From: a virus
Virus record (IMG/VR): IMGVR_UViG_3300042261_001312
Span: 248,001 to 312,000 of that record
DNA length: 64,000 nucleotides
Direction: 5' to 3' (one strand)
Part shown: positions 1 to 64,000 of the stretch, piece after piece
Numbering within the stretch: position 1 is the first letter of the stretch
Layout of the letters: every line of letters begins with the position of its first letter
Position numbers and translations under genes: made by a program
Notes under the pieces: generated by a model
The model's input: the letters and a program-made list of their open reading frames with translations, nothing else
Database searches by the model: none
What the model was told of the DNA's origin: nothing

Positions 1-3
1 GAT

Positions 4-399
4 ATGCTTAAAATTACACGCAAATTAAATGAAGATGTCAGTGCGGAGGATGCTGAAGATAATGAATTAAAAAAATCACCAAATAAAGTAACTATTTTTG
101 ATCAAAAAATTGAAGAAGATAAATTCTTGAATATTTTCAAAGATATGGAGAGTGATGTAAATGTTAAATTCCTTGAATTAGAAGTAACTGATAATCTCGT
201 ATTTTGGGGAGGAACAATTGATGGTATTATTCAATTTACATATGCAGTAACACCGTATGAAGATAAGAATAATGTATTATTTAATTATTTAGAGGACTTT
301 ACACCAGATAATCCACAAAATACGGAAATTGTGAAAAGAGTTGAAGATTATTATAATACATTCGCAAAATATTGGCAAAATAATATAATTCAAAAATAA
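4..399 (+). CDS. hypothetical protein, possibly truncated at window edge
   Basis: An acidic, soluble protein of at least 131 residues. The frame is open back to base 1, so the true start may lie outside the window; the ATG at 4 is the first one visible. I see no membrane segment and no motif I recognise. It ends one base before the next gene's ATG (stop 397-399, next start 401), so the two are probably co-transcribed with the late-type genes that follow. Confidence 0.7.
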   Translation: MLKITRKLNEDVSAEDAEDNELKKSPNKVTIFDQKIEEDKFLNIFKDMESDVNVKFLELEVTDNLVFWGGTIDGIIQFTYAVTPYEDKNNVLFNYLEDFTPDNPQNTEIVKRVEDYYNTFAKYWQNNIIQK

Positions 400-400
400 T

Positions 401-1195
401 ATGGCAAACTTTAATGTGAATCTAAATTTAAGTACTATAATTCTTATAGGTGTTATAGCATTTTTATTATTTGGTGGTAGCATCAAATTATATCAAAATA
501 AGGTTGATAACCTTAAAGATAAACTTGAGACCGAAATTAAACTAAAAGATGCACTGATGGATAGCATCAGGTATCATAAAAATAAGTATAATGAATTGGT
601 AGCGGAAAAACTTACCATTCAGGAAACTATTAAAAATCTAGAAAAAATCAACGGTCAACTCACTGCTTCACAGAAAGAATTAATGAGAAGGGTTATTGAA
701 CTAAATGATAAAAATGCAGTAATTGCTGCAGCGTTAGTTCAGAATCAAATAATTATAGATTCATTGATACATCAAGGTCAGACGACAATAGATACGACAA
801 AAAAGACAATTAATTTCAATGATAACTATAAGGAAGGTAAAAAGGAATTTTCGTATAGTTTTACAATTGGTAAAGTATTGCCTGCATATATGAACGAAAA
901 ACCAACATTGCGTATTGATTCACTATATTTTCCAAATAAACAATTTATTTCATTCCAGTGGAAAAAGGTGAAAGGAAAAAACTATCCAATATCTTTCAGT
1001 GTTTCAAATTCAAACGATTTTTTCAAAACTGTTAATCTTGATAGTTATGCAATTCCCGCATTGAAAAAAGACGAAATTGATCCAAATAAATGGCAAAAAA
1101 TTGGAAATTTTTTCAGAAAAAATGGTCAGACTTTAATGTATATTGGTATTGGTGGTGCAGTTGGTGTAGGTACTTATATAATAATGACGAAATAA
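401..1195 (+). CDS. membrane-anchored coiled-coil protein, spanin-like candidate
   Basis: 264 residues. A hydrophobic segment at about residues 11-28 is followed by a long charged coiled coil (about 30-120), a Ser/Thr/Tyr-rich globular part, and a second glycine-rich hydrophobic segment near the C-terminus (about 245-260). N-terminal anchor plus coiled coil is the layout of Rz-type inner-membrane spanins, and a GH25 lysozyme gene lies 3.5 kb downstream. The second C-terminal membrane segment is unusual for an Rz spanin, so a structural or other envelope role is equally possible. The family is not recognised; the spanin idea is inference. Confidence 0.7.
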   Translation: MANFNVNLNLSTIILIGVIAFLLFGGSIKLYQNKVDNLKDKLETEIKLKDALMDSIRYHKNKYNELVAEKLTIQETIKNLEKINGQLTASQKELMRRVIELNDKNAVIAAALVQNQIIIDSLIHQGQTTIDTTKKTINFNDNYKEGKKEFSYSFTIGKVLPAYMNEKPTLRIDSLYFPNKQFISFQWKKVKGKNYPISFSVSNSNDFFKTVNLDSYAIPALKKDEIDPNKWQKIGNFFRKNGQTLMYIGIGGAVGVGTYIIMTK

Positions 1196-1230
1196 TATAC
1201 TCACTTAGATGGGGACACTTATATTCAACA

Positions 1231-1268
1231 AAGAACGCATGTTATATTTAATATGCGTTCTTTTCTTT
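1231..1268 (+). terminator. rho-independent terminator
   Basis: A perfect 10-bp stem (1231-1240 with 1253-1262) containing GAACGCAT/ATGCGTTC is followed by a T-rich run to about 1270. It closes the transcription unit ending at 1195. Confidence 0.85.
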
Positions 1269-1295
1269 TTATGATCAATTTTTTATGCTATGTGA

Positions 1296-1305
1296 AGTAT
1301 TTATA
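1296..1305 (+). promoter_or_regulatory. class 2 (putative late) promoter motif AGTATTTATA
   Basis: AGTATTTATA lies 19 bases before the ATG at 1325 and directly after a terminator, where a new transcript must start. The same decamer (last base A or T) precedes other genes at 4678, 39210, 45850 and 51353 on this strand and on the minus strand near 10788, 15640, 16509 and 35057. Confidence 0.55.
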
Positions 1306-1324
1306 AGCAACAGATATACATGGC

Positions 1325-1531
1325 ATGGATTCAAATGAAGTAAAAAAGATTGTAAATGACGAGATTAAGAAATTTGTCAATGATGAATTAGACAAAGAAA
1401 TGAAAAGAATTTTACATACTTCTAATAGTAAAACTAGAGGAGAAATGGTAACGTCATTGAAGGATGCATTGGAAGCAGTTGTTAAAGTATTATGGCAGAA
1501 AAAAGATTTCTGGAAAGTTGACATTAAATAA
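1325..1531 (+). CDS. small charged hypothetical protein
   Basis: 68 residues, rich in Lys, Asp and Glu, predicted mostly helical and soluble. It is the first gene after the terminator and class 2 motif, 8 bases before the 897-residue gene, so the two form one unit. An ATG at 1320 is in another frame and stops after seven codons. Function not recognised. Confidence 0.7.
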   Translation: MDSNEVKKIVNDEIKKFVNDELDKEMKRILHTSNSKTRGEMVTSLKDALEAVVKVLWQKKDFWKVDIK

Positions 1532-1539
1532 TATGTGAC

Positions 1540-4233
1540 ATGGGAAGAAGTGTTGAATATAAAGGAGTTACAATTGAAATTAATTTCGACGATAAACGAA
1601 ATTCATATTCTTATATGATTTATAGAAATGGTAAACCTTTAAGGGGTAATATGGGAATTAAAAATGATGTAGAAGCACTAATGAGAGCAAAAGACTATGT
1701 TGATACTCGTCTTACAAATGAAGAAGTTAAACCAACACTTAAAAATCCAGTAAGTACACAATCAAAGAACTTTGAAAAAATTTTTAAAAACACTATGAAC
1801 AAAAATGATATCAAATTGAATGAGGTTGATGAATTATTGACCGAAAAAGAACAGTCGCTAAAAAAGAAAATTTTTAGTTTGGCTAAAATGGAATCATTGG
1901 TATTTTCTGATCCAAAATTATCGGCAGTATATGATGAAATGGCTGAAAATGGTGAAGAAAAATATGGTTATCACTACAATGAAACCATTCAGAATATGAT
2001 TTTCAATGATTATGTATTAAATGATCCTAGATATTTGCAAAAATATAAAATGGCAATACCAAAGAAAAAGAAAAGAAGAGATAAAAGTGGTATTAATCAA
2101 CTAAAAAAATCTGGTAAATTGACCATGAGTAAAACTAAAGGCGTTTATAAGAATAAACCAACACTTGGTGAAGAATCTGTTGAAGAAACGACAGGTGCAG
2201 CATCATCAGGTGCGTATGCAACTCCATATGCTTGGGGAAGCGGTGATTTGATGAAAGGTAAAAAGGGTAAAGTAATGCGTAAACCTATTTGGAAAGGTGG
2301 TACTATCATTCAAGAAAGTGATTATCTCACAGACCCTACAGGATTTGAAAAATATGTTCAAGAATTAAACGAACAGATTGACATTGCAAATCCAGAAATT
2401 TCACAAAAACCAAATATACCTGCGTATAGTGACAAAAAAACAAATGATTATATTATTAACAAAACTAATGCATTTACCAGTGATGGTATAAAAAGTTGGG
2501 GAAAAGGTGACACTGCTCTTCAATTGAATACAATTAACACTGGAAAAATGGATAATCCAGAATTAAAAAACATGGAAGAAATGAAAAATATTGATAAAGT
2601 GGAAGAGGGTATCAGTCCCGATATGTATTCAACAAAGGAAGATTTGAAACAGTTAGTTCAGAGTGTAAAAGAAAGAACTGGAAAAGGATTACAAAAAGAA
2701 CACATTCCAATGTTGGCTGGTGAAGCATTGTATACAATTGCAATTCAATTGGCAAATAAAATGTTACCAATGAGTTGGAATGATTTACCTGACACAAACT
2801 CAATGTGGGATTACATTGACGAAAATGGTGGAATGAGTTATGATAATTTAGTTGCAGTCGTTAAGGAAGCAGTTAACGATAGACTTTCTGAAGAAGGCTA
2901 TAGTTTGGATGACATGATGGGTGAAGGCAAAATTGATGAAAAAGCAAAGTCTAAAGCACAACAGAAACTTTTCGGAATGGCACGTGCCGTTCAGAAAGGT
3001 GAATTAAGTCCAAGTAAGGTAAGTCCAGAGGTTGAGAAAATTGCAAAAACAGTTAGCAAAAAAGATGTTAAGGATTTTGCATCTACAAAAACCGAAGACC
3101 TTCCAACACATGTTGACGAAGATTCATTATCAATGATTGGCGATAATCCAATGACAATGGCAAATAAAGCACAGCCAATGGGCACACAGAGCAGTGGAGT
3201 TCAAATGGGATTTGCTGGAACAGGCGGATTAAAGGAATCTGATATAAATTTGTTTGAAGAATTAAATAAAGAATTGGATGCATATTCAATTCACCATAAT
3301 AAATTAAAGAAAATGGCAGAAGATAGAAAACCATCGGCATTGGTATTAAGAGACCGTCTTGGTTCTGAAAACGAAAAGAATTTCAAAAAAGATTTTCAAC
3401 AAAGCGATACAAAAGAAATTATTGATGTTGAAAAAGAATTGCAGTACAAAGACCAGCAAACAAATGTTGGTGATGACCCACAGAAGTTAGGTCAAGATAT
3501 TGAAAAAAAGGTACTTAGCGTAAATAAGGGGGAAGCGTTTAAAAATGTTGGAAATTCCGACAACAATAAAGGCGACGAAATTCCAAAACGTAATTTGACT
3601 TCAGAAGAACAAGAAGAAGTTAATATGTACCGTGTTGGATTGGGTGATTATGTTTATGATAATAAACCATCAGAGCGTTTTGAAGATCGTATGAAAGCAG
3701 ACATGGGTGAAGAACTTTATGATCAAAGACAAAAGAAACTTGAATTCAGAGGTAAAGCACCAATGTATAATAAAGACCCACAACCTGTTGAAGATACCAC
3801 TTCAAAGAAAGTTCAATTCAATAAAGAACAAACTGGTTGGAATGAAAGAGTTGGTATTAAAGAATCTACAATATCTGGAAAATATTTTGACATTCTTAAT
3901 AAGAAAAGAATCATTGATTTTAATTTAAGTGAAGTAACTGAAATTAGTAAGAAACTTCCTTCATTATTTGAAGTTAATCTTGAAGGTCTTGGAAATACCT
4001 ACACAAGCAAAGTTAACGTCAATGAAAGCGCAGTTTCTGCAATGGATAAATTCAAGTTCTATACTGATGGAAGTCAAGTATATGCAATGAAAAGAGGTGG
4101 TACTTTGAATGAAAACACAAACGTTAGTAAGCCTGTTGTTAATGAGCAAATGAATAAAATGAAACATTTACTTGGTTATAAACCTGATTCATTTGTGAAT
4201 ACAAATAATACAAAGAAAAATAGGGGTTTCTAA
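1540..4233 (+). CDS. large lysine/asparagine-rich protein, possible virion protein
   Basis: 897 residues with no membrane segment. The N-terminus (about 1-60) looks like a small beta-rich domain; the middle is low-complexity, Lys-, Asn- and Glu-rich; a Gly/Ser/Ala/Tyr stretch falls near residues 225-245. The C-terminus ends with a short helical MxKMKHLLGY segment and a disordered basic tail. No enzyme motif is visible. Size, late-type promoter motif upstream and the nearby GH25 lysozyme suggest a virion or injected protein, but this is inference. Its stop overlaps the next start (TAATG). Confidence 0.75.
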   Translation: MGRSVEYKGVTIEINFDDKRNSYSYMIYRNGKPLRGNMGIKNDVEALMRAKDYVDTRLTNEEVKPTLKNPVSTQSKNFEKIFKNTMNKNDIKLNEVDELLTEKEQSLKKKIFSLAKMESLVFSDPKLSAVYDEMAENGEEKYGYHYNETIQNMIFNDYVLNDPRYLQKYKMAIPKKKKRRDKSGINQLKKSGKLTMSKTKGVYKNKPTLGEESVEETTGAASSGAYATPYAWGSGDLMKGKKGKVMRKPIWKGGTIIQESDYLTDPTGFEKYVQELNEQIDIANPEISQKPNIPAYSDKKTNDYIINKTNAFTSDGIKSWGKGDTALQLNTINTGKMDNPELKNMEEMKNIDKVEEGISPDMYSTKEDLKQLVQSVKERTGKGLQKEHIPMLAGEALYTIAIQLANKMLPMSWNDLPDTNSMWDYIDENGGMSYDNLVAVVKEAVNDRLSEEGYSLDDMMGEGKIDEKAKSKAQQKLFGMARAVQKGELSPSKVSPEVEKIAKTVSKKDVKDFASTKTEDLPTHVDEDSLSMIGDNPMTMANKAQPMGTQSSGVQMGFAGTGGLKESDINLFEELNKELDAYSIHHNKLKKMAEDRKPSALVLRDRLGSENEKNFKKDFQQSDTKEIIDVEKELQYKDQQTNVGDDPQKLGQDIEKKVLSVNKGEAFKNVGNSDNNKGDEIPKRNLTSEEQEEVNMYRVGLGDYVYDNKPSERFEDRMKADMGEELYDQRQKKLEFRGKAPMYNKDPQPVEDTTSKKVQFNKEQTGWNERVGIKESTISGKYFDILNKKRIIDFNLSEVTEISKKLPSLFEVNLEGLGNTYTSKVNVNESAVSAMDKFKFYTDGSQVYAMKRGGTLNENTNVSKPVVNEQMNKMKHLLGYKPDSFVNTNNTKKNRGF

Positions 4234-4601
4234 TGTCAAAGTTTAACGAAATAACGAAAGAACAATTCGAAAGTGCCTGTAACAAATTTCCCCCAAGTAA
4301 ATTTATAAAATTTGCTTACAGGTTCTTTTCGAAGAAAACTGATAAAGAAACATTAAAGTTAAAAAATAACGTAGTAATGTTTTTCATTGGTATGTTCTTA
4401 TTCGGGTTCTTTGGAACAGTGTTTAATACATCAAAATCCTTTATTGCAATATTTACTGGTATATATGGAATTGCATTACTTGCCTTGGTAACAATGATAA
4501 CAATTGCTGCAATTCTTAACAACAAAAGGTTAAATAAAATAAGAAAAGAATTAGGTGTTACTAAAGATGAATATCAATCATTATTAAACATCTATTCTTA
4601 A
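4233..4601 (+). CDS. two-pass membrane protein
   Basis: 122 residues with two strongly hydrophobic segments (about 49-66 and 71-95) between Lys-rich ends. It overlaps the preceding stop by one base and is followed by a strong terminator, so it is the last gene of the unit beginning at 1325. A holin is possible given the two membrane segments and the lysozyme gene next door, but the long cytoplasmic ends are not typical and I do not assign it. Confidence 0.75.
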   Translation: MSKFNEITKEQFESACNKFPPSKFIKFAYRFFSKKTDKETLKLKNNVVMFFIGMFLFGFFGTVFNTSKSFIAIFTGIYGIALLALVTMITIAAILNNKRLNKIRKELGVTKDEYQSLLNIYS

Positions 4602-4620
4602 TTTATAACAAAATAACATT

Positions 4621-4660
4621 GCAAAGGGTATTATTGATTTAATACCCTTTGTTATTTTAT
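4621..4660 (+). terminator. rho-independent terminator
   Basis: Perfect 11-bp stem AAAGGGTATTA (4623-4633) with its complement (4640-4650), 6-base loop, then a T-rich tail. Separates the membrane-protein gene from the lysozyme gene. Confidence 0.85.
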
Positions 4661-4677
4661 AAAAAATTATAAAATCA

Positions 4678-4687
4678 AGTATTTATA
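4678..4687 (+). promoter_or_regulatory. class 2 (putative late) promoter motif AGTATTTATA
   Basis: Lies 12 bases before the GH25 lysozyme ATG and just after a terminator. With a lysis or virion gene behind it, this is the best argument that the motif is a late promoter. Confidence 0.6.
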
Positions 4688-4699
4688 AAAAAACGTATT

Positions 4700-5377
4700 A
4701 TGGGAATGATATCTAAAAAAAGAATTGAAGAACTAAAATGTGTTTTAGGTCTTGATTGCTCAAAATATCAAAAGGATATTACTTGGAGTAATGCAAAAGC
4801 AGCAGGAATCGAATTTGCATATGTAAAAATAACTGAAGGAACGACATTACAAGAGGATGATGAATATAATATAAAAGCAAGAGTTATTTCAGCGCAAAAT
4901 AATGGTGTTAAAGTTGGATATTATCATTTTGCCCGACCCGGGAATGTTGCCGAACCAGAAAGCGATGCCACCGAAGAAGTTAATAATGCCATAAGTGTCT
5001 TAAAAACACTACCCAAAGCAAATTTACCATTTGCATTAGATATTGAATCGTATTCCACAAACAATATCTGGGACAATAAAATCGACCATATGAATAGATT
5101 CATCAAAACATTCATTGGTGGTTTAGAAAAAGAAAATATTCCAGTCATAATTTATTCATATAAAAGTTTTTTGGACGATAATACAACACCAATGTTTGGA
5201 AATTATCCATTATGGGTGGCTGGTTACCCAAATAATCCAGAAATAAGCCTTCCATCAATTCCAAAGGGTTGGAATGAATGGAAGATTTGGCAATTTACTG
5301 AAAATGGCAATATTGGTGGGTACGTTGGTGAAATTGATTTAAATATTATGAAGAAAGACTATTTTAATTTATTCTAA
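4700..5377 (+). CDS. GH25 family lysozyme (N-acetylmuramidase)
   Basis: 225 residues, the usual length of a single GH25 catalytic domain, which cleaves the MurNAc-GlcNAc bond of peptidoglycan. The opening LDCSKYQ (about 18-24) matches the conserved DxSxxQ strand; a YYHFARPG segment follows near 73; the catalytic pair is in LDIE near 113-116; and a late WQF segment (about 196) completes the beta/alpha barrel signature. No signal peptide or wall-binding domain is seen, so it may act from the virion or be released by another route. An in-frame ATG at 4706 is an alternative start. It overlaps the next gene (TAATG). The window also carries an unrelated GH24 lysozyme at 17556-18185. Confidence 0.9.
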   Translation: MGMISKKRIEELKCVLGLDCSKYQKDITWSNAKAAGIEFAYVKITEGTTLQEDDEYNIKARVISAQNNGVKVGYYHFARPGNVAEPESDATEEVNNAISVLKTLPKANLPFALDIESYSTNNIWDNKIDHMNRFIKTFIGGLEKENIPVIIYSYKSFLDDNTTPMFGNYPLWVAGYPNNPEISLPSIPKGWNEWKIWQFTENGNIGGYVGEIDLNIMKKDYFNLF

Positions 5378-5808
5378 TGAAAAGTTCAACAAATAAAAAG
5401 TATATAATTGTCAAAGACAGAGTTGAGTTATACAAAGATTTCTCTCTAAATTTATTATACTATATCGATCACTATTACGTTGATTACGATAGTATTCATG
5501 AAGATTCAGACATTAACAATCATTTTTATTGGTGTTTTAATAAAGTATGTGATGAATTTAAGGAGGAGGAAATCGATTTTAGCAAAAATAACGAATTGAA
5601 AGAATATTTCAGAACATATTACTATCATCAGTATTATAAGATTAAAGGCACACAAGACATTTCGTTACAATATTATGAAAAATTTTGGAATGAGATATTC
5701 AATGTCGAAAAACAAAAGAACAAAAATATTATAAACATTTTGATTGAAATTTATACTTTATACGATAAATCAATCAATAATGAAAAAAATATTTTAGAAA
5801 TCGTATAA
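5377..5808 (+). CDS. hypothetical protein, Tyr/Asp/Lys-rich
   Basis: 143 residues, soluble, very rich in Tyr, Asn, Lys and Asp. Translationally coupled to the lysozyme by a one-base overlap. Not recognised. Confidence 0.7.
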   Translation: MKSSTNKKYIIVKDRVELYKDFSLNLLYYIDHYYVDYDSIHEDSDINNHFYWCFNKVCDEFKEEEIDFSKNNELKEYFRTYYYHQYYKIKGTQDISLQYYEKFWNEIFNVEKQKNKNIINILIEIYTLYDKSINNEKNILEIV

Positions 5809-5818
5809 AAACATTTGG

Positions 5819-5845
5819 AAGTAGTATTTAAATTCACTACTTTTA
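5819..5845 (+). terminator. weak hairpin terminator
   Basis: AAGTAGT (5819-5825) pairs with ACTACTT (5836-5842) and is followed by a short T run. It lies between two genes in the same direction; the stem is short, so termination may be partial. Confidence 0.45.
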
Positions 5846-5885
5846 TGGTGGAAAAAATAACATTATTTAAATAATTTAAAACTTT

Positions 5886-6152
5886 ATGGCAAATTTGAAA
5901 CTTGATCTTATTAATAAGATTAACAATGACAAGTACTTCGAAGAACTTGAATTAGTACGTTTGGCACAAGACCCTAACATGAATTACAGAGAGAAGGTAG
6001 AATTGATGACTGATTCTCTTGCAGAAATCGCACTTTTGGACGCACAATTATCCCTTGTGGAGAAGTATTTCCAAGAACCTGCACAAGCAGCACCCGCAGT
6101 TCAACAAGCACCTGCAGGACAAGTATTTAATGGTCAAAGTCACGGGGAATAA
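5886..6152 (+). CDS. small acidic protein with Ala/Pro/Gln tail
   Basis: 88 residues: an acidic helical body (1-62) followed by a flexible tail built of AQAAP/VQQAPAG-like pieces. Two bases separate it from the next gene. Such tails often occur in small virion-associated or chaperone-like proteins, but no family is recognised. Confidence 0.7.
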   Translation: MANLKLDLINKINNDKYFEELELVRLAQDPNMNYREKVELMTDSLAEIALLDAQLSLVEKYFQEPAQAAPAVQQAPAGQVFNGQSHGE

Positions 6153-6154
6153 CA

Positions 6155-6364
6155 ATGAGTATATTAACTGACATATTGAATGAAATATCTCAGTTCTTAT
6201 TTATGTCTTCCATCATTTTTATGTTTTATGTTCTCGGTGATTTAATCATAAAAATGTATGGAAGATTTAAATTAAATAAGGACACTAGATTTCAACCTAC
6301 AATAGTTGAAAAAATCATGTTTTGGATATCATTGGCAATATTTTTTACATATATTATAAAATGA
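6155..6364 (+). CDS. small two-pass membrane protein
   Basis: 69 residues with hydrophobic segments at about 11-30 and 50-67. The next gene starts inside its last codons (ATGA at 6361). Function not recognised. Confidence 0.65.
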   Translation: MSILTDILNEISQFLFMSSIIFMFYVLGDLIIKMYGRFKLNKDTRFQPTIVEKIMFWISLAIFFTYIIK

Positions 6365-6828
6365 GGACAATCGAAGAAGCATTACAACCAATCACTGGAT
6401 ATTTAATATCCATGACACGAAATACCAAAGAAGGTTGGTACGAGTTCCAAGTTGGTATTCCAAGTAATTGGGTATTTGATAATAACGAGGAAATCACATG
6501 TGAAATTTTAAATCAAAGTGATGCTGGAAAATTGGTTAAAGTTTCACCAAAAGTAGAGGGTGTTACCATTGATGATTTAGTTGCTTTTGTTGAGATTATT
6601 ATTCAAACCAATGAAAGAATTTCGGCAAAAGAGAAGGAATTCACCGATAAGATGGAACAAATGAAACAGATGCTGGAAAATGAAGCGAAAAAGTTCTATC
6701 AAGAACTTGATGAACTTAAAGAAAAATCATTTAAAAGTCTTGAACAAACACCTGTTAAAATTGATCTTAGTGAAAAGAAAAAGAAGAAAGTAGTTGAACC
6801 GAAACCAATTTCAGGCGTAACAAATTAA
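6361..6828 (+). CDS. hypothetical protein with C-terminal coiled coil
   Basis: 155 residues from the ATG at 6361, chosen because it overlaps the previous stop; an in-frame ATG at 6322 would overlap too far. The first 75 residues form a compact beta-rich domain; about 80-130 is a Glu/Lys coiled coil; the tail is Lys-rich. It sits in a run of tightly spaced genes to 7172. Not recognised. Confidence 0.7.
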   Translation: MRTIEEALQPITGYLISMTRNTKEGWYEFQVGIPSNWVFDNNEEITCEILNQSDAGKLVKVSPKVEGVTIDDLVAFVEIIIQTNERISAKEKEFTDKMEQMKQMLENEAKKFYQELDELKEKSFKSLEQTPVKIDLSEKKKKKVVEPKPISGVTN

Positions 6829-6830
6829 CT

Positions 6831-7172
6831 ATGAATGCCCACGATTTCAAAATTGTCGATAAAGACGATGACATTGAATTGGATAAACTATCAGAATTTC
6901 TTTCCGATGATACTGAAAGGAAAAAGAAGAAAGCCGTCCGTGATATAGAGGAAATGGGTGAACTGTTTCTTGGAGAAATTGATAAGAAGAAAAAAAATCA
7001 AAAGAAATTACAAGAAAAATTAATTCCACATATCCTTAAAAAAACAAAAGACAAATACTCTCAGGAAGAACTTGAGAGTTACAGTTACGATGATGTTCTG
7101 AAAATCTACACTGAAGTTAAATCGCAAAATGGATTATTCACTAAAATATTCCATTTTATTTTCAATATTTAA
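6831..7172 (+). CDS. small highly charged hypothetical protein
   Basis: 113 residues, rich in Lys, Asp and Glu with long runs of alternating charge, probably helical or disordered; no membrane segment. Starts two bases after the preceding gene and ends in a hairpin. Not recognised. Confidence 0.7.
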   Translation: MNAHDFKIVDKDDDIELDKLSEFLSDDTERKKKKAVRDIEEMGELFLGEIDKKKKNQKKLQEKLIPHILKKTKDKYSQEELESYSYDDVLKIYTEVKSQNGLFTKIFHFIFNI

Positions 7173-7190
7173 CTTTCAAATATTGAAATG
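7160..7190 (+). terminator. hairpin overlapping a stop codon, probable terminator
   Basis: Perfect 11-bp stem TTTCAATATTT (7160-7170) with AAATATTGAAA (7178-7188). It overlaps the end of the 6831-7172 gene and leads into a T-rich stretch. The stem is all A/T except two pairs, so it is weaker than the others. Confidence 0.5.
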
Positions 7191-7196
7191 TTTTAT

Positions 7197-7204
7197 TATA
7201 TTTG
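7197..7204 (+). promoter_or_regulatory. host-type -7 element (TATATTTG)
   Basis: Matches TAnnTTTG, the -7 element of the Bacteroidetes housekeeping sigma factor, 29 bases before the ATG at 7234. No clear -33 TTTG box is at the expected distance. Confidence 0.4.
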
Positions 7205-7233
7205 CATATTATTAACCCTTTAAAAATAAAAAA

Positions 7234-8028
7234 ATGGCACTATTTGAAGATGTTTTTAACAAGGCAGGAATATATGAAATGCTGTTCTTCAACGTTAAAA
7301 CCGTTTTAGAACATCCAACACTTGCTAACCTTGAAGAAAAAAATAAAAAATTGTATGATCGTTGGAGTTATATTGCAGAGACCAAATACTCAAATGAGAT
7401 TGATGGCGATATTGAAATGGCAATGGAAACAATTTACCAGAAGAACGCAGTTTATTATTCTGAATTTGCCAAGATTGTTGCAATTTCTTATGCAACGCTT
7501 TACGTGGATAACGGTGAATTGAAAAGAGATTTCAAAAAGATTGTAAATGAAAACGAAAGAATTGTTATTGAAACATTCTTTGATGAATTGCGTTTGTTGT
7601 CAAGTCAAGCAACCAAATCCAATCCACATTTCTTTCCATCACTGTGTGGTCATAATATCATTAGTTATGATATTCCTACACTGGTCAAAAGATTTGTTCT
7701 GCTTAATTCCCAAAGTGAAAACGATAAGAAGAATCAATTGCCTTTGATTCTCAAAAGATGCTTGAACATTAAGCCTTGGGAATCTGGAATAATTGATGTT
7801 GTCAATGTTTGGAAATTCAATGGATTTGAACACACATCATTAATGCTCATTAGCGACTATCTTGGCTTAAAGAAAACAGTTGATTTGCTGCCTTTGAACG
7901 AACTATCTCAATATTATTGGGAGAATATCGATAAGGATTCCAAAGCAACTCTTAACTTTATGGGTTTGCAGTCTGCAACACAAACAAATCTCGTTATTCA
8001 ATTAATGAATGAACTGAGACAAATATAA
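7234..8028 (+). CDS. catalytically degenerate PolB-type 3'-5' exonuclease homologue
   Basis: 264 residues. The layout follows the predicted 3'-5' exonucleases related to the exonuclease domain of family B polymerases: the opening FFNVKTV with an EHPTL and a YDRW behind it corresponds to the family's FFDIETV start; GHNIISYDIP (about 138-147) is the Exo II strand; and WKFNGFEHTSL with YLGLKK matches the region before Exo III. The key acidic residues are changed: Exo I D-x-E reads N20-x-K22, and the Exo III region lacks the expected YCxxD aspartate. It therefore probably binds nucleic acid or a partner but does not cut. It has its own host-type promoter element and ends at a convergent terminator. 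The family assignment is from memory of the pattern. Confidence 0.6.
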   Translation: MALFEDVFNKAGIYEMLFFNVKTVLEHPTLANLEEKNKKLYDRWSYIAETKYSNEIDGDIEMAMETIYQKNAVYYSEFAKIVAISYATLYVDNGELKRDFKKIVNENERIVIETFFDELRLLSSQATKSNPHFFPSLCGHNIISYDIPTLVKRFVLLNSQSENDKKNQLPLILKRCLNIKPWESGIIDVVNVWKFNGFEHTSLMLISDYLGLKKTVDLLPLNELSQYYWENIDKDSKATLNFMGLQSATQTNLVIQLMNELRQI

Positions 8029-8046
8029 AATGTACATTATATAAAT

Positions 8047-8081
8047 AAAAAAAGACAAATCAAATGATTTGTCTTTTTTTT
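8047..8081. terminator. bidirectional terminator between convergent units
   Basis: AAAAAAAGACAAATCA (8047-8062) pairs with the complementary strand of 8065-8080 with a two-base loop; A tracts on one side and T tracts on the other allow termination of both the plus-strand gene ending at 8028 and the minus-strand operon ending at 8096. Confidence 0.85.
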
Positions 8082-8095
8082 GGACATTGTGCAAT

Positions 8096-8290
8096 TTATT
8101 GAAGCCATTTGGGGTAGTTTTTTTCGATTTTAAGCCATAATACTGATAAGATGGACTGTGGAAGGTCTTCGTATTCAAAGTGGCTGTATTCGTCTTTATA
8201 TTGAAAATATGATAATAATTTCTTTTTTGTCTCAATGGATAATCTATTCCAGAGTAGTTTTGCTTCAGCACTTATTTCATTATCACACAT
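8096..8290 (-). CDS. small hypothetical protein
   Basis: 64 residues, acidic and Trp/Leu-rich, soluble. It is the last gene of the minus-strand block and lies one base from the preceding gene's stop. An 89-residue reading in another minus-strand frame (8002-8271) runs through the terminator and is rejected. Not recognised. Confidence 0.6.
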   Translation of the reverse strand: MCDNEISAEAKLLWNRLSIETKKKLLSYFQYKDEYSHFEYEDLPQSILSVLWLKIEKNYPKWLQ

Positions 8291-8291
8291 A

Positions 8292-8585
8292 TTAAACCCA
8301 AGTTAGAATATCTGTAAATTTTCCTTCAATGCTTTCAGCATCATAATACTGATCAAAATCCGATTCTTCCATGTACGCTCTCTTTACTCTTTTTTCAGCA
8401 TATAACATATATTCATACATATCTGTCATAGTGTAAAAAAATACGTACATTTCGCTTTTATGATTAAAAAGGTAAATGAAACTTTCTTTGAATTCATTAT
8501 TATCGTCAAAATTCAATAAGACCCCCAATGTTTTACTATTGTCAGTAAATGTTTCTTCGTGTATTGTTCTAATGTGCGTTTTCAT
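8292..8585 (-). CDS. hypothetical protein
   Basis: 97 residues, acidic, Tyr/Phe-rich, soluble. Overlaps the GNAT-like gene upstream by 17 bases, so the two are coupled. Not recognised. Confidence 0.65.
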   Translation of the reverse strand: MKTHIRTIHEETFTDNSKTLGVLLNFDDNNEFKESFIYLFNHKSEMYVFFYTMTDMYEYMLYAEKRVKRAYMEESDFDQYYDAESIEGKFTDILTWV

Positions 8586-9327
8586 CTTCAGTTAATTTTT
8601 GTATGGCAATTGACTTTTTAATCATGCGTTCGACAGTTTTTTCTGGCGAATACTTAAATAAATACGACTCACCTACTCTATTGAACCCGCATCTGTTGGC
8701 AACCGCAAATAGTTTATATTCATTCATTTCCTTATCTTCTTCCTCGTAGAATTTCTCTAGTGAATAATATTCGCATGCAGATATTTCTTTAAATTCGTTT
8801 ATATTCTTTAGATTGTTCCTTATTTGCACCATTTTTTGATCCATGTAATAGTCTGCATTGACTTCATTATCTTGAAATGGTTTGACAAGCATTAGCACTA
8901 GAACATTATCATCGTAAAAATCTCTGTGAATGGATTCGATGAATTCTTCTGTTATTCCTCTTTTTCGATATTCTTCACGTACAACAAAAGAATTAATCAA
9001 TACCAATTTACTATAATTAGTGATATCTATTAATCGTTTTCCTATTACTTTTAATAGTTCCGAATATAAGTCGTCATCATCGTACAATATCATCATTTTT
9101 TCAAAATCAGCATTAAATAATTTACCTGTCCTAATATCCCAAACACTTATGCCGTATTCACCAATAACATATGGTGGCATATTTGATGCAAGTCTTAGTT
9201 CAGAAACAGTGCCTTCATATTCGGTTATGATATTCTCATTATCATTAATCATATCGAAATTCTTACGATATCCTAATGTCTTAAACGTAATGTTTGTCCA
9301 CAAGTTAATATTACTAACATTCATCAT
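8569..9327 (-). CDS. GNAT-like N-acetyltransferase
   Basis: 252 residues. The central part has the order seen in GNAT enzymes: a beta strand (LVLINSFVV), then EEYRKRGI, which resembles the acetyl-CoA pyrophosphate loop Q/RxxGxG/A but has I where a glycine or alanine is usual, a helix, and the LVLMLVKPFQ strand; near the C-terminus a CGF followed by a beta strand matches the usual end of the fold. The substrate cannot be read; phage GNATs can modify host proteins or act as antitoxin-like factors. Overlaps its neighbours on both sides. The imperfect loop makes activity uncertain. Confidence 0.6.
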   Translation of the reverse strand: MMNVSNINLWTNITFKTLGYRKNFDMINDNENIITEYEGTVSELRLASNMPPYVIGEYGISVWDIRTGKLFNADFEKMMILYDDDDLYSELLKVIGKRLIDITNYSKLVLINSFVVREEYRKRGITEEFIESIHRDFYDDNVLVLMLVKPFQDNEVNADYYMDQKMVQIRNNLKNINEFKEISACEYYSLEKFYEEEDKEMNEYKLFAVANRCGFNRVGESYLFKYSPEKTVERMIKKSIAIQKLTEDENAH

Positions 9328-9722
9328 AGCAATTCATGGGACTTACCCATTTTCTTTAATAATTCCACAAAATAATTTTTTATCTCGTTTTTGTGTAGAA
9401 AATCTTTTGGTTCAAGAAAATCGAGCATTCTATCACACCAATATAACTGTACATTATACCGATACATATCGTTTATAAAGTCGTTAAGTGTTTTGGGATA
9501 TGGAATCGTGGACATTGTGCCAACAATGTTATAATGTTGCGGGTAGAACTCAAGAACCACTCTTGAATCATTTGTGAATTTATACCAACCACCCATATCC
9601 TTTCTTCGCCATCCATCGAATATTTTTTCTTCGGAGTTTAGCATGTCAACTGAAAACGATTGGTTTAGAAAAGTTTTAAATTTCTCACTGCCAATCGTTT
9701 CAATAAATGGTACTACTCTCAT
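9324..9722 (-). CDS. hypothetical protein
   Basis: 132 residues from the ATG at 9722. A longer reading to 9758 would run into the endonuclease gene upstream, so the shorter start is preferred. Soluble, aromatic-rich (Trp, Tyr, Phe). It overlaps the GNAT-like gene by four bases. Its upstream neighbour is a homing endonuclease that probably inserted between it and the gene at 10815. Not recognised. Confidence 0.65.
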   Translation of the reverse strand: MRVVPFIETIGSEKFKTFLNQSFSVDMLNSEEKIFDGWRRKDMGGWYKFTNDSRVVLEFYPQHYNIVGTMSTIPYPKTLNDFINDMYRYNVQLYWCDRMLDFLEPKDFLHKNEIKNYFVELLKKMGKSHELL

Positions 9723-9736
9723 GATTTTTAAGTTTA

Positions 9737-10777
9737 TTAATAATAAAATAAAAGCCAACCCTTTTTTCTTGATAGTTCATAGACATATGGATGATTTATT
9801 TTAAATGCTGACTTTGTTTTATATTTCTTTGCTATTTTTTCACATGACTCAAAGTCCCAATAATTTTGTGGCTTACACGTTATTTTCATATGTGAACAAA
9901 TTTCATCAAGAAAACCATTTGTTCTTGCTCTCTCATATGCACCACCACATTTTTTCCTAAAATCAACTCTTCTATTATATTTTAATGCTGCCTCTTTACA
10001 TTTATCGTATGTCCAAATTATTTTTTGATAACCAGTGCCACCTGCTTTTATTTTGTTCAATACAATCCAACCCTCTTTTCTATATTTTTCAACAAAATAT
10101 TTTTCTTTTTCAGATGCATCATTTATTGGTAGAAAATCAGTCAAAATTTTTTTTGTTGGTGTTAATTTTGACTTTTCAATATATTTAGTAACTTGGTCTT
10201 TTTTGCACGATTTTCTCCAAGAATTTCTTGCCTCTAAGTTATATGTCATCCCAATATAGACATGATTATCTGAAAATTCATATGCATATATACACTTTTT
10301 ATAATAATTTCCCAATATCTTCATGTGTCCACAAATAGCATCAATCCAACCATTTTTATGTGCCATTTTGTATGCAGTTTTGTCATTTAATTCAAAGTCT
10401 TTCTTTGTTTTATACATTAATGCAATTTCATGGCATTTTTCAATAGTCCAATATCCACGAGGTTTGCCGAATTTAATCATATGGGCACAAATTTCATCAA
10501 GCCATCCATTTAGTCTTGCTGCACTATATGCTCCCTTTGAATTTTTTCTAAAATCCGTTTTTTTGTCGAATTTTAATGCCTCATTTTTGCATTTAGAATA
10601 GTTCCAATAATTATTTTCATTAATTTTTCTTGACATGTGGGAACACATCTCCGAATTCCAATGGTTTATACAAATGATTTTATACGCAGTGGGAGAATTT
10701 TTTCTAAAATCGGCAATATTGTTATATTTTAATGCCTCCGTAGCACAAACTTCTTTATTATATATTTTTTTCATCAT
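9737..10777 (-). CDS. GIY-YIG homing endonuclease flanked by five ~50-residue repeats
   Basis: 346 residues. A GIY-YIG nuclease core lies in the middle (about 165-240), opening with YAYEFSDNHVYIGMT and carrying the family arginine region and the EKEKYF glutamate region. Three copies of a roughly 50-residue unit precede it and two follow. Each has the frame W/Y...C...A..Y..K.DF....AY..A...GW/F.D.IC.HM. The repeats are probably DNA-binding modules that read a long target. It has a class 2 promoter motif 10 bases upstream and stands alone between unrelated genes, as expected for a mobile free-standing homing endonuclease. The last repeat is truncated (ends in WLLFYY). Confidence 0.8.
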   Translation of the reverse strand: MMKKIYNKEVCATEALKYNNIADFRKNSPTAYKIICINHWNSEMCSHMSRKINENNYWNYSKCKNEALKFDKKTDFRKNSKGAYSAARLNGWLDEICAHMIKFGKPRGYWTIEKCHEIALMYKTKKDFELNDKTAYKMAHKNGWIDAICGHMKILGNYYKKCIYAYEFSDNHVYIGMTYNLEARNSWRKSCKKDQVTKYIEKSKLTPTKKILTDFLPINDASEKEKYFVEKYRKEGWIVLNKIKAGGTGYQKIIWTYDKCKEAALKYNRRVDFRKKCGGAYERARTNGFLDEICSHMKITCKPQNYWDFESCEKIAKKYKTKSAFKINHPYVYELSRKKGWLLFYY

Positions 10778-10787
10778 GATTTTTATA

Positions 10788-10796
10788 TATAAATAC
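10788..10796 (-). promoter_or_regulatory. class 2 promoter motif (GTATTTATA on minus strand)
   Basis: On the minus strand GTATTTATA lies 10 bases before the start of the repeat-containing GIY-YIG gene. Preceding base on that strand is C, not A. Confidence 0.5.
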
Positions 10797-10814
10797 GATG
10801 AATTTCAATATAAA

Positions 10815-11039
10815 TCAATCATCAATTAAATCACATTCACTAATAGCAATCACCATGATTTTTTTAGGTAATTTACCGTTTTTGATGTGATTCATTACTA
10901 AACTATTTGTAATACTTACGCTTAGAATTTCACCAACGTTCATCCAATTTCTGTCTTTTATTTCAAATAATTCGGTGTCTGTATCTGCATCAATGAATTT
11001 AACGCATATTCTTGGTGTTTCTTTAACATATTTAGCCAT
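10815..11039 (-). CDS. small hypothetical protein
   Basis: 74 residues, soluble, alpha/beta-looking with alternating hydrophobic and acidic residues. Preceded by an A/T-rich leader without Shine-Dalgarno, as for most genes here. Not recognised. Confidence 0.65.
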   Translation of the reverse strand: MAKYVKETPRICVKFIDADTDTELFEIKDRNWMNVGEILSVSITNSLVMNHIKNGKLPKKIMVIAISECDLIDD

Positions 11040-11062
11040 ATTCTTAAAATTTAATTATGAAT

Positions 11063-11317
11063 TTATTCTTGTTCGTCTCCAACGAAATCGGTCAAATCTT
11101 CAACACCACCGTTGTTTATTAATTTAAATATGTCAAAGAACAATACCTTGATAATCCAAATAATACCCACCCATTGGAAATATGTAATGGGAAATTTGAA
11201 TATTTGAAACAGTAAAAATCTCCATATGAGAAAAATCACCACACCCAAAATTAATGATTCCAATAAGTAATAGAACATTACTGGAAAGATATACGCAACA
11301 TTTTTTAGAAAACCCAT
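11063..11317 (-). CDS. small membrane protein
   Basis: 84 residues with three hydrophobic stretches (about 7-17, 19-40 and 44-65) and an acidic C-terminus. Not recognised; other small membrane proteins at 11872-12719 lie in the same block. Confidence 0.65.
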   Translation of the reverse strand: MGFLKNVAYIFPVMFYYLLESLILGVVIFLIWRFLLFQIFKFPITYFQWVGIIWIIKVLFFDIFKLINNGGVEDLTDFVGDEQE

Positions 11318-11353
11318 GATATTTAATTTTTATTAATTATTTAAATTTTATGT

Positions 11354-11875
11354 TTATGGCAATTTAATGCCATATGTTTTCGATAAATATAGTAATGCTT
11401 CAGCATTTCCTTTACAATCCATTCTTGGGTCATGATTGTGAACACTAATTCGATGTTTTTTCCACTTATAATACATTTCATGTTCAGCACCGCAAAACAA
11501 GTCACCAATTCGTCTTGAAGACCAACCAAATGGATTTGAACCATAAAATTTATGAAAGTAATAATTAAGACATACGCCAAAATCATATCCATTATTATCT
11601 GAAATCCCAATTGGTTTATTGCCACCAACAATTTTAAGCCATTCTGCAAATTCTTTCATTACTTTTTCTGGTTCATCAAAAGTTAAGTGTTCTTCTCTTG
11701 AAAACCCACTAACAGCAAGTGCTTCAGGATTAAATTTATCAGAAATTGGTCTTATCTTTCCATAAAATGTTGTGGATAACGTTGGCTCAACAACTATTGC
11801 CGCAAAACAAACAATTGAATAATCAGGCATATATTCGCCATCAGATTCTACATCAACACATATTAATCTGCTCAT
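11354..11875 (-). CDS. DEDDh 3'-5' exonuclease (DnaQ/RNase T-like)
   Basis: 173 residues, the size of a single exonuclease domain. Exo I is VDVESDG (D8, E10). Exo II contains GYDFGV near residue 101, and Exo III has HNHDPRMDCKG (about 148-158) with the His and Asp of the DEDDh subtype. Such enzymes remove nucleotides from 3' ends of DNA or RNA using two metal ions. No polymerase is linked, so proofreading, recombination or RNA turnover are all possible. Its start overlaps the stop of the upstream gene (11872). Confidence 0.8.
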   Translation of the reverse strand: MSRLICVDVESDGEYMPDYSIVCFAAIVVEPTLSTTFYGKIRPISDKFNPEALAVSGFSREEHLTFDEPEKVMKEFAEWLKIVGGNKPIGISDNNGYDFGVCLNYYFHKFYGSNPFGWSSRRIGDLFCGAEHEMYYKWKKHRISVHNHDPRMDCKGNAEALLYLSKTYGIKLP

Positions 11876-12117
11876 ACTTTTAATGCTAATTTTTGCAAAT
11901 TTGATTTAAACAAATCTCTTGCAAAGATAAACAAAACAATTTCATATAGTGTATGCATTAATGCAAATGCATAGTGAAAAATTGTAATTATCATCGCAAT
12001 GATTAGATTGATGCTCAATTTAACCAACCAACTATTGGACTTTTTGAACAATTCCTTCATTCGTCTCCAATGAAACTTCTCTTTTTTCCAAAGAATCGTG
12101 AACAATGTCGTTTTCAT
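11872..12117 (-). CDS. small membrane protein
   Basis: 81 residues: a basic, Trp-rich N-terminus then a long hydrophobic region (about 32-68) that could cross the membrane twice. Coupled to the exonuclease gene by overlap. Not recognised. Confidence 0.65.
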   Translation of the reverse strand: MKTTLFTILWKKEKFHWRRMKELFKKSNSWLVKLSINLIIAMIITIFHYAFALMHTLYEIVLFIFARDLFKSNLQKLALKV

Positions 12118-12119
12118 AG

Positions 12120-12719
12120 TTAAAATTTTGCTTTTAATATTTTAGTTGAATCCATTGATGCCAGTAGTTTAGGCGGAAGACCAATGCACTTTATTTCCTC
12201 AATATTGGGGAATGAAAATTCAGTCAGCCAATTTGATTTAACTACGTATTTCTTAGTTTTTGTGCAAAAATATGCAACAGAATCAGAACCGCTTGATTCG
12301 AAATAAATGCCCTTCAGATTTGCACTGCTAATGTTATTTTTTCCACTATCAACATTACACAGGAAGCCAACCTTATCTTCGCCAAAAAATAACAACAGCA
12401 TTTTTTGTCTATTAGTATCTTTTTTAAGAAAATACTTGGTCGGCATATCATCGAACTTTAATTTCTTGTTTTTAGCGAACATTGTGCCATCGACTAGAGC
12501 AGAATCTGGAACATTCAGCATTCTAAGATTTGATTTGTACGAATATTCCACTTTTGTGGGCAATTTACTGATTACTGCGTAATTCGTTGCAAGATTAATT
12601 ATAAATGAAGCAATTACGCTTAGAAAGAGAACAAGATACCTATTTTCCCAAAAATCACGTTTGAAAAAGCAGAACGCAATAAAAGAAACAACCAATACTG
12701 TTAAAATAAATGAGTACAT
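12120..12719 (-). CDS. two-pass membrane protein with extracytoplasmic domain
   Basis: 199 residues. Two hydrophobic segments (about 2-18 and 28-47) are followed by about 150 residues of soluble beta-rich sequence with a few cysteines. Neighbours on both sides are also membrane proteins, so this may be an envelope-directed cluster. Not recognised. Confidence 0.65.
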   Translation of the reverse strand: MYSFILTVLVVSFIAFCFFKRDFWENRYLVLFLSVIASFIINLATNYAVISKLPTKVEYSYKSNLRMLNVPDSALVDGTMFAKNKKLKFDDMPTKYFLKKDTNRQKMLLLFFGEDKVGFLCNVDSGKNNISSANLKGIYFESSGSDSVAYFCTKTKKYVVKSNWLTEFSFPNIEEIKCIGLPPKLLASMDSTKILKAKF

Positions 12720-12742
12720 AATTTTTAAATTTAAAATGATTA

Positions 12743-14137
12743 CTATTCTTCTGTATCAACCCACTCAATACCCGGGCAATAATCCGTATAACTTGCACTA
12801 AAGTATTCCCCAAAGATGCCTGTACTTTCAACAAGAACATGCCAAATTGATTTCAATACTTTCCAAACGAATAAACCAATGATTTTGTAAAGGAAATCAT
12901 ATGCAATGAATTTGATTGGTAAAATCAGCAAATATAGAACCACATATCCAATGGACATTGCAATGTATTTAACTGGATACCAAACCAAATAGATGAATGG
13001 TTCAACATACCAAATCTTTTTACCTTTTCTATACTTATTCACAAGATTTTGAACCCAATTCATGATAACCATGTAGAGAAGATAAAGAACTCCTGCAATA
13101 AGAGCACCTACACCAAAACCTGCAATAAATTCCCAATTATTAATACATCCATCCACAAGTAACATTGTAACAAATGTGAGACCATTTACAAAAACATAGG
13201 ATACTGCAAGTACGAACAATGTTATAATTGCACCAATGAATTGCTTTGTCCTTCGGATAATATTCTTCCAATCCTTGTTAAATGTGAAGATTTTTCTAAT
13301 TGAACTCATTACAATTGTAACTGGTTTCAATCTTGCTTCCCATTTCTGACGATATTCTTCACGAATTCTTGCATGTTCCATCCGTTTCATTTCAAGTTCG
13401 GCAAGTCTATCTATGCGCTCTTTCCTTTTAATGCGTTCTCTTTCTTCACGTTCAGCATCCTTTATTCTCCACTTTTCCACCATTTCATCGTATTTCTTTT
13501 TATACAAATCATAGTCAGTCGCATAATCAATATGGTATTTTGACTCAACATATTTTTGAAGAAATTCAGTATCATTTCCACTTCTGAATGAAACTTTAGC
13601 AGACAATGGAATATATGCACTCTTCTTTCCACGATAATAAATATCAAATGCTTCTTCATCAGGAAGTTCAATCAACCAACTATCTGCAAGTTTATCAAGA
13701 TACCAAGTAAATGCACGTGGTATAAGCATCGCAACATATCCAATTGCATTGATGAGAAGAATGATTGGATAAGCAATCATTGAGAATAGCAAAAGCCAAA
13801 AATACGGACAACCGTTTTGCATGTTTTTTGGCGTTGGTGCATTATCACCAAGTACTCGTTTAACCAAACGATAATGCCAAGACTTTAGACTAACTCGCAT
13901 TAGTTTCGGTTTCTCAGCATGAACAATGTAGTCAGCATCACCATCGTTGAGATAGTATTTGCTATTCACATAGAATCTATTTGACCCTTCAACCACTTTA
14001 AGATAGTAAAGATCGCCCTCTTTATAAAGGAATCCTTTACAATAAATAACATCAGGTCGATTCAACTCAACCACTTTGTTTAACAACAATTTCAGTTTTT
14101 CTTCATTAACTGCATTTGGAACATTCTTCTTTTTCAT
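12743..14137 (-). CDS. large multi-pass membrane protein with internal charged helix
   Basis: 464 residues. An N-terminal soluble part (1-110) leads to a hydrophobic hairpin (about 112-145). A strongly charged Glu/Arg/Lys coiled coil (about 225-275) follows, then at least four further membrane segments (about 303-322, 335-355, 390-415, 415-435). No transporter or enzyme motif is recognisable. It starts just downstream of the HAD gene and may serve host-envelope modification, but no function can be assigned. Confidence 0.7.
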   Translation of the reverse strand: MKKKNVPNAVNEEKLKLLLNKVVELNRPDVIYCKGFLYKEGDLYYLKVVEGSNRFYVNSKYYLNDGDADYIVHAEKPKLMRVSLKSWHYRLVKRVLGDNAPTPKNMQNGCPYFWLLLFSMIAYPIILLINAIGYVAMLIPRAFTWYLDKLADSWLIELPDEEAFDIYYRGKKSAYIPLSAKVSFRSGNDTEFLQKYVESKYHIDYATDYDLYKKKYDEMVEKWRIKDAEREERERIKRKERIDRLAELEMKRMEHARIREEYRQKWEARLKPVTIVMSSIRKIFTFNKDWKNIIRRTKQFIGAIITLFVLAVSYVFVNGLTFVTMLLVDGCINNWEFIAGFGVGALIAGVLYLLYMVIMNWVQNLVNKYRKGKKIWYVEPFIYLVWYPVKYIAMSIGYVVLYLLILPIKFIAYDFLYKIIGLFVWKVLKSIWHVLVESTGIFGEYFSASYTDYCPGIEWVDTEE

Positions 14138-14143
14138 ATTATT

Positions 14144-14641
14144 TTAAATTAAAACTTTAAGAATTTTTTCTTTAACACCACTTTGTTTAATTCCTTGATT
14201 CACGTATTTACAGTGAACAAAATTATCAGGAATCCAAGGTGATAGATTTAAATCATCAACCACAACATAGTTGGAAAGTTCATGACGATGAACATATTCT
14301 AATATTTCGTGAGCACGGCATTCTTCCAATTGTTGGTAACTTGTAAAAATAACTCCCCACAAGTCAACCGTAACGTCTGCAACAGTTCCGTTAATGCCGT
14401 TAATTTGGAATATTTTGTTCAGCATTCCAATATCATAATTATTTCTCCAATCTGACGAAATTACAATAGTTGGATTTCTCGCTTCAATGATTTTATTAAG
14501 CACACGAACGCACTTATCGTCAAAACGATAGGAATTGTATATTGGATTCCACTTTTTTCTATTTGTGTAGAATTGATTGGTGGTTGCCATAACTCCGTCA
14601 ATATCAAGCATAAGCACTCTATTGTTTTTATTAATTTTCAT
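14144..14641 (-). CDS. HAD-superfamily phosphatase-like protein
   Basis: 165 residues. The N-terminal LMLDIDGV (D13, D15) is HAD motif I with nucleophile and acid/base Asp; VISSDWR near 61 is motif II; and VVDDLN near 126 supplies the late acidic motif. The small cap-less form with SSDWR matches the HAD domain found in 'Swiss army knife' RNA-repair proteins and small phage phosphatases. Likely acts on a nucleotide or nucleic-acid end phosphate; the substrate is not readable. The LAGLIDADG gene overlaps its start by 11 bases, so that element sits immediately upstream and translation may be coupled. Confidence 0.7.
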   Translation of the reverse strand: MKINKNNRVLMLDIDGVMATTNQFYTNRKKWNPIYNSYRFDDKCVRVLNKIIEARNPTIVISSDWRNNYDIGMLNKIFQINGINGTVADVTVDLWGVIFTSYQQLEECRAHEILEYVHRHELSNYVVVDDLNLSPWIPDNFVHCKYVNQGIKQSGVKEKILKVLI

Positions 14642-15626
14642 ATCTCCAATAAGAATTTTTATATTTTTTATTTTTAAATTTATTTAAATAAGCATTTAAT
14701 GTTGTAGGTGGGCATTGTAATGAGTCAGAAATTTCCTGTTGAGTATTCCACACTTTTATTAGATTCATATTTTCATCAAATTGATGTATTTTTCTAAAAT
14801 GACGAACATATTTTCTTTTTTCAATATTTTCAAGATACATATTATATTTTCTTTGTAAGTAACTAAAATTTTTATCAAAATATATGTAATCTAAAAAAAT
14901 GTGGGCATCTGAATATAAGTACATTTTCCATATATTTGATTTATTTTTACTGACTTTACAACAATATTTTGGTATAATATTTAAATCTTGAAATATACTA
15001 TTAGTAATAAAATCTAAAATTTCTTTTGTTGTTATAAAATTTATTCTTATGTGATTCTTATCTTTACCGCACCACGAAACAGACCCATCACCATCAAATA
15101 ATCCCGCAATAAAATACGAATAATACTGTTTTTTTATCTTTGGAAATTCTAAAATATCTGTTTTTTCACACGTTATTCCTAAATTTATTAAATGGTTGGT
15201 AAATAATTCATTTGTTATTTGAATAGTATACCCAGTATATGTTTTATTAGTTCTTTTATCAAACTTAACATTTTTGCTTATAGTGTGTTCGGAATCTATT
15301 GCTTGTCTAAACCCTTCAATAATTTCAAAATCTTTTGAAGTTAAAGTAATTTTGTTGTTACTTTTTTTAATACTACCATCAGCACAAATAAACCCAAGCC
15401 AGTATGCCTTGTCATTTGAATCAATTTCTTTAAAATAATTAATATTCAATGGAATTCGGCTCATATTAAGTCTACTCTTTTTATGTTTAATTCCATTTAA
15501 TTTTAATATTTTTGATATTTCACTTTGATTTGTGTTAAATTGTTGAGCAATGTTCACTTGAGACATGCTTGTTGATAATTCAATAATTTCATTTTCAAAT
15601 TCAACTAATTTAGAATGTGCTTTCAT
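14631..15626 (-). CDS. LAGLIDADG homing endonuclease with N-terminal helix-turn-helix
   Basis: 331 residues. An N-terminal helix-turn-helix (about 18-45, around VNIAQQFNTNQSEISKIL) precedes two LAGLIDADG motifs: YWLGFICADGS near 80 and YFIAGLFDGDGS near 175. The second half of each gives the catalytic Asp. A C-terminal basic region may add DNA contacts. Homing endonucleases cut a long specific site in copies lacking the element. It has a class 2 motif upstream, overlaps the HAD gene's start, and is not inside a recognisable intron. Confidence 0.85.
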   Translation of the reverse strand: MKAHSKLVEFENEIIELSTSMSQVNIAQQFNTNQSEISKILKLNGIKHKKSRLNMSRIPLNINYFKEIDSNDKAYWLGFICADGSIKKSNNKITLTSKDFEIIEGFRQAIDSEHTISKNVKFDKRTNKTYTGYTIQITNELFTNHLINLGITCEKTDILEFPKIKKQYYSYFIAGLFDGDGSVSWCGKDKNHIRINFITTKEILDFITNSIFQDLNIIPKYCCKVSKNKSNIWKMYLYSDAHIFLDYIYFDKNFSYLQRKYNMYLENIEKRKYVRHFRKIHQFDENMNLIKVWNTQQEISDSLQCPPTTLNAYLNKFKNKKYKNSYWRYEN

Positions 15627-15639
15627 ATAGTATTTTTCA

Positions 15640-15648
15640 TATAAATAC
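15640..15648 (-). promoter_or_regulatory. class 2 promoter motif (GTATTTATA on minus strand)
   Basis: Lies 13 bases before the LAGLIDADG start at 15626. The following 100 bases up to 15749 contain no gene that I can support. Confidence 0.5.
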
Positions 15649-15749
15649 GTTAAATTGTAGAAAATAACTTGTCGATATCTAAAAACATGTATCTATTTAA
15701 TTTCATATTGGATTGTACGAATATTTATTCTGAAAAGTTACACAAACTT

Positions 15750-16490
15750 TCAAGATTTTTCCTCATTAATATTAATTTTATAATTTTTATATTCTCCAAG
15801 AATTATTAGTTTATCCACATTAATTCTTGATTTAAATTGATATTTTTTATTTTCGTTTGTAATAAATTTAACTAGTTCTTTTTTTCCATTAAAAGTAAGT
15901 GTGATATTATCTGGTGTTAATAAAGTATATGTTTTATAATAATTTGGTCTACATCTATCTTCAATATTTTTTCTCACTCTTTCATCGGTTTTATTCAAGC
16001 CTTTATTCCACACCGTTTTACCTCTGTGACTCAATGATTCTTTTTTTCTTCTTTCTTGACTATGTTTTTTCCCAAGTAGTGAATTTCTCCTTTTCTCCTT
16101 TTCATCATTTGCTCTATCTCCATACAATTCTTCATATGTTTTACCTTTTCGTTCTTTTGAATATTTGGAAATATCTGGAATATTTTTTTTCCATTTTTCA
16201 AAAACTTCTGGATTGTTTAATTGATTACCTCCCCTACCACCTTCAGCAAGATTATAAAAATCATTTGAGTTAACTGCATCATAATAGTCAATCCAATATT
16301 TTTCTCTCGCATATAAATCAGAATCATCACATTCTTCAATAATTTCTTTTTTGAAATTATTTTTACCGTATTTCTTAATGGCTGATTTAATTTTAACACC
16401 AGAACCGAAATAATTTGGATTATTATTTTTATCAGCACCGATGTATTTTTTATGATTCATGAGATTTGTAACTAAATATACTATTGCCAT
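15750..16490 (-). CDS. GIY-YIG homing endonuclease (SegF/NUMOD type)
   Basis: 246 residues. The N-terminal VYLVTNLMNHKKYIGAD is a GIY-YIG opening (VYL..KYIG); ARE(K)YWIDYYDA near 65 supplies the glutamate-bearing helix; and AEGGRGG follows near 95. The middle contains LLGKKHSQE- and SHRGKTVWNKG-like segments of the NUMOD3 DNA-binding type. A free-standing mobile endonuclease with its own class 2 motif; it lies next to another homing endonuclease. Confidence 0.85.
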   Translation of the reverse strand: MAIVYLVTNLMNHKKYIGADKNNNPNYFGSGVKIKSAIKKYGKNNFKKEIIEECDDSDLYAREKYWIDYYDAVNSNDFYNLAEGGRGGNQLNNPEVFEKWKKNIPDISKYSKERKGKTYEELYGDRANDEKEKRRNSLLGKKHSQERRKKESLSHRGKTVWNKGLNKTDERVRKNIEDRCRPNYYKTYTLLTPDNITLTFNGKKELVKFITNENKKYQFKSRINVDKLIILGEYKNYKININEEKS

Positions 16491-16508
16491 AATTATTGTG
16501 TATTTTCA

Positions 16509-16517
16509 TATAAATAC
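16509..16517 (-). promoter_or_regulatory. class 2 promoter motif (GTATTTATA on minus strand)
   Basis: Lies 18 bases before the GIY-YIG start at 16490, inside the inverted repeat TTGTGTATTT/AAATACACAA (about 16496-16524), which could act as a hairpin. Confidence 0.5.
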
Positions 16518-16536
16518 ACAATAATTAATTTTTATG

Positions 16537-17094
16537 CTAACTGGTGATATTATTTTTTAATTTATTCCAAATTGCACTACAATATTTAATCTGATATTTG
16601 CAATCAGCAATAGGATGATGTTTAATCCCCTCAAAAGGGAGATTTTCTTTTATTTCAGGTGCAAACGAAACAAGTGTTCGCACATCTCTTTCATTCCTGT
16701 ATTTCCAAGGCATTGATTGTGTGCCATCTTTCACATATGCATCTTCAAGAAGTCCGATATCAAATCTTGCACCATTTCCCCATAATTGGAAATCTCCACA
16801 TATTGCAAAGTATGTGTTGAGTTTTTGAAGTACATTATGCAGGTTGTCACCAACCTTACATATTTCTTTTCTTGCATTATCATTTTGTTGCAACCACCAA
16901 TAAAAGGTGCTACCATTTACAATAAGTCCTGCATCCAAACAAGATTGTAAATCAACTCTTTCATAAAATTCGAGATCAATTTCACCAGTCTCGATGTCAA
17001 ATTCAACAGCACCAATTGATAAAATGGCTGAATTGCTTTTATTACCCAATGTTTCAAGGTCAAGCATCACGTGACCTAACTGTTTTTTATTCAT
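16537..17094 (-). CDS. DEDDh 3'-5' exonuclease (Rv2179c-like)
   Basis: 185 residues. HVMLDLETLGN (D12, E14) is Exo I in the form typical of the Rv2179c-like 3'-5' exoribonuclease family found in many phages; WLQQ and a WGNGARFD strand (about 110) give Exo II; and HHPIADC near 163 gives the Exo III His and Asp. All four metal ligands are present, so it should be active on RNA or DNA 3' ends. It overlaps the next gene upstream by eight bases. Confidence 0.85.
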   Translation of the reverse strand: MNKKQLGHVMLDLETLGNKSNSAILSIGAVEFDIETGEIDLEFYERVDLQSCLDAGLIVNGSTFYWWLQQNDNARKEICKVGDNLHNVLQKLNTYFAICGDFQLWGNGARFDIGLLEDAYVKDGTQSMPWKYRNERDVRTLVSFAPEIKENLPFEGIKHHPIADCKYQIKYCSAIWNKLKNNITS

Positions 17095-17494
17095 GGTTAA
17101 TCATCATTAAAGTTTCATAATAATCAACAAATTGTTTTGCGGCATAATCCGATTTTTCTTTTGATTCAAAGACAAAGAAACTACCAACAGTACTAACAAA
17201 GGGTGCGTCATGCTTTACAGAATCCACTAATCTGAATTTGGGAAACGTAGTAAAGACAGGATGCCATTTTTCTTGGAACGTGTCAGTCCAATCGGGAAAA
17301 TTTTTGTTATTGTTAATCGCCTTAACAATAATTCTTAATTCCCGATATGCATTTTCGTCAGGGGATAAATCAACTGGTAGTAATTCACCATTGTTGGCAT
17401 CACTAAAAGTTTTGATTTTCATATAATCGGCTTCTTCAACGATAGTAGCATCGACTATATTTGCAACTGCTTTGTTTAAAGGAATCTTTTTCAT
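17087..17494 (-). CDS. hypothetical protein
   Basis: 135 residues, soluble, mixed alpha/beta. Coupled to the exonuclease gene (overlap at 17087-17094), so the two are made together. The C-terminal half (residues about 70-130) has the look of a small barrel around a disulphide-free core. Not recognised. Confidence 0.65.
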   Translation of the reverse strand: MKKIPLNKAVANIVDATIVEEADYMKIKTFSDANNGELLPVDLSPDENAYRELRIIVKAINNNKNFPDWTDTFQEKWHPVFTTFPKFRLVDSVKHDAPFVSTVGSFFVFESKEKSDYAAKQFVDYYETLMMINHE

Positions 17495-17555
17495 GTTTAA
17501 TAAAATTTTGTGTAAAATTAAACAATTAATTCCTTTAAACCAAGAGTTGTGAAAA

Positions 17556-18185
17556 TTATTTTAATGTGCCACTGAAAAGTTCGTATTCGAATTTTCGCAT
17601 TCTTTTTAAATTGGCATTTATGACTTTCATTCTTGTTATTTTAATTGTACCATCAGGGTTTTTTGTTTTTGTTGTAATCTTACTATGTACCCATCTTTCA
17701 AATTGTGCTTTGATTTCTTTTAGGGACTTTTTCTTCTTCACACATAATAATAACGTACTGCTCAAAAATAATTCACCACCGATATTAAATGCGAATGATG
17801 CCAATGCTAATAATTTTTCTGGATTATTATTTACATTAAATCCAGTTTCTGCGATAACAAGATCAATTGATTTTTGTAAATCATTTCTCAATATACTGTC
17901 TGCTTGTTCTGTTGTAATTACACGTTTCGTGAAATTTTTGTCAATTTGATGACCATAACCGATAGTTTTCCCACCCGAACCATTGTATGGTTTGAGTCTT
18001 AATCCTTCAAGTTTTTTAAGATTTTCTATTACCTTTGAATGCAATGAATCATACGTGATGCTGTTGGTAATAGAGTAAATTGAATCATTTCTTAACTTAT
18101 CTTCTTTAACTTGTGCCTTCAGATTAAATGCGAATACTAACGCAATAATTAGTAAAAGTAATTTTTTCATAATATGCTTTTTCAA
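17556..18185 (-). CDS. secreted GH24 lysozyme / endolysin
   Basis: 209 residues. A signal peptide (KKLLLLIIALVFAFNLKAQ, cleavage about residue 25) precedes a T4/P22-type lysozyme domain. LEGLRLKPY carries the catalytic Glu (about 56) and TIGYGH the conserved Thr-Gly-His (about 70-75). LASFAFNIG in the second half is the usual lysozyme helix. The Asp normally 9 residues after the Glu is replaced: the loop reads YNGSGG, so activity may depend on another residue. In-frame ATG at 18170 would start exactly at the signal peptide and may be the true start. A signal peptide implies Sec export (SAR or classical), so no holin pore would be needed for transport. Confidence 0.85.
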   Translation of the reverse strand: MKKHIMKKLLLLIIALVFAFNLKAQVKEDKLRNDSIYSITNSITYDSLHSKVIENLKKLEGLRLKPYNGSGGKTIGYGHQIDKNFTKRVITTEQADSILRNDLQKSIDLVIAETGFNVNNNPEKLLALASFAFNIGGELFLSSTLLLCVKKKKSLKEIKAQFERWVHSKITTKTKNPDGTIKITRMKVINANLKRMRKFEYELFSGTLK

Positions 18186-18240
18186 TTTTGTGTTAAATAT
18201 CTTTCATTTTCTTCTTTCGATTTCAAATAAAAAATTTCTG

Positions 18241-18248
18241 CAAAGATA
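18241..18248 (-). promoter_or_regulatory. host-type -7 element for the endolysin gene
   Basis: On the minus strand the octamer reads TATCTTTG, matching TAnnTTTG, about 55 bases before the endolysin start. The 18186-18436 gap is a divergent intergenic region of 250 bases that otherwise holds only promoters. Confidence 0.4.
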
Positions 18249-18319
18249 GTACTTTTTCTCAATTCTTTGCTATTTTTGAGAAAAAAATGGAACTCACGTA
18301 AAAGATAAATACTTTTTTA

Positions 18320-18349
18320 TTGTAAATAAGACAATTTTTATTACATTTG
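18320..18349 (+). promoter_or_regulatory. host-type promoter (TTG, 19 bases, TACATTTG)
   Basis: TTG at 18320-18322 and TACATTTG at 18342-18349 are separated by 19 bases, the spacing of Bacteroidetes housekeeping promoters. It lies upstream of a class 1 phage promoter serving the same gene at 18437. Confidence 0.5.
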
Positions 18350-18384
18350 CGGAGGATTTAAGTGCAAAAAAAAATTACAAGATT

Positions 18385-18416
18385 TTGTAACATTTAGAGT
18401 ATCAGTATCGTATAAC
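18385..18416 (+). promoter_or_regulatory. class 1 phage promoter
   Basis: TTGTAAC (18385-18391), 17 bases, CGTATAAC (18409-18416), 20 bases before the J-domain gene start. Confidence 0.7.
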
Positions 18417-18436
18417 AACAAAAAAATTGATAAAAA

Positions 18437-19321
18437 ATGACGGATTTTGAAGTAATTGAAAAGGTGATGAAGTCAAGCAAACCTTCAGATGTTTTTCCAG
18501 ATGATTGGAAAAAAGAGTATTTGCGTATGTCTAAACTCATCCATCCTGATACTTGCAGTCATCCAAAAGCAAGTGATGCAATGGCAATAATCAACCATTA
18601 CAAAGACATGATTGAAAATGGTATGATACTTACTGATGAAGCAGGTAATTTTAAAGTCTTTGAAAAAAGAATTGAATACGAAGTAACCGATGCTAATCGG
18701 AAGTTAATTACCAAGTCATACAATAATTACAAACTGCTTATGTCAAAACATGACAAAGCGTCAGAGAATTTTCAAAGATATCTGCCACAATCAATGGTGC
18801 TTGAAAAAGATAAATTAATTATTAATCTAAAAGACAGGGCAGTACCTCTCACAAAGCAACAATTACCTCAAATACACGTTAACTGGCTGTTTAGCAGGAT
18901 GTTTGAGTTTGTTTTGTGGTTTAGACAAATCGACTATGCACACATGGGTATGAATCCCACAACAGTGTTCGTAGTGCCTGAAACTCACGGCATTATAGTG
19001 GTTTCATTCTACCATATGGAAGTACTTGGCAAGAAAGCCAAAACAATATCTGCTAAGTATAAAATGTGGTATCCTACTACATTATTTACCCAAAAGATTG
19101 CAACTCCCGACATTGATTTGGAGTTATGTAAAAAAATTGCACTATATTTGTTGGGAGATAAGTCAGGAGCAGGTACTAAATTAAAAAAAGATACTAATGT
19201 GAATCAGGAAGTATTGAATTTTCTGCTCACAAAACATCAAAACATAAAGGATGAATACTTACAATATCGAGAATTATTGAAAAAACATTTTGAAAGTAAA
19301 TTTTATCCATTATCTTTGTGA
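18437..19321 (+). CDS. J-domain (DnaJ-like) protein
   Basis: 294 residues. The N-terminal 60 residues form a J-domain: helix II, then the HPD signature (His36-Pro37-Asp38) in LIHPDTC, then a helix with ASDAMAIINHYKD. J-domains recruit Hsp70 and stimulate its ATPase. The remaining 230 residues (helical, Lys-rich, with aromatic patches) are not recognised and would select the client. First gene after the strand switch, with both a host-type and a class 1 promoter, so probably expressed early. The neighbouring vWA protein is a possible partner, an inference from position. Confidence 0.7.
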   Translation: MTDFEVIEKVMKSSKPSDVFPDDWKKEYLRMSKLIHPDTCSHPKASDAMAIINHYKDMIENGMILTDEAGNFKVFEKRIEYEVTDANRKLITKSYNNYKLLMSKHDKASENFQRYLPQSMVLEKDKLIINLKDRAVPLTKQQLPQIHVNWLFSRMFEFVLWFRQIDYAHMGMNPTTVFVVPETHGIIVVSFYHMEVLGKKAKTISAKYKMWYPTTLFTQKIATPDIDLELCKKIALYLLGDKSGAGTKLKKDTNVNQEVLNFLLTKHQNIKDEYLQYRELLKKHFESKFYPLSL

Positions 19322-19347
19322 CAAAATTAAAAGAGTATTCGTATAAC
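19316..19347 (+). promoter_or_regulatory. class 1 phage promoter (variant)
   Basis: TTGTGAC (19316-19322; one mismatch), 17 bases, CGTATAAC (19340-19347). The first box overlaps the stop codon of the J-domain gene; it serves the genes at 19382 and 19516. Confidence 0.65.
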
Positions 19348-19381
19348 AGATTTTATTATTAACAATTTAAATTAATTTATC

Positions 19382-19513
19382 ATGGGATTTGCAAATTATT
19401 CAAAAGTCCAGTCTTTCGAGGATATGGCTGAACAACAAGAACAACAGGAAGCAGTTGCCGAAACAACTGAAGAAGCGAAAGCCGATAACACTGAAGAAAC
19501 TAAAACCGAGTAA
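19382..19513 (+). CDS. small acidic protein with Gln/Glu-rich tail
   Basis: 43 residues: a short N-terminal head (about 1-15) and a disordered Glu/Gln/Ala/Thr tail. It lies between a class 1 promoter and the vWA gene, two bases from the latter, so it is probably made with it. Not recognised. Confidence 0.6.
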   Translation: MGFANYSKVQSFEDMAEQQEQQEAVAETTEEAKADNTEETKTE

Positions 19514-19515
19514 TT

Positions 19516-20439
19516 ATGGGTTACAGTAGTTGGTCAAGCGATGCATACTCCAGTCTTAGTTCAAGCAAGAGTTATGCAACTAAAAGTGCTGATGCTATTT
19601 TTTCCACTAATGCCGTCAGCGACATGTTACCTAATGGGGTAACAATCAGAGAATCACGTGACAGTGATGAACATCCAAATTCATTAGCAGTAATGGTTTA
19701 TGTTGACGTTACTGGTAGTATGGGTAGAATTCCTTACGAAATTGTAAAGAATGGAAAACTAAATGCGTTGATGAACACTATTATTGATAATGGTGTTGAG
19801 CATCCACAAATTCTTTTTGGTGCAATTGGTGACCATGTTTCCGACAGAGTTCCGCTTCAAATCGGTCAGTTCGAATCAGGTTCTGATGAATTGGATAAAT
19901 GGCTTACAAGCATTTTCCTTGAGGGAAATGGTGGCGGTCAGAACATGGAATCATACCTTTTGGCTTGGCTGATTGCAGGAAGGCATACTTCAATCGATTG
20001 CTTTGAGAAAAGAAATGAAAAAGGTTTCCTTTTCACAATCGGTGACGAAAGCAATTGGGATTGCATCAAAGCAGATAAACTCAAAAGCATTTTGGGTTAT
20101 GCACAAGCAGATGATGTGACAGACGTTCAACTTCTTGAAGAAGCACAAAGACTTTATAACGTATACCACATTCACATCAATGAAGCATCTTACAGGGATG
20201 ACCCGCAAGTTTTGGGTTACTGGAAGAAAATGCTTGGCGAAAGGCTTATCGTACTCAATGACTACAATGCAGTTTGCGAAACTATCGCAACCGTGATTGC
20301 AATGCAACATGGTGTTGATATGAAGACAGTTGTGAGCAAGTTTAGCGCAAGTGTTGCAGGTGCAGTAAGTACTGCTTTGGCAGTGGTTTCAACAACCAAT
20401 GTGATTGCAACAACTGACGATGGGGTTTTGAATCTTTAA
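19516..20439 (+). CDS. von Willebrand factor A domain protein
   Basis: 307 residues. VYVDVTGSMG near residue 63-72 is a MIDAS metal-binding loop (DxTGS form of DxSxS) opening a vWA Rossmann-like domain; a GDESNWD acidic loop near 176 and alternating hydrophobic strands fit the rest. The N-terminus is Ser/Tyr-rich and the C-terminus Ala/Thr/Val-rich. vWA domains bind protein partners through a metal ion; intracellular ones often work with AAA ATPases or as assembly adaptors. No AAA gene adjoins it; the J-domain gene upstream may be functionally linked. Ends at a terminator. Confidence 0.75.
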   Translation: MGYSSWSSDAYSSLSSSKSYATKSADAIFSTNAVSDMLPNGVTIRESRDSDEHPNSLAVMVYVDVTGSMGRIPYEIVKNGKLNALMNTIIDNGVEHPQILFGAIGDHVSDRVPLQIGQFESGSDELDKWLTSIFLEGNGGGQNMESYLLAWLIAGRHTSIDCFEKRNEKGFLFTIGDESNWDCIKADKLKSILGYAQADDVTDVQLLEEAQRLYNVYHIHINEASYRDDPQVLGYWKKMLGERLIVLNDYNAVCETIATVIAMQHGVDMKTVVSKFSASVAGAVSTALAVVSTTNVIATTDDGVLNL

Positions 20440-20457
20440 TCCTATGAAACAAATATG

Positions 20458-20487
20458 AAAAAAGGGGCATAATATGTCCCTTTTTTT
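20458..20487 (+). terminator. rho-independent terminator fused to next promoter
   Basis: AAAAAAGGGGCA (20458-20469) pairs with TGTCCCTTTTTT (20475-20486), one G-T pair, then T. The T run supplies the first bases of the following TTGTAAC box. Confidence 0.85.
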
Positions 20488-20517
20488 GTAACAATTTGGG
20501 ACAAACATTCGTATAAT
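20486..20517 (+). promoter_or_regulatory. class 1 phage promoter
   Basis: TTGTAAC (20486-20492), 17 bases, CGTATAAT (20510-20517), 16 bases before the LAGLIDADG start. It would also transcribe the PurA-like gene downstream. Confidence 0.75.
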
Positions 20518-20533
20518 AAACAAAAAGATAACA

Positions 20534-21301
20534 ATGCCAAAAAATAGTTGGACTGATGATGATATCAATTATTTAATGAATAATTATTCATTAAAGACAA
20601 ATTATGAATTGTCATTAATTCTAAATAAAAAGATTGGTACAATTAAAGAGTATGCTAGAAGAAAAGGACTCGTTAAAGAATATGATATCAATGAATCTAA
20701 ACGTATCGGTAATCTCAATAATTTATTGAAGGAAATCCCCGAAGCGTATTATTGGATTGGCTTTATATTTGCTGATGGTACTTTATCGAAAACTGGCAGA
20801 TTAACAATAACTACTTCATGGGATAACGAACATTTAGAAAATTTCGCTAAATTTGTTGGCGGTAAAGTAACTAAAAATAAAAAAAGTAAAAGCAATAAAA
20901 ACTATGTTGGTAGTAGAGAAATTTTCTATCGTGTAAGTGTTTCAGATATTAATAGATATCAAAATTTATATGATAAATTTAATATTGTAAATAACAAAAC
21001 ATATTTTCCACCAAAATTGGATTTTTTAAATGACGATTGGAAATTTCTTAGTTTTTTAATTGGATTTATTGATGGTGATGGAAATATTACAGACAAATCA
21101 ATTGTAATTAGAAATCATATTAATTGGAATATAACACATTTAACTATTCAAAATTTTTTATATAAATTTAATATATATTCGTCAGTCAATATTGATACTA
21201 ATGGCGATTCGTCAATATATATCTCAAGAGAATTTTATCCATTGTTAAAGAATTTTATAAACGATAATAATATTCCAGTAATGATTAGAAAGTGGAATTA
21301 A
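20534..21301 (+). CDS. LAGLIDADG homing endonuclease
   Basis: 255 residues. A Myb/SANT-like N-terminus (NSWTDDDINYLMNNY, then a second helix pair with GTIKEYARRKG) gives DNA recognition. Two LAGLIDADG motifs follow: YYWIGFIFADGTLS near 75 and FLIGFIDGDGNI near 172, each ending in a catalytic Asp. Unlike the other homing endonuclease genes here it sits behind a class 1 promoter and directly in front of the PurA-like gene, so it may have captured that gene's promoter. Confidence 0.85.
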   Translation: MPKNSWTDDDINYLMNNYSLKTNYELSLILNKKIGTIKEYARRKGLVKEYDINESKRIGNLNNLLKEIPEAYYWIGFIFADGTLSKTGRLTITTSWDNEHLENFAKFVGGKVTKNKKSKSNKNYVGSREIFYRVSVSDINRYQNLYDKFNIVNNKTYFPPKLDFLNDDWKFLSFLIGFIDGDGNITDKSIVIRNHINWNITHLTIQNFLYKFNIYSSVNIDTNGDSSIYISREFYPLLKNFINDNNIPVMIRKWN

Positions 21302-21318
21302 ATTTAATATGTAATTAT

Positions 21319-22458
21319 ATGAATATCAGTGTGGTGGTCGGTACAGGTTTTGGTGACGAGGGTAAGGGTGCAACGGTAAATTCATTGTGTAATGGCTCGA
21401 AAAAAACATTAGTTGTAAGACATCAGGCGGGACATCAAGTAGGACATACCGTTGTCCTTGATGATATCAGGCATGTGTTTTCGAATTTTGGTTCAGGCAC
21501 ACTTAGGGGTGTTCCTACATACTGGTCAGAATATTGTACTGTTGACCCAATTGGGGTCTTGAGAGAAGGCGATGCACTTCGTTTACGTGGAATCTTTCCT
21601 GATGTATATTACAATTTAAATGCAATGGTGACTACTCCATATGACAAATATCTAAACATATCCGATTCCGTGAACAATTCTCATGGTACGGTAGGTGTTG
21701 GATTTGGTAAAACAATCCAACGAAACGAAGATTATTTTCACCTATATATTCGTGATTTACTTTTTCCTAAAATCAGGAATGAAAAATTAAGACTTATTAG
21801 AGAGTACTATTATAATAATGTTGTTTTTTCCGAAGAACAACTTAAATTAATGGATAAACAATATGATGATTTTATATCAGCATGTGATGATTTGGTGTAC
21901 CGATATATGGTGGTGAATGGTTTGGGTGATGCTCTTTATGGAATCCAAAATCTGATATTTGAAGGTGGTCAGGGAATTTTGCTTGACCAAAATTATGGAT
22001 TTTTCCCACATGTAACAAGAAGCAATACCACATCAAAGAATGCAATGGAAATCATCAAAAAGAATAAACTCCATAAAAATCATATTATAACATATTATGT
22101 TACACGTGCATATCAAACACGGCATGGGAATGGTTTTTTAAGTAATGAAGACAAAGACAATTCTTACATAAAAATTAATCCAAAAGAAACCAATCTTGAT
22201 ACTGGTTCACAAGGTGTTTTCAGAAGGTCAATGTTGGATTTGGATATGCTCCAATATGCTCTAAGTTGTGATAGACAACACAATCTTTCCGAATATAAAC
22301 GACTGGTAATTACATGTGCTGACCATGTTGATAAAAATATTCCTACAACAATCAATCGTACAATTCATGAAATGTCACCTACGAAGATTAGAGCATTCTT
22401 AGGTATATTACAACATGACGAATATGTAAGTTATTCCGATAAAGGTCTTGTATTTTAA
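21319..22458 (+). CDS. adenylosuccinate synthetase-like enzyme (PurA/PurZ superfamily)
   Basis: 379 residues from the ATG at 21319 (cellular PurA is about 430). PurA joins IMP and aspartate using GTP; phage PurZ uses dGMP to make 2-aminoadenine nucleotides. Seen here: P-loop GFGDEGKGA (about 10-18) keeping the catalytic Asp; GHQVGHTVV (about 38) with the catalytic His; GVGFGKTIQRNED in the substrate loop; FEGGQGILLDQ (about 214) and the SNTTS motif; TGSQGVFRRS in the aspartate-binding loop. The guanine-recognition TKLD of PurA reads TCAD (about 332), suggesting a changed nucleotide donor. Retained Asp argues for an IMP-like substrate; short length and altered TKLD lean to the phage branch. 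Class is therefore open. Confidence 0.8.
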   Translation: MNISVVVGTGFGDEGKGATVNSLCNGSKKTLVVRHQAGHQVGHTVVLDDIRHVFSNFGSGTLRGVPTYWSEYCTVDPIGVLREGDALRLRGIFPDVYYNLNAMVTTPYDKYLNISDSVNNSHGTVGVGFGKTIQRNEDYFHLYIRDLLFPKIRNEKLRLIREYYYNNVVFSEEQLKLMDKQYDDFISACDDLVYRYMVVNGLGDALYGIQNLIFEGGQGILLDQNYGFFPHVTRSNTTSKNAMEIIKKNKLHKNHIITYYVTRAYQTRHGNGFLSNEDKDNSYIKINPKETNLDTGSQGVFRRSMLDLDMLQYALSCDRQHNLSEYKRLVITCADHVDKNIPTTINRTIHEMSPTKIRAFLGILQHDEYVSYSDKGLVF

Positions 22459-22505
22459 ATATTTATGATTATCTTTACGAAGTGAAATTTAATTCAAAAA
22501 TACTT

Positions 22506-22886
22506 ATGTCAAGCATTAATATTAACGGAAAATCCTATGTAGGTAGGTCAGTTGTTGTTACCAACAACAGGGTAATAATCAATGGTGTGGATGTCACTGC
22601 CGACCATGATTCAAAAACAATTAACATTTCAATTGAAGGGGATGTCGATGAACTCAATGTCGATAATTGCGACAAAATTACAGTAAAAGGCAATGTGAAA
22701 AACCTACAATCATCATCAGGTGATATCGAATGTAATGATGTTACTGGAAGCATTCAAACATCATCAGGCGATATCGAATGTGGTACTGTAGGTGGAAATA
22801 TTCAAACATCATCAGGTGATGTTAGATGTGGATCAGTATACGGAAGTGTGCGAACAAATAGTGGTGATATTAAAAATAAAAAGTAA
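22506..22886 (+). CDS. repeat beta-helix protein with SSGDIEC units
   Basis: 126 residues from the ATG at 22506; a GTG at 22482 is an in-frame alternative. The first 50 residues are two beta strands. From about 60 the sequence repeats a roughly 17-residue unit of the form G-x-I-Q-T-S-S-G-D-I-E-C-G-x-V, four times, the last degenerate. This is the pattern of right-handed beta-helices seen in bactofilin-like and DUF4097-like proteins, which polymerise or form adhesive ladders. No signal peptide is visible, so it is probably cytoplasmic. The regularly spaced Cys residues are odd. Function unassigned. Confidence 0.7.
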   Translation: MSSININGKSYVGRSVVVTNNRVIINGVDVTADHDSKTINISIEGDVDELNVDNCDKITVKGNVKNLQSSSGDIECNDVTGSIQTSSGDIECGTVGGNIQTSSGDVRCGSVYGSVRTNSGDIKNKK

Positions 22887-22889
22887 GTT

Positions 22890-23036
22890 ATGACATTTTC
22901 AGAATATATTATTAGTGAAAGAAGTGAAACTTTCTATTGGGAATCATTAACACAGATTGTTAAATGTAAAAGCACATTGGAAAAATGGTTTCCCGAAATG
23001 TATTATGAATGGAATTTAATATACAATACAAAATAA
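22890..23036 (+). CDS. small hypothetical protein
   Basis: 48 residues, ATG at 22890, ending two bases before the ligase ATG at 23039. Trp/Tyr/Glu-rich and soluble. Tight spacing on both sides supports it as real. Not recognised. Confidence 0.5.
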   Translation: MTFSEYIISERSETFYWESLTQIVKCKSTLEKWFPEMYYEWNLIYNTK

Positions 23037-23038
23037 TT

Positions 23039-24223
23039 ATGGCAACATTTGAAGCAAAGAGATTTCCAACTCTCTACAAAAAAACAAGTACTGGTGCAAT
23101 TCAACAATGGGTCACATATGTTGTAATGGTTGTTGACATTCCCACAATTTTTACCGAATACGGACAGATTGATGGTAAGATTCAGCAAAGCACTGAACAA
23201 GTACTTGAAGGTAAGAATATTGGCAAAGCCAATGAAACAACCGCATTTGAACAAGCAATATTACAAGCAGAATCTGATTGGAAGAAACAACTCAAAAAGG
23301 GTTATGTTGACAATATTAAAGATGCACAAGCAGGTAAAACTGATGCCATAATTGAAGGTGGTTATTTTCCTATGCTTGCTCATAAGTTTAGTGAGCAAGG
23401 GCATAAAATCAAATACCCTGCACTATGTCAACCGAAATTGGATGGTCATAGAAGTTTAACAGAAAACGATGATAAGGATGGTCAAGATATCAATGGTTTA
23501 AATGTGATGGCTCATATTTACAAAACAACATTATGGAGCAGAACACGTAAACCAATTAGAAGCGTTCCACACATTATCAAGGCACTTGAAGAAAGTTATA
23601 TTGATTTACCATTTGATGGTGAACTATATAACCACGAATATCACGATAAATTTGAAGAACTATCAAGTTATATTCGTCAAGAGAAGCCAATTGATGGTTG
23701 TGAAGCAGTTCAGTATCACGTGTATGACTTTTATCATCCAACAATGACTAATGGTGAACGTAATGAAGTATTGCAATCCTTGATTCCAGTATTTGAAAAC
23801 ACTCCAGTTCATATTGTTGAAACAATTGTTGTCAATGATGAAGATGAATTGATGGATGCTTTTGACCATTTCATCTCATTGGGATACGAAGGTTGCATGG
23901 TCAGGAATATGGATGCCTTGTACGTTAACAAACGTTCATATGATCTTCAAAAGGTGAAAGAATTTGATGATGACGAATTTAAGATTGTTGGAATCAAAGT
24001 TGGAACAAAGGGTAGCATGGCAGGAAAAGCAGTGTTTACTTGTGAATTGAAAAATGGTGAAACATTTGATGCCAAGATGAAAGGCAGTCTTGATGAGTTG
24101 AAAAAATATGCGGATGACCCCTCACTTGTTTTAAATAAAATCGTAACTGTTAAGTATCAGGGTTATACCAAATATGGCAAACCAAGGTTTCCAGTTGCAC
24201 TTAGATTCAGAGAAGACATTTAA
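23039..24223 (+). CDS. ATP-dependent DNA ligase
   Basis: 394 residues from the ATG at 23039 (an in-frame start at 23009 would overlap the small gene before). Nucleotidyltransferase motifs: PKLDGHR (Lys133 takes the AMP), FDGELYN (III), YHVYDFY (IIIa), EGCMVRN (IV), LQKVKEF (V) and the C-terminal OB-fold with VTVKYQGYTKYGKPRFP. An N-terminal 95-residue domain (about 1-95) is extra and unlike the T7 ligase. Seals nicks with ATP in replication and repair; it follows the PurA-like and beta-helix genes in one direction and is probably transcribed from the class 1 promoter at 20486. Confidence 0.93.
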   Translation: MATFEAKRFPTLYKKTSTGAIQQWVTYVVMVVDIPTIFTEYGQIDGKIQQSTEQVLEGKNIGKANETTAFEQAILQAESDWKKQLKKGYVDNIKDAQAGKTDAIIEGGYFPMLAHKFSEQGHKIKYPALCQPKLDGHRSLTENDDKDGQDINGLNVMAHIYKTTLWSRTRKPIRSVPHIIKALEESYIDLPFDGELYNHEYHDKFEELSSYIRQEKPIDGCEAVQYHVYDFYHPTMTNGERNEVLQSLIPVFENTPVHIVETIVVNDEDELMDAFDHFISLGYEGCMVRNMDALYVNKRSYDLQKVKEFDDDEFKIVGIKVGTKGSMAGKAVFTCELKNGETFDAKMKGSLDELKKYADDPSLVLNKIVTVKYQGYTKYGKPRFPVALRFREDI

Positions 24224-24234
24224 TCCTAAAAAGA

Positions 24235-24621
24235 ATGAAATTCAAGACACTGAGAAAAATAGATACCAAAGAATTTGTTCATATCTATGTGATGGGTGCA
24301 ACATTAAGCACATTTACTGGTGAAATGCCAAGCCTTATGACTGCTGAGACAACATTTGAAGGTATTAGAGAATATTATGGTGATGAAATATCGCCAACAG
24401 TATGGGATAATTTGGAGTTGGTTGAATTGAATGTCAATGTATCTGAAGATACAAAAGCAGAAGTTCAACTTAAATTAGAACCATTCAAGAGATTATTATC
24501 GGCTCTCAAGGCTTACGATACTGAAACCAATCAGGGTAGAAAATTCTTTTTAAGAGCAGTAATTATTAGTCACTCAAAATATTGTGAAAAATCTATTGAA
24601 TATTTTGCAAATATGTTGTAA
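24235..24621 (+). CDS. hypothetical protein
   Basis: 128 residues, acidic, soluble, Leu/Thr/Glu-rich. Follows the ligase gene after 11 bases; its stop codon lies inside the next class 1 promoter. Not recognised. Confidence 0.7.
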   Translation: MKFKTLRKIDTKEFVHIYVMGATLSTFTGEMPSLMTAETTFEGIREYYGDEISPTVWDNLELVELNVNVSEDTKAEVQLKLEPFKRLLSALKAYDTETNQGRKFFLRAVIISHSKYCEKSIEYFANML

Positions 24622-24647
24622 CTTTTTATATCTTTGTTTCGTATAAT
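24616..24647 (+). promoter_or_regulatory. class 1 phage promoter
   Basis: TTGTAAC (24616-24622, overlapping a stop codon), 17 bases, CGTATAAT (24640-24647). A TATCTTTG host-like element lies inside the spacer. Confidence 0.75.
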
Positions 24648-24662
24648 AAGAAAAACAATATC

Positions 24663-24944
24663 ATGAAAGAATTATTTATTTCGGAATGCACTGAATATGA
24701 AGAAGGTTGGGGTTCAAAACCTGATGGCTTTCTTATTTCAGAAAGCATTGATGTCATGGAGGCAGAAATCAAAAGAATTAATGATTTGGATACATATGCG
24801 TATTTTCTCAGATTTACTGAACCACAGAAAATATTTTGTGAAAAAAAAACATATGATTTGATAGTTGAAAAGTTTGAAGGAAAAGGATTCTCACATTATA
24901 GTAATAATGGATTGAAAGGATTAGAATTATATAAAAAACTATAA
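24663..24944 (+). CDS. small hypothetical protein
   Basis: 93 residues, acidic, soluble, Tyr/Phe-rich. First gene behind a class 1 promoter. Not recognised. Confidence 0.7.
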   Translation: MKELFISECTEYEEGWGSKPDGFLISESIDVMEAEIKRINDLDTYAYFLRFTEPQKIFCEKKTYDLIVEKFEGKGFSHYSNNGLKGLELYKKL

Positions 24945-24972
24945 ATAATTAATAAATTAATAAATTTAAAAA

Positions 24973-25521
24973 ATGAAAACAGGTACTTTAATTGGATTGG
25001 GTGTTGTATTAGTATTATTGATTTGGGGTGCAGTTTGGGCAGTTGGCTTGAGCAACAAAGAGGTTTTAATTAGAAATGAGTTTAATGCTCAACAGAAAAA
25101 TTGCGAAATTGTTTTTGACAAAATGTGGAAAACAATCAAAGATGAAGCAAATGTCACTGACCAATACAAAGAAGGTTTCAGGGAAATCTACGTTGGGATG
25201 ATGGATGCTCGTTACGGAAATGATGGCAATGCAGGTAAGGAAACACTGATGAAATGGATTCAAGAAAGTAATCCAACTTTTGACCCAAGCCTATATGCTA
25301 AATTGATGAACACTATTGAAGGAAGTCGTGAAGGATTTACTGTCGAACAAAAGAAACTACTTGACATTAATCGAACACATAGAAATTTATGCTCTACATT
25401 TCCAAATAGTATGATTCTTAGTGGAAGACCTGCCTTTGATGTTAAGTTAGTTACATCAGCACAGACCAAAGAAGCATATGCTACTGGCGAAGACAATCGT
25501 GATTTGCTTGAAAAGAAATAA
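24973..25521 (+). CDS. LemA-family-like membrane-anchored protein
   Basis: 182 residues. One N-terminal membrane segment (about 4-24) is followed by NKEVLIRNEFNAQQKN and several amphipathic helices with REGFTVEQKKLLD and INRTHRNLC, the arrangement of LemA proteins (membrane anchor plus a long helical bundle). LemA proteins occur in bacteria and in several Bacteroidetes phages; their role is not known. Two bases separate it from the next small membrane protein. Confidence 0.65.
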   Translation: MKTGTLIGLGVVLVLLIWGAVWAVGLSNKEVLIRNEFNAQQKNCEIVFDKMWKTIKDEANVTDQYKEGFREIYVGMMDARYGNDGNAGKETLMKWIQESNPTFDPSLYAKLMNTIEGSREGFTVEQKKLLDINRTHRNLCSTFPNSMILSGRPAFDVKLVTSAQTKEAYATGEDNRDLLEKK

Positions 25522-25522
25522 A

Positions 25523-25792
25523 ATGATAGTAAAAAATTCTAACGCTACTGCTAGTGATTATGCTTTGGGAATTATTGTAATAGCACTCAGTATAATACTT
25601 TTTGCCATTATTCTTTCAGGTGCAATTGCAAATCCAGTGAAGGTTGTTTTGATTAAAAAAGTATCAAGTGGTGAAGTTTTTACTAAATTCAAAGTGAAAA
25701 AAATAAAAGATGATGTTAGTTACATATGGAGTACATCACGTGCATTTAGTGAGGGTGATACTGTTCTTGTAAAACCACATGAATTGAAATAA
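25523..25792 (+). CDS. small membrane protein
   Basis: 89 residues from ATG at 25523. One strong hydrophobic segment (about 13-35), then a beta-rich Lys/Val soluble part. Last protein gene before the RNA region; coupled to the LemA-like gene by spacing of one base. Not recognised. Confidence 0.65.
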   Translation: MIVKNSNATASDYALGIIVIALSIILFAIILSGAIANPVKVVLIKKVSSGEVFTKFKVKKIKDDVSYIWSTSRAFSEGDTVLVKPHELK

Positions 25793-25799
25793 AAAACAA

Positions 25800-26223
25800 C
25801 AGATAGGCTAAACATTGACCCCTTGCAATGAAATAATCCCAACAATTGCGTTGGTGTAAATAGTAAACATTGCATAAAGATGATAGTCCTGAATTAACAG
25901 GATATTAAGTAATGTTCGCCCTTACAGGCATATATGTAAGACTTAGTGGAGTAATCCTATACGTGTTGTTCCCTTGAGAAAGGAATAACGGAGAGTGGAT
26001 TTCAGATGAAATACCAAAATGCACTACAACACGAATGAGTTCTCAGCAAGATGATTATAACCAACTCTGGAGTATGAGATATCGCAAAGGACAGATAGGT
26101 AAGCCTTAATCATCGTGACCCTAACTCTTAATCCTGTACCCTTGAATGTAATTCAGTTTACAGAAACTCGGATAAGTTCAGCAGGAATTAAATGGGTAAG
26201 AAAATAAGAGAGGGTGCTAACAT
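25800..26223 (+). ncRNA. candidate large structured non-coding RNA
   Basis: No reading frame longer than about 40 codons. The stretch is full of perfect complementary arms: GCAATG (about 25824)/CATTGC (about 25868); hairpins CCAAC/GTTGG, TCCTG/CAGGA and CTTACA/TGTAAG; an 8-bp closing stem CGTGTTGT (25962-25969)/ACAACACG (26026-26033); another 8-bp pair GATGATTA (26050-26057)/TAATCATC (26107-26114); and AGTTT/AAACT. Bases pair over 60-75 positions in nested order. The neighbours are tRNA-like genes, the place where large phage RNAs such as GOLLD and ROOL are found. Strand is assumed from flanking genes. Not matched to any family here. Confidence 0.55.
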
Positions 26224-26392
26224 AGTCGGGTGGTGGAAATGGTAGACACGCCTAATTTAGTAAGCAGAAATTAATCGATCTGTTTATTTTGGGTGAACGT
26301 AATAGTTTCAGGCAAGTTCGATTCTTGCGTTAACATGGGTTGATATCAGGTGATACAAAAATTACATACAGGTTCGATCCCTGTCCTGACTA
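26224..26392 (+). tRNA. class II tRNA-like gene with enlarged anticodon loop and variable arm
   Basis: Acceptor AGTCGGG (26224-26230) pairs with CCTGACT (26385-26391); the D arm reads GTG-loop with GGTAGA-CAC, as in tRNA-Leu; T arm ACAGG-TTCGATC-CCTGT (26368-26384) is canonical. Anticodon stem CCTAA (26251-26255)/TTGGG (26289-26293) would enclose 33 bases instead of 7. The variable arm is closed by GTAAT/ATTAC and holds a second T-arm-like hairpin GCAAG-TTCGATT-CTTGC. Total 169 bases against about 87 for tRNA-Leu. Either intron-containing, recombined, or tRNA-like only; the anticodon cannot be given. Confidence 0.5.
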
Positions 26393-26396
26393 CACT

Positions 26397-26500
26397 GGTT
26401 TAACAACATAAGAGGAAGAAGTCAGATTAGTAGGATGATGCAGTATTGTGGCTACATGTTACGAAACCTCTGAGCAACTCATAAATCTTTGAGTTAAACC
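26397..26500 (+). ncRNA. structured RNA segment between tRNA-like genes
   Basis: GGTTTAAC (26397-26404) is complementary to GTTAAACC (26493-26500), enclosing AGAGG/CCTCT (26411-26415/26467-26471) and a competing hairpin AACTC/GAGTT. It is cloverleaf-like but lacks a proper T arm, so it is not called a tRNA. Confidence 0.35.
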
Positions 26501-26511
26501 TTGCTTATATA

Positions 26512-26630
26512 AGTCAGGTGGCGGAATTGATAGACGCTCCCCAGCCTCCACATAGTGGCGACAAATGGCACGTGCAAGGGGGAAAGAGTAAAATGTGGCT
26601 TTCGTGCAGGTTTGAATCCTGTCCTGACTA
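26512..26630 (+). tRNA. class II tRNA-like gene with enlarged anticodon loop
   Basis: Acceptor AGTCAGG (26512-26518)/CCTGACT (26623-26629) is a perfect 7-bp stem; D arm GCG-loop-CGC (26521-26537) has the Leu-type GAATTGATAGA loop; a 22-base variable region and T arm GCAGG-TTTGAAT-CCTGT (26606-26622) follow. The anticodon stem TCCCC (26538-26542)/GGGGA (26579-26583) encloses 36 bases instead of 7, including a CCAC/GTGG hairpin and GCACGTGC. Total 119 bases. Identity cannot be assigned without knowing whether the insert is removed. Confidence 0.5.
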
Positions 26631-26640
26631 CTTAATATCT

Positions 26641-26715
26641 AGCGAGGTGGTGTAATTGGTAACATATTGGGGGTTAGTACCTGATGGAATGATGGTTCGA
26701 ATCCATCCTTCGCTA
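26641..26715 (+). tRNA. tRNA gene with non-standard anticodon loop
   Basis: 75 bases. Acceptor AGCGAGG (26641-26647)/CTTCGCT (26708-26714), discriminator A; D arm GTGT/ACAT; T arm GATGG-TTCGAAT-CCATC (26691-26707). The anticodon stem pairs as ATTGG(G)/(C)CTGAT, leaving a loop of 8 or 10 bases (GGTTAGTA core) rather than 7, so the anticodon is ambiguous (TAG or AGT are both possible readings). Otherwise a normal tRNA of normal length. Confidence 0.65.
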
Positions 26716-26731
26716 CTAAATTAAAATAATT

Positions 26732-26878
26732 ATGAAAAATAAATTAATAGTTATTGGTTGGATATTCCTAATTGTAGGGTGGATAGTGTTTTTTGAAAAA
26801 CATTATGCAGTTGCATCAGGTATTTTTTTCCTTAGTATTCTTATTTTTCTTTACGGAAAATCGAAAAATTATGAATGA
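26732..26878 (+). CDS. small membrane protein
   Basis: 48 residues, ATG at 26732, with two hydrophobic segments (about 5-21 and 27-41). The next gene starts inside it (26871), which supports translation. Not recognised. Confidence 0.55.
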   Translation: MKNKLIVIGWIFLIVGWIVFFEKHYAVASGIFFLSILIFLYGKSKNYE

Positions 26879-27137
26879 TCCTGTAAAAAATTTTGAAGCA
26901 ATTCTAAGCAAATTTTGTTGTGCTAATTGTAAATTTCTTGTTAAGAAAAAATGCACCGAAAAAAATGCTAGGAAACATAATGTTGAAAAACGTGAGTTAA
27001 AAGGAGCATTCTTGAAAATATATAACGAAGGTATTAATGACCCTAATATTTCAGATGGTAGAAGGGAAATGTTAATTGATATCAAAAAGAAAGCCGATAA
27101 TATTAACAATGCATTTGTATGCGAAGAATTTGATTGA
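26871..27137 (+). CDS. small cysteine-containing protein, possible zinc binder
   Basis: 88 residues from the ATG at 26871 (overlaps the preceding stop). CCANC near residue 16 with a further Cys in KKKCTEK and one near the C-terminus could hold a zinc ion. The rest is Lys/Asn-rich helix. Not recognised. Confidence 0.65.
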   Translation: MNDPVKNFEAILSKFCCANCKFLVKKKCTEKNARKHNVEKRELKGAFLKIYNEGINDPNISDGRREMLIDIKKKADNINNAFVCEEFD

Positions 27138-27139
27138 CT

Positions 27140-27613
27140 ATGAACGAAAAAGATTTTGTCACACTTCAAATGGCAGAGGAATTAAAAGCACTTGGTTTTA
27201 ATGAACCATGTGCTTATTTTTATGCCATAAACAAGAAACTCAGGAGATATTTCAATCCCGATAGGGAATGGAGTAGTATTGAAACTCAAATAATGCATAA
27301 TAGTGATATTAAGTTGCCGTATACATATGCTGCACCTACAATTTCACAAACATTGCGTTGGTTTAGGGATGTTCATGGTTTGTATGTGCATAGCCGACCT
27401 GAATTTTATACAGAAGGAATTAATTTCAACTGGCAAGTTCTTTGGTATCTGCCAAAAGAAAATTGGATTAAAGACCATACTGTTGCTGAATGGTTTGAAA
27501 TATCTGATGGTACGTACATGTATGGCGATAATGGCGAATATCCCACACAAGAAGATGCTGAATTAGGTGCGATTAATAAAATGATTGAGATTGTAAAAAT
27601 TAGAAATAATTAA
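27140..27613 (+). CDS. conserved-looking Bacteroidetes phage/prophage protein
   Basis: 157 residues from the ATG at 27140. The central TISQTLRWFRDVHGLYVHSRPE-type segment (residues about 65-88) is a pattern I associate with a widespread uncharacterised family in Bacteroidetes mobile elements. Aromatic-rich, soluble, no catalytic motif. Two bases after the preceding gene. Function unknown. Confidence 0.7.
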   Translation: MNEKDFVTLQMAEELKALGFNEPCAYFYAINKKLRRYFNPDREWSSIETQIMHNSDIKLPYTYAAPTISQTLRWFRDVHGLYVHSRPEFYTEGINFNWQVLWYLPKENWIKDHTVAEWFEISDGTYMYGDNGEYPTQEDAELGAINKMIEIVKIRNN

Positions 27614-27615
27614 TC

Positions 27616-27885
27616 ATGTTTAGTATATTTAACATATTCACAAACCAGAAAGAGCAACTGGAAATTGTTGAAAAAACCGAAAAGAAAATAAAGGAAGATA
27701 TTGATAATTTCGACGAAAAATGGCAAAAAGAATTTAAAAAACAAGAAGATAATCTTGCTAAAATTCAAAAAGACTTTGACGAACTAAATAAGGCAATTAT
27801 AGCCTTTGAAGAATATCTGAAGAATAATCCAAAAGCATGTGAAGCATTGAATAAATATTTGGCTGAAAAAGAAAAATTGATGTAA
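27616..27885 (+). CDS. coiled-coil protein
   Basis: 89 residues, almost entirely a Glu/Lys coiled coil (about 12-75). Its stop codon lies inside the next class 1 promoter. Not recognised. Confidence 0.7.
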   Translation: MFSIFNIFTNQKEQLEIVEKTEKKIKEDIDNFDEKWQKEFKKQEDNLAKIQKDFDELNKAIIAFEEYLKNNPKACEALNKYLAEKEKLM

Positions 27886-27911
27886 CAATTCAAATCCCAT
27901 TAACGTATAAT
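27880..27911 (+). promoter_or_regulatory. class 1 phage promoter
   Basis: ATGTAAC (27880-27886), 17 bases, CGTATAAT (27904-27911), 13 bases before the start at 27925; overlaps the stop of the coiled-coil gene. Confidence 0.7.
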
Positions 27912-27924
27912 AAAGGAAAAAACT

Positions 27925-29352
27925 ATGAGTATTTACTTTGCATTACTAATTCCACTAATAGTTACTGGAATTTTTTATTATTTCAACAAGCGTGAATATG
28001 CATGGTGGGAATTTTTCGTTCCTATCGCAGTTGTGCTGATTTCAATCGTTATTAGCAAATTGGTTATTGACCACGTTGCGGTTCAGTTTGATGAATATTG
28101 GGGTTCAAGTGTTGTCTCTGCATACGAAGAAGAGCCATACAATTATTGGAAGCACGAAACTTGTACGAGAACATATGCTTGTGGCAGTGATAGCAAAGGA
28201 AATACTCAATGGTGCACCGAAACCTATGACTGTTCGCATCAAGAGGATGTTGACCCCTGTTGGTGGATAAAAACCAATCTTGGTGAAGTAATTAATATTT
28301 CTGAATGTCAATATGAGGAAATTATTCGTCAATTTAATACTGGAAAACACATTATTAAAGAGAGAAGAAATTATGCCCCAAATGATAGATGTAGTGGCAG
28401 TAGAGGTACTAAATTTGAAGGAAAACGTGTTGGTCTAATATCCTATGTTTATGAAACAAAATGGGATGGTAGCGACAATACTCGCAAACCATATGTTAGT
28501 CAGCATTCCTATGAAAATCGTATCAAAGCATCAGATTTGACCATATTCAACATTTCGTTGATAACCGATAAACAAGCAGATACTTTGGGTCTGTTTAAAT
28601 ATCCCGAATATAAATCAGGTTTCTTTGGCAGTAACAATCAAATTGGTTTGGAATATCCAACCATATTGGGTGGCAATGTATCTAAAGACATTCAGGAGAA
28701 ATTCAAAAGGCTGAATGGTAAATTTGGTGTAAGCAATCAATTAAGACTTTGGGTATTGGTATTTGAAAATAAGCCAATGTCAATTGCTTATTCACAAGAG
28801 AATTATTGGGTTAAAGGCAATATGAATGAACTTGTGGTTTGTATTGGTAAGAAAGGAAATGAAATACAATGGTCACATGCTTTTTCTTGGGCACTTTCAG
28901 ACGTTTTGACTGTGGAAGCGAAGAATAAGGTACTGGAACTCTATACATATAAGGATAGTGTGGTTAAGAAGCAATTACCGCAAGTATTACCAGTTGATAA
29001 GAAAACAAAGCAAAGAATATTGGGTAAGGCAGGTGATAAGTTACCAAATGTATTACCAGTACCAAAACAAGTGAGTAGTGTTGATACAACCATCAGGGTT
29101 AAATCAAAATATCCAGTGCTTAATGAACAGACTTGGAATGAATATTACGATTATCTTGACAAAAATCTGAATAAGTACCAAAGAAGAAGTTTCAAAGAAT
29201 TTGATTATATTGATGTTGAACCATCGACATTAGCAAAGGTAATTGTTTTCATCATCGCATTGATAATTTCAATTGGTGTCAATCTTTGGGTAATCAATAA
29301 TGATATTTGGGACGAAAATAATATGGAAAATAGAAATAGGTGGAGATATTAA
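27925..29352 (+). CDS. large membrane protein with cysteine-rich ectodomain
   Basis: 475 residues. Two hydrophobic segments near the N-terminus (about 3-17 and 25-50), a large soluble middle, and one more near 435-455, giving a three-pass layout. Residues about 70-115 carry eight cysteines with Trp (CTRTYACG, CTETYDCSHQ, DPCWW), suggesting a disulphide- or metal-held subdomain. The remainder is beta-rich; a repeated PQVLPVDKK / PNVLPVPKQ pair lies near 352 and 373. It is one base from the cobalamin adenosyltransferase gene. Not recognised. Confidence 0.7.
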   Translation: MSIYFALLIPLIVTGIFYYFNKREYAWWEFFVPIAVVLISIVISKLVIDHVAVQFDEYWGSSVVSAYEEEPYNYWKHETCTRTYACGSDSKGNTQWCTETYDCSHQEDVDPCWWIKTNLGEVINISECQYEEIIRQFNTGKHIIKERRNYAPNDRCSGSRGTKFEGKRVGLISYVYETKWDGSDNTRKPYVSQHSYENRIKASDLTIFNISLITDKQADTLGLFKYPEYKSGFFGSNNQIGLEYPTILGGNVSKDIQEKFKRLNGKFGVSNQLRLWVLVFENKPMSIAYSQENYWVKGNMNELVVCIGKKGNEIQWSHAFSWALSDVLTVEAKNKVLELYTYKDSVVKKQLPQVLPVDKKTKQRILGKAGDKLPNVLPVPKQVSSVDTTIRVKSKYPVLNEQTWNEYYDYLDKNLNKYQRRSFKEFDYIDVEPSTLAKVIVFIIALIISIGVNLWVINNDIWDENNMENRNRWRY

Positions 29353-29353
29353 A

Positions 29354-29929
29354 ATGGCAAAGATTTATACAAAAACTGGTGATGATGGGACAACAGGACT
29401 CTTTGGCTCAAATAAATTAAGAGTCAAAAAATATGATTTGAGAGTTGAAGCATATGGTACTGTTGACGAATTGAATTCTTCAATTGGATTGATACTTGCT
29501 AATTTATCTGATTTGAATTATTATATTGCCACATCTGAAGATTTAACTGAGATTCAAAGAAAATTGTTTAATATCAGTTCTCAATTAGCAATGGATGATA
29601 GTGAGTTGTCAAGCAATTATAAAAAGCAATTGTCAATCACAGAAGAAGATATTTTATTTTTCGAAAACAGAATTGACAACATGAATGAAGAATTGCCTGA
29701 ATTGAAGGAATTCATATTGCCAATGGGTCATATATCTGCCACTCAATGTCATATGAGCAGAACGATTTGTAGAAGATGTGAAAGACGAATTGTTGAATTG
29801 TCTGATAATGTGGAAGTTGACAAAAATGTGTTGAAATACATCAACAGATTATCAGATTATTTATTTGTCCTGTCCAGATATTTAAACCATAGAGAAGGTT
29901 TCGGTGTTCATACTTGGAAAAAACATTAA
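29354..29929 (+). CDS. ATP:cob(I)alamin adenosyltransferase (PduO type)
   Basis: 191 residues, the normal length of the PduO/MMAB family, which transfers the adenosyl group of ATP to cob(I)alamin to make coenzyme B12. The N-terminal ATP-binding signature TKTGDDGTTGLFG (about 6-18) is intact; VDELNSSIG near 40 and the C-terminal RRCERR and NRLSDYLFVLSRYLNH helices match the five-helix bundle. ATG at 29354 follows the preceding stop by one base; a longer reading from 29300 is rejected. In a phage this could keep a B12-dependent ribonucleotide reductase supplied; no such reductase is in this window. Followed by a class 1 promoter for the next gene. Confidence 0.9.
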   Translation: MAKIYTKTGDDGTTGLFGSNKLRVKKYDLRVEAYGTVDELNSSIGLILANLSDLNYYIATSEDLTEIQRKLFNISSQLAMDDSELSSNYKKQLSITEEDILFFENRIDNMNEELPELKEFILPMGHISATQCHMSRTICRRCERRIVELSDNVEVDKNVLKYINRLSDYLFVLSRYLNHREGFGVHTWKKH

Positions 29930-29934
29930 TCAGT

Positions 29935-29966
29935 TTGTAACATATTTCAAATATTCTTCGTATAAT
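29935..29966 (+). promoter_or_regulatory. class 1 phage promoter
   Basis: TTGTAAC (29935-29941), 17 bases, CGTATAAT (29959-29966), 17 bases before the ATG at 29984. Confidence 0.75.
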
Positions 29967-29983
29967 TGTAAAAAAATAATATT

Positions 29984-30898
29984 ATGAGAAAAGCAAGTAA
30001 TGATGAAGGTCTTATTGTAGTTGACGACAAATTTGTTGGCATTTCACTTGGTTATGACTATTGTGCTGAACATGAATGGGGTATTGCAGGTATTAAAAGG
30101 ATATGTGGAATTCCCGAATCAACCAATAAGAATATGGGTGTTGAATGCAGAAGCATTACAAACGTACCTCCTGTCCATTTTTTTGAGGAAACGTTCAAAA
30201 AGAAAAAGTTTGCGATTCTCTATATGGACAGAGTATCAATGTGGAATCCTGAAAAAGAGACTAAAATTCCTCATAACTTTGATAAGTATAAAGAAGATTT
30301 TTTACATTACGAAAAAATAAAAGCAGATGATATAAAAAAAGGTTCAGAGTACGTATTTCGAAAAGACAAAGATAATGTTTTGACTGCATGGGATGAAAGC
30401 AGTTTCGGAGTGGCAGTCATGGGAGCGACAGAAGTCGAATATCTTAGGGAACTATATCAGGCTTTTTTGAATAAAAACGTAACCATTGCCGTTGTCAATC
30501 TGAGAGCAATGAATCCGTTTGCAGGTTCTTCCATGTCTCTTTTAATTAGAGACAGAATTCCGCAAGAAACATTGGATTTGATGTATAGTGCCGATAAGGA
30601 ATATTATGACCGTGAAGATTATGAAGAAAAAATTGGCATGAAGAAAATTCTTCAAAAGCATGGCAATAAGAACGGATATAGGGGTGCAAAATATTTCATG
30701 GCATGTTCACCGAAGTGGATTAACTATGAAGATGCGGAGAAACGTGAAGAAAATAAGAAACAATATAATACCAAGTATGATATCATGTATTGGGTTAATT
30801 ACAGTGACGATGATAATAATTTCGGTTGGTACACTGTTGAAGAAATCCGTGAGTGGATGACTGGTAAGAAGAAATTGGCTGAAATTAGAAAAGGATAA
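29984..30898 (+). CDS. hypothetical protein
   Basis: 304 residues, soluble, acidic and basic patches alternating. The N-terminus (about 1-70) has aromatic beta strands; VAVMGATEVEYLRELYQAFL near 145-165 could be an alpha/beta unit; the C-terminus is Lys-rich. It opens a run of small genes to 34 kb behind a class 1 promoter. Not recognised. Confidence 0.75.
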   Translation: MRKASNDEGLIVVDDKFVGISLGYDYCAEHEWGIAGIKRICGIPESTNKNMGVECRSITNVPPVHFFEETFKKKKFAILYMDRVSMWNPEKETKIPHNFDKYKEDFLHYEKIKADDIKKGSEYVFRKDKDNVLTAWDESSFGVAVMGATEVEYLRELYQAFLNKNVTIAVVNLRAMNPFAGSSMSLLIRDRIPQETLDLMYSADKEYYDREDYEEKIGMKKILQKHGNKNGYRGAKYFMACSPKWINYEDAEKREENKKQYNTKYDIMYWVNYSDDDNNFGWYTVEEIREWMTGKKKLAEIRKG

Positions 30899-30899
30899 T

Positions 30900-31292
30900 A
30901 TGACTACGTTTATGACAGATGAAGAAAAGAAAGAAATCGAAAATTATGCAGAATATGCATTATATTTTATGATTGATGGATTTGGTTCTTATATTTGGAG
31001 AACAAATCATGATATTCATCATGACAGATATCCAATGACTCCTGAAATAGAAGAATCATTAAAGAAAGTCAGTGAAATACAACAATTATGTCTTCAACAA
31101 TTATCCAAATTTGGAGTTGACCCTGAATCTGCAAAAGACAGAGCAAATGGCGATTATTGGAAATGGTATACATTTTGGGATAATTGGAAGAAAGATATGT
31201 CTGATAAAGAATGGCGTAAACTTGAGAAAAAAATGTCTCAAAAGGAAGATGTTTCTGATTTATTGCCAAAACGTAAATGGAATGAGAATTAA
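30900..31292 (+). CDS. hypothetical protein
   Basis: 130 residues, helical, Trp/Glu/Lys-rich, one base after the preceding stop. A repeated short WRKLEK/SEIQQL pattern suggests a helical bundle. Not recognised. Confidence 0.7.
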   Translation: MTTFMTDEEKKEIENYAEYALYFMIDGFGSYIWRTNHDIHHDRYPMTPEIEESLKKVSEIQQLCLQQLSKFGVDPESAKDRANGDYWKWYTFWDNWKKDMSDKEWRKLEKKMSQKEDVSDLLPKRKWNEN

Positions 31293-31309
31293 TTCTTAAT
31301 TTAAAAAAT

Positions 31310-31561
31310 ATGAAATTTTACATTACAAAATATGTCTTAACACAAGGCATTTTAGAAAAAGAGGGCGAATTGGTTGATTCCATTAGTGGTAAAAAATTTT
31401 TAAGTTGTAAGGGAAAATATTGTAATGAATACTTTCACGGAAATGATTTTCATGATACCAAAGAAAAAGCAATGATTCGTGCCGATATTATGCTCACAAG
31501 CAAAATTGCATCATTGCAAAAGCAAATAGAGAAACTTGAAAAACTTAAATTTGGAAATTAA
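31310..31561 (+). CDS. small hypothetical protein with coiled-coil end
   Basis: 83 residues. The N-terminal half is beta-rich with a Cys pair (SCKGKYC near 32-38); the C-terminal 25 residues form a coiled coil. Followed after one base by the next gene. Not recognised. Confidence 0.65.
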   Translation: MKFYITKYVLTQGILEKEGELVDSISGKKFLSCKGKYCNEYFHGNDFHDTKEKAMIRADIMLTSKIASLQKQIEKLEKLKFGN

Positions 31562-31562
31562 C

Positions 31563-31784
31563 ATGTTTGATTTTTTTAAATTAAAAACCACCACATGTGA
31601 AAGAAGATTATTGTGGTATGAATTTTATCCAGTATTAGCATTCAAAGCAGTTGCATTGGGTAAGAAACGTAAAAGGTTTTTCAAGACAGAATATCTTGTC
31701 ATGTGGCGTGAAAATATTGGGAAGAAAAACGAATGTGTAACCGAATGGTTACCCGAAGATAAATTAGTTGATAGAAAAGAATAA
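31563..31784 (+). CDS. small hypothetical protein
   Basis: 73 residues from the ATG at 31563, basic and aromatic, soluble. Tight spacing with both neighbours. Not recognised. Confidence 0.65.
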   Translation: MFDFFKLKTTTCERRLLWYEFYPVLAFKAVALGKKRKRFFKTEYLVMWRENIGKKNECVTEWLPEDKLVDRKE

Positions 31785-31785
31785 A

Positions 31786-32349
31786 ATGAAAATCGATAGA
31801 TTAAAAGCACTTCATATTATTAATGAAGAACTTAATGAGGTCTTTGATTTCAATAATATTTCAAATTATGACTTTGCGTATTACGATAACGATGCTCAGT
31901 CAGTAAGTAATGGTATTAAATTAATTGGTGATTTCAAATTAGATGACGGTGCAAAAGTAGAAGTTTATGCACAAAACGCAAATGCAGAGTTAATTAATCT
32001 ACCACCAGTTTTTAATTTAAATCACGGTGCTATTAATTTAGCCTACGCTGTTGAAGGAGTTACTACACAGTATAAGAAGACGACATTGAGCGAGTTATTG
32101 AGAATCATTAAAACAGTTTCATTAATTATTCAAAAATACGTAACAAGTCATAATGAAAATACGTTATATGTGTTACATTCCGAATCGAAAATGGGTAATG
32201 ATTTATTGTCTGATGCACAAAAATCTGAAATGTATCAAATGATAATTTCAAAGCATTTACCAACTGGGTTTAGAATTGGCGAAGGTATATATGATAATGG
32301 AATACCAATAATTGCATTTCAAAAAAATAAAATAAGAGTAAAACATTAG
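31786..32349 (+). CDS. hypothetical protein
   Basis: 187 residues from ATG at 31786 (one base after the previous stop). Mixed alpha/beta with two halves: a beta-rich first half and a C-terminal helix-strand region containing GFRIGEG (about 165). It resembles small acetyltransferase-like folds only loosely, so no function is claimed. Confidence 0.7.
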   Translation: MKIDRLKALHIINEELNEVFDFNNISNYDFAYYDNDAQSVSNGIKLIGDFKLDDGAKVEVYAQNANAELINLPPVFNLNHGAINLAYAVEGVTTQYKKTTLSELLRIIKTVSLIIQKYVTSHNENTLYVLHSESKMGNDLLSDAQKSEMYQMIISKHLPTGFRIGEGIYDNGIPIIAFQKNKIRVKH

Positions 32350-32364
32350 TTAAAAACAAATTAT

Positions 32365-32937
32365 ATGAATGATGAATTAGAATATAGGATGTATTTCTTT
32401 GTTCCTTTTAATATTAGCGACATATACAAGGGTATTATGAGTGGGCACTGTGCTTTAAGATATGCCCATAGATTTGGTATGAATAATCCACAACATCAGG
32501 TATGGGATTTCATACAGAGGTATGAAACATGGATTATTTTGAATGGTGGGACAACTAATGATGAAAGAGATCACGAAGGAAATCCATTGGGAACATTGAA
32601 TCAAATTGGTGATTCACTATCAGATAACGACATTGAGTTTGCATTTTTTCACGAACCAGATTTAAATAATGCATTGACTGCTTTATGTTTTATTGTAGAT
32701 GAGAGAGTATTTAATAAGGAAGACTATCCTGATTTTTGGGATTACATCGTCCATATTAAAATGTCTCCTGATGCAAGGGAAGCGATGCCTGTTGAAAATT
32801 ATGATTTAATTAAATCACAGAGTGCTGAGAGATTACAAGAAATGTTTCCTGAGTATTACAAGGAATGGGTTCGTTTTGTTGGCGGTGTTAAAAATGTATT
32901 CTTACGTGGATTGATAAAAGATAAAAAATTGGCTTAA
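32365..32937 (+). CDS. PTH2-like protein (peptidyl-tRNA hydrolase fold), tentative
   Basis: 190 residues. The N-terminus runs FVPFNISDIYKGIMSGHCALRYAHRFG, which resembles the PTH2 opening (strand, then K-G-K-...-Q-C-x-H-A helix) with GIMSGHCALRYAH in place of GKxAAQCxHA; WIILNGG and a GDSLSDN turn follow, then a FHEPDLNNALTALCF strand-helix. PTH2 enzymes recycle peptidyl-tRNA; several phage proteins share the fold without known activity. A C-terminal 70 residues are extra. The match is by pattern only. Confidence 0.45.
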   Translation: MNDELEYRMYFFVPFNISDIYKGIMSGHCALRYAHRFGMNNPQHQVWDFIQRYETWIILNGGTTNDERDHEGNPLGTLNQIGDSLSDNDIEFAFFHEPDLNNALTALCFIVDERVFNKEDYPDFWDYIVHIKMSPDAREAMPVENYDLIKSQSAERLQEMFPEYYKEWVRFVGGVKNVFLRGLIKDKKLA

Positions 32938-32939
32938 TT

Positions 32940-33500
32940 ATGAATTTTCTTAAATTATTTGGCAGATTTACGAAACAACAGAAAACATTACTTAATGCCG
33001 ATAAGGAAAAAGTACTGTCTAAATGTAACGTTATTGCCAATAGTGAATGGGAAGATCAAAAAGAGTCAAAAGAAGTACATGATAATGTTTGTCCTAAATG
33101 TCATGCACGTAAAGAATTTATTGTAGATAATTATTGTTACGTCACTGGCAATGCAAATACTAGAGGGTCATTTACATTTGGATTTGGTAATGTAAACTCC
33201 ACACTTTCAATAGTTACGCTTCCAGTTAATCATTGCAAAAAGTGTGCTAATGAATGGACAAAATTCAAAGTTAAGTATGTTTGTAAAACCGATATTGTGA
33301 GAGTTGGCTTACGATATTTGAGCGAAATGATGATAGACCCAAGTTGCACAACTTGTTGGAAAGAGGAAGTTCTCAAGGTTTTCGATGACTGCTATGCTGA
33401 AACAATATATAAATTATACAAGGAAAATAAAGTATATATCAGTAAACCAATTTCATTATCGGAATTGCGAAAACACTACAAGTCAATATATAATCAATAA
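32940..33500 (+). CDS. protein with one or two zinc-ribbon motifs
   Basis: 186 residues. CPKCHARKEF near 51 and CKKCANEW near 99 are CxxC pairs about 45 residues apart, separated by a beta-rich Gly/Asn/Thr segment, giving a four-cysteine zinc ribbon with a long loop. A third CTTCW pair is near 138. Two bases after the PTH2-like gene. Probably a nucleic-acid or protein-binding zinc protein; not recognised further. Confidence 0.65.
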   Translation: MNFLKLFGRFTKQQKTLLNADKEKVLSKCNVIANSEWEDQKESKEVHDNVCPKCHARKEFIVDNYCYVTGNANTRGSFTFGFGNVNSTLSIVTLPVNHCKKCANEWTKFKVKYVCKTDIVRVGLRYLSEMMIDPSCTTCWKEEVLKVFDDCYAETIYKLYKENKVYISKPISLSELRKHYKSIYNQ

Positions 33501-33510
33501 ATTTTAATTA

Positions 33511-34029
33511 ATGAATAAACCTAAATTAATAGCAATATCCGCAGTCAGCATTGATGGGGTTATTGGCGTTGATAATGAAATACCTTGGCATATACCTGAA
33601 GATTTTAAACACTTTAGGAATACCACTATGGGTAGTTCTATTATCGTTGGATATAATACTTATTTAACATTGCCTGAAAAAGCACTGGAAGGTAGACGAT
33701 ATTTCGTTTTAAACGGCGGTGTGTATTTTGAAAACAGAAGAAAGAACGTTTTCCAATTTCAAAGCATTGAGAATATGCTCACTGCATCAAAGGTCATGAC
33801 CAATACCAACATAATTTATGTTGCAGGTGGTGCGATGGTGTATGATTCACTTATTGACCAGTGTGATGAAGCAATAATCACATTTGTTGACCAAAGAATA
33901 TCTGGTGAAAATTTAAAATATTTTCCTATAGATAAATTAAATAAATATTTCAAAGAAATCAAATCAACTGAATGGCTTGAAAGTAAAAATAATTTAATGT
34001 ATAAAATTGTAAATTATATACGCATATAA
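33511..34029 (+). CDS. folA: dihydrofolate reductase
   Basis: 172 residues, normal for DHFR, which reduces dihydrofolate with NADPH to keep thymidylate synthesis going. The N-terminal strand ISAVSIDGVIGVDNEIPWHIPEDFKHF carries the substrate loop with Trp and the active-site acidic residue (Glu/Asp in PEDFKHF); FRNTTMGSSIIVGYNTY is the cofactor-binding stretch; IIYVAGGAMVYDSLI is the C-terminal NADPH glycine strand. No thymidylate synthase is in this window. The GIY-YIG cassette on the opposite strand follows after seven bases, so it may have inserted behind this gene. Confidence 0.92.
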   Translation: MNKPKLIAISAVSIDGVIGVDNEIPWHIPEDFKHFRNTTMGSSIIVGYNTYLTLPEKALEGRRYFVLNGGVYFENRRKNVFQFQSIENMLTASKVMTNTNIIYVAGGAMVYDSLIDQCDEAIITFVDQRISGENLKYFPIDKLNKYFKEIKSTEWLESKNNLMYKIVNYIRI

Positions 34030-34035
34030 AATAAT

Positions 34036-34866
34036 TCATAATTTTATTGCATACCAATTTAAATAATTACCCTTATTTATTTTTAATCGTGTTTGATAAG
34101 ATTTTTTAAATGTATTTGGTGGTAATCCAAGTTCATTCATTTTATTTATAAAATGTTCATTAAATTTATATACTAACTTATTTTCGTTATTATATATTTC
34201 GTAATTACCATAATGGTAACCTGTTTTATGTTTATATCTTGTTCTAATTTGGCTTAAATATAATTTTGTTTTTTCACTATGTTTATGACTTTTATTTGTT
34301 GTGATACCCTTACAAGCCAAACTTATTTTCAGTTTATGTTCTTCTGAAAGAATTTTCCCTTTTTTAGCAATACTCATTTTTAATTTAGATTCTTCAGATA
34401 CGGTATGACTTTTATGTTTCTTCCCTTTATTAGCAATACTCATTTTTAATTTAGTTTCATCGCTAATAATCCTACGTTTATTTGATTCTATTATTTTTGC
34501 TTTAGTTTCGTCAGTGTGTTTTTTTCCTGTAGCGGCTAATATTCTTTTTACTCTAGTTTCATCGCTAATTTCTATATTATTATCTCCACCGCTTGTCAAG
34601 TTCATACCATGCATGCTATTAAATGCATCAAATAATTTAATATAATGTTTTTCAAATTCATTTAATTCTGATTTATCACATTCGTGAATTATTTCAAATG
34701 TATGTGCATCCCATCCGTATTTTAATATTGAATTATATATCTTAGTTTGATTTTTACATCGCAAATTTTTGTAATATGCTTTTCTCTTATTTAAATCAAT
34801 ACTTTGCCCGATATAAATCTTACCAGTTGGCGAAGTAATTTTATATATTCCACATATTTTATTCAT
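34036..34866 (-). CDS. GIY-YIG homing endonuclease with NUMOD3 repeats
   Basis: 276 residues from the ATG at 34866, chosen because it overlaps the RHH gene's stop (ATGAATAA); a start at 34893 is possible. GIYKITSPTGKIYIGQS is the GIY-YIG opening; a HECDKSELNEFEKHYI segment carries the glutamate. Four KxKMSIAxKGK-type NUMOD3 repeats (about 125-200) bind DNA. It is inserted on the minus strand within plus-strand genes, behind the DHFR gene. Confidence 0.85.
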   Translation of the reverse strand: MNKICGIYKITSPTGKIYIGQSIDLNKRKAYYKNLRCKNQTKIYNSILKYGWDAHTFEIIHECDKSELNEFEKHYIKLFDAFNSMHGMNLTSGGDNNIEISDETRVKRILAATGKKHTDETKAKIIESNKRRIISDETKLKMSIANKGKKHKSHTVSEESKLKMSIAKKGKILSEEHKLKISLACKGITTNKSHKHSEKTKLYLSQIRTRYKHKTGYHYGNYEIYNNENKLVYKFNEHFINKMNELGLPPNTFKKSYQTRLKINKGNYLNWYAIKL

Positions 34867-35035
34867 TACATTTAGATTTAATTTGTTTCTCATTATTTTC
34901 TTTCATATCTTTGCTAACTAAATCAAGGAGATATTGAGTAACTGTTGTGAATTCAGTTATTGCTTTATTTCTAAGATATTCTAATTGTTCAGAATGAATT
35001 CTGAAAGTGTAATAAATTTTTTTTTCTTTCTTCAT
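34859..35035 (-). CDS. ribbon-helix-helix protein, likely regulator of the GIY-YIG cassette
   Basis: 58 residues, ATG at 35035. KIYYTFRIHSEQLEYL forms the N-terminal strand plus first helix and AITEFTTVTQYLLDLV the second helix, the arrangement of RHH/CopG DNA-binding proteins. It is translated just ahead of, and overlaps, the GIY-YIG gene. It is a plausible repressor of its own operon, whose promoter motif is 22 bases upstream. The assignment to RHH is from pattern only. Confidence 0.6.
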   Translation of the reverse strand: MKKEKKIYYTFRIHSEQLEYLRNKAITEFTTVTQYLLDLVSKDMKENNEKQIKSKCNE

Positions 35036-35056
35036 TGTGTGTATATGTTATGTACA

Positions 35057-35065
35057 TATAAATAC
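35057..35065 (-). promoter_or_regulatory. class 2 promoter motif (GTATTTATA on minus strand)
   Basis: Lies 21 bases before the RHH gene start and next to the dyad TGTACATAACATATACA, a candidate RHH operator (about 35038-35055). Confidence 0.45.
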
Positions 35066-35093
35066 GTTGCAGTTTCAAAAAAGTTTAGTATGT

Positions 35094-35125
35094 TTGTAAC
35101 AAAACCGAAAAAGAATTCGTATAAT
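35094..35125 (+). promoter_or_regulatory. class 1 phage promoter
   Basis: TTGTAAC (35094-35100), 17 bases, CGTATAAT (35118-35125). Almost identical through the whole spacer to the promoter at 36012. Confidence 0.75.
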
Positions 35126-35189
35126 TAGAAAAAAATTATAAGTGAATATTAATTTCACAAAAAATCAATCTTTATTTTAATTAAAAAAC

Positions 35190-35480
35190 ATGGAACAAGA
35201 ATTACAAATCATTATCGCAGGGACTGCAAATGTTGGAAAATCAACAATGATGCTTCGATTAGAAAAATGGCTAAAAGAAAATGGTTATAATGTTGAATTA
35301 TCATTTGATGACCATCCTGATTATAGCGGAGAAAATTCATTCTTTTTTCATCAGAAAGAAGAAGTTGATTTTGATTTAAAAGAAGAAGCAATCAAATCCA
35401 AAACCAAAATTGTTTTGAAGGAAGCACAATTAAAAAGTACTGGATATAATGATGGTGGTTTTGTTAGAAGTTATATTTAA
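35190..35480 (+). CDS. small P-loop NTPase-like protein
   Basis: 96 residues. IIIAGTANVGKSTMMLRLEKWL (residues about 7-28) is a Walker A motif (GTANVGKS); the protein is far shorter than a GTPase or kinase and shows no clear Walker B, so it may be a degenerate or minimal ATP/GTP-binding protein. The next gene starts on its stop codon, so the nuclease-like protein is coupled to it. Confidence 0.6.
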   Translation: MEQELQIIIAGTANVGKSTMMLRLEKWLKENGYNVELSFDDHPDYSGENSFFFHQKEEVDFDLKEEAIKSKTKIVLKEAQLKSTGYNDGGFVRSYI

Positions 35481-36073
35481 TGGGCAGAAAAACAAAAGAA
35501 CCTGAAGTTAAATCAAAACCAATTTCCACTGCTGAAATAGAAATTGCAGTCGCTAAGATGTTTAATATCAGGACACACATAATTGTTCCTAATATTTCAT
35601 GGGGATTTCATTTTGGGCATGAGATGGATTTGTTCGTTTTAACCAAAAGCAATTTGGTTAAAGAAGTTGAGATTAAAATATCTGTAAGCGATTTTAGAGC
35701 AGATTTTAAAAAATGGCATCAGCACAAAAGCAAGTATGTCAAGGAATTTTATTACGCATTTCCCAAAGAATTATACGATAAAGTAAAAGACGAAGTTCCT
35801 GAACATGCAGGTATAATCATCTGTGACAGATACGCAAACGGAAGGATTTATGCCAGAATTGTAAAGAACGCAAAAATCAATTCCAAATGTGAAAAACTGA
35901 GCGTTGATGACCAATTAAAAATAGAACGTTTAGGTTGTATGAGAATTTGGTCACTGAAAGAGAAGGTTTTAGCACAAAAAAAGGAAATTGCTGAATTAAA
36001 AAGCAAAATTGATGTAACAAAATCGAAAAAGAATTCGTATAATTGTAAAAAAATTACAGATGGAAGCACCTAA
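35480..36073 (+). CDS. PD-(D/E)XK nuclease-like protein (MmcB-like)
   Basis: 197 residues. EMDLFVLTKSNLVKEVEIKISVSDFRADFKKW contains D-x15-E-x-K (D49, EIK at about 66-68) in the order of the PD-(D/E)XK core, as in MmcB-family DNA repair proteins, followed by FYYAFPKELYDKV and an RIWSLKEKV helix. Probable DNA endonuclease or binding protein. The last 25 residues are Lys/Ser-rich because they are written through a class 1 promoter and may carry no function. It is coupled to the P-loop protein upstream. Confidence 0.6.
   Translation: MGRKTKEPEVKSKPISTAEIEIAVAKMFNIRTHIIVPNISWGFHFGHEMDLFVLTKSNLVKEVEIKISVSDFRADFKKWHQHKSKYVKEFYYAFPKELYDKVKDEVPEHAGIIICDRYANGRIYARIVKNAKINSKCEKLSVDDQLKIERLGCMRIWSLKEKVLAQKKEIAELKSKIDVTKSKKNSYNCKKITDGST
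36012..36043 (+). promoter_or_regulatory. class 1 phage promoter inside coding sequence
   Basis: ATGTAAC (36012-36018), 17 bases, CGTATAAT (36036-36043), entirely within the 3' end of the preceding gene and 16 bases before the Nudix start. It is almost the same sequence as the 35094 promoter. Confidence 0.75.
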
Positions 36074-36665
36074 ATTTAATAACGTTCCGAATAGTAGGAT
36101 TCAAGTTAAAGTAACCAATCAAGATGGTGTTAGTACCAATATTGATTATTGGATTTCAAGAGCAAATGCTGTTGTTGGTGTAGTATTCGCATTTACCGAA
36201 CACGGAAGTTATGTCCTTGTGACCAAAAGGTCAATGAAAATGATGGATGAAAAAGGCAAAATGTGTGTTCCTTGCGGATATCTTGATTGGAATGAAACTG
36301 GCTATGAGTCAGTTACAAGAGAAATTTATGAAGAAACATCTTTATATCTTCCAGATATTCATGACCAATTAATTTTTAATAATGGTGGTAAACCGTTTGA
36401 AATTAAAGATAATCCTAATGCAGATAAACGTCAAAACGTTTCTATGCTCTATGTGAGTGTTTATGATTTTAAAAATGAACCCGATAAATTTCCTTCTCAT
36501 ATTCATGCATTTACTTGTCACGAAACAGAAAGTGTTCAATGGATGAAATTGCTAGATTTTTATGCGTATTGTGATACATACGAATGGGCATTCAATCATG
36601 ATGAAACAATTAAATCAGCATTGAACTATTTCAATAAAAACTACAGGCATGACTACATTAGATGA
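36060..36665 (+). CDS. Nudix hydrolase
   Basis: 201 residues. The Nudix box starts at GYLDWNE near 77 and continues to REIYEET with the metal-binding glutamates; the usual final Gly is Ser. VVGVVFAFTEHGSYVL and NVSMLYVSVY are flanking strands. These enzymes cleave nucleoside diphosphates linked to other groups (NTPs, dNTPs, NAD-type or cap substrates). Which substrate is used here cannot be read. It overlaps the helicase start by 17 bases. Confidence 0.85.
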   Translation: MEAPKFNNVPNSRIQVKVTNQDGVSTNIDYWISRANAVVGVVFAFTEHGSYVLVTKRSMKMMDEKGKMCVPCGYLDWNETGYESVTREIYEETSLYLPDIHDQLIFNNGGKPFEIKDNPNADKRQNVSMLYVSVYDFKNEPDKFPSHIHAFTCHETESVQWMKLLDFYAYCDTYEWAFNHDETIKSALNYFNKNYRHDYIR

Positions 36666-38070
36666 AAATCAATTATTACTCCCGACAGGAAAAATTATAA
36701 CCTTTAACGATGAGCAATTCGATGGTTTGAAGAAAATCAGGGAATGGCTCAAAAATGGTAATACATTTTTTACGTTGGCAGGTTACGCAGGTACAGGCAA
36801 AACGACAATCATTAAGAAAATTCTTGATGGTTATCGTTATGGTGTTGTTGTTTCAGCACCAACGCATAAAGCCAAGAAGGTTGTTATGAACACAACCAAC
36901 AAAGAAGGTCAAACACTACATGGTTTGCTTGGTTTAAGACCTGATGTGGATTTGGATAATTTTAACCCAAACGATCCTAAGTTTAATCCAATTGCAATTC
37001 CGAAAATCACCGATTATAATTTTGTTATCATTGACGAAGCATCAATGATTAATCGTGAATTATACGACCTTATTTTGGATAAAACGAATGGTAGTGGAAC
37101 AAAAGTATTGTTTATGGGCGATCCTGCTCAAATACCGCCTGTTGGCGAAAAAGAAAGCGTAGCATTCAGTAATGTTACACATCAATTCCATCAACTCAAA
37201 AAGATTGAAAGGCAGAATGATACAAATCCACTTGCATATATTTACGATGCATTGAGAAACAATTTGAATCGTATTGATGGTGGCTTTGAAAGAAAAAGCA
37301 ACATGAATGAATTTAGCGAAGGTGTTATTTTTACTGTTGACAAAAGAGAATTCCGCAAAGCGATTCTTGATAAGTATAGTTCAGATGATTTCAAGAAAGA
37401 TACCGATTTTGCCAAAGTGATTGGTTGGAAAAACGAAACAATCATAGCATCAAATAAAGTCATTCGGGATGAACTAATTGGCAAAGGTAAAGATATTGTG
37501 GAGGTTGGCGATATTCTTATGGGTTATAGGAGTGTAAGTTCTGAGAACCAAAGATATAATATCATTGAAAATTCTGCTGACTACCTTGTTATTGATAAGT
37601 CAAAATTAGAAACCAATGCTTTTGGTGTTAATGGATATAATGTTAAGTTAAGGGAAAACCTTGCACGTGGTCAATTCAGGTTTCAAGATGTGTTTATTAT
37701 TGATACCAAAGATCATGAGAACTTGCATCTTTATGCTCAATTGCATGATTTCTTTAGGGATATGGGCAAAAGGAATAAGAAAGCATGGAATAAATACTAT
37801 GCGTTCAGACGTTCAAATATTCTGATGAAAACCATTGATAAATATAGAAGCGGCTTATATAGAAGCACTGCTGATGTAATTGTCAAAGATATGGATTATG
37901 GTTATGCAATAACTGGTCATAAGAGCCAAGGTTCAACATATTCTCACGTGTTTGTCATGGAGAACGATATCAATGACAATTGGGTGTTAAAGGAAAGAAA
38001 TCAAATAAAATATGTGGCATTAACAAGACCATCAATGACCGCAACAGTATTAACGACTAAATTGGATTAA
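36649..38070 (+). CDS. SF1 helicase, Dda/RecD-like
   Basis: 473 residues. Walker A AGYAGTGKTTIIK near 48, motif Ia SAPTHKAKK near 72, Walker B VIIDEASM near 129, motif III GDPAQIPPVGE near 158, and motif VI TGHKSQGSTY with VALTRP near the C-terminus follow the RecD/Dda order; TGHKSQGST is the SH3-adjacent motif V. Length and layout resemble T4 Dda, a 5'-3' helicase that helps start replication and recombination. Expressed from the class 1 promoter at 36012 with the Nudix gene. Confidence 0.9.
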   Translation: MTTLDENQLLLPTGKIITFNDEQFDGLKKIREWLKNGNTFFTLAGYAGTGKTTIIKKILDGYRYGVVVSAPTHKAKKVVMNTTNKEGQTLHGLLGLRPDVDLDNFNPNDPKFNPIAIPKITDYNFVIIDEASMINRELYDLILDKTNGSGTKVLFMGDPAQIPPVGEKESVAFSNVTHQFHQLKKIERQNDTNPLAYIYDALRNNLNRIDGGFERKSNMNEFSEGVIFTVDKREFRKAILDKYSSDDFKKDTDFAKVIGWKNETIIASNKVIRDELIGKGKDIVEVGDILMGYRSVSSENQRYNIIENSADYLVIDKSKLETNAFGVNGYNVKLRENLARGQFRFQDVFIIDTKDHENLHLYAQLHDFFRDMGKRNKKAWNKYYAFRRSNILMKTIDKYRSGLYRSTADVIVKDMDYGYAITGHKSQGSTYSHVFVMENDINDNWVLKERNQIKYVALTRPSMTATVLTTKLD

Positions 38071-38072
38071 TA

Positions 38073-38324
38073 ATGGAAAAATTTACACATGGGATTATAG
38101 TTGTCCATCCCGAAATGGCAAACGATGAAGGTGTTCCAGTTGTTCACTTTGTTGGATATTGGGATGAACCAACAAAAGCAGATGTCGAATCTTTAATGAA
38201 TGAAATTGAAACCGATGAAGAATTTGGTTTGACTGAATTGGCAAGAGATAATAAACTTGAATATTATCCTGCACCCGAAGATATTCTTGAATATTACAAC
38301 AGTCTCAATTACGAAGAAGATTAA
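38073..38324 (+). CDS. small acidic hypothetical protein
   Basis: 83 residues, acidic, with HGIIVVHPEMAN and VVHFVGYW strands at the start and an acidic helical end. Two bases after the helicase. Not recognised. Confidence 0.65.
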   Translation: MEKFTHGIIVVHPEMANDEGVPVVHFVGYWDEPTKADVESLMNEIETDEEFGLTELARDNKLEYYPAPEDILEYYNSLNYEED

Positions 38325-38356
38325 TTGTAACAAAATATAAACATTATTCGTATCAT
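38325..38356 (+). promoter_or_regulatory. class 1 phage promoter
   Basis: TTGTAAC (38325-38331), 17 bases, CGTATCAT (38349-38356; one mismatch), five bases before the MazG-like ATG, an unusually short leader. Confidence 0.65.
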
Positions 38357-38361
38357 ATATT

Positions 38362-38685
38362 ATGAACAAATTTGAAAAAGTAATTGCCGATATCGAAAGG
38401 GTTAACGCAATGGATAGTAAATCAATCCCTGAAAAGGTATTGAAATTCAATGAAGAATTCGGGGAATTCTCTCAGGAATTAATTAAGTTGTTGGGTTTCA
38501 CCCATAAACCATATGATGAAGAACATTTCATTGAAGAATGCGCAGATTCCTTACAGGTGATATTGTCAATTCAACTTGCTTCTTGTAGACTAAAAGGAAT
38601 TCCATACGATAAGGTATTGGATGCATTGCTTGAAAAGAACAAGAAATGGGAGGCAAAATCAAAAGAATATACAAGAGATAAATAA
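38362..38685 (+). CDS. MazG-like nucleotide pyrophosphohydrolase
   Basis: 107 residues, one MazG-type four-helix domain. FNEEFGEFSQE near 30 supplies the E-x3-E-x2-E metal site, and EECADSLQVIL (about 59-69) gives the downstream E/D pair. Such enzymes split NTPs or dNTPs to NMP and PPi; phage versions can alter ppGpp or dNTP pools. One base before the NADAR gene, so probably co-transcribed. Confidence 0.8.
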   Translation: MNKFEKVIADIERVNAMDSKSIPEKVLKFNEEFGEFSQELIKLLGFTHKPYDEEHFIEECADSLQVILSIQLASCRLKGIPYDKVLDALLEKNKKWEAKSKEYTRDK

Positions 38686-38686
38686 C

Positions 38687-39175
38687 ATGGAAAGAGTTAC
38701 TGATAAATATGTGTTCTTTTGGGGTTCAGAGTTCTCCAATTGGGATGATTGTAGATTCAAATACAAAAATTTGAATTTTTACAGCACCGAACAAGCATTC
38801 ATGTATGAAAAAGCATTGCATTTCGGCGATATTGAAACAGCAGAAGAAATAATTAAAACCCCTCACCCAAAAACCTGTAAAGAATTGGGAAGAATGGTTA
38901 AAAATTTCAATGCCGAAGAATGGTCGAAAGTGTCTTATGATATAATGGTTGATGTTAATTATGCCAAATACAAACAAAACATAAGACATAGGGCACTTTT
39001 AATTGCAACAGAAGATAAAATAATTGTGGAAGCAAGTCCTTTTGATACAATTTGGGGAATTGGTTTACACTGGAGAGACGATAAGGTTCTTGACGAAGCC
39101 AACTGGTTGGGTCAGAACTTGTTAGGAAAAGCATTAATGCGTGTACGTGATGAACTCACAAAGAACAAATTATGA
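38687..39175 (+). CDS. NADAR domain ADP-ribosyl hydrolase-like protein
   Basis: 162 residues, start at ATG 38687. FFWGSEFSNWD near 12, FYSTEQAFMYEKALHFGD near 31-48, and GLHWRDDK with NLLGKALMRVR near the C-terminus are the NADAR signature (YbiA-like). NADAR proteins remove ADP-ribose from guanine in nucleic acid; a phage member (AdfN of RB69) counteracts the DarTG1 toxin-antitoxin defence. That function is transferred by family only. Next to MazG-like and HD genes, with a homing endonuclease inserted behind it. Confidence 0.85.
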   Translation: MERVTDKYVFFWGSEFSNWDDCRFKYKNLNFYSTEQAFMYEKALHFGDIETAEEIIKTPHPKTCKELGRMVKNFNAEEWSKVSYDIMVDVNYAKYKQNIRHRALLIATEDKIIVEASPFDTIWGIGLHWRDDKVLDEANWLGQNLLGKALMRVRDELTKNKL

Positions 39176-39209
39176 ATTTTTAATTTAGTATGATAATTTA
39201 AGAAATGAA

Positions 39210-39219
39210 AGTATTTATT
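39210..39219 (+). promoter_or_regulatory. class 2 promoter motif AGTATTTATT
   Basis: 20 bases before the GIY-YIG ATG at 39240; an overlapping palindrome TTTAGTATGATA/TATCATACTAAA (39185-39196/39225-39236) encloses it, a candidate hairpin or operator. Confidence 0.5.
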
Positions 39220-39239
39220 AGTATATCATACTAAATAAA

Positions 39240-40022
39240 ATGAAAAAAAGTGGAATTTATAAAATAGAATGCATTGCAAACAATAAAACATATGTTGGCT
39301 CTGCTGTTGATTTAGATAGAAGGTGGAAAAGGCACTTAAATGAATTAAGAACAAATAAACATGTTAATGTTATAATGCAAAATGCATTTGATAAATATGG
39401 TGAAAATACATTTATTTTTACAATTATTGAAATTGTTAACGATATATCAGTACTCAAAAAATTTGAGCAATTTTACTTAGATACAATTAAACCATTCGGA
39501 AAATATGGATTTAATATAAATACTATTGCAACTGGTGGTAATGATTTTAGTAATCACCCAAATAAAGAAGAAATTTTTAAAAAAATAAGTAAATCAAAAA
39601 TTGAGAAACACGTAATTGTATCTGATGAACATAGAGCACATTTAAGTAAAAAACTCAGTGAATATTTTAAAACACATTCTGTACACAGCAAAGGTAAAAC
39701 ATATGAAGAAATGTATGGTGTGGAAAAAGCCAATGAAATGAAAAGAAAAATTAGTGAAGACACTAAAAAAAGATGTGTTGATGGTAATGGTAGTTTTAAA
39801 AATAAAAAACATTCGGATGAATCTAAAAGAAAAATGTCTAATTTTCATAGTGGAAAATATTTTGGAAAACAAAACATACCAGTAATAATAGATAATGAGG
39901 AATTTCCATCATATGGTAGTGCTGCAAAAAAATTAGGAACATCTCCATCAATGATTAAGTATAGGTGTTTAAGTAATAATCCAAAATTCGATAATTATAT
40001 ATTGAAAAATGAAAAATCATGA
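39240..40022 (+). CDS. GIY-YIG homing endonuclease
   Basis: 260 residues. GIYKIECIANNKTYVGSAVDLDRRW gives the GIY-YIG opening and catalytic Arg region; KKFEQFYLDTI near 75 carries the Glu; NINTIATGGND follows; and KHSDESKRKMS-type NUMOD segments and a C-terminal HTH-like SYGSAAKKLGTSPSMIKYR bind DNA. It overlaps the HD gene start by 14 bases and separates it from the NADAR gene, evidence of insertion. Confidence 0.85.
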   Translation: MKKSGIYKIECIANNKTYVGSAVDLDRRWKRHLNELRTNKHVNVIMQNAFDKYGENTFIFTIIEIVNDISVLKKFEQFYLDTIKPFGKYGFNINTIATGGNDFSNHPNKEEIFKKISKSKIEKHVIVSDEHRAHLSKKLSEYFKTHSVHSKGKTYEEMYGVEKANEMKRKISEDTKKRCVDGNGSFKNKKHSDESKRKMSNFHSGKYFGKQNIPVIIDNEEFPSYGSAAKKLGTSPSMIKYRCLSNNPKFDNYILKNEKS

Positions 40023-40560
40023 AATTTTAAATATAATAAAGCCTAATAATGAAATTGAAACTGCAATTTGCAATGAAGAAGATTTTATTATTGGATGTAA
40101 TTGGGGACAACCAAGAAAAGGACATATTGAAGGACAGGTAATCTATCACATAAAAGAGGTACTGGATAACATCAACAAGTACTACAAAGATGATGAAGAT
40201 TATGAAGATTTGCGTTTAATTGCGATGTTGCATGATACTTTCAAGCATCAGGTAGATCGTAATCAACCCAAAACTGGTGATAATCATCATGGAATGATTG
40301 CAAGAAATTTTGCAGAGAAATTTCAAGTTAGCGATGGTGTTCTCACTGTAATTGAACTCCATGACGATGCATATAATGCTTGGTCAAGAGGTAAGAGGTG
40401 TGGTGATTGGTCTCAGGCAGAAAGACGTGCCAACAGATTAATTAATAAATTAATTGACGAAGACATTTTAGATTTGTATTTAAAATTTTATTACTGTGAC
40501 AATAACACTGGCGATAAGTCGCAGAATGACTACATATGGTTTAACGATTTAATTGAATAA
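40009..40560 (+). CDS. HD-domain phosphohydrolase
   Basis: 183 residues. KGHIEGQVIYHI near 46 gives the first His; LIAMLHDTFKHQV near 80 is the HD motif; NHHGMIA near 95 and VIELHDD near 115 complete the metal site. HD enzymes hydrolyse phosphate esters such as dNTPs or cyclic nucleotides. The substrate is not readable. With MazG-like and NADAR upstream it belongs to a nucleotide-oriented cluster. Confidence 0.8.
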   Translation: MKNHEILNIIKPNNEIETAICNEEDFIIGCNWGQPRKGHIEGQVIYHIKEVLDNINKYYKDDEDYEDLRLIAMLHDTFKHQVDRNQPKTGDNHHGMIARNFAEKFQVSDGVLTVIELHDDAYNAWSRGKRCGDWSQAERRANRLINKLIDEDILDLYLKFYYCDNNTGDKSQNDYIWFNDLIE

Positions 40561-40564
40561 TATC

Positions 40565-41044
40565 ATGTTTGTTCTCACATCTAAATTCCCTTTCGTCAAA
40601 TTCGTAAAGAAAGTTAGTGGAGATTATTTTACAATCGAAGTTACGCAAAAAGCATATTCTTCGAAAGAAAAAGAAATAATCAAACTTTGCAAGAACAGAC
40701 TGCTTAACAATGGTGTTCCAATAAATAAGATTCGTTTTGTATTGTCAGATGTGTTTGTTTATGATATTGATAAAAATCTCATTGATCCACCATATAAGAA
40801 ATTAGTTCCATTCAATTCAAGTTTACCAATGATTGAAGTGGGAAAATCACCAAACGTAATGACAATTGTATTGGGTTTGAATAAAACATACAATAATTAT
40901 GGACTGCTCAAACAAGCGGTGAAAAATACCAAAAGAGGTATTGTGGTATTGGCAACTCAAACAGATTATGAAGTTGAATTATTAATGGCAAATCTTGATA
41001 TTGCGTATCAATATTATGTTACAGAAAATTGTGATAACGATTAA
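40565..41044 (+). CDS. hypothetical protein
   Basis: 159 residues from ATG at 40565. Two alpha/beta halves; the second half contains VMTIVLGLNKTYNNYGLL and a RGIVVLATQTDYEVELL strand-turn region. No motif recognised. Eleven bases before the metalloprotease gene. Confidence 0.7.
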   Translation: MFVLTSKFPFVKFVKKVSGDYFTIEVTQKAYSSKEKEIIKLCKNRLLNNGVPINKIRFVLSDVFVYDIDKNLIDPPYKKLVPFNSSLPMIEVGKSPNVMTIVLGLNKTYNNYGLLKQAVKNTKRGIVVLATQTDYEVELLMANLDIAYQYYVTENCDND

Positions 41045-41054
41045 AATTTAAATC

Positions 41055-41789
41055 ATGGGAACTTTAATTAACGTATGGCTTATAATACTTTTAATTTTAT
41101 TTGTATTCGTTTTATTAGCAATTATGATGTTGAAATTGGAAGTTTCATTTATATTTTATAAATATAAAAAGCATCCACTAATAATGAAACTACTCCAAGA
41201 TACACTGGATAGAATTTGTACTGAAGAAGGTATTACTGTGCTTTACAAATCATCCAAAGAGATTAATAAAAAAACTCCAAATGAAGATGATTGGGCAATT
41301 GGCAAATATATCTATATTCATGATGCTAATATGGGAACTCATACCAAAGTATTGGAAGAATATATAGAATCAAGACGCAAGATTGAAGAATATTATTCCA
41401 TAACGTTCGAAGAATACTGCAAAAGAAATAATGAAAAGTATGTTCCAATCGAAGAATATAAATATCCAAGAATATTATTAACTGATACTTTGAGATTAAA
41501 TGATATGGGTAGTTATTATTCTACATTTTTTCACGAACTTGGGCATCATTTTGCAGTAAAAGAAAAAGGAAGTGATCATGATGAAAAAGATGCTGATAGA
41601 TATGCACATATGTTGATTATGAAAGAGTTACCTTACTTTTTTCAACTGTTTTATGATTTCAGAGATCGTTTTATTGATAAAGAGTTGAATTTTTTTCAAA
41701 GAATACCTGCGTATTATAAATATTTTAATTATCTTGTCAAAGAAAAAATTTACAATTTTAAATTAAAAAGAATTGAAAATGCCGTGTAA
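41055..41789 (+). CDS. membrane-anchored HExxH zinc metalloprotease-like protein
   Basis: 244 residues. One N-terminal membrane segment (about 6-28) is followed by a soluble catalytic-looking domain. FFHELGHHFAV near 160-170 is the HExxH zinc motif, and a downstream EKDADRYA near 180 supplies a third ligand Glu or Asp and His-like acidic cluster, as in ImmA/IrrE-type (DUF955) peptidases. It may cleave a membrane-proximal host or phage protein. Its end overlaps the next class 1 promoter. Confidence 0.7.
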   Translation: MGTLINVWLIILLILFVFVLLAIMMLKLEVSFIFYKYKKHPLIMKLLQDTLDRICTEEGITVLYKSSKEINKKTPNEDDWAIGKYIYIHDANMGTHTKVLEEYIESRRKIEEYYSITFEEYCKRNNEKYVPIEEYKYPRILLTDTLRLNDMGSYYSTFFHELGHHFAVKEKGSDHDEKDADRYAHMLIMKELPYFFQLFYDFRDRFIDKELNFFQRIPAYYKYFNYLVKEKIYNFKLKRIENAV

Positions 41790-41815
41790 CAAATTCATTC
41801 CACTTTACGTATAAC
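41784..41815 (+). promoter_or_regulatory. class 1 phage promoter
   Basis: GTGTAAC (41784-41790; first T replaced by G), 17 bases, CGTATAAC (41808-41815), 17 bases before the ATG at 41833. Confidence 0.65.
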
Positions 41816-41832
41816 AAATAAAAACATATATC

Positions 41833-42360
41833 ATGAAAGAAAGACTGAAAAAAATTTTTGAAAAGCACACTCCACACACTGAAATGGATAGTGATGAAAT
41901 GATGGTTTTTATGAAACTATTGATGTCAAAAGACGAAGCAATTGGTACGGATATTTACGAACTCGATAAAAATTCGGAAATATTTAAGCATTTCAAACCA
42001 TTGCTTGAAGGTTTTCAAATGCAAGTCTTTCTATCAAGATTGAAACACATGACCACACTTAGAATAAGTCTTGGTGCATTCATTGCAATTGCACAACACT
42101 TGTTATCAGCAGGTAGTGCAGTTATGCATGCATACTACTTACATTCTAAACTTCCTGAAAATACCTTAATTACATTGGATGTGGTTTCACGTCAATTATT
42201 TCCAATGGGTTTCTTCAGCGAAGACCAACTCAATAGAATTTGGGAAGAACAAAAGACCAACAGGGATGAGGTTGGCGAAATGAAATGCATTGGTTCACCT
42301 GATAATCTGTTGGATTATGCCGAGTGTTGGGATTTGTCAGAATTTAAAAATTTTGATTAA
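41833..42360 (+). CDS. hypothetical protein
   Basis: 175 residues, soluble, helical with Met-rich segments (LMSKDE, FQMQVFLSRL). Three bases before the next gene. Not recognised. Confidence 0.7.
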   Translation: MKERLKKIFEKHTPHTEMDSDEMMVFMKLLMSKDEAIGTDIYELDKNSEIFKHFKPLLEGFQMQVFLSRLKHMTTLRISLGAFIAIAQHLLSAGSAVMHAYYLHSKLPENTLITLDVVSRQLFPMGFFSEDQLNRIWEEQKTNRDEVGEMKCIGSPDNLLDYAECWDLSEFKNFD

Positions 42361-42363
42361 ATA

Positions 42364-42762
42364 ATGAAAAGAGGATTTGTTACCATAATATATGATGAGG
42401 GAAACGAAGAAAATCTAGGATATGAGAAGGTTTCCCTCTCAGTGGATAAGGAAATAGTTCTATTTGAATCAGGTAACTTTATTAAAGATTGGTATAATCT
42501 TAACAAGACACTTGCCAATGCAAAGGAAAGTTTCCCTGTTAGTTTTTCATCATCTGTTGACCATTTCATTATGGATGGTGCACCATATGATAGTGCATAT
42601 CTTCATATGATTGATGATAAACCAGTTTTAAAATATATTGATAGAAGTGATCCTAACTGGTTTCTAACAGATATTGACAGTGGTATTGAATTTTTCGTAC
42701 CTGAGAACACACAACCAACTTGGGAAGAACTTAAAAAAATGTGTACCGATGAAAAAATATAA
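42364..42762 (+). CDS. hypothetical protein
   Basis: 132 residues, acidic and beta-rich (VTIIYDEG, VSLSVDKEIV), soluble. Overlaps the methyltransferase start by 14 bases. Not recognised. Confidence 0.7.
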   Translation: MKRGFVTIIYDEGNEENLGYEKVSLSVDKEIVLFESGNFIKDWYNLNKTLANAKESFPVSFSSSVDHFIMDGAPYDSAYLHMIDDKPVLKYIDRSDPNWFLTDIDSGIEFFVPENTQPTWEELKKMCTDEKI

Positions 42763-43672
42763 ATTAGCAAAAAAAAGTAGGAGTAAGAAACCATATGTAT
42801 TTCCAAATTATATTGAATCATTGGATTTCATCAAATCTCTTTCATTAGCAAAAGATGAATATGCTTCAAAAGTACCAGTTGGAGAAAAAACTATCAAAGT
42901 TTATACAAATTCAATAACTACACTCTATGTTGAAGGTTTAGGTAATGCTGAAAATGAAAATAGGATAATTGTAAATCAAAAAGCAATTGACAGATTTCAT
43001 CCGAATAATATCGACAACAAGGATTTTTGGGTTCAATGCAGAAAACGTTTTCCAAAATTAAGTGTATGTGGTCAGCCAAGCAAAACAATTGATGATGTTA
43101 ACAACAATACATTTACCATTCCCGAAAGACTTGGATTCATTAAATTTATAGATGAACAAATCGAAAATTCCAAAGAAAAAATAAATCTACTGGAAATTGG
43201 TTTTGGATATGGTAATATGTTTTTCAAATACAAAGACAGATGTAATTATTTTGGCATTGATTATATCATTCCACGTAACTTGAAAAAATATAAGAATTTC
43301 ATTGAAATTGATAAAAGTGGCATTCCTGATTATCTACTTAATGAAAATTTGTTTGATATTATATACGCTGTGAATGTATTGCAACACTGTTCACAAAGAG
43401 ATAGATTTAACTATTTTAGACAAGGATATCATGCATTGAAAAAGGGAGGATATTTCATATTCACCGCAAATATCATGACAGTTCAAAATAAAGATGAAAA
43501 TTTTTGGGGAATTGTTGATGAAAATGATAGGGGATATACTGGATTTTTCAATCAATTAACAGAATGTGATTGGGATTATGAATTATATGCTGTTTTAGAT
43601 ACCCTTGGTTTTAAACCAGTTAGTGGTGGAATCACTGGAAATTTATTAAATTTAATTATCAAAAAGATATGA
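42749..43672 (+). CDS. class I SAM-dependent methyltransferase
   Basis: 307 residues from ATG at 42749. LLEIGFGYGNMFFKY near 150 is motif I (ExGxGxG) for S-adenosylmethionine; FFGIDYI is motif II; and FDIIYAVNVLQHCSQ with GYHALKKGGYFIFTAN is the later fold. The first 145 residues are extra and unrecognised. It is of the small-molecule/tRNA/lipid type, not a DNA methylase with known catalytic loop (no DPPY or PCQ seen). It overlaps both neighbours (42762 and 43669). Confidence 0.8.
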   Translation: MKKYKLAKKSRSKKPYVFPNYIESLDFIKSLSLAKDEYASKVPVGEKTIKVYTNSITTLYVEGLGNAENENRIIVNQKAIDRFHPNNIDNKDFWVQCRKRFPKLSVCGQPSKTIDDVNNNTFTIPERLGFIKFIDEQIENSKEKINLLEIGFGYGNMFFKYKDRCNYFGIDYIIPRNLKKYKNFIEIDKSGIPDYLLNENLFDIIYAVNVLQHCSQRDRFNYFRQGYHALKKGGYFIFTANIMTVQNKDENFWGIVDENDRGYTGFFNQLTECDWDYELYAVLDTLGFKPVSGGITGNLLNLIIKKI

Positions 43673-43962
43673 GTAAGCAGTGTTTTATGTATGGTGTATT
43701 ATTACCATATGATTTAGAAATTATAAAGAAATGTAGCGGAGATATTCAAGCACATACTTTCAATGGTCGTGATGGAAAAAAAATGGTTGTTGGTAAGGTA
43801 TTTGATGTGTCGGATAATAATGAACCGCTTGTTGTTCCTGACATTACTGATAATCAAAAAATGCATCTTTTATTAAACATCATTTGTGTTTTAGATACTG
43901 ATGATGGTAGATTTTATGGTAATTCTGAAGAATTGAATTTTTATTACATTAAAAAATATTAA
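43669..43962 (+). CDS. small hypothetical protein
   Basis: 97 residues, soluble, beta-rich, coupled to the methyltransferase by an ATGA overlap. Not recognised. Confidence 0.65.
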   Translation: MSKQCFMYGVLLPYDLEIIKKCSGDIQAHTFNGRDGKKMVVGKVFDVSDNNEPLVVPDITDNQKMHLLLNIICVLDTDDGRFYGNSEELNFYYIKKY

Positions 43963-43964
43963 TC

Positions 43965-44513
43965 ATGTTAAGGAAAGAAGGTACAAGCACAGTAAGATGT
44001 TTATTGGCGGTAGAGGTATATGAATTATCCGAAAACTATATTTTTGAATTAAAAGAAGGTAGAAAAAAACCAAATAGTATTGGGGACATACTTCCAGAGT
44101 ATACGATTAATACCAATGAGGGACAACATAATCAGCCAATGAATGCTGACTATTTTCTTCAATTTGTTGGCTTAGACTATGTTAAAAACCCCAAAAATTG
44201 TCTTCTTTTTAATTTAAGAACGTTTGACAGTATTTTGCAGGAAGAAATTTCAAATGTTGGTATTGAAGATTTATTCAATGATTATGATTTTAAAAAGTTA
44301 CTCTCAGTATTCAAGCCACATACTGACGATGATATGAAAAGGTACTCAATGCCATATACTTACTATATGGTGGTTGATGTTGTATTTGAAACAACCCAAG
44401 ACTATTACAGTGGTGGATGGGAATGTGAATCAAGTGTTAATATCGTAGGTTATCTTGATGATAAGATGCAAATTACTGAATATAAATATGAGCAATTAAT
44501 TTGTAACCTTTAG
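43965..44513 (+). CDS. hypothetical protein
   Basis: 182 residues, acidic, alpha/beta. FLQFVGLDYVKNP and PYTYYMVVDVVFET strands suggest a small open barrel. Stop codon is beside the next class 1 promoter. Not recognised. Confidence 0.7.
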   Translation: MLRKEGTSTVRCLLAVEVYELSENYIFELKEGRKKPNSIGDILPEYTINTNEGQHNQPMNADYFLQFVGLDYVKNPKNCLLFNLRTFDSILQEEISNVGIEDLFNDYDFKKLLSVFKPHTDDDMKRYSMPYTYYMVVDVVFETTQDYYSGGWECESSVNIVGYLDDKMQITEYKYEQLICNL

Positions 44514-44532
44514 TTGATTTGTTACGTATAAT
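44501..44532 (+). promoter_or_regulatory. class 1 phage promoter
   Basis: TTGTAAC (44501-44507, overlapping the 3' end of the preceding gene), 17 bases, CGTATAAT (44525-44532), 28 bases before the ATG at 44561. Confidence 0.75.
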
Positions 44533-44560
44533 TGGTAAGTTTAACAAAAATTTACTTATT

Positions 44561-44905
44561 ATGAGAATGTGGGGAGTTGATCCGAAATTATTGTGCAGAA
44601 ATCATTTGCTTGGTGAACACAATGAGATTCACAAGCATAAACACAATTTTGAGAAGAAGCATAGCATTGCAAAACGCATAAGTCCAGTCGTTCAGATTGA
44701 ACCTGAAAGTATGCAGAAAAGACATGATGATCTAGTTGCGGAAATGCTTAACAGGGGTTATAATCATAACTCACCATACACACAACCAGACCTATCACAT
44801 TTAAAATCAAACGAAAGATTTGCTAAAATTGATATTAACATATCAATTGCAGATTTGACTGGCAGATGTCCTGAATGCGCAAAATTAATTTGTAACAATT
44901 TATAA
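44561..44905 (+). CDS. pyrimidine-dimer DNA glycosylase/lyase-like (endonuclease V family)
   Basis: 114 residues from ATG at 44561. MRMWGVDPKLLCRNHLLGEHNEIHK and KRHDDLVAEMLNRGYNHNSPY match the pyrimidine-dimer glycosylase (PF03013-type) family, which cuts the glycosyl bond 5' of a UV dimer and nicks by beta-elimination; T4 DenV is the classic member. The N-terminal Thr/Met amine used by DenV is not obvious because the protein starts MRMW, and a CPECAK pair at the C-terminus is extra. Expressed from its own class 1 promoter. Confidence 0.75.
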   Translation: MRMWGVDPKLLCRNHLLGEHNEIHKHKHNFEKKHSIAKRISPVVQIEPESMQKRHDDLVAEMLNRGYNHNSPYTQPDLSHLKSNERFAKIDINISIADLTGRCPECAKLICNNL

Positions 44906-44921
44906 TTCATTTACGTATAAT
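44890..44921 (+). promoter_or_regulatory. class 1 phage promoter
   Basis: TTGTAAC (44890-44896, in the last codons of the glycosylase gene), 17 bases, CGTATAAT (44914-44921). Confidence 0.75.
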
Positions 44922-44945
44922 CAATATAACTTAATAAAAATTGAT

Positions 44946-45476
44946 ATGAAAAATTTACTGAAGGAAGGTGATGTTATCAAACTTGAAAATGGAATGAAAG
45001 TGTATGGAAAAATTCCTGCAATGTTTGTGTATAGCAATAAACCATTAAGCGATGAGTTAACCAATCACGAGATTAAAATTGGCGAAAGGCATTTCAATAG
45101 AACGCATATTGAATCCGATAAAAAATCTTTGGTGAAAGACATTATTCATTCATTTGATTTTCGTCTTGGACATAAAATGTCTGACGCAACTGCAACGAAA
45201 TTCATCGATGCAATTCTTCCCAATCCCACTCCAAAAGAATTTGTTCTTGAAGGCGGTGAATTCGTTGTAATCAAAACGTCTTATGAAGGCGGTGGTATGG
45301 CAATGTTTAATGATTATTATCCTGATGGTCATCGTGTTTTTTGTAAGAGATTAAAAGATGGCAAATATGATGAAGATGGGGATGAGGTTAATTTCTATCA
45401 ATCAAGCGGTTTTACTGCAATGATATTACCTGATGAAATTCAGGCAATCAGAACCATGAAATCATCATTTGTATAA
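44946..45476 (+). CDS. hypothetical protein
   Basis: 176 residues, soluble, beta-rich. VIKLENGMKVYGKIP near 9-23 and FVLEGGEFVVIKTSYEGGGMAMFNDYYPDGHRV near 98-130 look like beta-barrel strands. Overlaps the next gene (TAATG at 45474-45478). Not recognised. Confidence 0.7.
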   Translation: MKNLLKEGDVIKLENGMKVYGKIPAMFVYSNKPLSDELTNHEIKIGERHFNRTHIESDKKSLVKDIIHSFDFRLGHKMSDATATKFIDAILPNPTPKEFVLEGGEFVVIKTSYEGGGMAMFNDYYPDGHRVFCKRLKDGKYDEDGDEVNFYQSSGFTAMILPDEIQAIRTMKSSFV

Positions 45477-45637
45477 TGAAACCATACGGATTAAGAAACA
45501 AGTTGCTTTACAACTATACCGATAATCACCCACGAAAAGGTTGGGTAAATTGGTGGGAGGTTGAAATCGGTACTGTTAAAAGTAAAAAGAGAGACAGGTT
45601 AAACGCAAAAAAACTTTTAAGAAAATACCTGAAATGA
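45476..45637 (+). CDS. small basic hypothetical protein
   Basis: 53 residues, ATG at 45476, Lys/Arg/Trp-rich. Overlaps both neighbours by one and four bases, so it is part of the same translation chain. Possibly a nucleic-acid binder by charge; not recognised. Confidence 0.6.
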   Translation: MKPYGLRNKLLYNYTDNHPRKGWVNWWEVEIGTVKSKKRDRLNAKKLLRKYLK

Positions 45638-45840
45638 ATATAAAAAATAGAATGAGACAAGTTCATCACGTAAAGACTACTGAACTGATGAAAATTGTCA
45701 TGGAAAAAGAAGAAGAACTTCATTATATGCTCAAGATAGATGAAAAACATCTTAACATGACCATAAATGAATACATATTGCAAGAACAGAAACATCTTGC
45801 GTTGCTAAAAGAAGCACTGAACTTATTATTGGATAAATAA
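45634..45840 (+). CDS. small helical protein
   Basis: 68 residues, helical, Glu/Lys/His-rich, starting on the previous stop (ATGA). Not recognised. Confidence 0.65.
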   Translation: MNIKNRMRQVHHVKTTELMKIVMEKEEELHYMLKIDEKHLNMTINEYILQEQKHLALLKEALNLLLDK

Positions 45841-45849
45841 ATTAAAACC

Positions 45850-45859
45850 AGTATTTATA
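45850..45859 (+). promoter_or_regulatory. class 2 promoter motif AGTATTTATA
   Basis: 18 bases before the ATG at 45878. A partly palindromic GTATTTATATGATAAACACTAT follows. Confidence 0.5.
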
Positions 45860-45877
45860 TGATAAACACTATTTTAC

Positions 45878-46063
45878 ATGAAAATTTTATGGATTTGCAT
45901 ATATATAGTATGTTTAATCATATATATTTACTCAGCATATATGACAATGGTAGAACCCAATAATAACTTATGGGGATTCATCTGTACGATTATTTTTGGA
46001 TTTGTGGCAATTACTGGTACTATTCAATATATTAGATATCAAAGAGAACACAACGAAAAATAA
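45878..46063 (+). CDS. small two-pass membrane protein
   Basis: 61 residues, two hydrophobic segments (about 2-22 and 30-48). Not recognised. Confidence 0.6.
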   Translation: MKILWICIYIVCLIIYIYSAYMTMVEPNNNLWGFICTIIFGFVAITGTIQYIRYQREHNEK

Positions 46064-46073
46064 TTTACTTTTT

Positions 46074-46105
46074 CTGTAACCTTTTCAACTTATCTTTCGT
46101 ATAAT
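46074..46105 (+). promoter_or_regulatory. class 1 phage promoter
   Basis: CTGTAAC (46074-46080), 17 bases, CGTATAAT (46098-46105), 21 bases before the ATG at 46127. Confidence 0.7.
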
Positions 46106-46126
46106 AAATATCAAATAAAACTTATT

Positions 46127-46423
46127 ATGGATAGAAGTGCAAAATTTCAACTCATTATCTTATGTTTTATCTTATTGGCAATATTTTTCGTTGCATATAA
46201 AGTCAGCGAAAAAAGGGATGAACAAATTCGTAAAGAAGCATATGAACTTGCAACTGCTGTTAAGAAAGCAATGGAAAATTGCTATGCTCAAGGACAAGTG
46301 TATGCACTCAATGGTGATGTAAGAATTAGAAAAATAAACGATAGCACGTTTGTATGGACTAAATCACCTTGGTTAGAGGATTCTACCATACCTACCGATA
46401 CAATTAAAATCAAATTCAAATGA
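46127..46423 (+). CDS. small single-pass membrane protein
   Basis: 98 residues. Membrane segment about 8-24, then a periplasmic-looking helix and a short C-terminal strand region. Overlaps the next start (ATGA). Not recognised. Confidence 0.65.
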   Translation: MDRSAKFQLIILCFILLAIFFVAYKVSEKRDEQIRKEAYELATAVKKAMENCYAQGQVYALNGDVRIRKINDSTFVWTKSPWLEDSTIPTDTIKIKFK

Positions 46424-46578
46424 GCACTGAACAACTTGAAGAAATAATCGAAAACATTCGTTGTGCAACATTTCATATGAATGACGAAGAAGCAAAACCA
46501 GTGATTGATGGTTTTTTGGAAAAATATCCTGAATTACTTGAGTATCACAACTTGGGATGGTATTACACATATTGTTAA
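46420..46578 (+). CDS. small hypothetical protein
   Basis: 52 residues, acidic, starting on the previous stop; TYC end. Not recognised. Confidence 0.6.
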   Translation: MSTEQLEEIIENIRCATFHMNDEEAKPVIDGFLEKYPELLEYHNLGWYYTYC

Positions 46579-46588
46579 TTAAAATTCT

Positions 46589-46927
46589 ATGGAAATAAAA
46601 CCGATTAAGGCTGAAGAAATTGTTAAAGGTCTGCAAATATTATCAAGAGAATTGATGTGTCAGGCGGTTAATAATTTATTGAGGAAAAATTATGATGACT
46701 ATGTTAGTATTGCTGTTATCAAAGAATCTGAAATAATTGCTGAATACTTGAAAGTAACTGGTCAGGATGATACACGTGAAATACGTAAAGCAATTTATGA
46801 AAAAGCCAATGGCATGTTGGCATTTGAAGAATTTTTTGAAGATTATTGGGAAATTTTATATATTGCTGAAATTGAACCTGTTGATAATATGTATGAACCG
46901 TATTATATGTTTACTAATATAAATTAA
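46589..46927 (+). CDS. hypothetical protein, tandem paralogue A
   Basis: 112 residues. Shows the same order of features as the next protein: IKxEEIxKxL start, AVNxLIRKxxD/YxxxIxxxEIIxxYL, a DDxREIRKxIYEKxxxxxFEEFFEDY, and a YEPYYMF end, so the two are duplicates. Function unknown; short spacing (3 bases) to the paralogue. Confidence 0.7.
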   Translation: MEIKPIKAEEIVKGLQILSRELMCQAVNNLLRKNYDDYVSIAVIKESEIIAEYLKVTGQDDTREIRKAIYEKANGMLAFEEFFEDYWEILYIAEIEPVDNMYEPYYMFTNIN

Positions 46928-46930
46928 AAA

Positions 46931-47275
46931 ATGGAAAATAAAGTATTACCTATCAAGCCTGAAGATATTACAGAATTGAAACTTAATCAAATTCCTGATG
47001 AAATCATTAATGCAGTTAATGAATTAATTGTTGAAAAATGGGATGGTAGTAGAGCAACTATTAAACAGGATGAAATCATAAACAGATATCTAAGTGCCAT
47101 AATAAGTGGATATAATGAAGAAGATTTTCAAATTAAACGTCATGAAATTTTTGATAAACACTATATGGATTTCGAAGAAATATATCGTAATGCAGGTTGG
47201 AAGGTGGAATATGGTAGACCTGCATACAATGAATCCTATGAACCATTTTTTATTTTCAAAAAAAATAAAAAATAA
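46931..47275 (+). CDS. hypothetical protein, tandem paralogue B
   Basis: 114 residues, paralogue of the preceding gene (AVNELIVEKWDG, IIxRYLSA, EEDFQIKRHEIFDKH, FEEIYRNAGWKVEYG, YEPFFIFKK). About one third of positions look identical by eye. GWKVEYG-type endings are common in small phage proteins of unknown function. Confidence 0.7.
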   Translation: MENKVLPIKPEDITELKLNQIPDEIINAVNELIVEKWDGSRATIKQDEIINRYLSAIISGYNEEDFQIKRHEIFDKHYMDFEEIYRNAGWKVEYGRPAYNESYEPFFIFKKNKK

Positions 47276-47287
47276 TTTGAAAAACTC

Positions 47288-47318
47288 TTGCAGGATATAA
47301 AAAAATGAATTAGATTTG
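47288..47318 (+). promoter_or_regulatory. host-type promoter (TTG, 20 bases, TAGATTTG)
   Basis: TTG at 47288-47290 and TAGATTTG (47311-47318) fit the Bacteroidetes housekeeping pattern, 50 bases before the gene at 47369. No class 1 site precedes this gene. Confidence 0.5.
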
Positions 47319-47368
47319 TCGAAGAAAATTTGATTAAATAATAACTGTAAAATTTAATACTGAAAATC

Positions 47369-48298
47369 ATGAAGAAAAATTCACTCACCCCGAACCAAGG
47401 TCTTAGCCTTTCCCAAGCACAATCAATCTCTAATCTTTGTAATCAAAGAGCAGGTGAAATCACAAATTTGTTGTCAACCGTTAACAACTATGAAAAAAGT
47501 GTTGAGGTTGATGGCACTGACTATGTTACGGTCAAAGGCGTTAGGTTGCCTAGTAACGTAGTTGGCTTGATTGAAGAAAAGTGTAAACTTCATGCTTGTC
47601 AGGCATTCTTGATGGAAAACATCAAGGCAAAGGATGAAATGCTTATCAAAGCCAAGTTGGAAAAGGCTATTTGGGATGGCGAAATGCCTGTTGAACCCAA
47701 AATGGTAAAGGCAGAGGTCTTACCGCAGGTTGACGAAACCTTTGGTTGGGAGCAACTTACGGTTGCTGAGATTGCTCAGTATACTGAAGCAGAAGCATAT
47801 GCTTCCCATGTTGGTCAGTTCATTCACCAACGTTCCCCTCTTGACAGGTTGAGGAGCGAACTCCCGACCATCCCATCCATTGAATGGATGACAATTAAAG
47901 ATGGTGTGAAAACGCCTGTCAAAATCAAAGTGCATCACACTTCAGAAGAATTGCTTAATGTTCATGAAGAATTCGCAGCAATTCATAGAAAGCATGAACA
48001 GACCGTGAATTACTTCAAGGCGAAGGTTAAGAACCTTACGACAGAGGAAAATGCACGTATTGCAAAGGTGAATGCCGATGCATCTGCTGATGCAGAAAAG
48101 CAGAATCAAGTTCTGCGCACTGAGTACCAAAACGCAGTGAAAGCGTATGGCGAAGCACTTCAACAGGCTCGTAATGAGTTTGAGAAGAATCGTCAGGCGA
48201 AGATCAAAGAAATCGCTTCCATGCGAATCAAAGTTGATGCACGTTTCCAAGAAACGGTTGATACTTTCTTGAGTCAATTATCTTCAACAGAAGAATAA
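47369..48298 (+). CDS. coiled-coil protein, less AT-rich than its neighbours
   Basis: 309 residues. The first 100 are a small domain; about 205-305 is a coiled coil rich in Glu, Ala, Lys and Gln (AFxxxHxKHE, AxADAEKQNQ, AKIKEIASMRIK). Codons end in G or C more often than in adjoining genes (for example GAG, AAG, CTC, CCG). It has its own host-type promoter and is followed directly by a structured RNA region. Not recognised; expression level may be high. Confidence 0.75.
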   Translation: MKKNSLTPNQGLSLSQAQSISNLCNQRAGEITNLLSTVNNYEKSVEVDGTDYVTVKGVRLPSNVVGLIEEKCKLHACQAFLMENIKAKDEMLIKAKLEKAIWDGEMPVEPKMVKAEVLPQVDETFGWEQLTVAEIAQYTEAEAYASHVGQFIHQRSPLDRLRSELPTIPSIEWMTIKDGVKTPVKIKVHHTSEELLNVHEEFAAIHRKHEQTVNYFKAKVKNLTTEENARIAKVNADASADAEKQNQVLRTEYQNAVKAYGEALQQARNEFEKNRQAKIKEIASMRIKVDARFQETVDTFLSQLSSTEE

Positions 48299-48301
48299 AA
48301 T

Positions 48302-48678
48302 ACTAAGGTGAGAGATAGACAAAGCACAAGCCTAGTCTATCTTTCTTCACACTTGGTGATAAGGTTCTAAATAATATACTATAAAGAAATTTATTCTTTA
48401 ACGACAAGTTAATTTATGATGCGCTAGACTATGGTTCGCCATAGTGGCACATTTCTCGCTCTTTCCACAAAACTAAAGTTTTTTATGGCTTTTCACAAAA
48501 AGACCATGTAGTGAAACAAGTTACTTTCGAGATAATTGGTTCACAAACAAGACTTAGTATTTGTCTTTGCCCTTGATGTGGAGAGAGGTCTGTGTTTTTG
48601 TCGGTGAATTTGTCTTTATCTATACCACCTTATCATCAAGTGACTTTTTTTATACAGACTAATCGTATACATAAAAAT
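48302..48678 (+). ncRNA. candidate structured non-coding RNA
   Basis: A 380-base gap with no supported gene. It holds a chain of hairpins: a near-perfect one from 48302 to 48357 with an inner 10-bp stem (48311-48320/48335-48344); TAAAGAA/TTCTTTA (48382-48388/48394-48400); ACTATGG-TTCG-CCATAGT (48428-48445) closed by a stable TTCG tetraloop; ATGGCTTTT/AAAAGaCCAT (about 48485-48507); and AAGAC/GTCTT (about 48549-48567). Strand is assumed from the flanking genes. It could be a regulatory RNA, or a leader for the gene at 48679. Confidence 0.5.
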
Positions 48679-48945
48679 ATGGCAATAAGAATTAAAGATT
48701 TAAACAGCAGAAGCAGAATTTTCGAATACATTAATCCAAACGGTGGATGTAATGATAACATAAATAACGTTACTGTTATACTGGAATTACAGTATTTAGT
48801 TAGATACAACTGTTTCTTCAAACGCAGAAGCAAATGGATAACCGTTTGTAAAATAACTGAATGTGTTTCAAATAAAGAATTTTCAATTGAAAAGTTGGAA
48901 AAGAAACTACTTAAAACACATAAAAAACTAAGGATGTATTTTTAA
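48679..48945 (+). CDS. small basic hypothetical protein
   Basis: 88 residues from ATG at 48679; a longer reading from 48592 would run through the structured RNA and is rejected. Lys/Arg-rich, with two cysteines. Not recognised. Confidence 0.6.
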   Translation: MAIRIKDLNSRSRIFEYINPNGGCNDNINNVTVILELQYLVRYNCFFKRRSKWITVCKITECVSNKEFSIEKLEKKLLKTHKKLRMYF

Positions 48946-48956
48946 ATTAAAAATAT

Positions 48957-49283
48957 ATGAAAACTGACTGGATTCAAATTCAACGTGATAACGCCAAAAA
49001 AATTAATAAAAAACGTGAAGGCAGAATTATCGAAAATCTGAAAGAACTTGGTTTTCTTCCTGAAACATATACATCTGGAAGAAAACGTGAGGAAAATGAT
49101 GAAATATTCTATGGTCTTGTTGATAACGATGAATATATTGTAACTGAGGATGGTACTGAAATTGATACCATGACATTGGTTACTTTTAATTTAGATGAAC
49201 TTGGGACTGAATATTTTGTTGACGAAAACAGACCAGTATCTGAAAGTGGATTGCCTGTGCTTTTCAAAATCTGCAAGAATTAA
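48957..49283 (+). CDS. hypothetical protein
   Basis: 108 residues, charged, soluble, beta-rich C-terminal half. Stop codon lies at the class 1 promoter. Not recognised. Confidence 0.7.
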   Translation: MKTDWIQIQRDNAKKINKKREGRIIENLKELGFLPETYTSGRKREENDEIFYGLVDNDEYIVTEDGTEIDTMTLVTFNLDELGTEYFVDENRPVSESGLPVLFKICKN

Positions 49284-49314
49284 TGTAACATATTCTAGAT
49301 TTTATACGTATATT
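49283..49314 (+). promoter_or_regulatory. class 1 phage promoter
   Basis: ATGTAAC (49283-49289), 17 bases, CGTATATT (49307-49314; one mismatch), 18 bases before the ATG at 49333. Confidence 0.65.
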
Positions 49315-49332
49315 TGTATTAAAACTAATATT

Positions 49333-49539
49333 ATGGGTTTAATATGTAGCATATTCGGTCATAACTGGCGAAACAATTTAGTACCTTATCCATCGAAAAG
49401 AATTTGTAAAAGATGTAAGAGGAAAGAAGCATACATCATGCCACTCAAAGGATGGTGTGGATTTGTTAAAGTTGATTCATTTCCGCTTGATAAACGAAGT
49501 GATAAGGAATTAATTAAAAAATGGGTTAAATATAAATAA
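49333..49539 (+). CDS. small zinc-ribbon-like protein
   Basis: 68 residues from ATG at 49333. ICKRCKRKEA near 23-30 with HNW and CGF could hold one zinc ion (C-x2-C plus more). Basic and short. Not recognised. Confidence 0.6.
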   Translation: MGLICSIFGHNWRNNLVPYPSKRICKRCKRKEAYIMPLKGWCGFVKVDSFPLDKRSDKELIKKWVKYK

Positions 49540-49543
49540 AGTC

Positions 49544-49963
49544 ATGGGATTTTTTGTAGAATATGAAGAAGAAGACTACTATAATGGTAGTTATGTTTCA
49601 GGAAGAAAGGCAGGTAAGATTGCCCATGATCCAACCAAGCATTATCCAAATAAGGATGAAGCAAAAGTGCTTAGACAACTTAAAGTAAAAACTGGTTTAA
49701 GCGAAGAAGAAATACGTGCCAACAAAGACTATCGTAAAATGCTTTCAACTGCACAAAAAAAAGGTGAAAAAGCAAAACGTGATAGTGAAACGAAGAAATA
49801 CCAGTGGTTAATAAAGGTTGCTTGTAGAGAGACTAAACTGGCTAAAGAACATCCTGAAACCATAAAAGCATTGCAAGAATTGCTTGATTCCCGACATCAT
49901 TTTTCATATCGTGGTGATATGAGTAAGGCAGAAAATGTTATAGCAAAATTCGGAAAGAAATGA
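49544..49963 (+). CDS. hypothetical protein
   Basis: 139 residues, highly charged, helical after residue 60, soluble. Its stop is shared with the next start (ATGA at 49960). Not recognised. Confidence 0.7.
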   Translation: MGFFVEYEEEDYYNGSYVSGRKAGKIAHDPTKHYPNKDEAKVLRQLKVKTGLSEEEIRANKDYRKMLSTAQKKGEKAKRDSETKKYQWLIKVACRETKLAKEHPETIKALQELLDSRHHFSYRGDMSKAENVIAKFGKK

Positions 49964-50226
49964 ATAAAATGGGTAAAATTGTTGCAGTAATCTGCAAAGA
50001 TGCTGAAGACTTTCAAATATGGTCAATGGTACAGAAACATAAGCCAACCAAACGTAATTCTCCAAGAGATTATTTTTATAAGAACAAAAGATATATTGGC
50101 ATTGTATCTGTTTTAGATTCAAAAGGTTATACCTTTGATGAAATTTACACAACAGATTTAGCAATGATGAATAAGGAATACAATAAAATTGTAGAAATTG
50201 TAAATTTTAATTTAATTCAAAAATGA
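49960..50226 (+). CDS. hypothetical protein
   Basis: 88 residues, starting ATGA; alpha/beta with KIVAVICKDAEDFQIW opening, which looks like a small nucleotide-binding or degenerate hydrolase fold without key residues. Not recognised. Confidence 0.65.
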   Translation: MNKMGKIVAVICKDAEDFQIWSMVQKHKPTKRNSPRDYFYKNKRYIGIVSVLDSKGYTFDEIYTTDLAMMNKEYNKIVEIVNFNLIQK

Positions 50227-50227
50227 T

Positions 50228-50464
50228 ATGAGCGACAGAAAATTCCCCACTTATAATCGTAACGTGCAATATACTGGACATGACAATCTTGAAGTAATTG
50301 CACTGGAAGAAGAATATCGCACAACTGAAAGGAAATTGCGTGGCATTGGTTCTAAATTAAATGAAATTCGAAAAAATTGTGTTCATACATTTCTATTCAG
50401 TTCATCGGGTATGTATGAAGATAATTTCGTATGTTCTAAATGTGGACAAGAAACTGAAAGATAA
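50228..50464 (+). CDS. small protein with C-terminal CxxC
   Basis: 78 residues, helical middle, ending FVCSKCGQETER: one CxxC and an earlier Cys/His give a possible half zinc ribbon. Not recognised. Confidence 0.65.
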   Translation: MSDRKFPTYNRNVQYTGHDNLEVIALEEEYRTTERKLRGIGSKLNEIRKNCVHTFLFSSSGMYEDNFVCSKCGQETER

Positions 50465-50465
50465 T

Positions 50466-50732
50466 ATGTTAAGAATCCTTTGCAGTGCAATACATGACCC
50501 CAAAGATGTTGATATGGGAGGACAACCATTAATTTATTGTGGTCATAGACATCATAATATTTTATGGCAATCCAAAGATATATCAAGAAATCCACAACAT
50601 CAAGGTTTCTTAACTTCCGAAGGTAAATTCGTCAACAGGGAAGAAGCATTGAAAATCGCATTGAAAGCCAAGCAAGTATTGGATATTGACGATGTTAGAG
50701 GAAATAAATTACATAGCGAAGATTTATACTGA
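50466..50732 (+). CDS. hypothetical protein with a His-rich segment
   Basis: 88 residues from ATG at 50466. IYCGHRHHNIL near 23-33 and NREEALKIALKAKQV near 61-75 recall a small family found in many phages, but I cannot name it. Starts one base after the previous stop. Confidence 0.65.
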   Translation: MLRILCSAIHDPKDVDMGGQPLIYCGHRHHNILWQSKDISRNPQHQGFLTSEGKFVNREEALKIALKAKQVLDIDDVRGNKLHSEDLY

Positions 50733-50733
50733 T

Positions 50734-51045
50734 ATGAAAATTTTAATTAGACCAAAAGAATTTACTGGTGATACCCAATGGGTTAGAAAACATGAAGGCG
50801 TAATATTAGTTGAAAAAGAAGAAGATATTGAGCCTTTATGGAAATTGCTTTGTGAACAAGACGAATATTGGGAATCATATAAGAAAATTATCAAAGTAGC
50901 ACCAAAAGAAATTGATGATATTAGTGAAATTATTAATATGTGTCAATATGCAGGTAAGACAGATATTTATCATCCTGAGAAGATAAAAGAAATTATTCCT
51001 TTTATTATGTATCAGAAAAGAAATTACAGCGAATGGCTTCAATAA
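50734..51045 (+). CDS. hypothetical protein
   Basis: 103 residues from ATG at 50734, acidic and helical with several Trp. Not recognised. Confidence 0.65.
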   Translation: MKILIRPKEFTGDTQWVRKHEGVILVEKEEDIEPLWKLLCEQDEYWESYKKIIKVAPKEIDDISEIINMCQYAGKTDIYHPEKIKEIIPFIMYQKRNYSEWLQ

Positions 51046-51054
51046 TATTAAAAG

Positions 51055-51333
51055 ATGAGAAAGATAATTACAATTATACTTGTTCTTTTCGCATTTTCAT
51101 GTGAAAAAGAAACTCCTTATGAGGGATGGGTATTTTATAACAATACTGATTTAAAACTTAAATTACTTATTTTCTGCACACCTAAAGTCGATACTTTATT
51201 GACAGCACATAGTGTTTTCAAAATGTCATATGATGATTACCATGTAAACGATGGTGAATTATTTTATGTGTCTGAACTAGATAATCAATTATTTATGGCG
51301 GCTAAAGTTAAAAACAAAAACTATATTGAATAA
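51055..51333 (+). CDS. small lipoprotein
   Basis: 92 residues. Signal peptide MRKIITIILVLFAFS ends in a lipobox FAFSC (Cys16 would be lipidated); the rest is a beta-rich mature part facing the periplasm or outer membrane. Phage lipoproteins may block superinfection or act as o-spanins; neither is shown here. Confidence 0.75.
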   Translation: MRKIITIILVLFAFSCEKETPYEGWVFYNNTDLKLKLLIFCTPKVDTLLTAHSVFKMSYDDYHVNDGELFYVSELDNQLFMAAKVKNKNYIE

Positions 51334-51352
51334 AGCCAAACACTTTCATGTA

Positions 51353-51362
51353 AGTATTTATT
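51353..51362 (+). promoter_or_regulatory. class 2 promoter motif AGTATTTATT
   Basis: 16 bases before the ATG at 51379, inside an ACACT/AGTGT inverted repeat (about 51339-51374). Confidence 0.5.
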
Positions 51363-51378
51363 CTATATAGTGTTTATT

Positions 51379-53175
51379 ATGAAGTCATCTATTATAGAAA
51401 ATGTTCAACAAGCAGAAAAATTATTAAAGGTACACAACATCGACCTTAACAATCCTGATTATCAGAAATTTAAATCATTGCTTGTAACCAATAATAATGT
51501 TGGGTATTTAGGATTTATCACTAAATTACTGCTAAACAACAGTAATTTTTTTAGTTATAATACGGCTGAAGAAATATATAAATTTCTTGTTGACAATAAA
51601 AACGTATTAACCAGTTTACCGAAACAATTAAATAATTACGAAAGTGTTGACGAATTAAAGACTGATATTGCATCCATTGCAAAAAGACAAAGCCTTAAAC
51701 AATTTTTGGATAAAATAACAAATAAATTCGTTAAGGAACAATTACCCAATAACATAGATGAAGATTTATTAAATAACCTCGAATATTTCAATAGATTAAA
51801 TAAAGCCGATCAACAAGAATTTTTAAGAAAAGTAAATAAATTCGATGACATAGAAGATTTCAAAGATAGTTTGTCAGAATTTGTTGAAGACATGAAAATT
51901 GGATTTAAATACGATATCGTTTTAAATAAAATCAATTCAATGTCTAAAGATGAAATTAAATTACTTTATAGTAAAAATAATATTATTTTAGCAAGAATAT
52001 TAAAGTATGCTGCAAGTAAAGAACTTGGAAGTAAATCTTGGTGCATTGTAGGAGACGAAAACATGTTTGATTCTTACACTGAAAACGGAAAAAATTATCA
52101 ATATTTTTTATTTAACTTTAATCCAGAAATAGAACCACATCTTAAAATGATTGCTTTTACAATGGATGCTGAAAATAATGTCACCGCATCACACGATAGA
52201 TACGATAGACAATTTTCAAAACCTATTAATTATTTGGAAAATATCGGAATTAAATCCAAAGTAGTTGAAATAAATTCCAGAGAGAGATATGAAACATCCT
52301 TAACTTCAGCAGTAAGTAATGTGTTAAAAAATAATAATTTTAAAAAAAATGTAGATGCAGATAATAAAATATATAATGATAAAATATTTAATAATAGTGT
52401 CTATAATTATGAAGGAGTCCCTGCTGCAATTTTTTTACAGCAATTAAATAATGTTAGTAGTGAAACAAATTTAGACGTTTTATTTGATTACTTCCAAAAT
52501 ATCGAAATAACCGTTCAAAGATATAGAGAAAACATTGGCACTGAAAAAATTAACGTAATTCCGATTGCACTACACAATATTTACAATATTTCTCAAATTA
52601 ATTTCGATATACTTAAAAACTCTGGAGTTAGACTAGCAATTAATTCAGATAAAATAATTAAATTGCTTGAAAAAGTATATTTGTCAAATATTAAATTATT
52701 ACCTGAAACAAAACATGCTATACTACATTTCCTTAAAGATAATGATGTTGACATATTAAAGTTATCCCAAAGAAAGAAACAAAATCAGATGTCTGATATG
52801 GAATATGGAATGTTAATTAAAAGAGGGGAAAATTTAAAACCATTAATACAAAATAAACTTGCAGCCATTAGGAGAGGTGAAAATGTAAGTCTAACCTCAA
52901 GTGAAGTAAAATATGCCATTGACAATGGTTTTGAAGGAATTATAAAGAAATACTATACCAACATGCTACCATATTTCATGGAAAATCAATTGGATTATGA
53001 CGATATGAACATCTATAAGAAATTAAATATGCTCGATAAAATATCTGATGTAATTTATAAAAAGGGAAATATGTATGGGAGGGATTCTTTAAATTCTATT
53101 GAAGATAGCATTTATCAATATCACAAACAATTACAAGAGCATTTAACTAAATTTAATAAACTAATTAAATATTAA
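51379..53175 (+). CDS. large hypothetical protein with SKSWCI segment
   Basis: 598 residues from ATG at 51379 (GTG at 51370 is the alternative start in the same frame). Mostly helical and Asn/Lys/Leu-rich. Near residue 215 a short segment, LGSKSWCIVGDENMFDSY then YFLFNFN, followed by SHDRYDRQF, resembles a module I have seen in uncharacterised proteins of large phages. No catalytic motif is clear. Behind a class 2 promoter motif, so possibly late. One base from the ASCH gene. Confidence 0.75.
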   Translation: MKSSIIENVQQAEKLLKVHNIDLNNPDYQKFKSLLVTNNNVGYLGFITKLLLNNSNFFSYNTAEEIYKFLVDNKNVLTSLPKQLNNYESVDELKTDIASIAKRQSLKQFLDKITNKFVKEQLPNNIDEDLLNNLEYFNRLNKADQQEFLRKVNKFDDIEDFKDSLSEFVEDMKIGFKYDIVLNKINSMSKDEIKLLYSKNNIILARILKYAASKELGSKSWCIVGDENMFDSYTENGKNYQYFLFNFNPEIEPHLKMIAFTMDAENNVTASHDRYDRQFSKPINYLENIGIKSKVVEINSRERYETSLTSAVSNVLKNNNFKKNVDADNKIYNDKIFNNSVYNYEGVPAAIFLQQLNNVSSETNLDVLFDYFQNIEITVQRYRENIGTEKINVIPIALHNIYNISQINFDILKNSGVRLAINSDKIIKLLEKVYLSNIKLLPETKHAILHFLKDNDVDILKLSQRKKQNQMSDMEYGMLIKRGENLKPLIQNKLAAIRRGENVSLTSSEVKYAIDNGFEGIIKKYYTNMLPYFMENQLDYDDMNIYKKLNMLDKISDVIYKKGNMYGRDSLNSIEDSIYQYHKQLQEHLTKFNKLIKY

Positions 53176-53176
53176 A

Positions 53177-53659
53177 ATGAAAAAGAAACTATCTGACATA
53201 ATTAACGAAGTAATTACCGATTTCGAAGGATTGGATGATTCAAGTCCAACTATGGCAGGTTTTGGCGAAAGATTAAGAAGCATTAGTGAAGAAAGAAAAA
53301 TCGGCATCAACATAAACGATGATGCACAACCATTTAGTCAACAAATACTCAATGGTGAGAAAACAATTGAAACCCGAAATTCACCAACATTAAGACCATA
53401 TGTTGGCAAGAGAGTTGGAATCGTAAGCACTGGCAAAAATAAGAAAGCAATGCTTGTTGGATTCGTTGATATTGACGATGAATTTGTTTATGATAACGCA
53501 CAGGCATTTGATGCTGATATTGATAAACATTTGGTTACATCGGATTCACCATTTTATATAAAAGGTATCAAATATGGATATCATTTAAGCAATCCACAAA
53601 AAATCACACCAGTACCAGTTGAAAGCAGAGGATATGTATCAAGAAAAATTGATGCTTGA
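53177..53659 (+). CDS. ASCH-domain (PUA-like) protein
   Basis: 160 residues. After a 45-residue linker, QPFSQQILNGEKTIETRN opens an ASCH/PUA-like barrel: the run QQILNGEKTIE(T)R is the conserved helix-strand with the Lys/Arg pair, followed by VGKRVGIVST and AMLVGFVDI strands and a PVESRG end. ASCH proteins bind RNA or modified bases. Which ligand is unclear. Ends inside the next class 1 promoter. Confidence 0.75.
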   Translation: MKKKLSDIINEVITDFEGLDDSSPTMAGFGERLRSISEERKIGININDDAQPFSQQILNGEKTIETRNSPTLRPYVGKRVGIVSTGKNKKAMLVGFVDIDDEFVYDNAQAFDADIDKHLVTSDSPFYIKGIKYGYHLSNPQKITPVPVESRGYVSRKIDA

Positions 53660-53690
53660 TGTAACTTTATTAAATGTATTAACGTATATA
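53659..53690 (+). promoter_or_regulatory. class 1 phage promoter
   Basis: ATGTAAC (53659-53665), 17 bases, CGTATATA (53683-53690; second box imperfect), 27 bases before the ATG at 53718. Confidence 0.65.
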
Positions 53691-53717
53691 TCTATATAAA
53701 CTTAAAAATATTGAAGT

Positions 53718-53999
53718 ATGGATAATTTATCATTTGCCAAAAACATGTCTGGTTGGTCACAAAAAGAAAAAACCGAAATGAAAGCAGAACCGAAAACAAA
53801 AAAATCTGTTAATGTTGTAAGTGGAAGCACAACAAATGTAAAACCACAACACGAATTATTGGTTAAATGTAACGAATTAATTCAGTTGATGGAAGAAGAA
53901 TATAACACCACACCAAAGAAAGAATTATATGATTCTCTAACAAGCCTATACGGAACTAAAAAAGCATTAATGCTTTTCAATGAAATAAATCTTAATTAA
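53718..53999 (+). CDS. small hypothetical protein
   Basis: 93 residues. A basic, Thr/Lys-rich disordered N-terminus (1-45) and a helical C-terminal half. Not recognised. Confidence 0.65.
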   Translation: MDNLSFAKNMSGWSQKEKTEMKAEPKTKKSVNVVSGSTTNVKPQHELLVKCNELIQLMEEEYNTTPKKELYDSLTSLYGTKKALMLFNEINLN

Positions 54000-54000
54000 T

Positions 54001-54120
54001 ATGGATAAATTAAACTGCTCAACATGTAGTCATACGATTGATATATGTGCAAAATGTAAGGATTTCAACAAGCATGAACAACTGAAAAAGGAAAAATGCA
54101 TAATAAAAGCGATAAAATAA
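54001..54120 (+). CDS. 39-residue zinc-knuckle-like protein
   Basis: ATG at 54001, one base after the previous stop. CSTC and CAKC pairs (residues 6-9 and 18-21) make a small C4 zinc knuckle, followed by a Lys tail. The terminator begins inside its last codons. Confidence 0.6.
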   Translation: MDKLNCSTCSHTIDICAKCKDFNKHEQLKKEKCIIKAIK

Positions 54121-54138
54121 AATTATCGCTTTTTTTTT
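54105..54138 (+). terminator. rho-independent terminator fused to next promoter
   Basis: AAAAGCGATAA (54105-54115) with TTATCGCTTTT (54123-54133), then T run that merges with the TTGTAAC box. Confidence 0.85.
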
Positions 54139-54168
54139 GTAACATTTTTTATTATCTTTGCGTACAAC
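54137..54168 (+). promoter_or_regulatory. class 1 phage promoter
   Basis: TTGTAAC (54137-54143), 17 bases, CGTACAAC (54161-54168; two mismatches). The spacer ends in TATCTTTG, a host-type -7 element. Confidence 0.6.
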
Positions 54169-54190
54169 AATCAAATTAAATCTTTTGATT

Positions 54191-54544
54191 ATGTGGGATG
54201 ATGTTATAATTGGTAAAGGTGAACGTGGAACTGGCGCATATGTTATATTTCCACGTTTTATAAATGTTAGTATTAGCGAAAATAATGTTAGTTTTTGGAT
54301 TAGCGATTGTATTTGTGATACAAGCATGACTGTTATGAAAGACACCAAAGAAGGTGAAAAAATTGCAAATCTCGTAGCAAAACGTGATGAAATTGAACTC
54401 CAAAATTATTTGGATAGTTTAATCCTAAAGAACATCAAACCTGAATTAATGAAAATCAAAATTCAAAATTGCATTGAAGAAAGTTACCGAAAAGGTAGAG
54501 ATTCTATGTTAAATGATTTCCGTAAATTGCTGGATATAAGATAA
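54191..54544 (+). CDS. hypothetical protein
   Basis: 117 residues from ATG at 54191. Gly-rich beta N-terminus with two Cys, then a helical C-terminus. Not recognised. Confidence 0.7.
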   Translation: MWDDVIIGKGERGTGAYVIFPRFINVSISENNVSFWISDCICDTSMTVMKDTKEGEKIANLVAKRDEIELQNYLDSLILKNIKPELMKIKIQNCIEESYRKGRDSMLNDFRKLLDIR

Positions 54545-54551
54545 TATCATA

Positions 54552-54953
54552 ATGATACACAGTGACATAATGATTGGTAAAAAATATAAATTATACGAAC
54601 TAAAAGAAGGAGATAAATTTTATTATGATGATTTAATTTATGTCCTAAAAAGTTGTGAGTATGACCCAAGTAATCCCGACCACATTAGAGTCAGACTCAA
54701 AAGATATAAAATTGATAGGCTTTGGGAAGAAATGCAAATGCATGGAACAGGCGTAGCCGAGAGAGAATATTACAAATATACTCGCAGAGACGTTAATAGT
54801 TTCTTGGCAGGATTCAGGAGTGCAATTGCCATTTGTGAGCCACATATGGACGTTTTTGACAAGGAAAATGCGGGAATCAACGGTGAGATTGAAAAGCATT
54901 TATTGGCTCTTAAATCGCTTAAAAAGTGGGAAAAAAACCAAATTAAGAAATGA
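54552..54953 (+). CDS. hypothetical protein
   Basis: 133 residues; ATG at 54570 is an alternative start. A beta-rich N-terminal half (KYKLYELKEGDKFYY) looks like a small SH3-like strand set, then helices. Overlaps the next gene by four bases. Not recognised. Confidence 0.65.
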   Translation: MIHSDIMIGKKYKLYELKEGDKFYYDDLIYVLKSCEYDPSNPDHIRVRLKRYKIDRLWEEMQMHGTGVAEREYYKYTRRDVNSFLAGFRSAIAICEPHMDVFDKENAGINGEIEKHLLALKSLKKWEKNQIKK

Positions 54954-55363
54954 CAAGTATAGAAATTACAAATGATAATCCTTTGATTCCTGAATTTATT
55001 CTCAGGAAATTATTGTTTAGTGGCTGTAAATTTCAATATGAAAGTTATGACCATAACAAAGCAATTGAAGAAATAAAAAAGAATGATTTGAAAAATGGTT
55101 TAATTTTTGATGGATATGACAGATTTAGTTCGTATGAAATATTATCTGAAATGAAACAAAAGTATCGTGTTTATCGGATTGGTAAATTAAGACAAATAGA
55201 TTTTGCACCTGATGGAAGCATACGTAAAATATACATCGGGAACAAATATAATAAAACATTTTATTTATATAACTTTGGTAAAGAAGTTAAACCAATCATA
55301 TTCAAATCAGACGATGAATATGATTTAATTGGTCAAGGTCTGGCAATAGAAGATACTTTATAA
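54950..55363 (+). CDS. hypothetical protein
   Basis: 137 residues, Lys/Tyr/Phe-rich, soluble, ATGA-coupled. Not recognised. Confidence 0.65.
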   Translation: MTSIEITNDNPLIPEFILRKLLFSGCKFQYESYDHNKAIEEIKKNDLKNGLIFDGYDRFSSYEILSEMKQKYRVYRIGKLRQIDFAPDGSIRKIYIGNKYNKTFYLYNFGKEVKPIIFKSDDEYDLIGQGLAIEDTL

Positions 55364-55383
55364 AATAATTTTTAAATTAAAAC

Positions 55384-55794
55384 ATGTTAATTGCATTTAT
55401 TTTAATATTGATTCATTACGTTGCTGATTTCATGTATCAAGATGATAGGATGGCACTTAATAAATCCAAAAGCAATAAAGAATTATTGAGACATACGTTT
55501 AGATATACTTTAGTGTTTATGATTGGATTCTTAATTATAAAATTAATTGAGAATCCATTCCCACACATATATATGTATGATTTGCATTGGACATATAAAA
55601 TTTTATGGTTTTTTCCAATAACATTTGTATGCCATACGATCATTGATTATATTAGTAGCAGAATTACAAGTAAATTGTTTGCCAATAATATTTATTACAC
55701 TGGAATACCAAATTTCGGTGCATTTTCAATTATTGGAATGGATCAAGTATTTCATTATGCAACACTTTTCTTGACTTATAATTATTTAACTTAA
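55384..55794 (+). CDS. DUF3307 family membrane protein
   Basis: 136 residues with four hydrophobic segments. The N-terminal HYVADFMYQDD with the downstream HTIIDYISSRI and GMDQVFHYATLF matches DUF3307, a four-helix membrane family with conserved His and Asp, found in bacteria and phages. Function unknown. Confidence 0.75.
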   Translation: MLIAFILILIHYVADFMYQDDRMALNKSKSNKELLRHTFRYTLVFMIGFLIIKLIENPFPHIYMYDLHWTYKILWFFPITFVCHTIIDYISSRITSKLFANNIYYTGIPNFGAFSIIGMDQVFHYATLFLTYNYLT

Positions 55795-55798
55795 ATCA

Positions 55799-55948
55799 AT
55801 GAAAAAGAAGAAACCAGTTTTGGCAGTATATACTAATGGAAAGTATCATTATGGTAACTTATTCAACGTACCCACTGCTGAAGAAAATAAACGTTTAACC
55901 AATTCCTTAATTAAGGAAATTGTAAATAAATTAAAAAACAATGGATGA
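55799..55948 (+). CDS. small basic hypothetical protein
   Basis: 49 residues, ATG at 55799, Lys/Asn-rich. Its last codons overlap the next start (55941). Not recognised. Confidence 0.55.
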   Translation: MKKKKPVLAVYTNGKYHYGNLFNVPTAEENKRLTNSLIKEIVNKLKNNG

Positions 55949-56618
55949 TTTAAAAAAATATAAAGAAGCGGAAAGTCAATTAATGCATGAAATATTCGGT
56001 CTTGAATTGACATATGAGCAAGCATTGGAAAGATGTAAACAATTGTGGGAACTTATTCCATCTAACATTGATTTAAATCCAGTGGCACTTAACAAGTTGA
56101 TGAAAGAAACATATGGCAATCATCCTGATTTTAATAAACATGGCGTTACTTATAAGATTGTTATTGGTGACCTCAAAGATGAAGATATTGATGAATATCT
56201 AAAAAAGGTAGTTGAGAAAATTAAAAAACCAATTCCCAATATTAATTTTGATAATATTGATATGTTTAACGATAATTACATTCAAAATTTTCATGATAAA
56301 TATGGTATAACTAATTCTTGTGAAAATTTCAAATCCTCAATTATGGCTAATCCACAACAAAGTGAACATGCTAAAAATCACGCAATTGATTTTGCTGAAT
56401 GGTTATGGAGAAATGCTATTCATTATCAACGTGGAGGAACATATACTTTTAGAGAGGATGATGGCAATGTAAGCACGTATTATATTGAAGAATTATATGA
56501 TAAGTATTTATCAAGACCAATGCCAGTATCACCAAAAACAAATGAATTATTAATCCCACCACCTGTACTACCAAAATCAAGACGTATAAGGGAAGGTGAA
56601 GAACCAAAAGAAAGATAA
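55941..56618 (+). CDS. hypothetical protein
   Basis: 225 residues, mainly helical, acidic, soluble. HAKNHAIDFAEWLW near 145 and a PRP-rich C-terminus. One base before the next gene. Not recognised. Confidence 0.7.
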   Translation: MDDLKKYKEAESQLMHEIFGLELTYEQALERCKQLWELIPSNIDLNPVALNKLMKETYGNHPDFNKHGVTYKIVIGDLKDEDIDEYLKKVVEKIKKPIPNINFDNIDMFNDNYIQNFHDKYGITNSCENFKSSIMANPQQSEHAKNHAIDFAEWLWRNAIHYQRGGTYTFREDDGNVSTYYIEELYDKYLSRPMPVSPKTNELLIPPPVLPKSRRIREGEEPKER

Positions 56619-56619
56619 T

Positions 56620-56973
56620 ATGAAAAATTTTAATAAACAATTTGCTATACTTATGTTTGGTGGTTTAGCACTAATCATATTAGGCGTTATTTATCTATCA
56701 ATTGAAGGTAATAGTAAACATACTGATGTACCTGAAGTAGAAGTTGTTAAACAACAACCAATAGTTGAACAACCAGTGCATGTACCATTCAAATATAACA
56801 TCACATGTGGCATTGGAAATAGCATTTATAAAGATGTGTCAATTGGCGAAATTGAATATATCCATAATGGATGTGCAATAAAGTATTTGAGTTATAATAA
56901 TGGCAGTCCTGATTCAATCACCATTATGGGTGGAACAATTGAAATTACAAAATATAACGGCAGAGAACAATAA
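56620..56973 (+). CDS. membrane-anchored protein with periplasmic beta domain
   Basis: 117 residues from ATG at 56620. One membrane segment (about 9-24), a Val/Pro/Gln linker, then a beta-rich domain. Not recognised. Confidence 0.65.
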   Translation: MKNFNKQFAILMFGGLALIILGVIYLSIEGNSKHTDVPEVEVVKQQPIVEQPVHVPFKYNITCGIGNSIYKDVSIGEIEYIHNGCAIKYLSYNNGSPDSITIMGGTIEITKYNGREQ

Positions 56974-57033
56974 AAATAAAATAATATTTGTATGTTAAGA
57001 AATTATTAACTACATTTACAAAAATACATAATC

Positions 57034-57366
57034 ATGGCAATTAAATTTAAAAAAATCAAAACAAGCGAAAGCATTCTAACTGAAGATGAATTAAAAATAG
57101 TTTCTTCAACTGAAGATTATATTGATTCACAAATTCGTGAACAAAAATCAGAAGTAATTGTAATTCCATTATCAATTGCAAAATTCCATTTCTGTCCAAC
57201 AAGAAATTCTAAAATTGTTCTTTCAACCGACAGGAGAATTCTAATGAGCAATGAACTGGAAAGAAGATATCGTAAAGCAGGATGGGAAGCCACTGTTCAC
57301 GTTAATGATGAATTAGATATAAGAAACATAGAAGGCGATGTTTGGGTATTAACTGGAATAAAATAA
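57034..57366 (+). CDS. hypothetical protein
   Basis: 110 residues, beta-rich; ESILTEDELKI and VIPLSIAKFHFCP strands. A 60-base AT-rich gap before it holds no class 1 promoter. Not recognised. Confidence 0.65.
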   Translation: MAIKFKKIKTSESILTEDELKIVSSTEDYIDSQIREQKSEVIVIPLSIAKFHFCPTRNSKIVLSTDRRILMSNELERRYRKAGWEATVHVNDELDIRNIEGDVWVLTGIK

Positions 57367-57372
57367 AATATT

Positions 57373-57633
57373 ATGGGACTGCTTGAATATTTAAAACTTT
57401 GTGAAAAAAGCCGACATAGTTATTTTCACACATCAATACATCCGCCATATAGTTCGGATAATTTTGGTATTCGTAACACAAGACCTCTTACAAATCTTCA
57501 AGATAAAGTTCAAATCACTGATGAATTGAATGCCTTACTTAAAAAATATTTGGAAGATAATCTTGAAGAAGAAACATTTAATAAACGTTGTGATGATTTG
57601 AGAAATGAAATCAATCACGAATTTGGAGGATAA
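57373..57633 (+). CDS. small hypothetical protein
   Basis: 86 residues, helical C-terminus, His/Ser-rich N-terminus. Not recognised. Confidence 0.65.
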   Translation: MGLLEYLKLCEKSRHSYFHTSIHPPYSSDNFGIRNTRPLTNLQDKVQITDELNALLKKYLEDNLEEETFNKRCDDLRNEINHEFGG

Positions 57634-57635
57634 TT

Positions 57636-57830
57636 ATGGAACATAATTTCAATAAATATGACCTGAAGATAGGGGATAAAGTTATGCTTGATGAAGGATT
57701 TAATAATCATAGTGAAGTGGTTATTAAACACATGACAACGCATAAAATGTTTTCTGATGTATATTCAGTGGATGATAAACCTGAACATGCATGGCAGGTT
57801 ATGACCAATCGTTTAACACCAATTAAATGA
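57636..57830 (+). CDS. small hypothetical protein
   Basis: 64 residues, beta-rich, like a one-domain SH3-type strand set (LKIGDKVMLDEGF). Overlaps the next gene (ATGA). Not recognised. Confidence 0.65.
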   Translation: MEHNFNKYDLKIGDKVMLDEGFNNHSEVVIKHMTTHKMFSDVYSVDDKPEHAWQVMTNRLTPIK

Positions 57831-58111
57831 AAATTAATAGTCTAATTCCTTTATATTGTGAAACAATTCCAGAAGTGCTTGAAGAAGGCATTTTATATAT
57901 TTCATACAAATATGGAATGGCAATACATTTATGTGCCTGTGGTTGCAAACAGCATTGTGTTACAGGATTACAGCCATATTGGAATACTGGATGGAGCATT
58001 CAAGATAATGAAGGACTAATAACGTTAAGACCTTCGATAGGAAATTGGGAAGGTGAAAATCCCTATCATGCTCATTACTTTATTACTAACAATAAAATTG
58101 AATGGGTATGA
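57827..58111 (+). CDS. small protein with CACGCKxHC cluster
   Basis: 94 residues. HLCACGCKQHCVT near 43-55 has four cysteines and two histidines in a zinc- or metal-binding arrangement. Coupled to both neighbours by ATGA overlaps. Not recognised. Confidence 0.65.
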   Translation: MKINSLIPLYCETIPEVLEEGILYISYKYGMAIHLCACGCKQHCVTGLQPYWNTGWSIQDNEGLITLRPSIGNWEGENPYHAHYFITNNKIEWV

Positions 58112-58338
58112 AACAACAACCAACACATGAAATTGCAGGTGATTATTACGTTGAACATCATGGAAAGTATAAAACGATTCTATTCTGCAAAGCCATGATT
58201 AAGTCATTTACTGATAATGATGAAGTATCTATTTATATGAAAGAATATTGGAAATCTGTATTGGAATATGTTCAAGGCAAACCTGAAGAAAATTCTGAAT
58301 TTCTGAAACGAATTATTAACGAAACAAAAAGTTGGTGA
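58108..58338 (+). CDS. small hypothetical protein
   Basis: 76 residues from ATG at 58108 (overlaps the previous stop; an ATG at 58102 is in the same frame). Helical C-terminus. Not recognised. Confidence 0.6.
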   Translation: MKQQPTHEIAGDYYVEHHGKYKTILFCKAMIKSFTDNDEVSIYMKEYWKSVLEYVQGKPEENSEFLKRIINETKSW

Positions 58339-58339
58339 T

Positions 58340-58483
58340 ATGGACAGTATTAGTATAATGTGTAATGATTACGAAAAGTATAAACAATTGTGTGAACAGC
58401 ATAATATAGAGCCAGTAAGTCTTTATGCTGATTTTTATACACATGGACATAACATTGTCAAAAAATATCAGTGTGCGGAATGA
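58340..58483 (+). CDS. small hypothetical protein
   Basis: 47 residues, ATG at 58340 one base after the previous stop. Acidic/aromatic with four Cys. Last gene of the plus-strand block. Not recognised. Confidence 0.5.
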   Translation: MDSISIMCNDYEKYKQLCEQHNIEPVSLYADFYTHGHNIVKKYQCAE

Positions 58484-58550
58484 ATGATTATGTTTATGTT
58501 TTAATCTGGTTTGCAATTCGTTATTCGAAAAATAAATTTGTACATTGCAA

Positions 58551-58582
58551 AAAAAATCAGGACACAATGTCCTGATTTTTTG
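58551..58582. terminator. bidirectional terminator between convergent blocks
   Basis: AAAAAATCAGGACA (58551-58564) pairs with TGTCCTGATTTTTT (58568-58581), loop of three, with A and T tracts on the two sides. Serves both the plus-strand block ending at 58483 and the minus-strand block ending at 58602. Confidence 0.85.
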
Positions 58583-58601
58583 TTTTGTACATTGATATTG
58601 G

Positions 58602-58916
58602 TTATGAAATTCCCCAATGAACAAAATATCCGACAACGAAAACAATCCAAGGAGCGATAATATTCGAAATTATTTCCGTATTCTTATCACGAAATTCATC
58701 CTTAATTGCAGTCGCTGCGTGAGTTTTGAACAGGTCAACGAACATCATCAAACCAATTGCAAGTAAAAATGTAATGTGTGGCAAATTCGGAAATACTGGC
58801 AACAAGAACCAATACCAGAATTTGTACAATACAAATCCCCAAGACATTGCAGAATATGCAACAACTAAACCGATGACAAAAAACATGCCGATAACAAGAC
58901 CAATTGCTTCAATCAT
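58602..58916 (-). CDS. small membrane protein
   Basis: 104 residues with about three hydrophobic segments (2-22, 26-45, 48-64 and a final one near 85-100). Last gene of the minus-strand block. Not recognised. Confidence 0.65.
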   Translation of the reverse strand: MIEAIGLVIGMFFVIGLVVAYSAMSWGFVLYKFWYWFLLPVFPNLPHITFLLAIGLMMFVDLFKTHAATAIKDEFRDKNTEIISNIIAPWIVFVVGYFVHWGIS

Positions 58917-58949
58917 AATAATTAATTTTAAGTGTTAAAGATATAAAAA

Positions 58950-59396
58950 CTATATTTTCCAATTCGGTGGATTTTTATCGAATTTTTTAATGTACATTCT
59001 ATCCACCTCAGTGAGCAACCTGTAACATCTGTTCTTCAACAGATTGTAAGGATAATGAATTTTCTCATAATGGTCAAGCCACAACTTTTTACCCAACTCA
59101 GGCGCACTCCTGTAATGTTTCGTGTACATTGCTTCCAAGCCACTTTCAATCGCAAATGCAGGGAGCGATAACTTGCCGACATAATCCAACACTCTTATAA
59201 TTTCATTGTAAATATAATCGTGTGAGGCATCGTCAATCATGCTTTTTTCTCCGAGAGATTCCAACATGTGTTTGAGATTATCAATCATTTCCTCTGCTCT
59301 TCCTAATTCAACTGCGTGGTCAGGGAGTTGAAAATCGACTTTCAAAAAGTTCTGTACATTATCTTCCATAAGAGATTTTTTAATTAAATCATACAA
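58950..59396 (-). CDS. helical hypothetical protein
   Basis: 148 residues, helical, acidic and Leu-rich, soluble. Overlaps the next gene upstream by 13 bases. Not recognised. Confidence 0.7.
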   Translation of the reverse strand: MYDLIKKSLMEDNVQNFLKVDFQLPDHAVELGRAEEMIDNLKHMLESLGEKSMIDDASHDYIYNEIIRVLDYVGKLSLPAFAIESGLEAMYTKHYRSAPELGKKLWLDHYEKIHYPYNLLKNRCYRLLTEVDRMYIKKFDKNPPNWKI

Positions 59397-59623
59397 TCTT
59401 CAATGTAATTATTGACAATGGTTAAAGGCGGTAAACTATTTGGATGCCCTGTTAAATTAACCTCCGTGCCGAAACCTTGTGACCAGTCATAAATAAGTCC
59501 TTCGCCATCCGAACTTTCATTTTCCATTTCCTTATCAAAGATTTGAAAGAATGCACCCAACATATGGTCAATACCAGTTACTACGGTAAGACGTTCATCT
59601 TTATGTATTACATTCCTGCTCAT
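59384..59623 (-). CDS. small acidic hypothetical protein
   Basis: 79 residues, acidic, soluble. Overlaps both neighbours. Not recognised. Confidence 0.65.
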   Translation of the reverse strand: MSRNVIHKDERLTVVTGIDHMLGAFFQIFDKEMENESSDGEGLIYDWSQGFGTEVNLTGHPNSLPPLTIVNNYIEDCMI

Positions 59624-60032
59624 GATTCTTTACATATAATTCATTGTACAAAATACTTTTATTGTATTTAATGATTTCTTTCGTATACGTTATTGTATCT
59701 GACGCATAGGAATCATCTTCACCATCAAAATATCCCTGAAAGTATTTCGAACCTTGAGGAATTGTACATTTAACAATTTTAACACTTTTCGGTTGATATA
59801 TTCTTTCATTGACGAATTTAAATGCATCCTTCAACGATGCAAGTGAATGCAATGCAACTTCAATCGATTCGCCATACCTTTCAATTTTAGACGTATATGT
59901 TTTGCCTAATTCAATACGAGCATGACGATAATAGGATTCGTAATTTCCGTTTTCAAGCCATACAATCTTGTAGCATTCGATATCCTCTTTGACAGTCTTT
60001 GCCCTTTGTCCTTTTTTAATGTATAAGCACAT
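59601..60032 (-). CDS. hypothetical protein, phage family candidate
   Basis: 143 residues. The opening MCLYIKKG with ECYKIVWLENG and a later IVKCTIPQGSKYFQGYFDGEDDSYASDTI segment resembles an uncharacterised family in Bacteroidetes phages. Beta-rich with a Gly-Gln loop. No catalytic motif. Ten bases from the macro-domain gene upstream and in the same unit. Confidence 0.65.
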   Translation of the reverse strand: MCLYIKKGQRAKTVKEDIECYKIVWLENGNYESYYRHARIELGKTYTSKIERYGESIEVALHSLASLKDAFKFVNERIYQPKSVKIVKCTIPQGSKYFQGYFDGEDDSYASDTITYTKEIIKYNKSILYNELYVKNHEQECNT

Positions 60033-60042
60033 GATATTTTAA

Positions 60043-60522
60043 TTAAAATTTATTTGTTTTAGGTAAATCGTAAATGTAAACATCATTTGGAATTTCTTCT
60101 TTAATCATTGCCTCAATAACTTCCCAACTACCTCCACTTAAACCCGACCCGAAACGTGGGGCATGTATTGTAATCCTGCCCTTTGTATATGAAAGATTAT
60201 ACGCATATTCATACAATGCTTTCAAACATTCCCTTAATGCATCATACCTGATTGGTGGATTGCCATCTTTGTCACGACCAATACCATGTTGAGCACACAT
60301 ATTAACAACTGTCGTATCATGCTCAACTCTTATGTATTGATTTTTACCGAGCAATCTTTCTTCTTCATGCATCCTGTAATAATATTCAGGTTCACTCCAT
60401 TTTTTGGAAAGTGCCAGAACGTAACCACTCCCCCATGCGCCTAAATCATTTGTTATGTGCGGTAGCAATTTAAAATCATCGCCAATTGGATTTGTTGCAT
60501 CGCCTTCTAAGTAAGTAATCAT
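60043..60522 (-). CDS. macro-domain protein (ADP-ribose binding, DarG/TARG1-like)
   Basis: 159 residues from ATG at 60522 (a longer reading from 60588 is rejected). ITYLEGDAT (strand and GDxT loop), PHITNDLGAWGSGYVLALSKKW with the glycine-rich catalytic loop, and HAPRFGSGLSGGSWEVIEAMI (the PRFG/PRIG loop and helix) are the macro-domain signature closest to DarG/TARG1. Such proteins remove ADP-ribose from DNA or protein, or hold it. Together with the NADAR gene it points to a defence-related function; that link is inferred. Confidence 0.85.
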   Translation of the reverse strand: MITYLEGDATNPIGDDFKLLPHITNDLGAWGSGYVLALSKKWSEPEYYYRMHEEERLLGKNQYIRVEHDTTVVNMCAQHGIGRDKDGNPPIRYDALRECLKALYEYAYNLSYTKGRITIHAPRFGSGLSGGSWEVIEAMIKEEIPNDVYIYDLPKTNKF

Positions 60523-60542
60523 GTTGTTATAAATTTTGATAA

Positions 60543-60770
60543 TTATTTTGTTAAGGTTAATAGCAAAGGAACTGGTATTGCAACACATAGTGACACATAC
60601 ATTATTGCAATAATATTAAATTTGCTATCAATGAATATCTTATTCAGCATATCATTGTTATATATTTGAATGTTTTTAGACTCCAAACTAATGTGTAACA
60701 AAAGTAACACACCACCAATGAACGGTATAAATAAAATTATTTTTTGAATCAATAGTGGGAATTTTTTCAT
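60543..60770 (-). CDS. small two-pass membrane protein
   Basis: 75 residues, two hydrophobic segments (about 5-27 and 49-70). First gene behind the minus-strand class 1 promoter; the macro-domain gene follows. Not recognised. Confidence 0.6.
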   Translation of the reverse strand: MKKFPLLIQKIILFIPFIGGVLLLLHISLESKNIQIYNNDMLNKIFIDSKFNIIAIMYVSLCVAIPVPLLLTLTK

Positions 60771-60774
60771 AATG

Positions 60775-60806
60775 CTTATACGAATTTTGGGGTTAAATTG
60801 TTACTG
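60775..60806 (-). promoter_or_regulatory. class 1 phage promoter (minus strand)
   Basis: On the minus strand CAGTAAC (60806-60800), 17 bases, CGTATAAG (60782-60775), four bases before the start at 60770. The box lies inside the end of the next gene upstream (60793-61071). Confidence 0.65.
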
Positions 60807-61071
60807 TATTATATAATTTCTTTTTCTTTATATCAACGTAACTAACGTGTACATTCCTCATATCGAAATCAACATTGCCATTGCAAAATTGTGCAAACTG
60901 TTTTAAATTAAAAATATGCACTTCATCTTTCTTGAATTTCCTTTTGAAATGATATTTAAGAAATTTGAACACATCTTCTTCATCCAAGAACTTCTCGCCC
61001 ATCAATTTATTTGCATATGAGTTATTCAGAAACTGCGTAGCAGATGTTTTGATGATTACAATATGTTTCAC
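60793..61071 (-). CDS. hypothetical protein
   Basis: 92 residues, basic/acidic mix, soluble, with FDMRNVHVSYVDI end strands. Overlaps its upstream neighbour by four bases. Not recognised. Confidence 0.65.
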   Translation of the reverse strand: MKHIVIIKTSATQFLNNSYANKLMGEKFLDEEDVFKFLKYHFKRKFKKDEVHIFNLKQFAQFCNGNVDFDMRNVHVSYVDIKKKKLYNTVTI

Positions 61072-61472
61072 TGTACATTGCTACCATTTAATAACTCAAC
61101 AATCTTTTCAGACAATGCATTGCCTTCATTCTTTGGCAATACAACGCAAATTACAATATCTTCTTGTTCTTTGCCATTACCATCAAGAGTAACACGTACA
61201 ATAGGCGTAGTGCTATATTTGCGTTTGGCACTGGCAATACGATGAAACGGATAGACTGGTTTCATATTTACTTCTTTAAATATAATTAACTTATTATCGT
61301 GTCTGCCTACACATTCACCGATAATATTGTGTGTTTCAATATCATTTACCGTACATTCATCATTGGATAAAAAATAACAACCATTACAATCTGCATTGCA
61401 ACAACCTTCACCAACTTTAACTACAAGAGTTACATCTTTGAATTTAAACTTATCGCCAACTGCTCTTTCCAT
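61068..61472 (-). CDS. cysteine-rich hypothetical protein
   Basis: 134 residues. GEGCCNADCNGCYF near 17-30 has four Cys in 12 positions, with further Cys near 36 and 51: a likely metal site or disulphide cluster. The rest is beta-rich. Shares a base with its upstream neighbour. Not recognised. Confidence 0.7.
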   Translation of the reverse strand: MERAVGDKFKFKDVTLVVKVGEGCCNADCNGCYFLSNDECTVNDIETHNIIGECVGRHDNKLIIFKEVNMKPVYPFHRIASAKRKYSTTPIVRVTLDGNGKEQEDIVICVVLPKNEGNALSEKIVELLNGSNVQ

Positions 61473-61867
61473 TATTCTTGATTTAAAAGATTTTCATTTT
61501 TCTTTCTCGCAAAGAATTCTTCAACACTGTCTTGATGATTGACATATTCCGTGACAAATTTTAAATCAACGTTACTTTCTTTGCCACATCTGTTATCCAT
61601 CCATCCATCGCAATAATCAATCCATTGCAAACGTGCAGTACGTGGATTTACTCCCGTAACAACATACATTGCATATGAATCTGCCACAGGAAATTGAACA
61701 ATCCTGCCGACAAGAGTTTTTTCTGCTTTAGCCAGTACTTTTAATTCGTCAATGATTTGATTTTGACGTTTCATCTTCTCCCGAATCTCTTTGAAATTCC
61801 ATCTATCATATGTCGGTGCAATTGACACAATAAGTAATTCTGCGATTTTTGCTTTAATTTCTTTCAT
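61472..61867 (-). CDS. hypothetical protein
   Basis: 131 residues, helical N-terminal half with charged heptads, then VGRIVQFPVADSYAMYVVTGV strands. Possibly a DNA- or RNA-binding two-domain protein; not recognised. Confidence 0.65.
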   Translation of the reverse strand: MKEIKAKIAELLIVSIAPTYDRWNFKEIREKMKRQNQIIDELKVLAKAEKTLVGRIVQFPVADSYAMYVVTGVNPRTARLQWIDYCDGWMDNRCGKESNVDLKFVTEYVNHQDSVEEFFARKKNENLLNQE

Positions 61868-61886
61868 GATGTTTTTTAATTAATAG

Positions 61887-62264
61887 TTAGTACCAATTAT
61901 CAGGTTTATACCAATCAGGATTCTCATCCACAAGTTTGTCAACAAAATCTTTGGCTTGTTTCAATCCACACTTCGTTTCATCCGCATAGTATTTAACAGA
62001 AGCCAATTTCTTACCTTGCCCCAATAATTCTTTTAATACTTGGATAGTTGGCGAAGAAAGTGCTGAGAGTTCATTGACTTTACTTTGCAGTTCTTTCAAG
62101 CAATCAGGGCAAATAAATGCCAGTAATCCAGTTCCATCACGTTTGAATGAATATACTTTTTCATAAGGATATACCAAACCATATCCTGATGTATTTACAC
62201 TTCCTCTATCGCAAAAATTGCAGGAACAGAATTCTTCTTTTACCGAATGCTCAAATATTTCCAT
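61887..62264 (-). CDS. zinc-ribbon protein with ribosomal L7/L12-like C-terminal segment
   Basis: 125 residues. CSCNFC (about 13-18) and CPDC (about 52-55) make a four-Cys zinc ribbon. The C-terminal 45 residues, with SVKYYADETKCGLKQAKDFVDKL (about 94-116), match the K-x(8,12)-G-L-K-E-A-K-x-x-V-D pattern of the L7/L12 C-terminal domain that contacts translation GTPases. It may interact with host elongation factors or ribosomes. Class 1 promoter lies 19 bases before its start. Confidence 0.65.
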   Translation of the reverse strand: MEIFEHSVKEEFCSCNFCDRGSVNTSGYGLVYPYEKVYSFKRDGTGLLAFICPDCLKELQSKVNELSALSSPTIQVLKELLGQGKKLASVKYYADETKCGLKQAKDFVDKLVDENPDWYKPDNWY

Positions 62265-62283
62265 AATGTGTTATTTATAAAAT

Positions 62284-62315
62284 ATTATACGTAAGATGTA
62301 TTGAAAATGTTACTT
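62284..62315 (-). promoter_or_regulatory. class 1 phage promoter (minus strand)
   Basis: On the minus strand AAGTAAC (62315-62309), 17 bases, CGTATAAT (62291-62284), 19 bases before the start at 62264. Confidence 0.65.
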
Positions 62316-62801
62316 CAAGTCAATACTATTTGGGTCAAATCGTTCCAATACTGTTTCCAAATTATTGCGACAATTTTTCCTTCTTTTGGGACTGGTGGCA
62401 TGTAATTCGCTACCAATGATGAAAGCATATAAGAAATCCCTGCAATCTCTGTCAATTATAATCTTATTGTAAATATCAATTGCTTCCGAGAATTTTTTAT
62501 CAATTATTAATTGAATGACAGTATTGGTATGTCTTAATTGTCTGTACTTCTTAATGTTTTTCTTATACCAAAATAGTCTTTGAACAAATTTATCAGCAAC
62601 TGAATGAAGAAATAATAAGAAAATACCAAAAACTAAAAGAAAAATACCCACCACAATCCACATGTTGTCAGATATATTAAGTTTAGTTGCAAATATAATC
62701 AAAAGGATTAAAAATGCACCATAAAAAATTGTAAGTCCAAAGAATATGTTAGTATAAATCTTAGATTTTCTTTTCAAATCTCTTTTTGTCTTAAAGTTCA
62801 T
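62310..62801 (-). CDS. two-pass membrane protein
   Basis: 163 residues; hydrophobic segments near 17-37 and 45-65, then a charged C-terminal region with CRNNLETVLERF. Not recognised. Confidence 0.7.
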   Translation of the reverse strand: MNFKTKRDLKRKSKIYTNIFFGLTIFYGAFLILLIIFATKLNISDNMWIVVGIFLLVFGIFLLFLHSVADKFVQRLFWYKKNIKKYRQLRHTNTVIQLIIDKKFSEAIDIYNKIIIDRDCRDFLYAFIIGSELHATSPKRRKNCRNNLETVLERFDPNSIDLK

Positions 62802-62819
62802 GATACTTTTTAATTTAAA

Positions 62820-63170
62820 TTAAACTTCCTTAACTTTATTTATCTCAAAACCAAATGCTTTTATCTGTTCATGCATATCCATCCATCTTCTACGCATTTC
62901 ATATAAATTACAGAACTGCAATAAATATGTACAGCCATCCTCAGTTAATTGTGTTAAGAATCTATCTTCTACACTATATCCCATGACAACCATATCTGTC
63001 ACATATTTGTCAATTACCTCAGTTGGTTCGGAAAACCAGTGTTTGACAAGTCTCTTTTCTTCAACAATCTTATATTCTTTAATTACATAGAGATGGCTAC
63101 CAAACAAAAATAAACAATTGTGAATTTTTTTGAGTGCCAAAATTTTTTTATCATCAACTTCTATTTTCAT
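62820..63170 (-). CDS. hypothetical protein
   Basis: 116 residues, soluble, basic/acidic mix with ILALKKIHNCLFLFGSHLYVIKEY strands at the start. Not recognised. Confidence 0.65.
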   Translation of the reverse strand: MKIEVDDKKILALKKIHNCLFLFGSHLYVIKEYKIVEEKRLVKHWFSEPTEVIDKYVTDMVVMGYSVEDRFLTQLTEDGCTYLLQFCNLYEMRRRWMDMHEQIKAFGFEINKVKEV

Positions 63171-63180
63171 GATATTTTAA

Positions 63181-63486
63181 TTAAAAATTAATCTTTAGTT
63201 GTTTGTGCGGATGTTGTTCTTCCAACCATTTTTCAATTGCTTCCAAATAACTTAATTTAACTGGAAGCGGTCTTGAACGTAAGTTATTACGTAATTCCAT
63301 TTCAAGGATTTGTTCACCTAATGATGTTGGCTCTAATTCAAGATTTGCTTTTTGCAATGGATATGCATTTGGGTACATCTTTGCCAGTTCAATAAGCCTT
63401 GATGTTAATTTGGTTTCCAATGATTTGTGTTCTAATGACAAATCATCGAATTTCTTCTTGTAATCCTTTGCGGTTAATCTTTTCAT
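63181..63486 (-). CDS. helical hypothetical protein
   Basis: 101 residues from ATG at 63486, chosen because it overlaps the previous stop (ATGA). Leu/Glu/Lys-rich helices. Not recognised. Confidence 0.65.
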   Translation of the reverse strand: MKRLTAKDYKKKFDDLSLEHKSLETKLTSRLIELAKMYPNAYPLQKANLELEPTSLGEQILEMELRNNLRSRPLPVKLSYLEAIEKWLEEQHPHKQLKINF

Positions 63487-63731
63487 TGTAGGCAAGATAT
63501 TTCAATTTCTTCAACTTCACAACCTGAACAAGATGCTTCCATGTCGCAACATAAAACACCATTAACTGGTTCTTTTTGATAGATATAGGGAGTATTTTCA
63601 TCAAGGAATGAACCAACCTTCGCAATTGCTTGTTTGTGTTGTTCTTCCTTCGGAAGATTTTCATCAATCTCTACAATGAATTCGTAGCGATTAACTTCTC
63701 TGATGTTTGCGTTTACTTTAATTGTTGCCAT
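63483..63731 (-). CDS. small acidic protein with CSGCEVEE cluster
   Basis: 82 residues, acidic, beta-rich, ending in a cluster of cysteines (CCDMEASCSGC). First gene behind the minus-strand class 1 promoter. Not recognised. Confidence 0.65.
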   Translation of the reverse strand: MATIKVNANIREVNRYEFIVEIDENLPKEEQHKQAIAKVGSFLDENTPYIYQKEPVNGVLCCDMEASCSGCEVEEIEISCLQ

Positions 63732-63745
63732 TTTGTTTTTTATTT

Positions 63746-63777
63746 ATTATACGAATGTCAAATTAAAAATGTTACAA
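63746..63777 (-). promoter_or_regulatory. class 1 phage promoter (minus strand)
   Basis: On the minus strand TTGTAAC (63777-63771), 17 bases, CGTATAAT (63753-63746), 14 bases before the start at 63731. Confidence 0.75.
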
Positions 63778-63809
63778 AACCCCCTTACATTTTTAGTTGC
63801 AAGGGGGTT
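63778..63809 (-). terminator. rho-independent terminator fused to next promoter
   Basis: AACCCCCTT (63809-63801 on the minus strand) pairs with AAGGGGGTT (63786-63778), followed by TTGTAAC of the next promoter. Third case of this arrangement. Confidence 0.8.
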
Positions 63810-63835
63810 AACCAATTAAAAATATCAACACAAAT

Positions 63836-64000
63836 TTATTCTATGTCATGAACCCTTGATTCCAACATTTTGAGCAATTCGCTCATTGGTCTATCTTCAG
63901 GTTCGGCATTCTTTGCTTTCTCAATCGGAACTTCTTCACTCTTTACTTTGGTGATTTGTTCTTCGATTTCGAATAACTCATACTCGCAGTAATCTTCTTC
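63836..64000 (-). CDS. C-terminal part of a hypothetical protein (runs off the window)
   Basis: At least 54 codons open on the minus strand, ending at TAA (63838-63836). The visible sequence is very acidic (Glu-rich) with a helical end SELLKMLESRVHD. The start is outside the window. Followed by the terminator at 63778-63809. Confidence 0.7.
   Translation of the reverse strand, partial: EEDYCEYELFEIEEQITKVKSEEVPIEKAKNAEPEDRPMSELLKMLESRVHDIE

Follow-up and report, generated by a model that had tools for sequence, protein, structure and literature searches.

A pseudoknotted RNA family of phages with a tentative link to translation

Introduction

Large structured RNAs are uncommon; time and again, examples of unknown function have proved to act as ribozymes, cages or translation factors. 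The locus described here raises the question of whether a phage gap of about 420 gene-free bases encodes such an RNA, whether that RNA belongs to a known family, and what it might do. The gap, which has no plausible gene, lies in a giant-phage record of 327,676 bases (G000). It extends from the stop of an upstream ORF at 25792 to the start of a tRNA-like gene at 26224; positions are those of the window, the whole stretch of 64,000 nucleotides that was analyzed (G000 248001-312000). A sequence-only reading of the window had described this gap correctly and had proposed that it holds a large structured RNA next to tRNA-like genes, with GOLLD, ROOL and, more weakly, a group I intron as candidates.

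Results

Homologues of the gap region in phages

The two perfect 8-bp stems named in the sequence-only reading are exact to the letter, and both are conserved, covarying helices, called HC and HF below (Table 1). They were said to be in nested order; in fact they are consecutive and neither is nested inside the other. The signal for an RNA in the single sequence is weak. The gap contains three perfect inverted pairs of 8-mers where 1.2 would be expected, and 12% of shuffles have at least as many. Its folding z-score is -2.07; of 100 shuffles, 4 fold as well as the real sequence. The stems alone are thus compatible with chance, and the case for an RNA rests on its homologues.

The first homologue came from blastn, which weakly matched the cultured crAss-like Cellulophaga phage phi14:2 (69% over about 100 bases, E 0.02); in that phage the matched region is annotated with short hypothetical genes on the minus strand. 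Comparison of the window and phi14:2 side by side revealed an identical order of motifs and paired changes in the helices. The annotated genes (gp007-gp009; KC821624.1, 3106-3431) lie over the RNA and are probably spurious. From conservation, the ends of the phi14:2 copy would be expected near AGGTTAAACATTG and GGTGCTAA.

Scanning IMG/VR for TGAGTTCTCAGCAAG and for GTGACCCTACTCTTA gave at least 120 stretches each. With chance matches removed, the family has at least 116 copies in at least 114 loci, phi14:2 included; locus L003 is a near-identical contig of the window's own phage. A match near thymidylate synthase in Pseudoalteromonas phage H101 spans 30 bp at a gene junction and was discarded as due to chance. 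Among the copies examined the length ranges from about 210 to 560 nt, variable arms counted, and is about 420 nt in the window. Two or three copies per contig were observed in L062 (3854-4670), L088, G030 and G039, and those of L062 and L088 are in direct tandem.

Covariation, the pseudoknot and a blind model match

Two alignments were used: A1 (33 copies) for the 5' helices and A2 (37 copies), from which the window and phi14:2 were excluded. Paired cells amount to 92.3% in A1 versus 73.8% after shuffling and to 90.5% in A2 versus 80.5%, an excess that is partly built in since the structure was derived from these same alignments. The double changes (98 double-change cells in A2 versus 21 in shuffles) and the blind matches reported below are unaffected by this. 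Covariation was 0.439 in A1 (0.141 shuffled, 0.03-0.09 slid) and 0.271 in A2 (0.102 shuffled, 0.04-0.09 slid). Seven helices covary strongly, at 2.7-3 times the value of the shuffles and 3-10 times that of the slid controls; in HC all four Watson-Crick orientations occur at several positions. When tested in this way, the copies have core helices in common that carry compensatory changes, the feature by which the family described here is defined.

The loop of hairpin HD (TGAGAA) can pair with TTCTCA in the most conserved strand of the RNA, and this pairing is present in 94.6% of cases in A2. Since the TTCTCA strand varies little, copies with a different strand were sought. Compensatory pairs were found in L262 (TGAGCA/TGCTCA) and in L161 (GGGCA with TGCC, that is GGCA/TGCC), and L151, with TGAGCA and TGCTTC, was counted as compensatory. 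These changes support the view that the pseudoknot is real.

The sequence-only reading had suggested a covariance model from phage homologues as a check. Such a model (R1), built from A2 and run with cmsearch, found both records that were outside its training set: it scored 142.2 bits (E 1e-40) for phi14:2 and 109.7 bits (E 8.7e-31) for positions 25957-26220 of the window. The 5' domain of the window RNA, upstream of this match, is aligned in A1. On 41 phage records R1 recovered all expected loci and a few extra copies. Taken together, the homologues, the covariation and the blind match make us certain that 25803-26220 of the window encodes a structured RNA, and the proposal of a large RNA beside tRNA-like genes is borne out. 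The region is not the remnant of a protein gene; it has no long frame, its helices are conserved with compensatory changes in helices and pseudoknot, and the lengths of its arms vary freely.

Architecture of the RNA

From 5' to 3' the elements are H0, HA, HB with its GNRA tip, HC enclosing HD and HE, the strand AATGAG-TTCTCA-GCAA, HF, GTGA, HG and TGCTAA (Table 1). The base at 25969 has a partner in HC or in HD, never in both simultaneously. The family core consists of H0, HA, HB with the GNRA tip, HC, HD, the pseudoknot, HF and HG; the peripheral arms are interchangeable. We infer both ends of the RNA, with conservation as the sole basis; conserved 10-mers span about -200 to +140 relative to the core motif. 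In the window the companion tRNA-like gene begins four bases past the RNA end.

Table 1. Features of the RNA and its downstream neighbours in the window.
Feature	Positions	Strand	Basis or remark
Whole structured RNA	25803..26220	+	Approximate ends, from conservation limits TAAACATTGA ... GGTGCTAA
H0 hairpin AGG/CCT, conserved loop with TAAACATTGA	25805..25823	+	Double changes at 4/4 pairs (A1)
HA helix, TGCAATG 25824-25830 / CATTGCA 25868-25874	25824..25874	+	Double changes at 6/6 pairs (A1)
Hairpin CCAAC/GTTGG inside HA	25839-25854	+	Read in the window
HB domain, ATA 25883-25885 / TAT 25958-25960	25883..25960	+	98-99% paired, every pair double-changed (A1)
HB-domain hairpin TCCTG/CAGGA	25887-25902	+	
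HB-domain hairpin CTTACA/TGTAAG	25921-25940	+	
GNRA hairpin GGA-GTAA-TCC, in HB domain	25948-25957	+	GNRA loop kept in 33/33 A1 copies
HC helix (first 8-bp stem), CGTGTTGT 25962-25969 / ACAACACG 26026-26033	25962..26033	+	6/7 modelled pairs double-changed; 96.9% paired
HD hairpin, loop TGAGAA 25975-25980	25969..25985	+	Double changes at 4/5 pairs
HE variable arm, ATTTC 25999-26003 / GAAAT 26008-26012	25997..26015	+	Stem read in the window; arm hypervariable, swapped
Most conserved strand AATGAG-TTCTCA-GCAA	26034..26049	+	TTCTCA 26040-26045 pseudoknots with HD loop 25975-25980
HF helix (second 8-bp stem) around variable arm, GATGATTA 26050-26057 / TAATCATC 26107-26114	26050..26114	+	7/8 pairs double-changed
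Conserved linker GTGA	26115..26118	+	Columns nearly invariant in A2
HG helix around variable arm, CCCT 26119-26122 / AGGG 26211-26214 and CTCTTA 26125-26130 / TAAGAG 26205-26210	26119..26214	+	CCC/GGG almost invariant; distal part covaries
Conserved 3' end TGCTAA	26215..26220	+	Nearly invariant in A1 and A2
Companion tRNA-like gene, without normal anticodon arm	26224..26392	+	Rfam tRNA 29.1 bits, 86-nt insert
Second tRNA-like gene, abnormal middle	26517..26631	+	Sequence reading and folding; no call by ARAGORN
tRNA called Leu, same strand as the RNA	26641..26716	+	ARAGORN; Rfam tRNA 43.4 bits

Arm exchange and homing endonucleases

The peripheral arms HE, HF and HG move between copies as cassettes. 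In 61 copy pairs the identity exceeds 85% in one arm and is below 45% in another; L019 and L096, for instance, share only HG, L180 and L204 only HF, and L034 and L182 share HE. T-arm-like hairpins, seen in the arms of L007 and L173, were not enriched over shuffles.

In L123 (6400-7551) and L126 (3598-4453) the pseudoknot strand is interrupted by an ORF for an HNH homing endonuclease, which brings along flanking RNA modules of its own; TTCTCA, or a sequence close to it, stands on both sides of the insertion. The element has a conserved hairpin (ACCC/GGGT core) on its 5' side and, at its 3' end, another 5' half of the RNA, by which the RNA is rebuilt as a chimera; the ORF is intact, decayed or lost. 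Decayed versions were found in L146/L178 and L151, and in L162 an HNH ORF immediately precedes the 3' module of the RNA. Since these elements insert at one site of the RNA, the RNA is treated as a target. Homing elements usually choose conserved, important sites, so that the insertions would fit an RNA gene under strong selection. As a separate observation, the N-terminal start MKNIHVLP is common to unrelated phage proteins, an HNH endonuclease among them (L110, L204 and other neighbour ORFs).

Distribution and genomic neighbours

A search of genome contigs gave no match to the exact pattern and two real matches to a shorter one, L292 (a Sphingobacteriales MAG) and L278, both on short contigs. 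Of the 396 Bacteroidota genomes searched, one gave a match to the covariance model, located on the small contig of L292, and with this single match an origin in host genomes was rejected. The RNA is phage-restricted and virtually absent from Bacteroidota genomes. The small RNA-bearing contig L278 has a partial group I intron at its end (1-179, minus strand).

A tRNA or tmRNA lies within 1.5 kb of 37 of the 114 copies listed, compared with 9.5% of randomly chosen positions in these loci; about two thirds of the copies have no tRNA or tmRNA called by ARAGORN within this distance, some of the loci being short. A tmRNA scoring above the Rfam cut-off is present on 15 of 42 RNA-bearing contigs versus 0 of 33 control viral contigs, which were smaller (about 1.4 Mb versus about 4.7 Mb) and one of which (L262) carries the RNA. 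Several tmRNAs follow the RNA on its own strand at a distance of 8-99 nt (8 nt in L064, 60 nt in G034, 67 nt in L036/L076 and 99 nt in L118). Overall, the distance from the RNA to the next tRNA or tmRNA ranges from a few to hundreds of bases.

Furthermore, tRNA-like genes of a recurring type (GTCAGGTGGCGGAATTGGTAGACGC ... ACAGGTTCGAATCCTGTCCTGAC) occur at most 1.8 kb downstream in 26 of the 114 copies listed. In this tRNA-Leu-like gene the acceptor, D and T parts are conserved and the middle is hypervariable; the whole gene measures 79-167 nt and typically stands just downstream of the large RNA. Examples without a normal anticodon arm are the two in the window (26224-26392 and 26517-26631) and those in L007, L011, L050, L080, L099, L111 and L151. 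An optional module, ATAGCTAAGCTGTGTAAAGCGTCAGAACTTATAATCTGTTAGAAGCTAT, which resembles a tRNA minus its T arm, was seen just upstream of the RNA in L008, L036, L042, L067, L076, L096, L106, L110, L118, L140, L175, L189 and L196. In L008 (1500-1532) and L039 (12429-12461) sub-threshold Rfam matches to DUF805b precede the RNA core by about 1.1-1.3 kb.

A fixed protein partner was sought and none was found; the commonest neighbour cluster occurs in 26 of the 114 loci listed, at scattered positions. This lack of a recurring protein partner argues for action in trans.

Comparison with known RNA families

The family is absent from Rfam 15. A scan of region 25600-26800 with all 4227 Rfam families at E<=10 yielded only tRNA and noise; at gathering and at relaxed thresholds no family matches the RNA in the window or its relatives, and nothing matches it in nine further copies. 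No earlier description was found in the literature searched, which included few subscription papers and preprints.

The identification with GOLLD or ROOL, for which the sequence-only reading had proposed a cmsearch check, fails with the Rfam models. RF02032, the model of the conserved 416-position 3' domain of GOLLD, has no match in the window even at E<=10 and none across the whole of G000 and phi14:2. Like GOLLD, a large ornate RNA of phages and prophages with conserved and variable parts, the window RNA is located in a phage near tRNA genes; the two differ in conserved sequence and helix order. The suggested GOLLD-like setting did hold: GOLLD is present on 4 of 43 contigs with the new RNA (G001, G006, G035 and G037). 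In L139 the new RNA runs from 6342 to 5880 and GOLLD from 4386 to 3961 on the minus strand, with reading frames in between. Being a separate gene on shared contigs, GOLLD has its setting in common with the new RNA, which is not part of it. The Rfam model of ROOL did not match 25600-26800 at E<=10. ROOL is also an RNA of phages and prophages near tRNA islands, with pseudoknots (PMC12286853), but it has about 660 nt, compared with about 420 nt for the window RNA, and another core.

The tmRNA (RF00023) is similar in size, pseudoknotted and a same-strand neighbour of many copies; the new RNA, however, has neither a tRNA-like domain nor a tag frame. ARAGORN found no tmRNA in the window, the Rfam tmRNA model does not match the window RNA, and in phi14:2, L008, L064 and others a separate tmRNA gene stands beside the RNA. 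Theta ribozymes are phage RNAs adjoining tRNAs, mostly in Bacteroidota phages (PMC10879173). They share this adjacency with the new RNA but have about 56 nt in a nested double pseudoknot, whereas the new RNA is several times larger with another fold; no Rfam HDV-type model matches it, and its helix order is unlike theirs.

Group I introns (RF00028) resemble the new RNA in their association with HNH homing-endonuclease genes. Unlike them, the RNA has no match to the catalytic P3-P7 core (none in the window at E<=10) and serves as the insertion target; no exons flank it, as the upstream ORF is complete and a tRNA-like gene follows. The P7 pairing of GGCTA with TAGTC that had been suggested also fails in its details. 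The GGCTA bases belong to H0, and TAGTC is part of a peripheral insertion not found in compact copies. L104, L139 and L182 keep GGCTA but carry TAATC, hence the proposed pair does not covary.

Discussion

We have little doubt that the RNA represents a real new family. It appears to be new as an RNA family. What it shares with GOLLD and ROOL is the setting and perhaps the way of acting; sequence and fold are different. A common site in a non-coding operon, on the other hand, need not imply a common function.

Our proposal for the mode of action is as follows. The RNA is probably co-transcribed with the downstream tRNA-like, tRNA or tmRNA genes, and the machinery that processes tRNA and tmRNA would release it from the shared transcript. 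The pseudoknot, together with a docked GNRA hairpin, would hold the core in a compact fold from which the arms project. The free RNA would then act in trans as a stand-alone molecule, most likely as a scaffold on the translation apparatus (the ribosome, the tRNA or the tmRNA pool) during infection. Its manner of life would be that of GOLLD and ROOL, with an unrelated fold. GOLLD was reported to bind ribosomes in pull-downs (PMC12286853); this precedent from GOLLD and ROOL, together with the neighbours of the RNA, makes a translation scaffold the best single guess. The trans-acting role linked to translation is nevertheless tentative in our judgement, and the statement as a whole, a new pseudoknotted, stand-alone phage RNA family that acts in trans as a scaffold on the translation apparatus, has about an even chance of being correct. 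A more specific version is unlikely, namely an RNA machine for ribosome rescue and tRNA supply in which the core recruits or remodels the ribosome with the phage tmRNA or the anticodon-less tRNA-like partner, the exchangeable arms tune the RNA to each host and homing endonucleases target its gene at the pseudoknot.

By analogy with GOLLD and ROOL, which form RNA-only homo-oligomeric particles according to cryo-EM (PMC12286853), the RNA might instead assemble into a nanocage-like particle, with intermolecular pseudoknot or loop contacts and with arms exposed or enclosed. This reading, which we also consider improbable, is in line with a large, pseudoknotted, phage-borne RNA that neighbours tRNAs, has a conserved core with hypervariable linkers, always keeps its GNRA tip and shares its genomic setting with GOLLD on 4 of 43 contigs. 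However, the RNA is smaller than GOLLD and ROOL, has no similarity to them in sequence or structure, and its pseudoknot can be intramolecular.

A ribozyme that cleaves itself or acts on adjacent tRNA or tmRNA precursors would account for the compact pseudoknotted core, for the nearly invariant unpaired AATGAG, GCAA, GTGA and TGCTAA and for the position of the RNA ahead of tRNA-like and tmRNA genes; the phage theta ribozymes beside tRNAs are a precedent (PMC10879173). We nevertheless rate it as quite unlikely, given the variable distance to the tRNA or tmRNA, the many copies that have neither, the lack of a match to any Rfam ribozyme family and a size far above that of theta ribozymes. Equally doubtful is a counter-defence or decoy RNA with swapped arms that evolve under attack by host defence. 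The cassette exchange of the arms and the restriction to phages point in this direction, but ordinary homologous recombination at the conserved core should also swap arms, and so should homing; no target of the RNA and no similarity to a defence RNA is known, and its conserved part is the core.

The RNA lies upstream of same-strand genes, as would a cis-regulatory leader of the downstream operon, yet this is very improbable, as the downstream genes differ widely, tandem copies exist and the core has no switchable terminator. A self-splicing, group I-like intron or its remnant with an HNH homing endonuclease is the least credible reading and is already mostly refuted: HNH ORFs do occur inside the RNA gene or just before its 3' module, but the RNA stands between complete genes without an RF00028 match, most copies are free of ORFs, and the HNH elements use the RNA as a one-site target.

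Together, these results describe an RNA family that is widespread in phages, with more than 100 loci as a lower bound. One of its carriers, Cellulophaga phage phi14:2, is in culture, which makes the RNA directly accessible to tests of expression and structure and to knock-outs. Through its association with phage tmRNA and with odd tRNA-like genes, the family offers a way to ask why phages carry translation RNAs.
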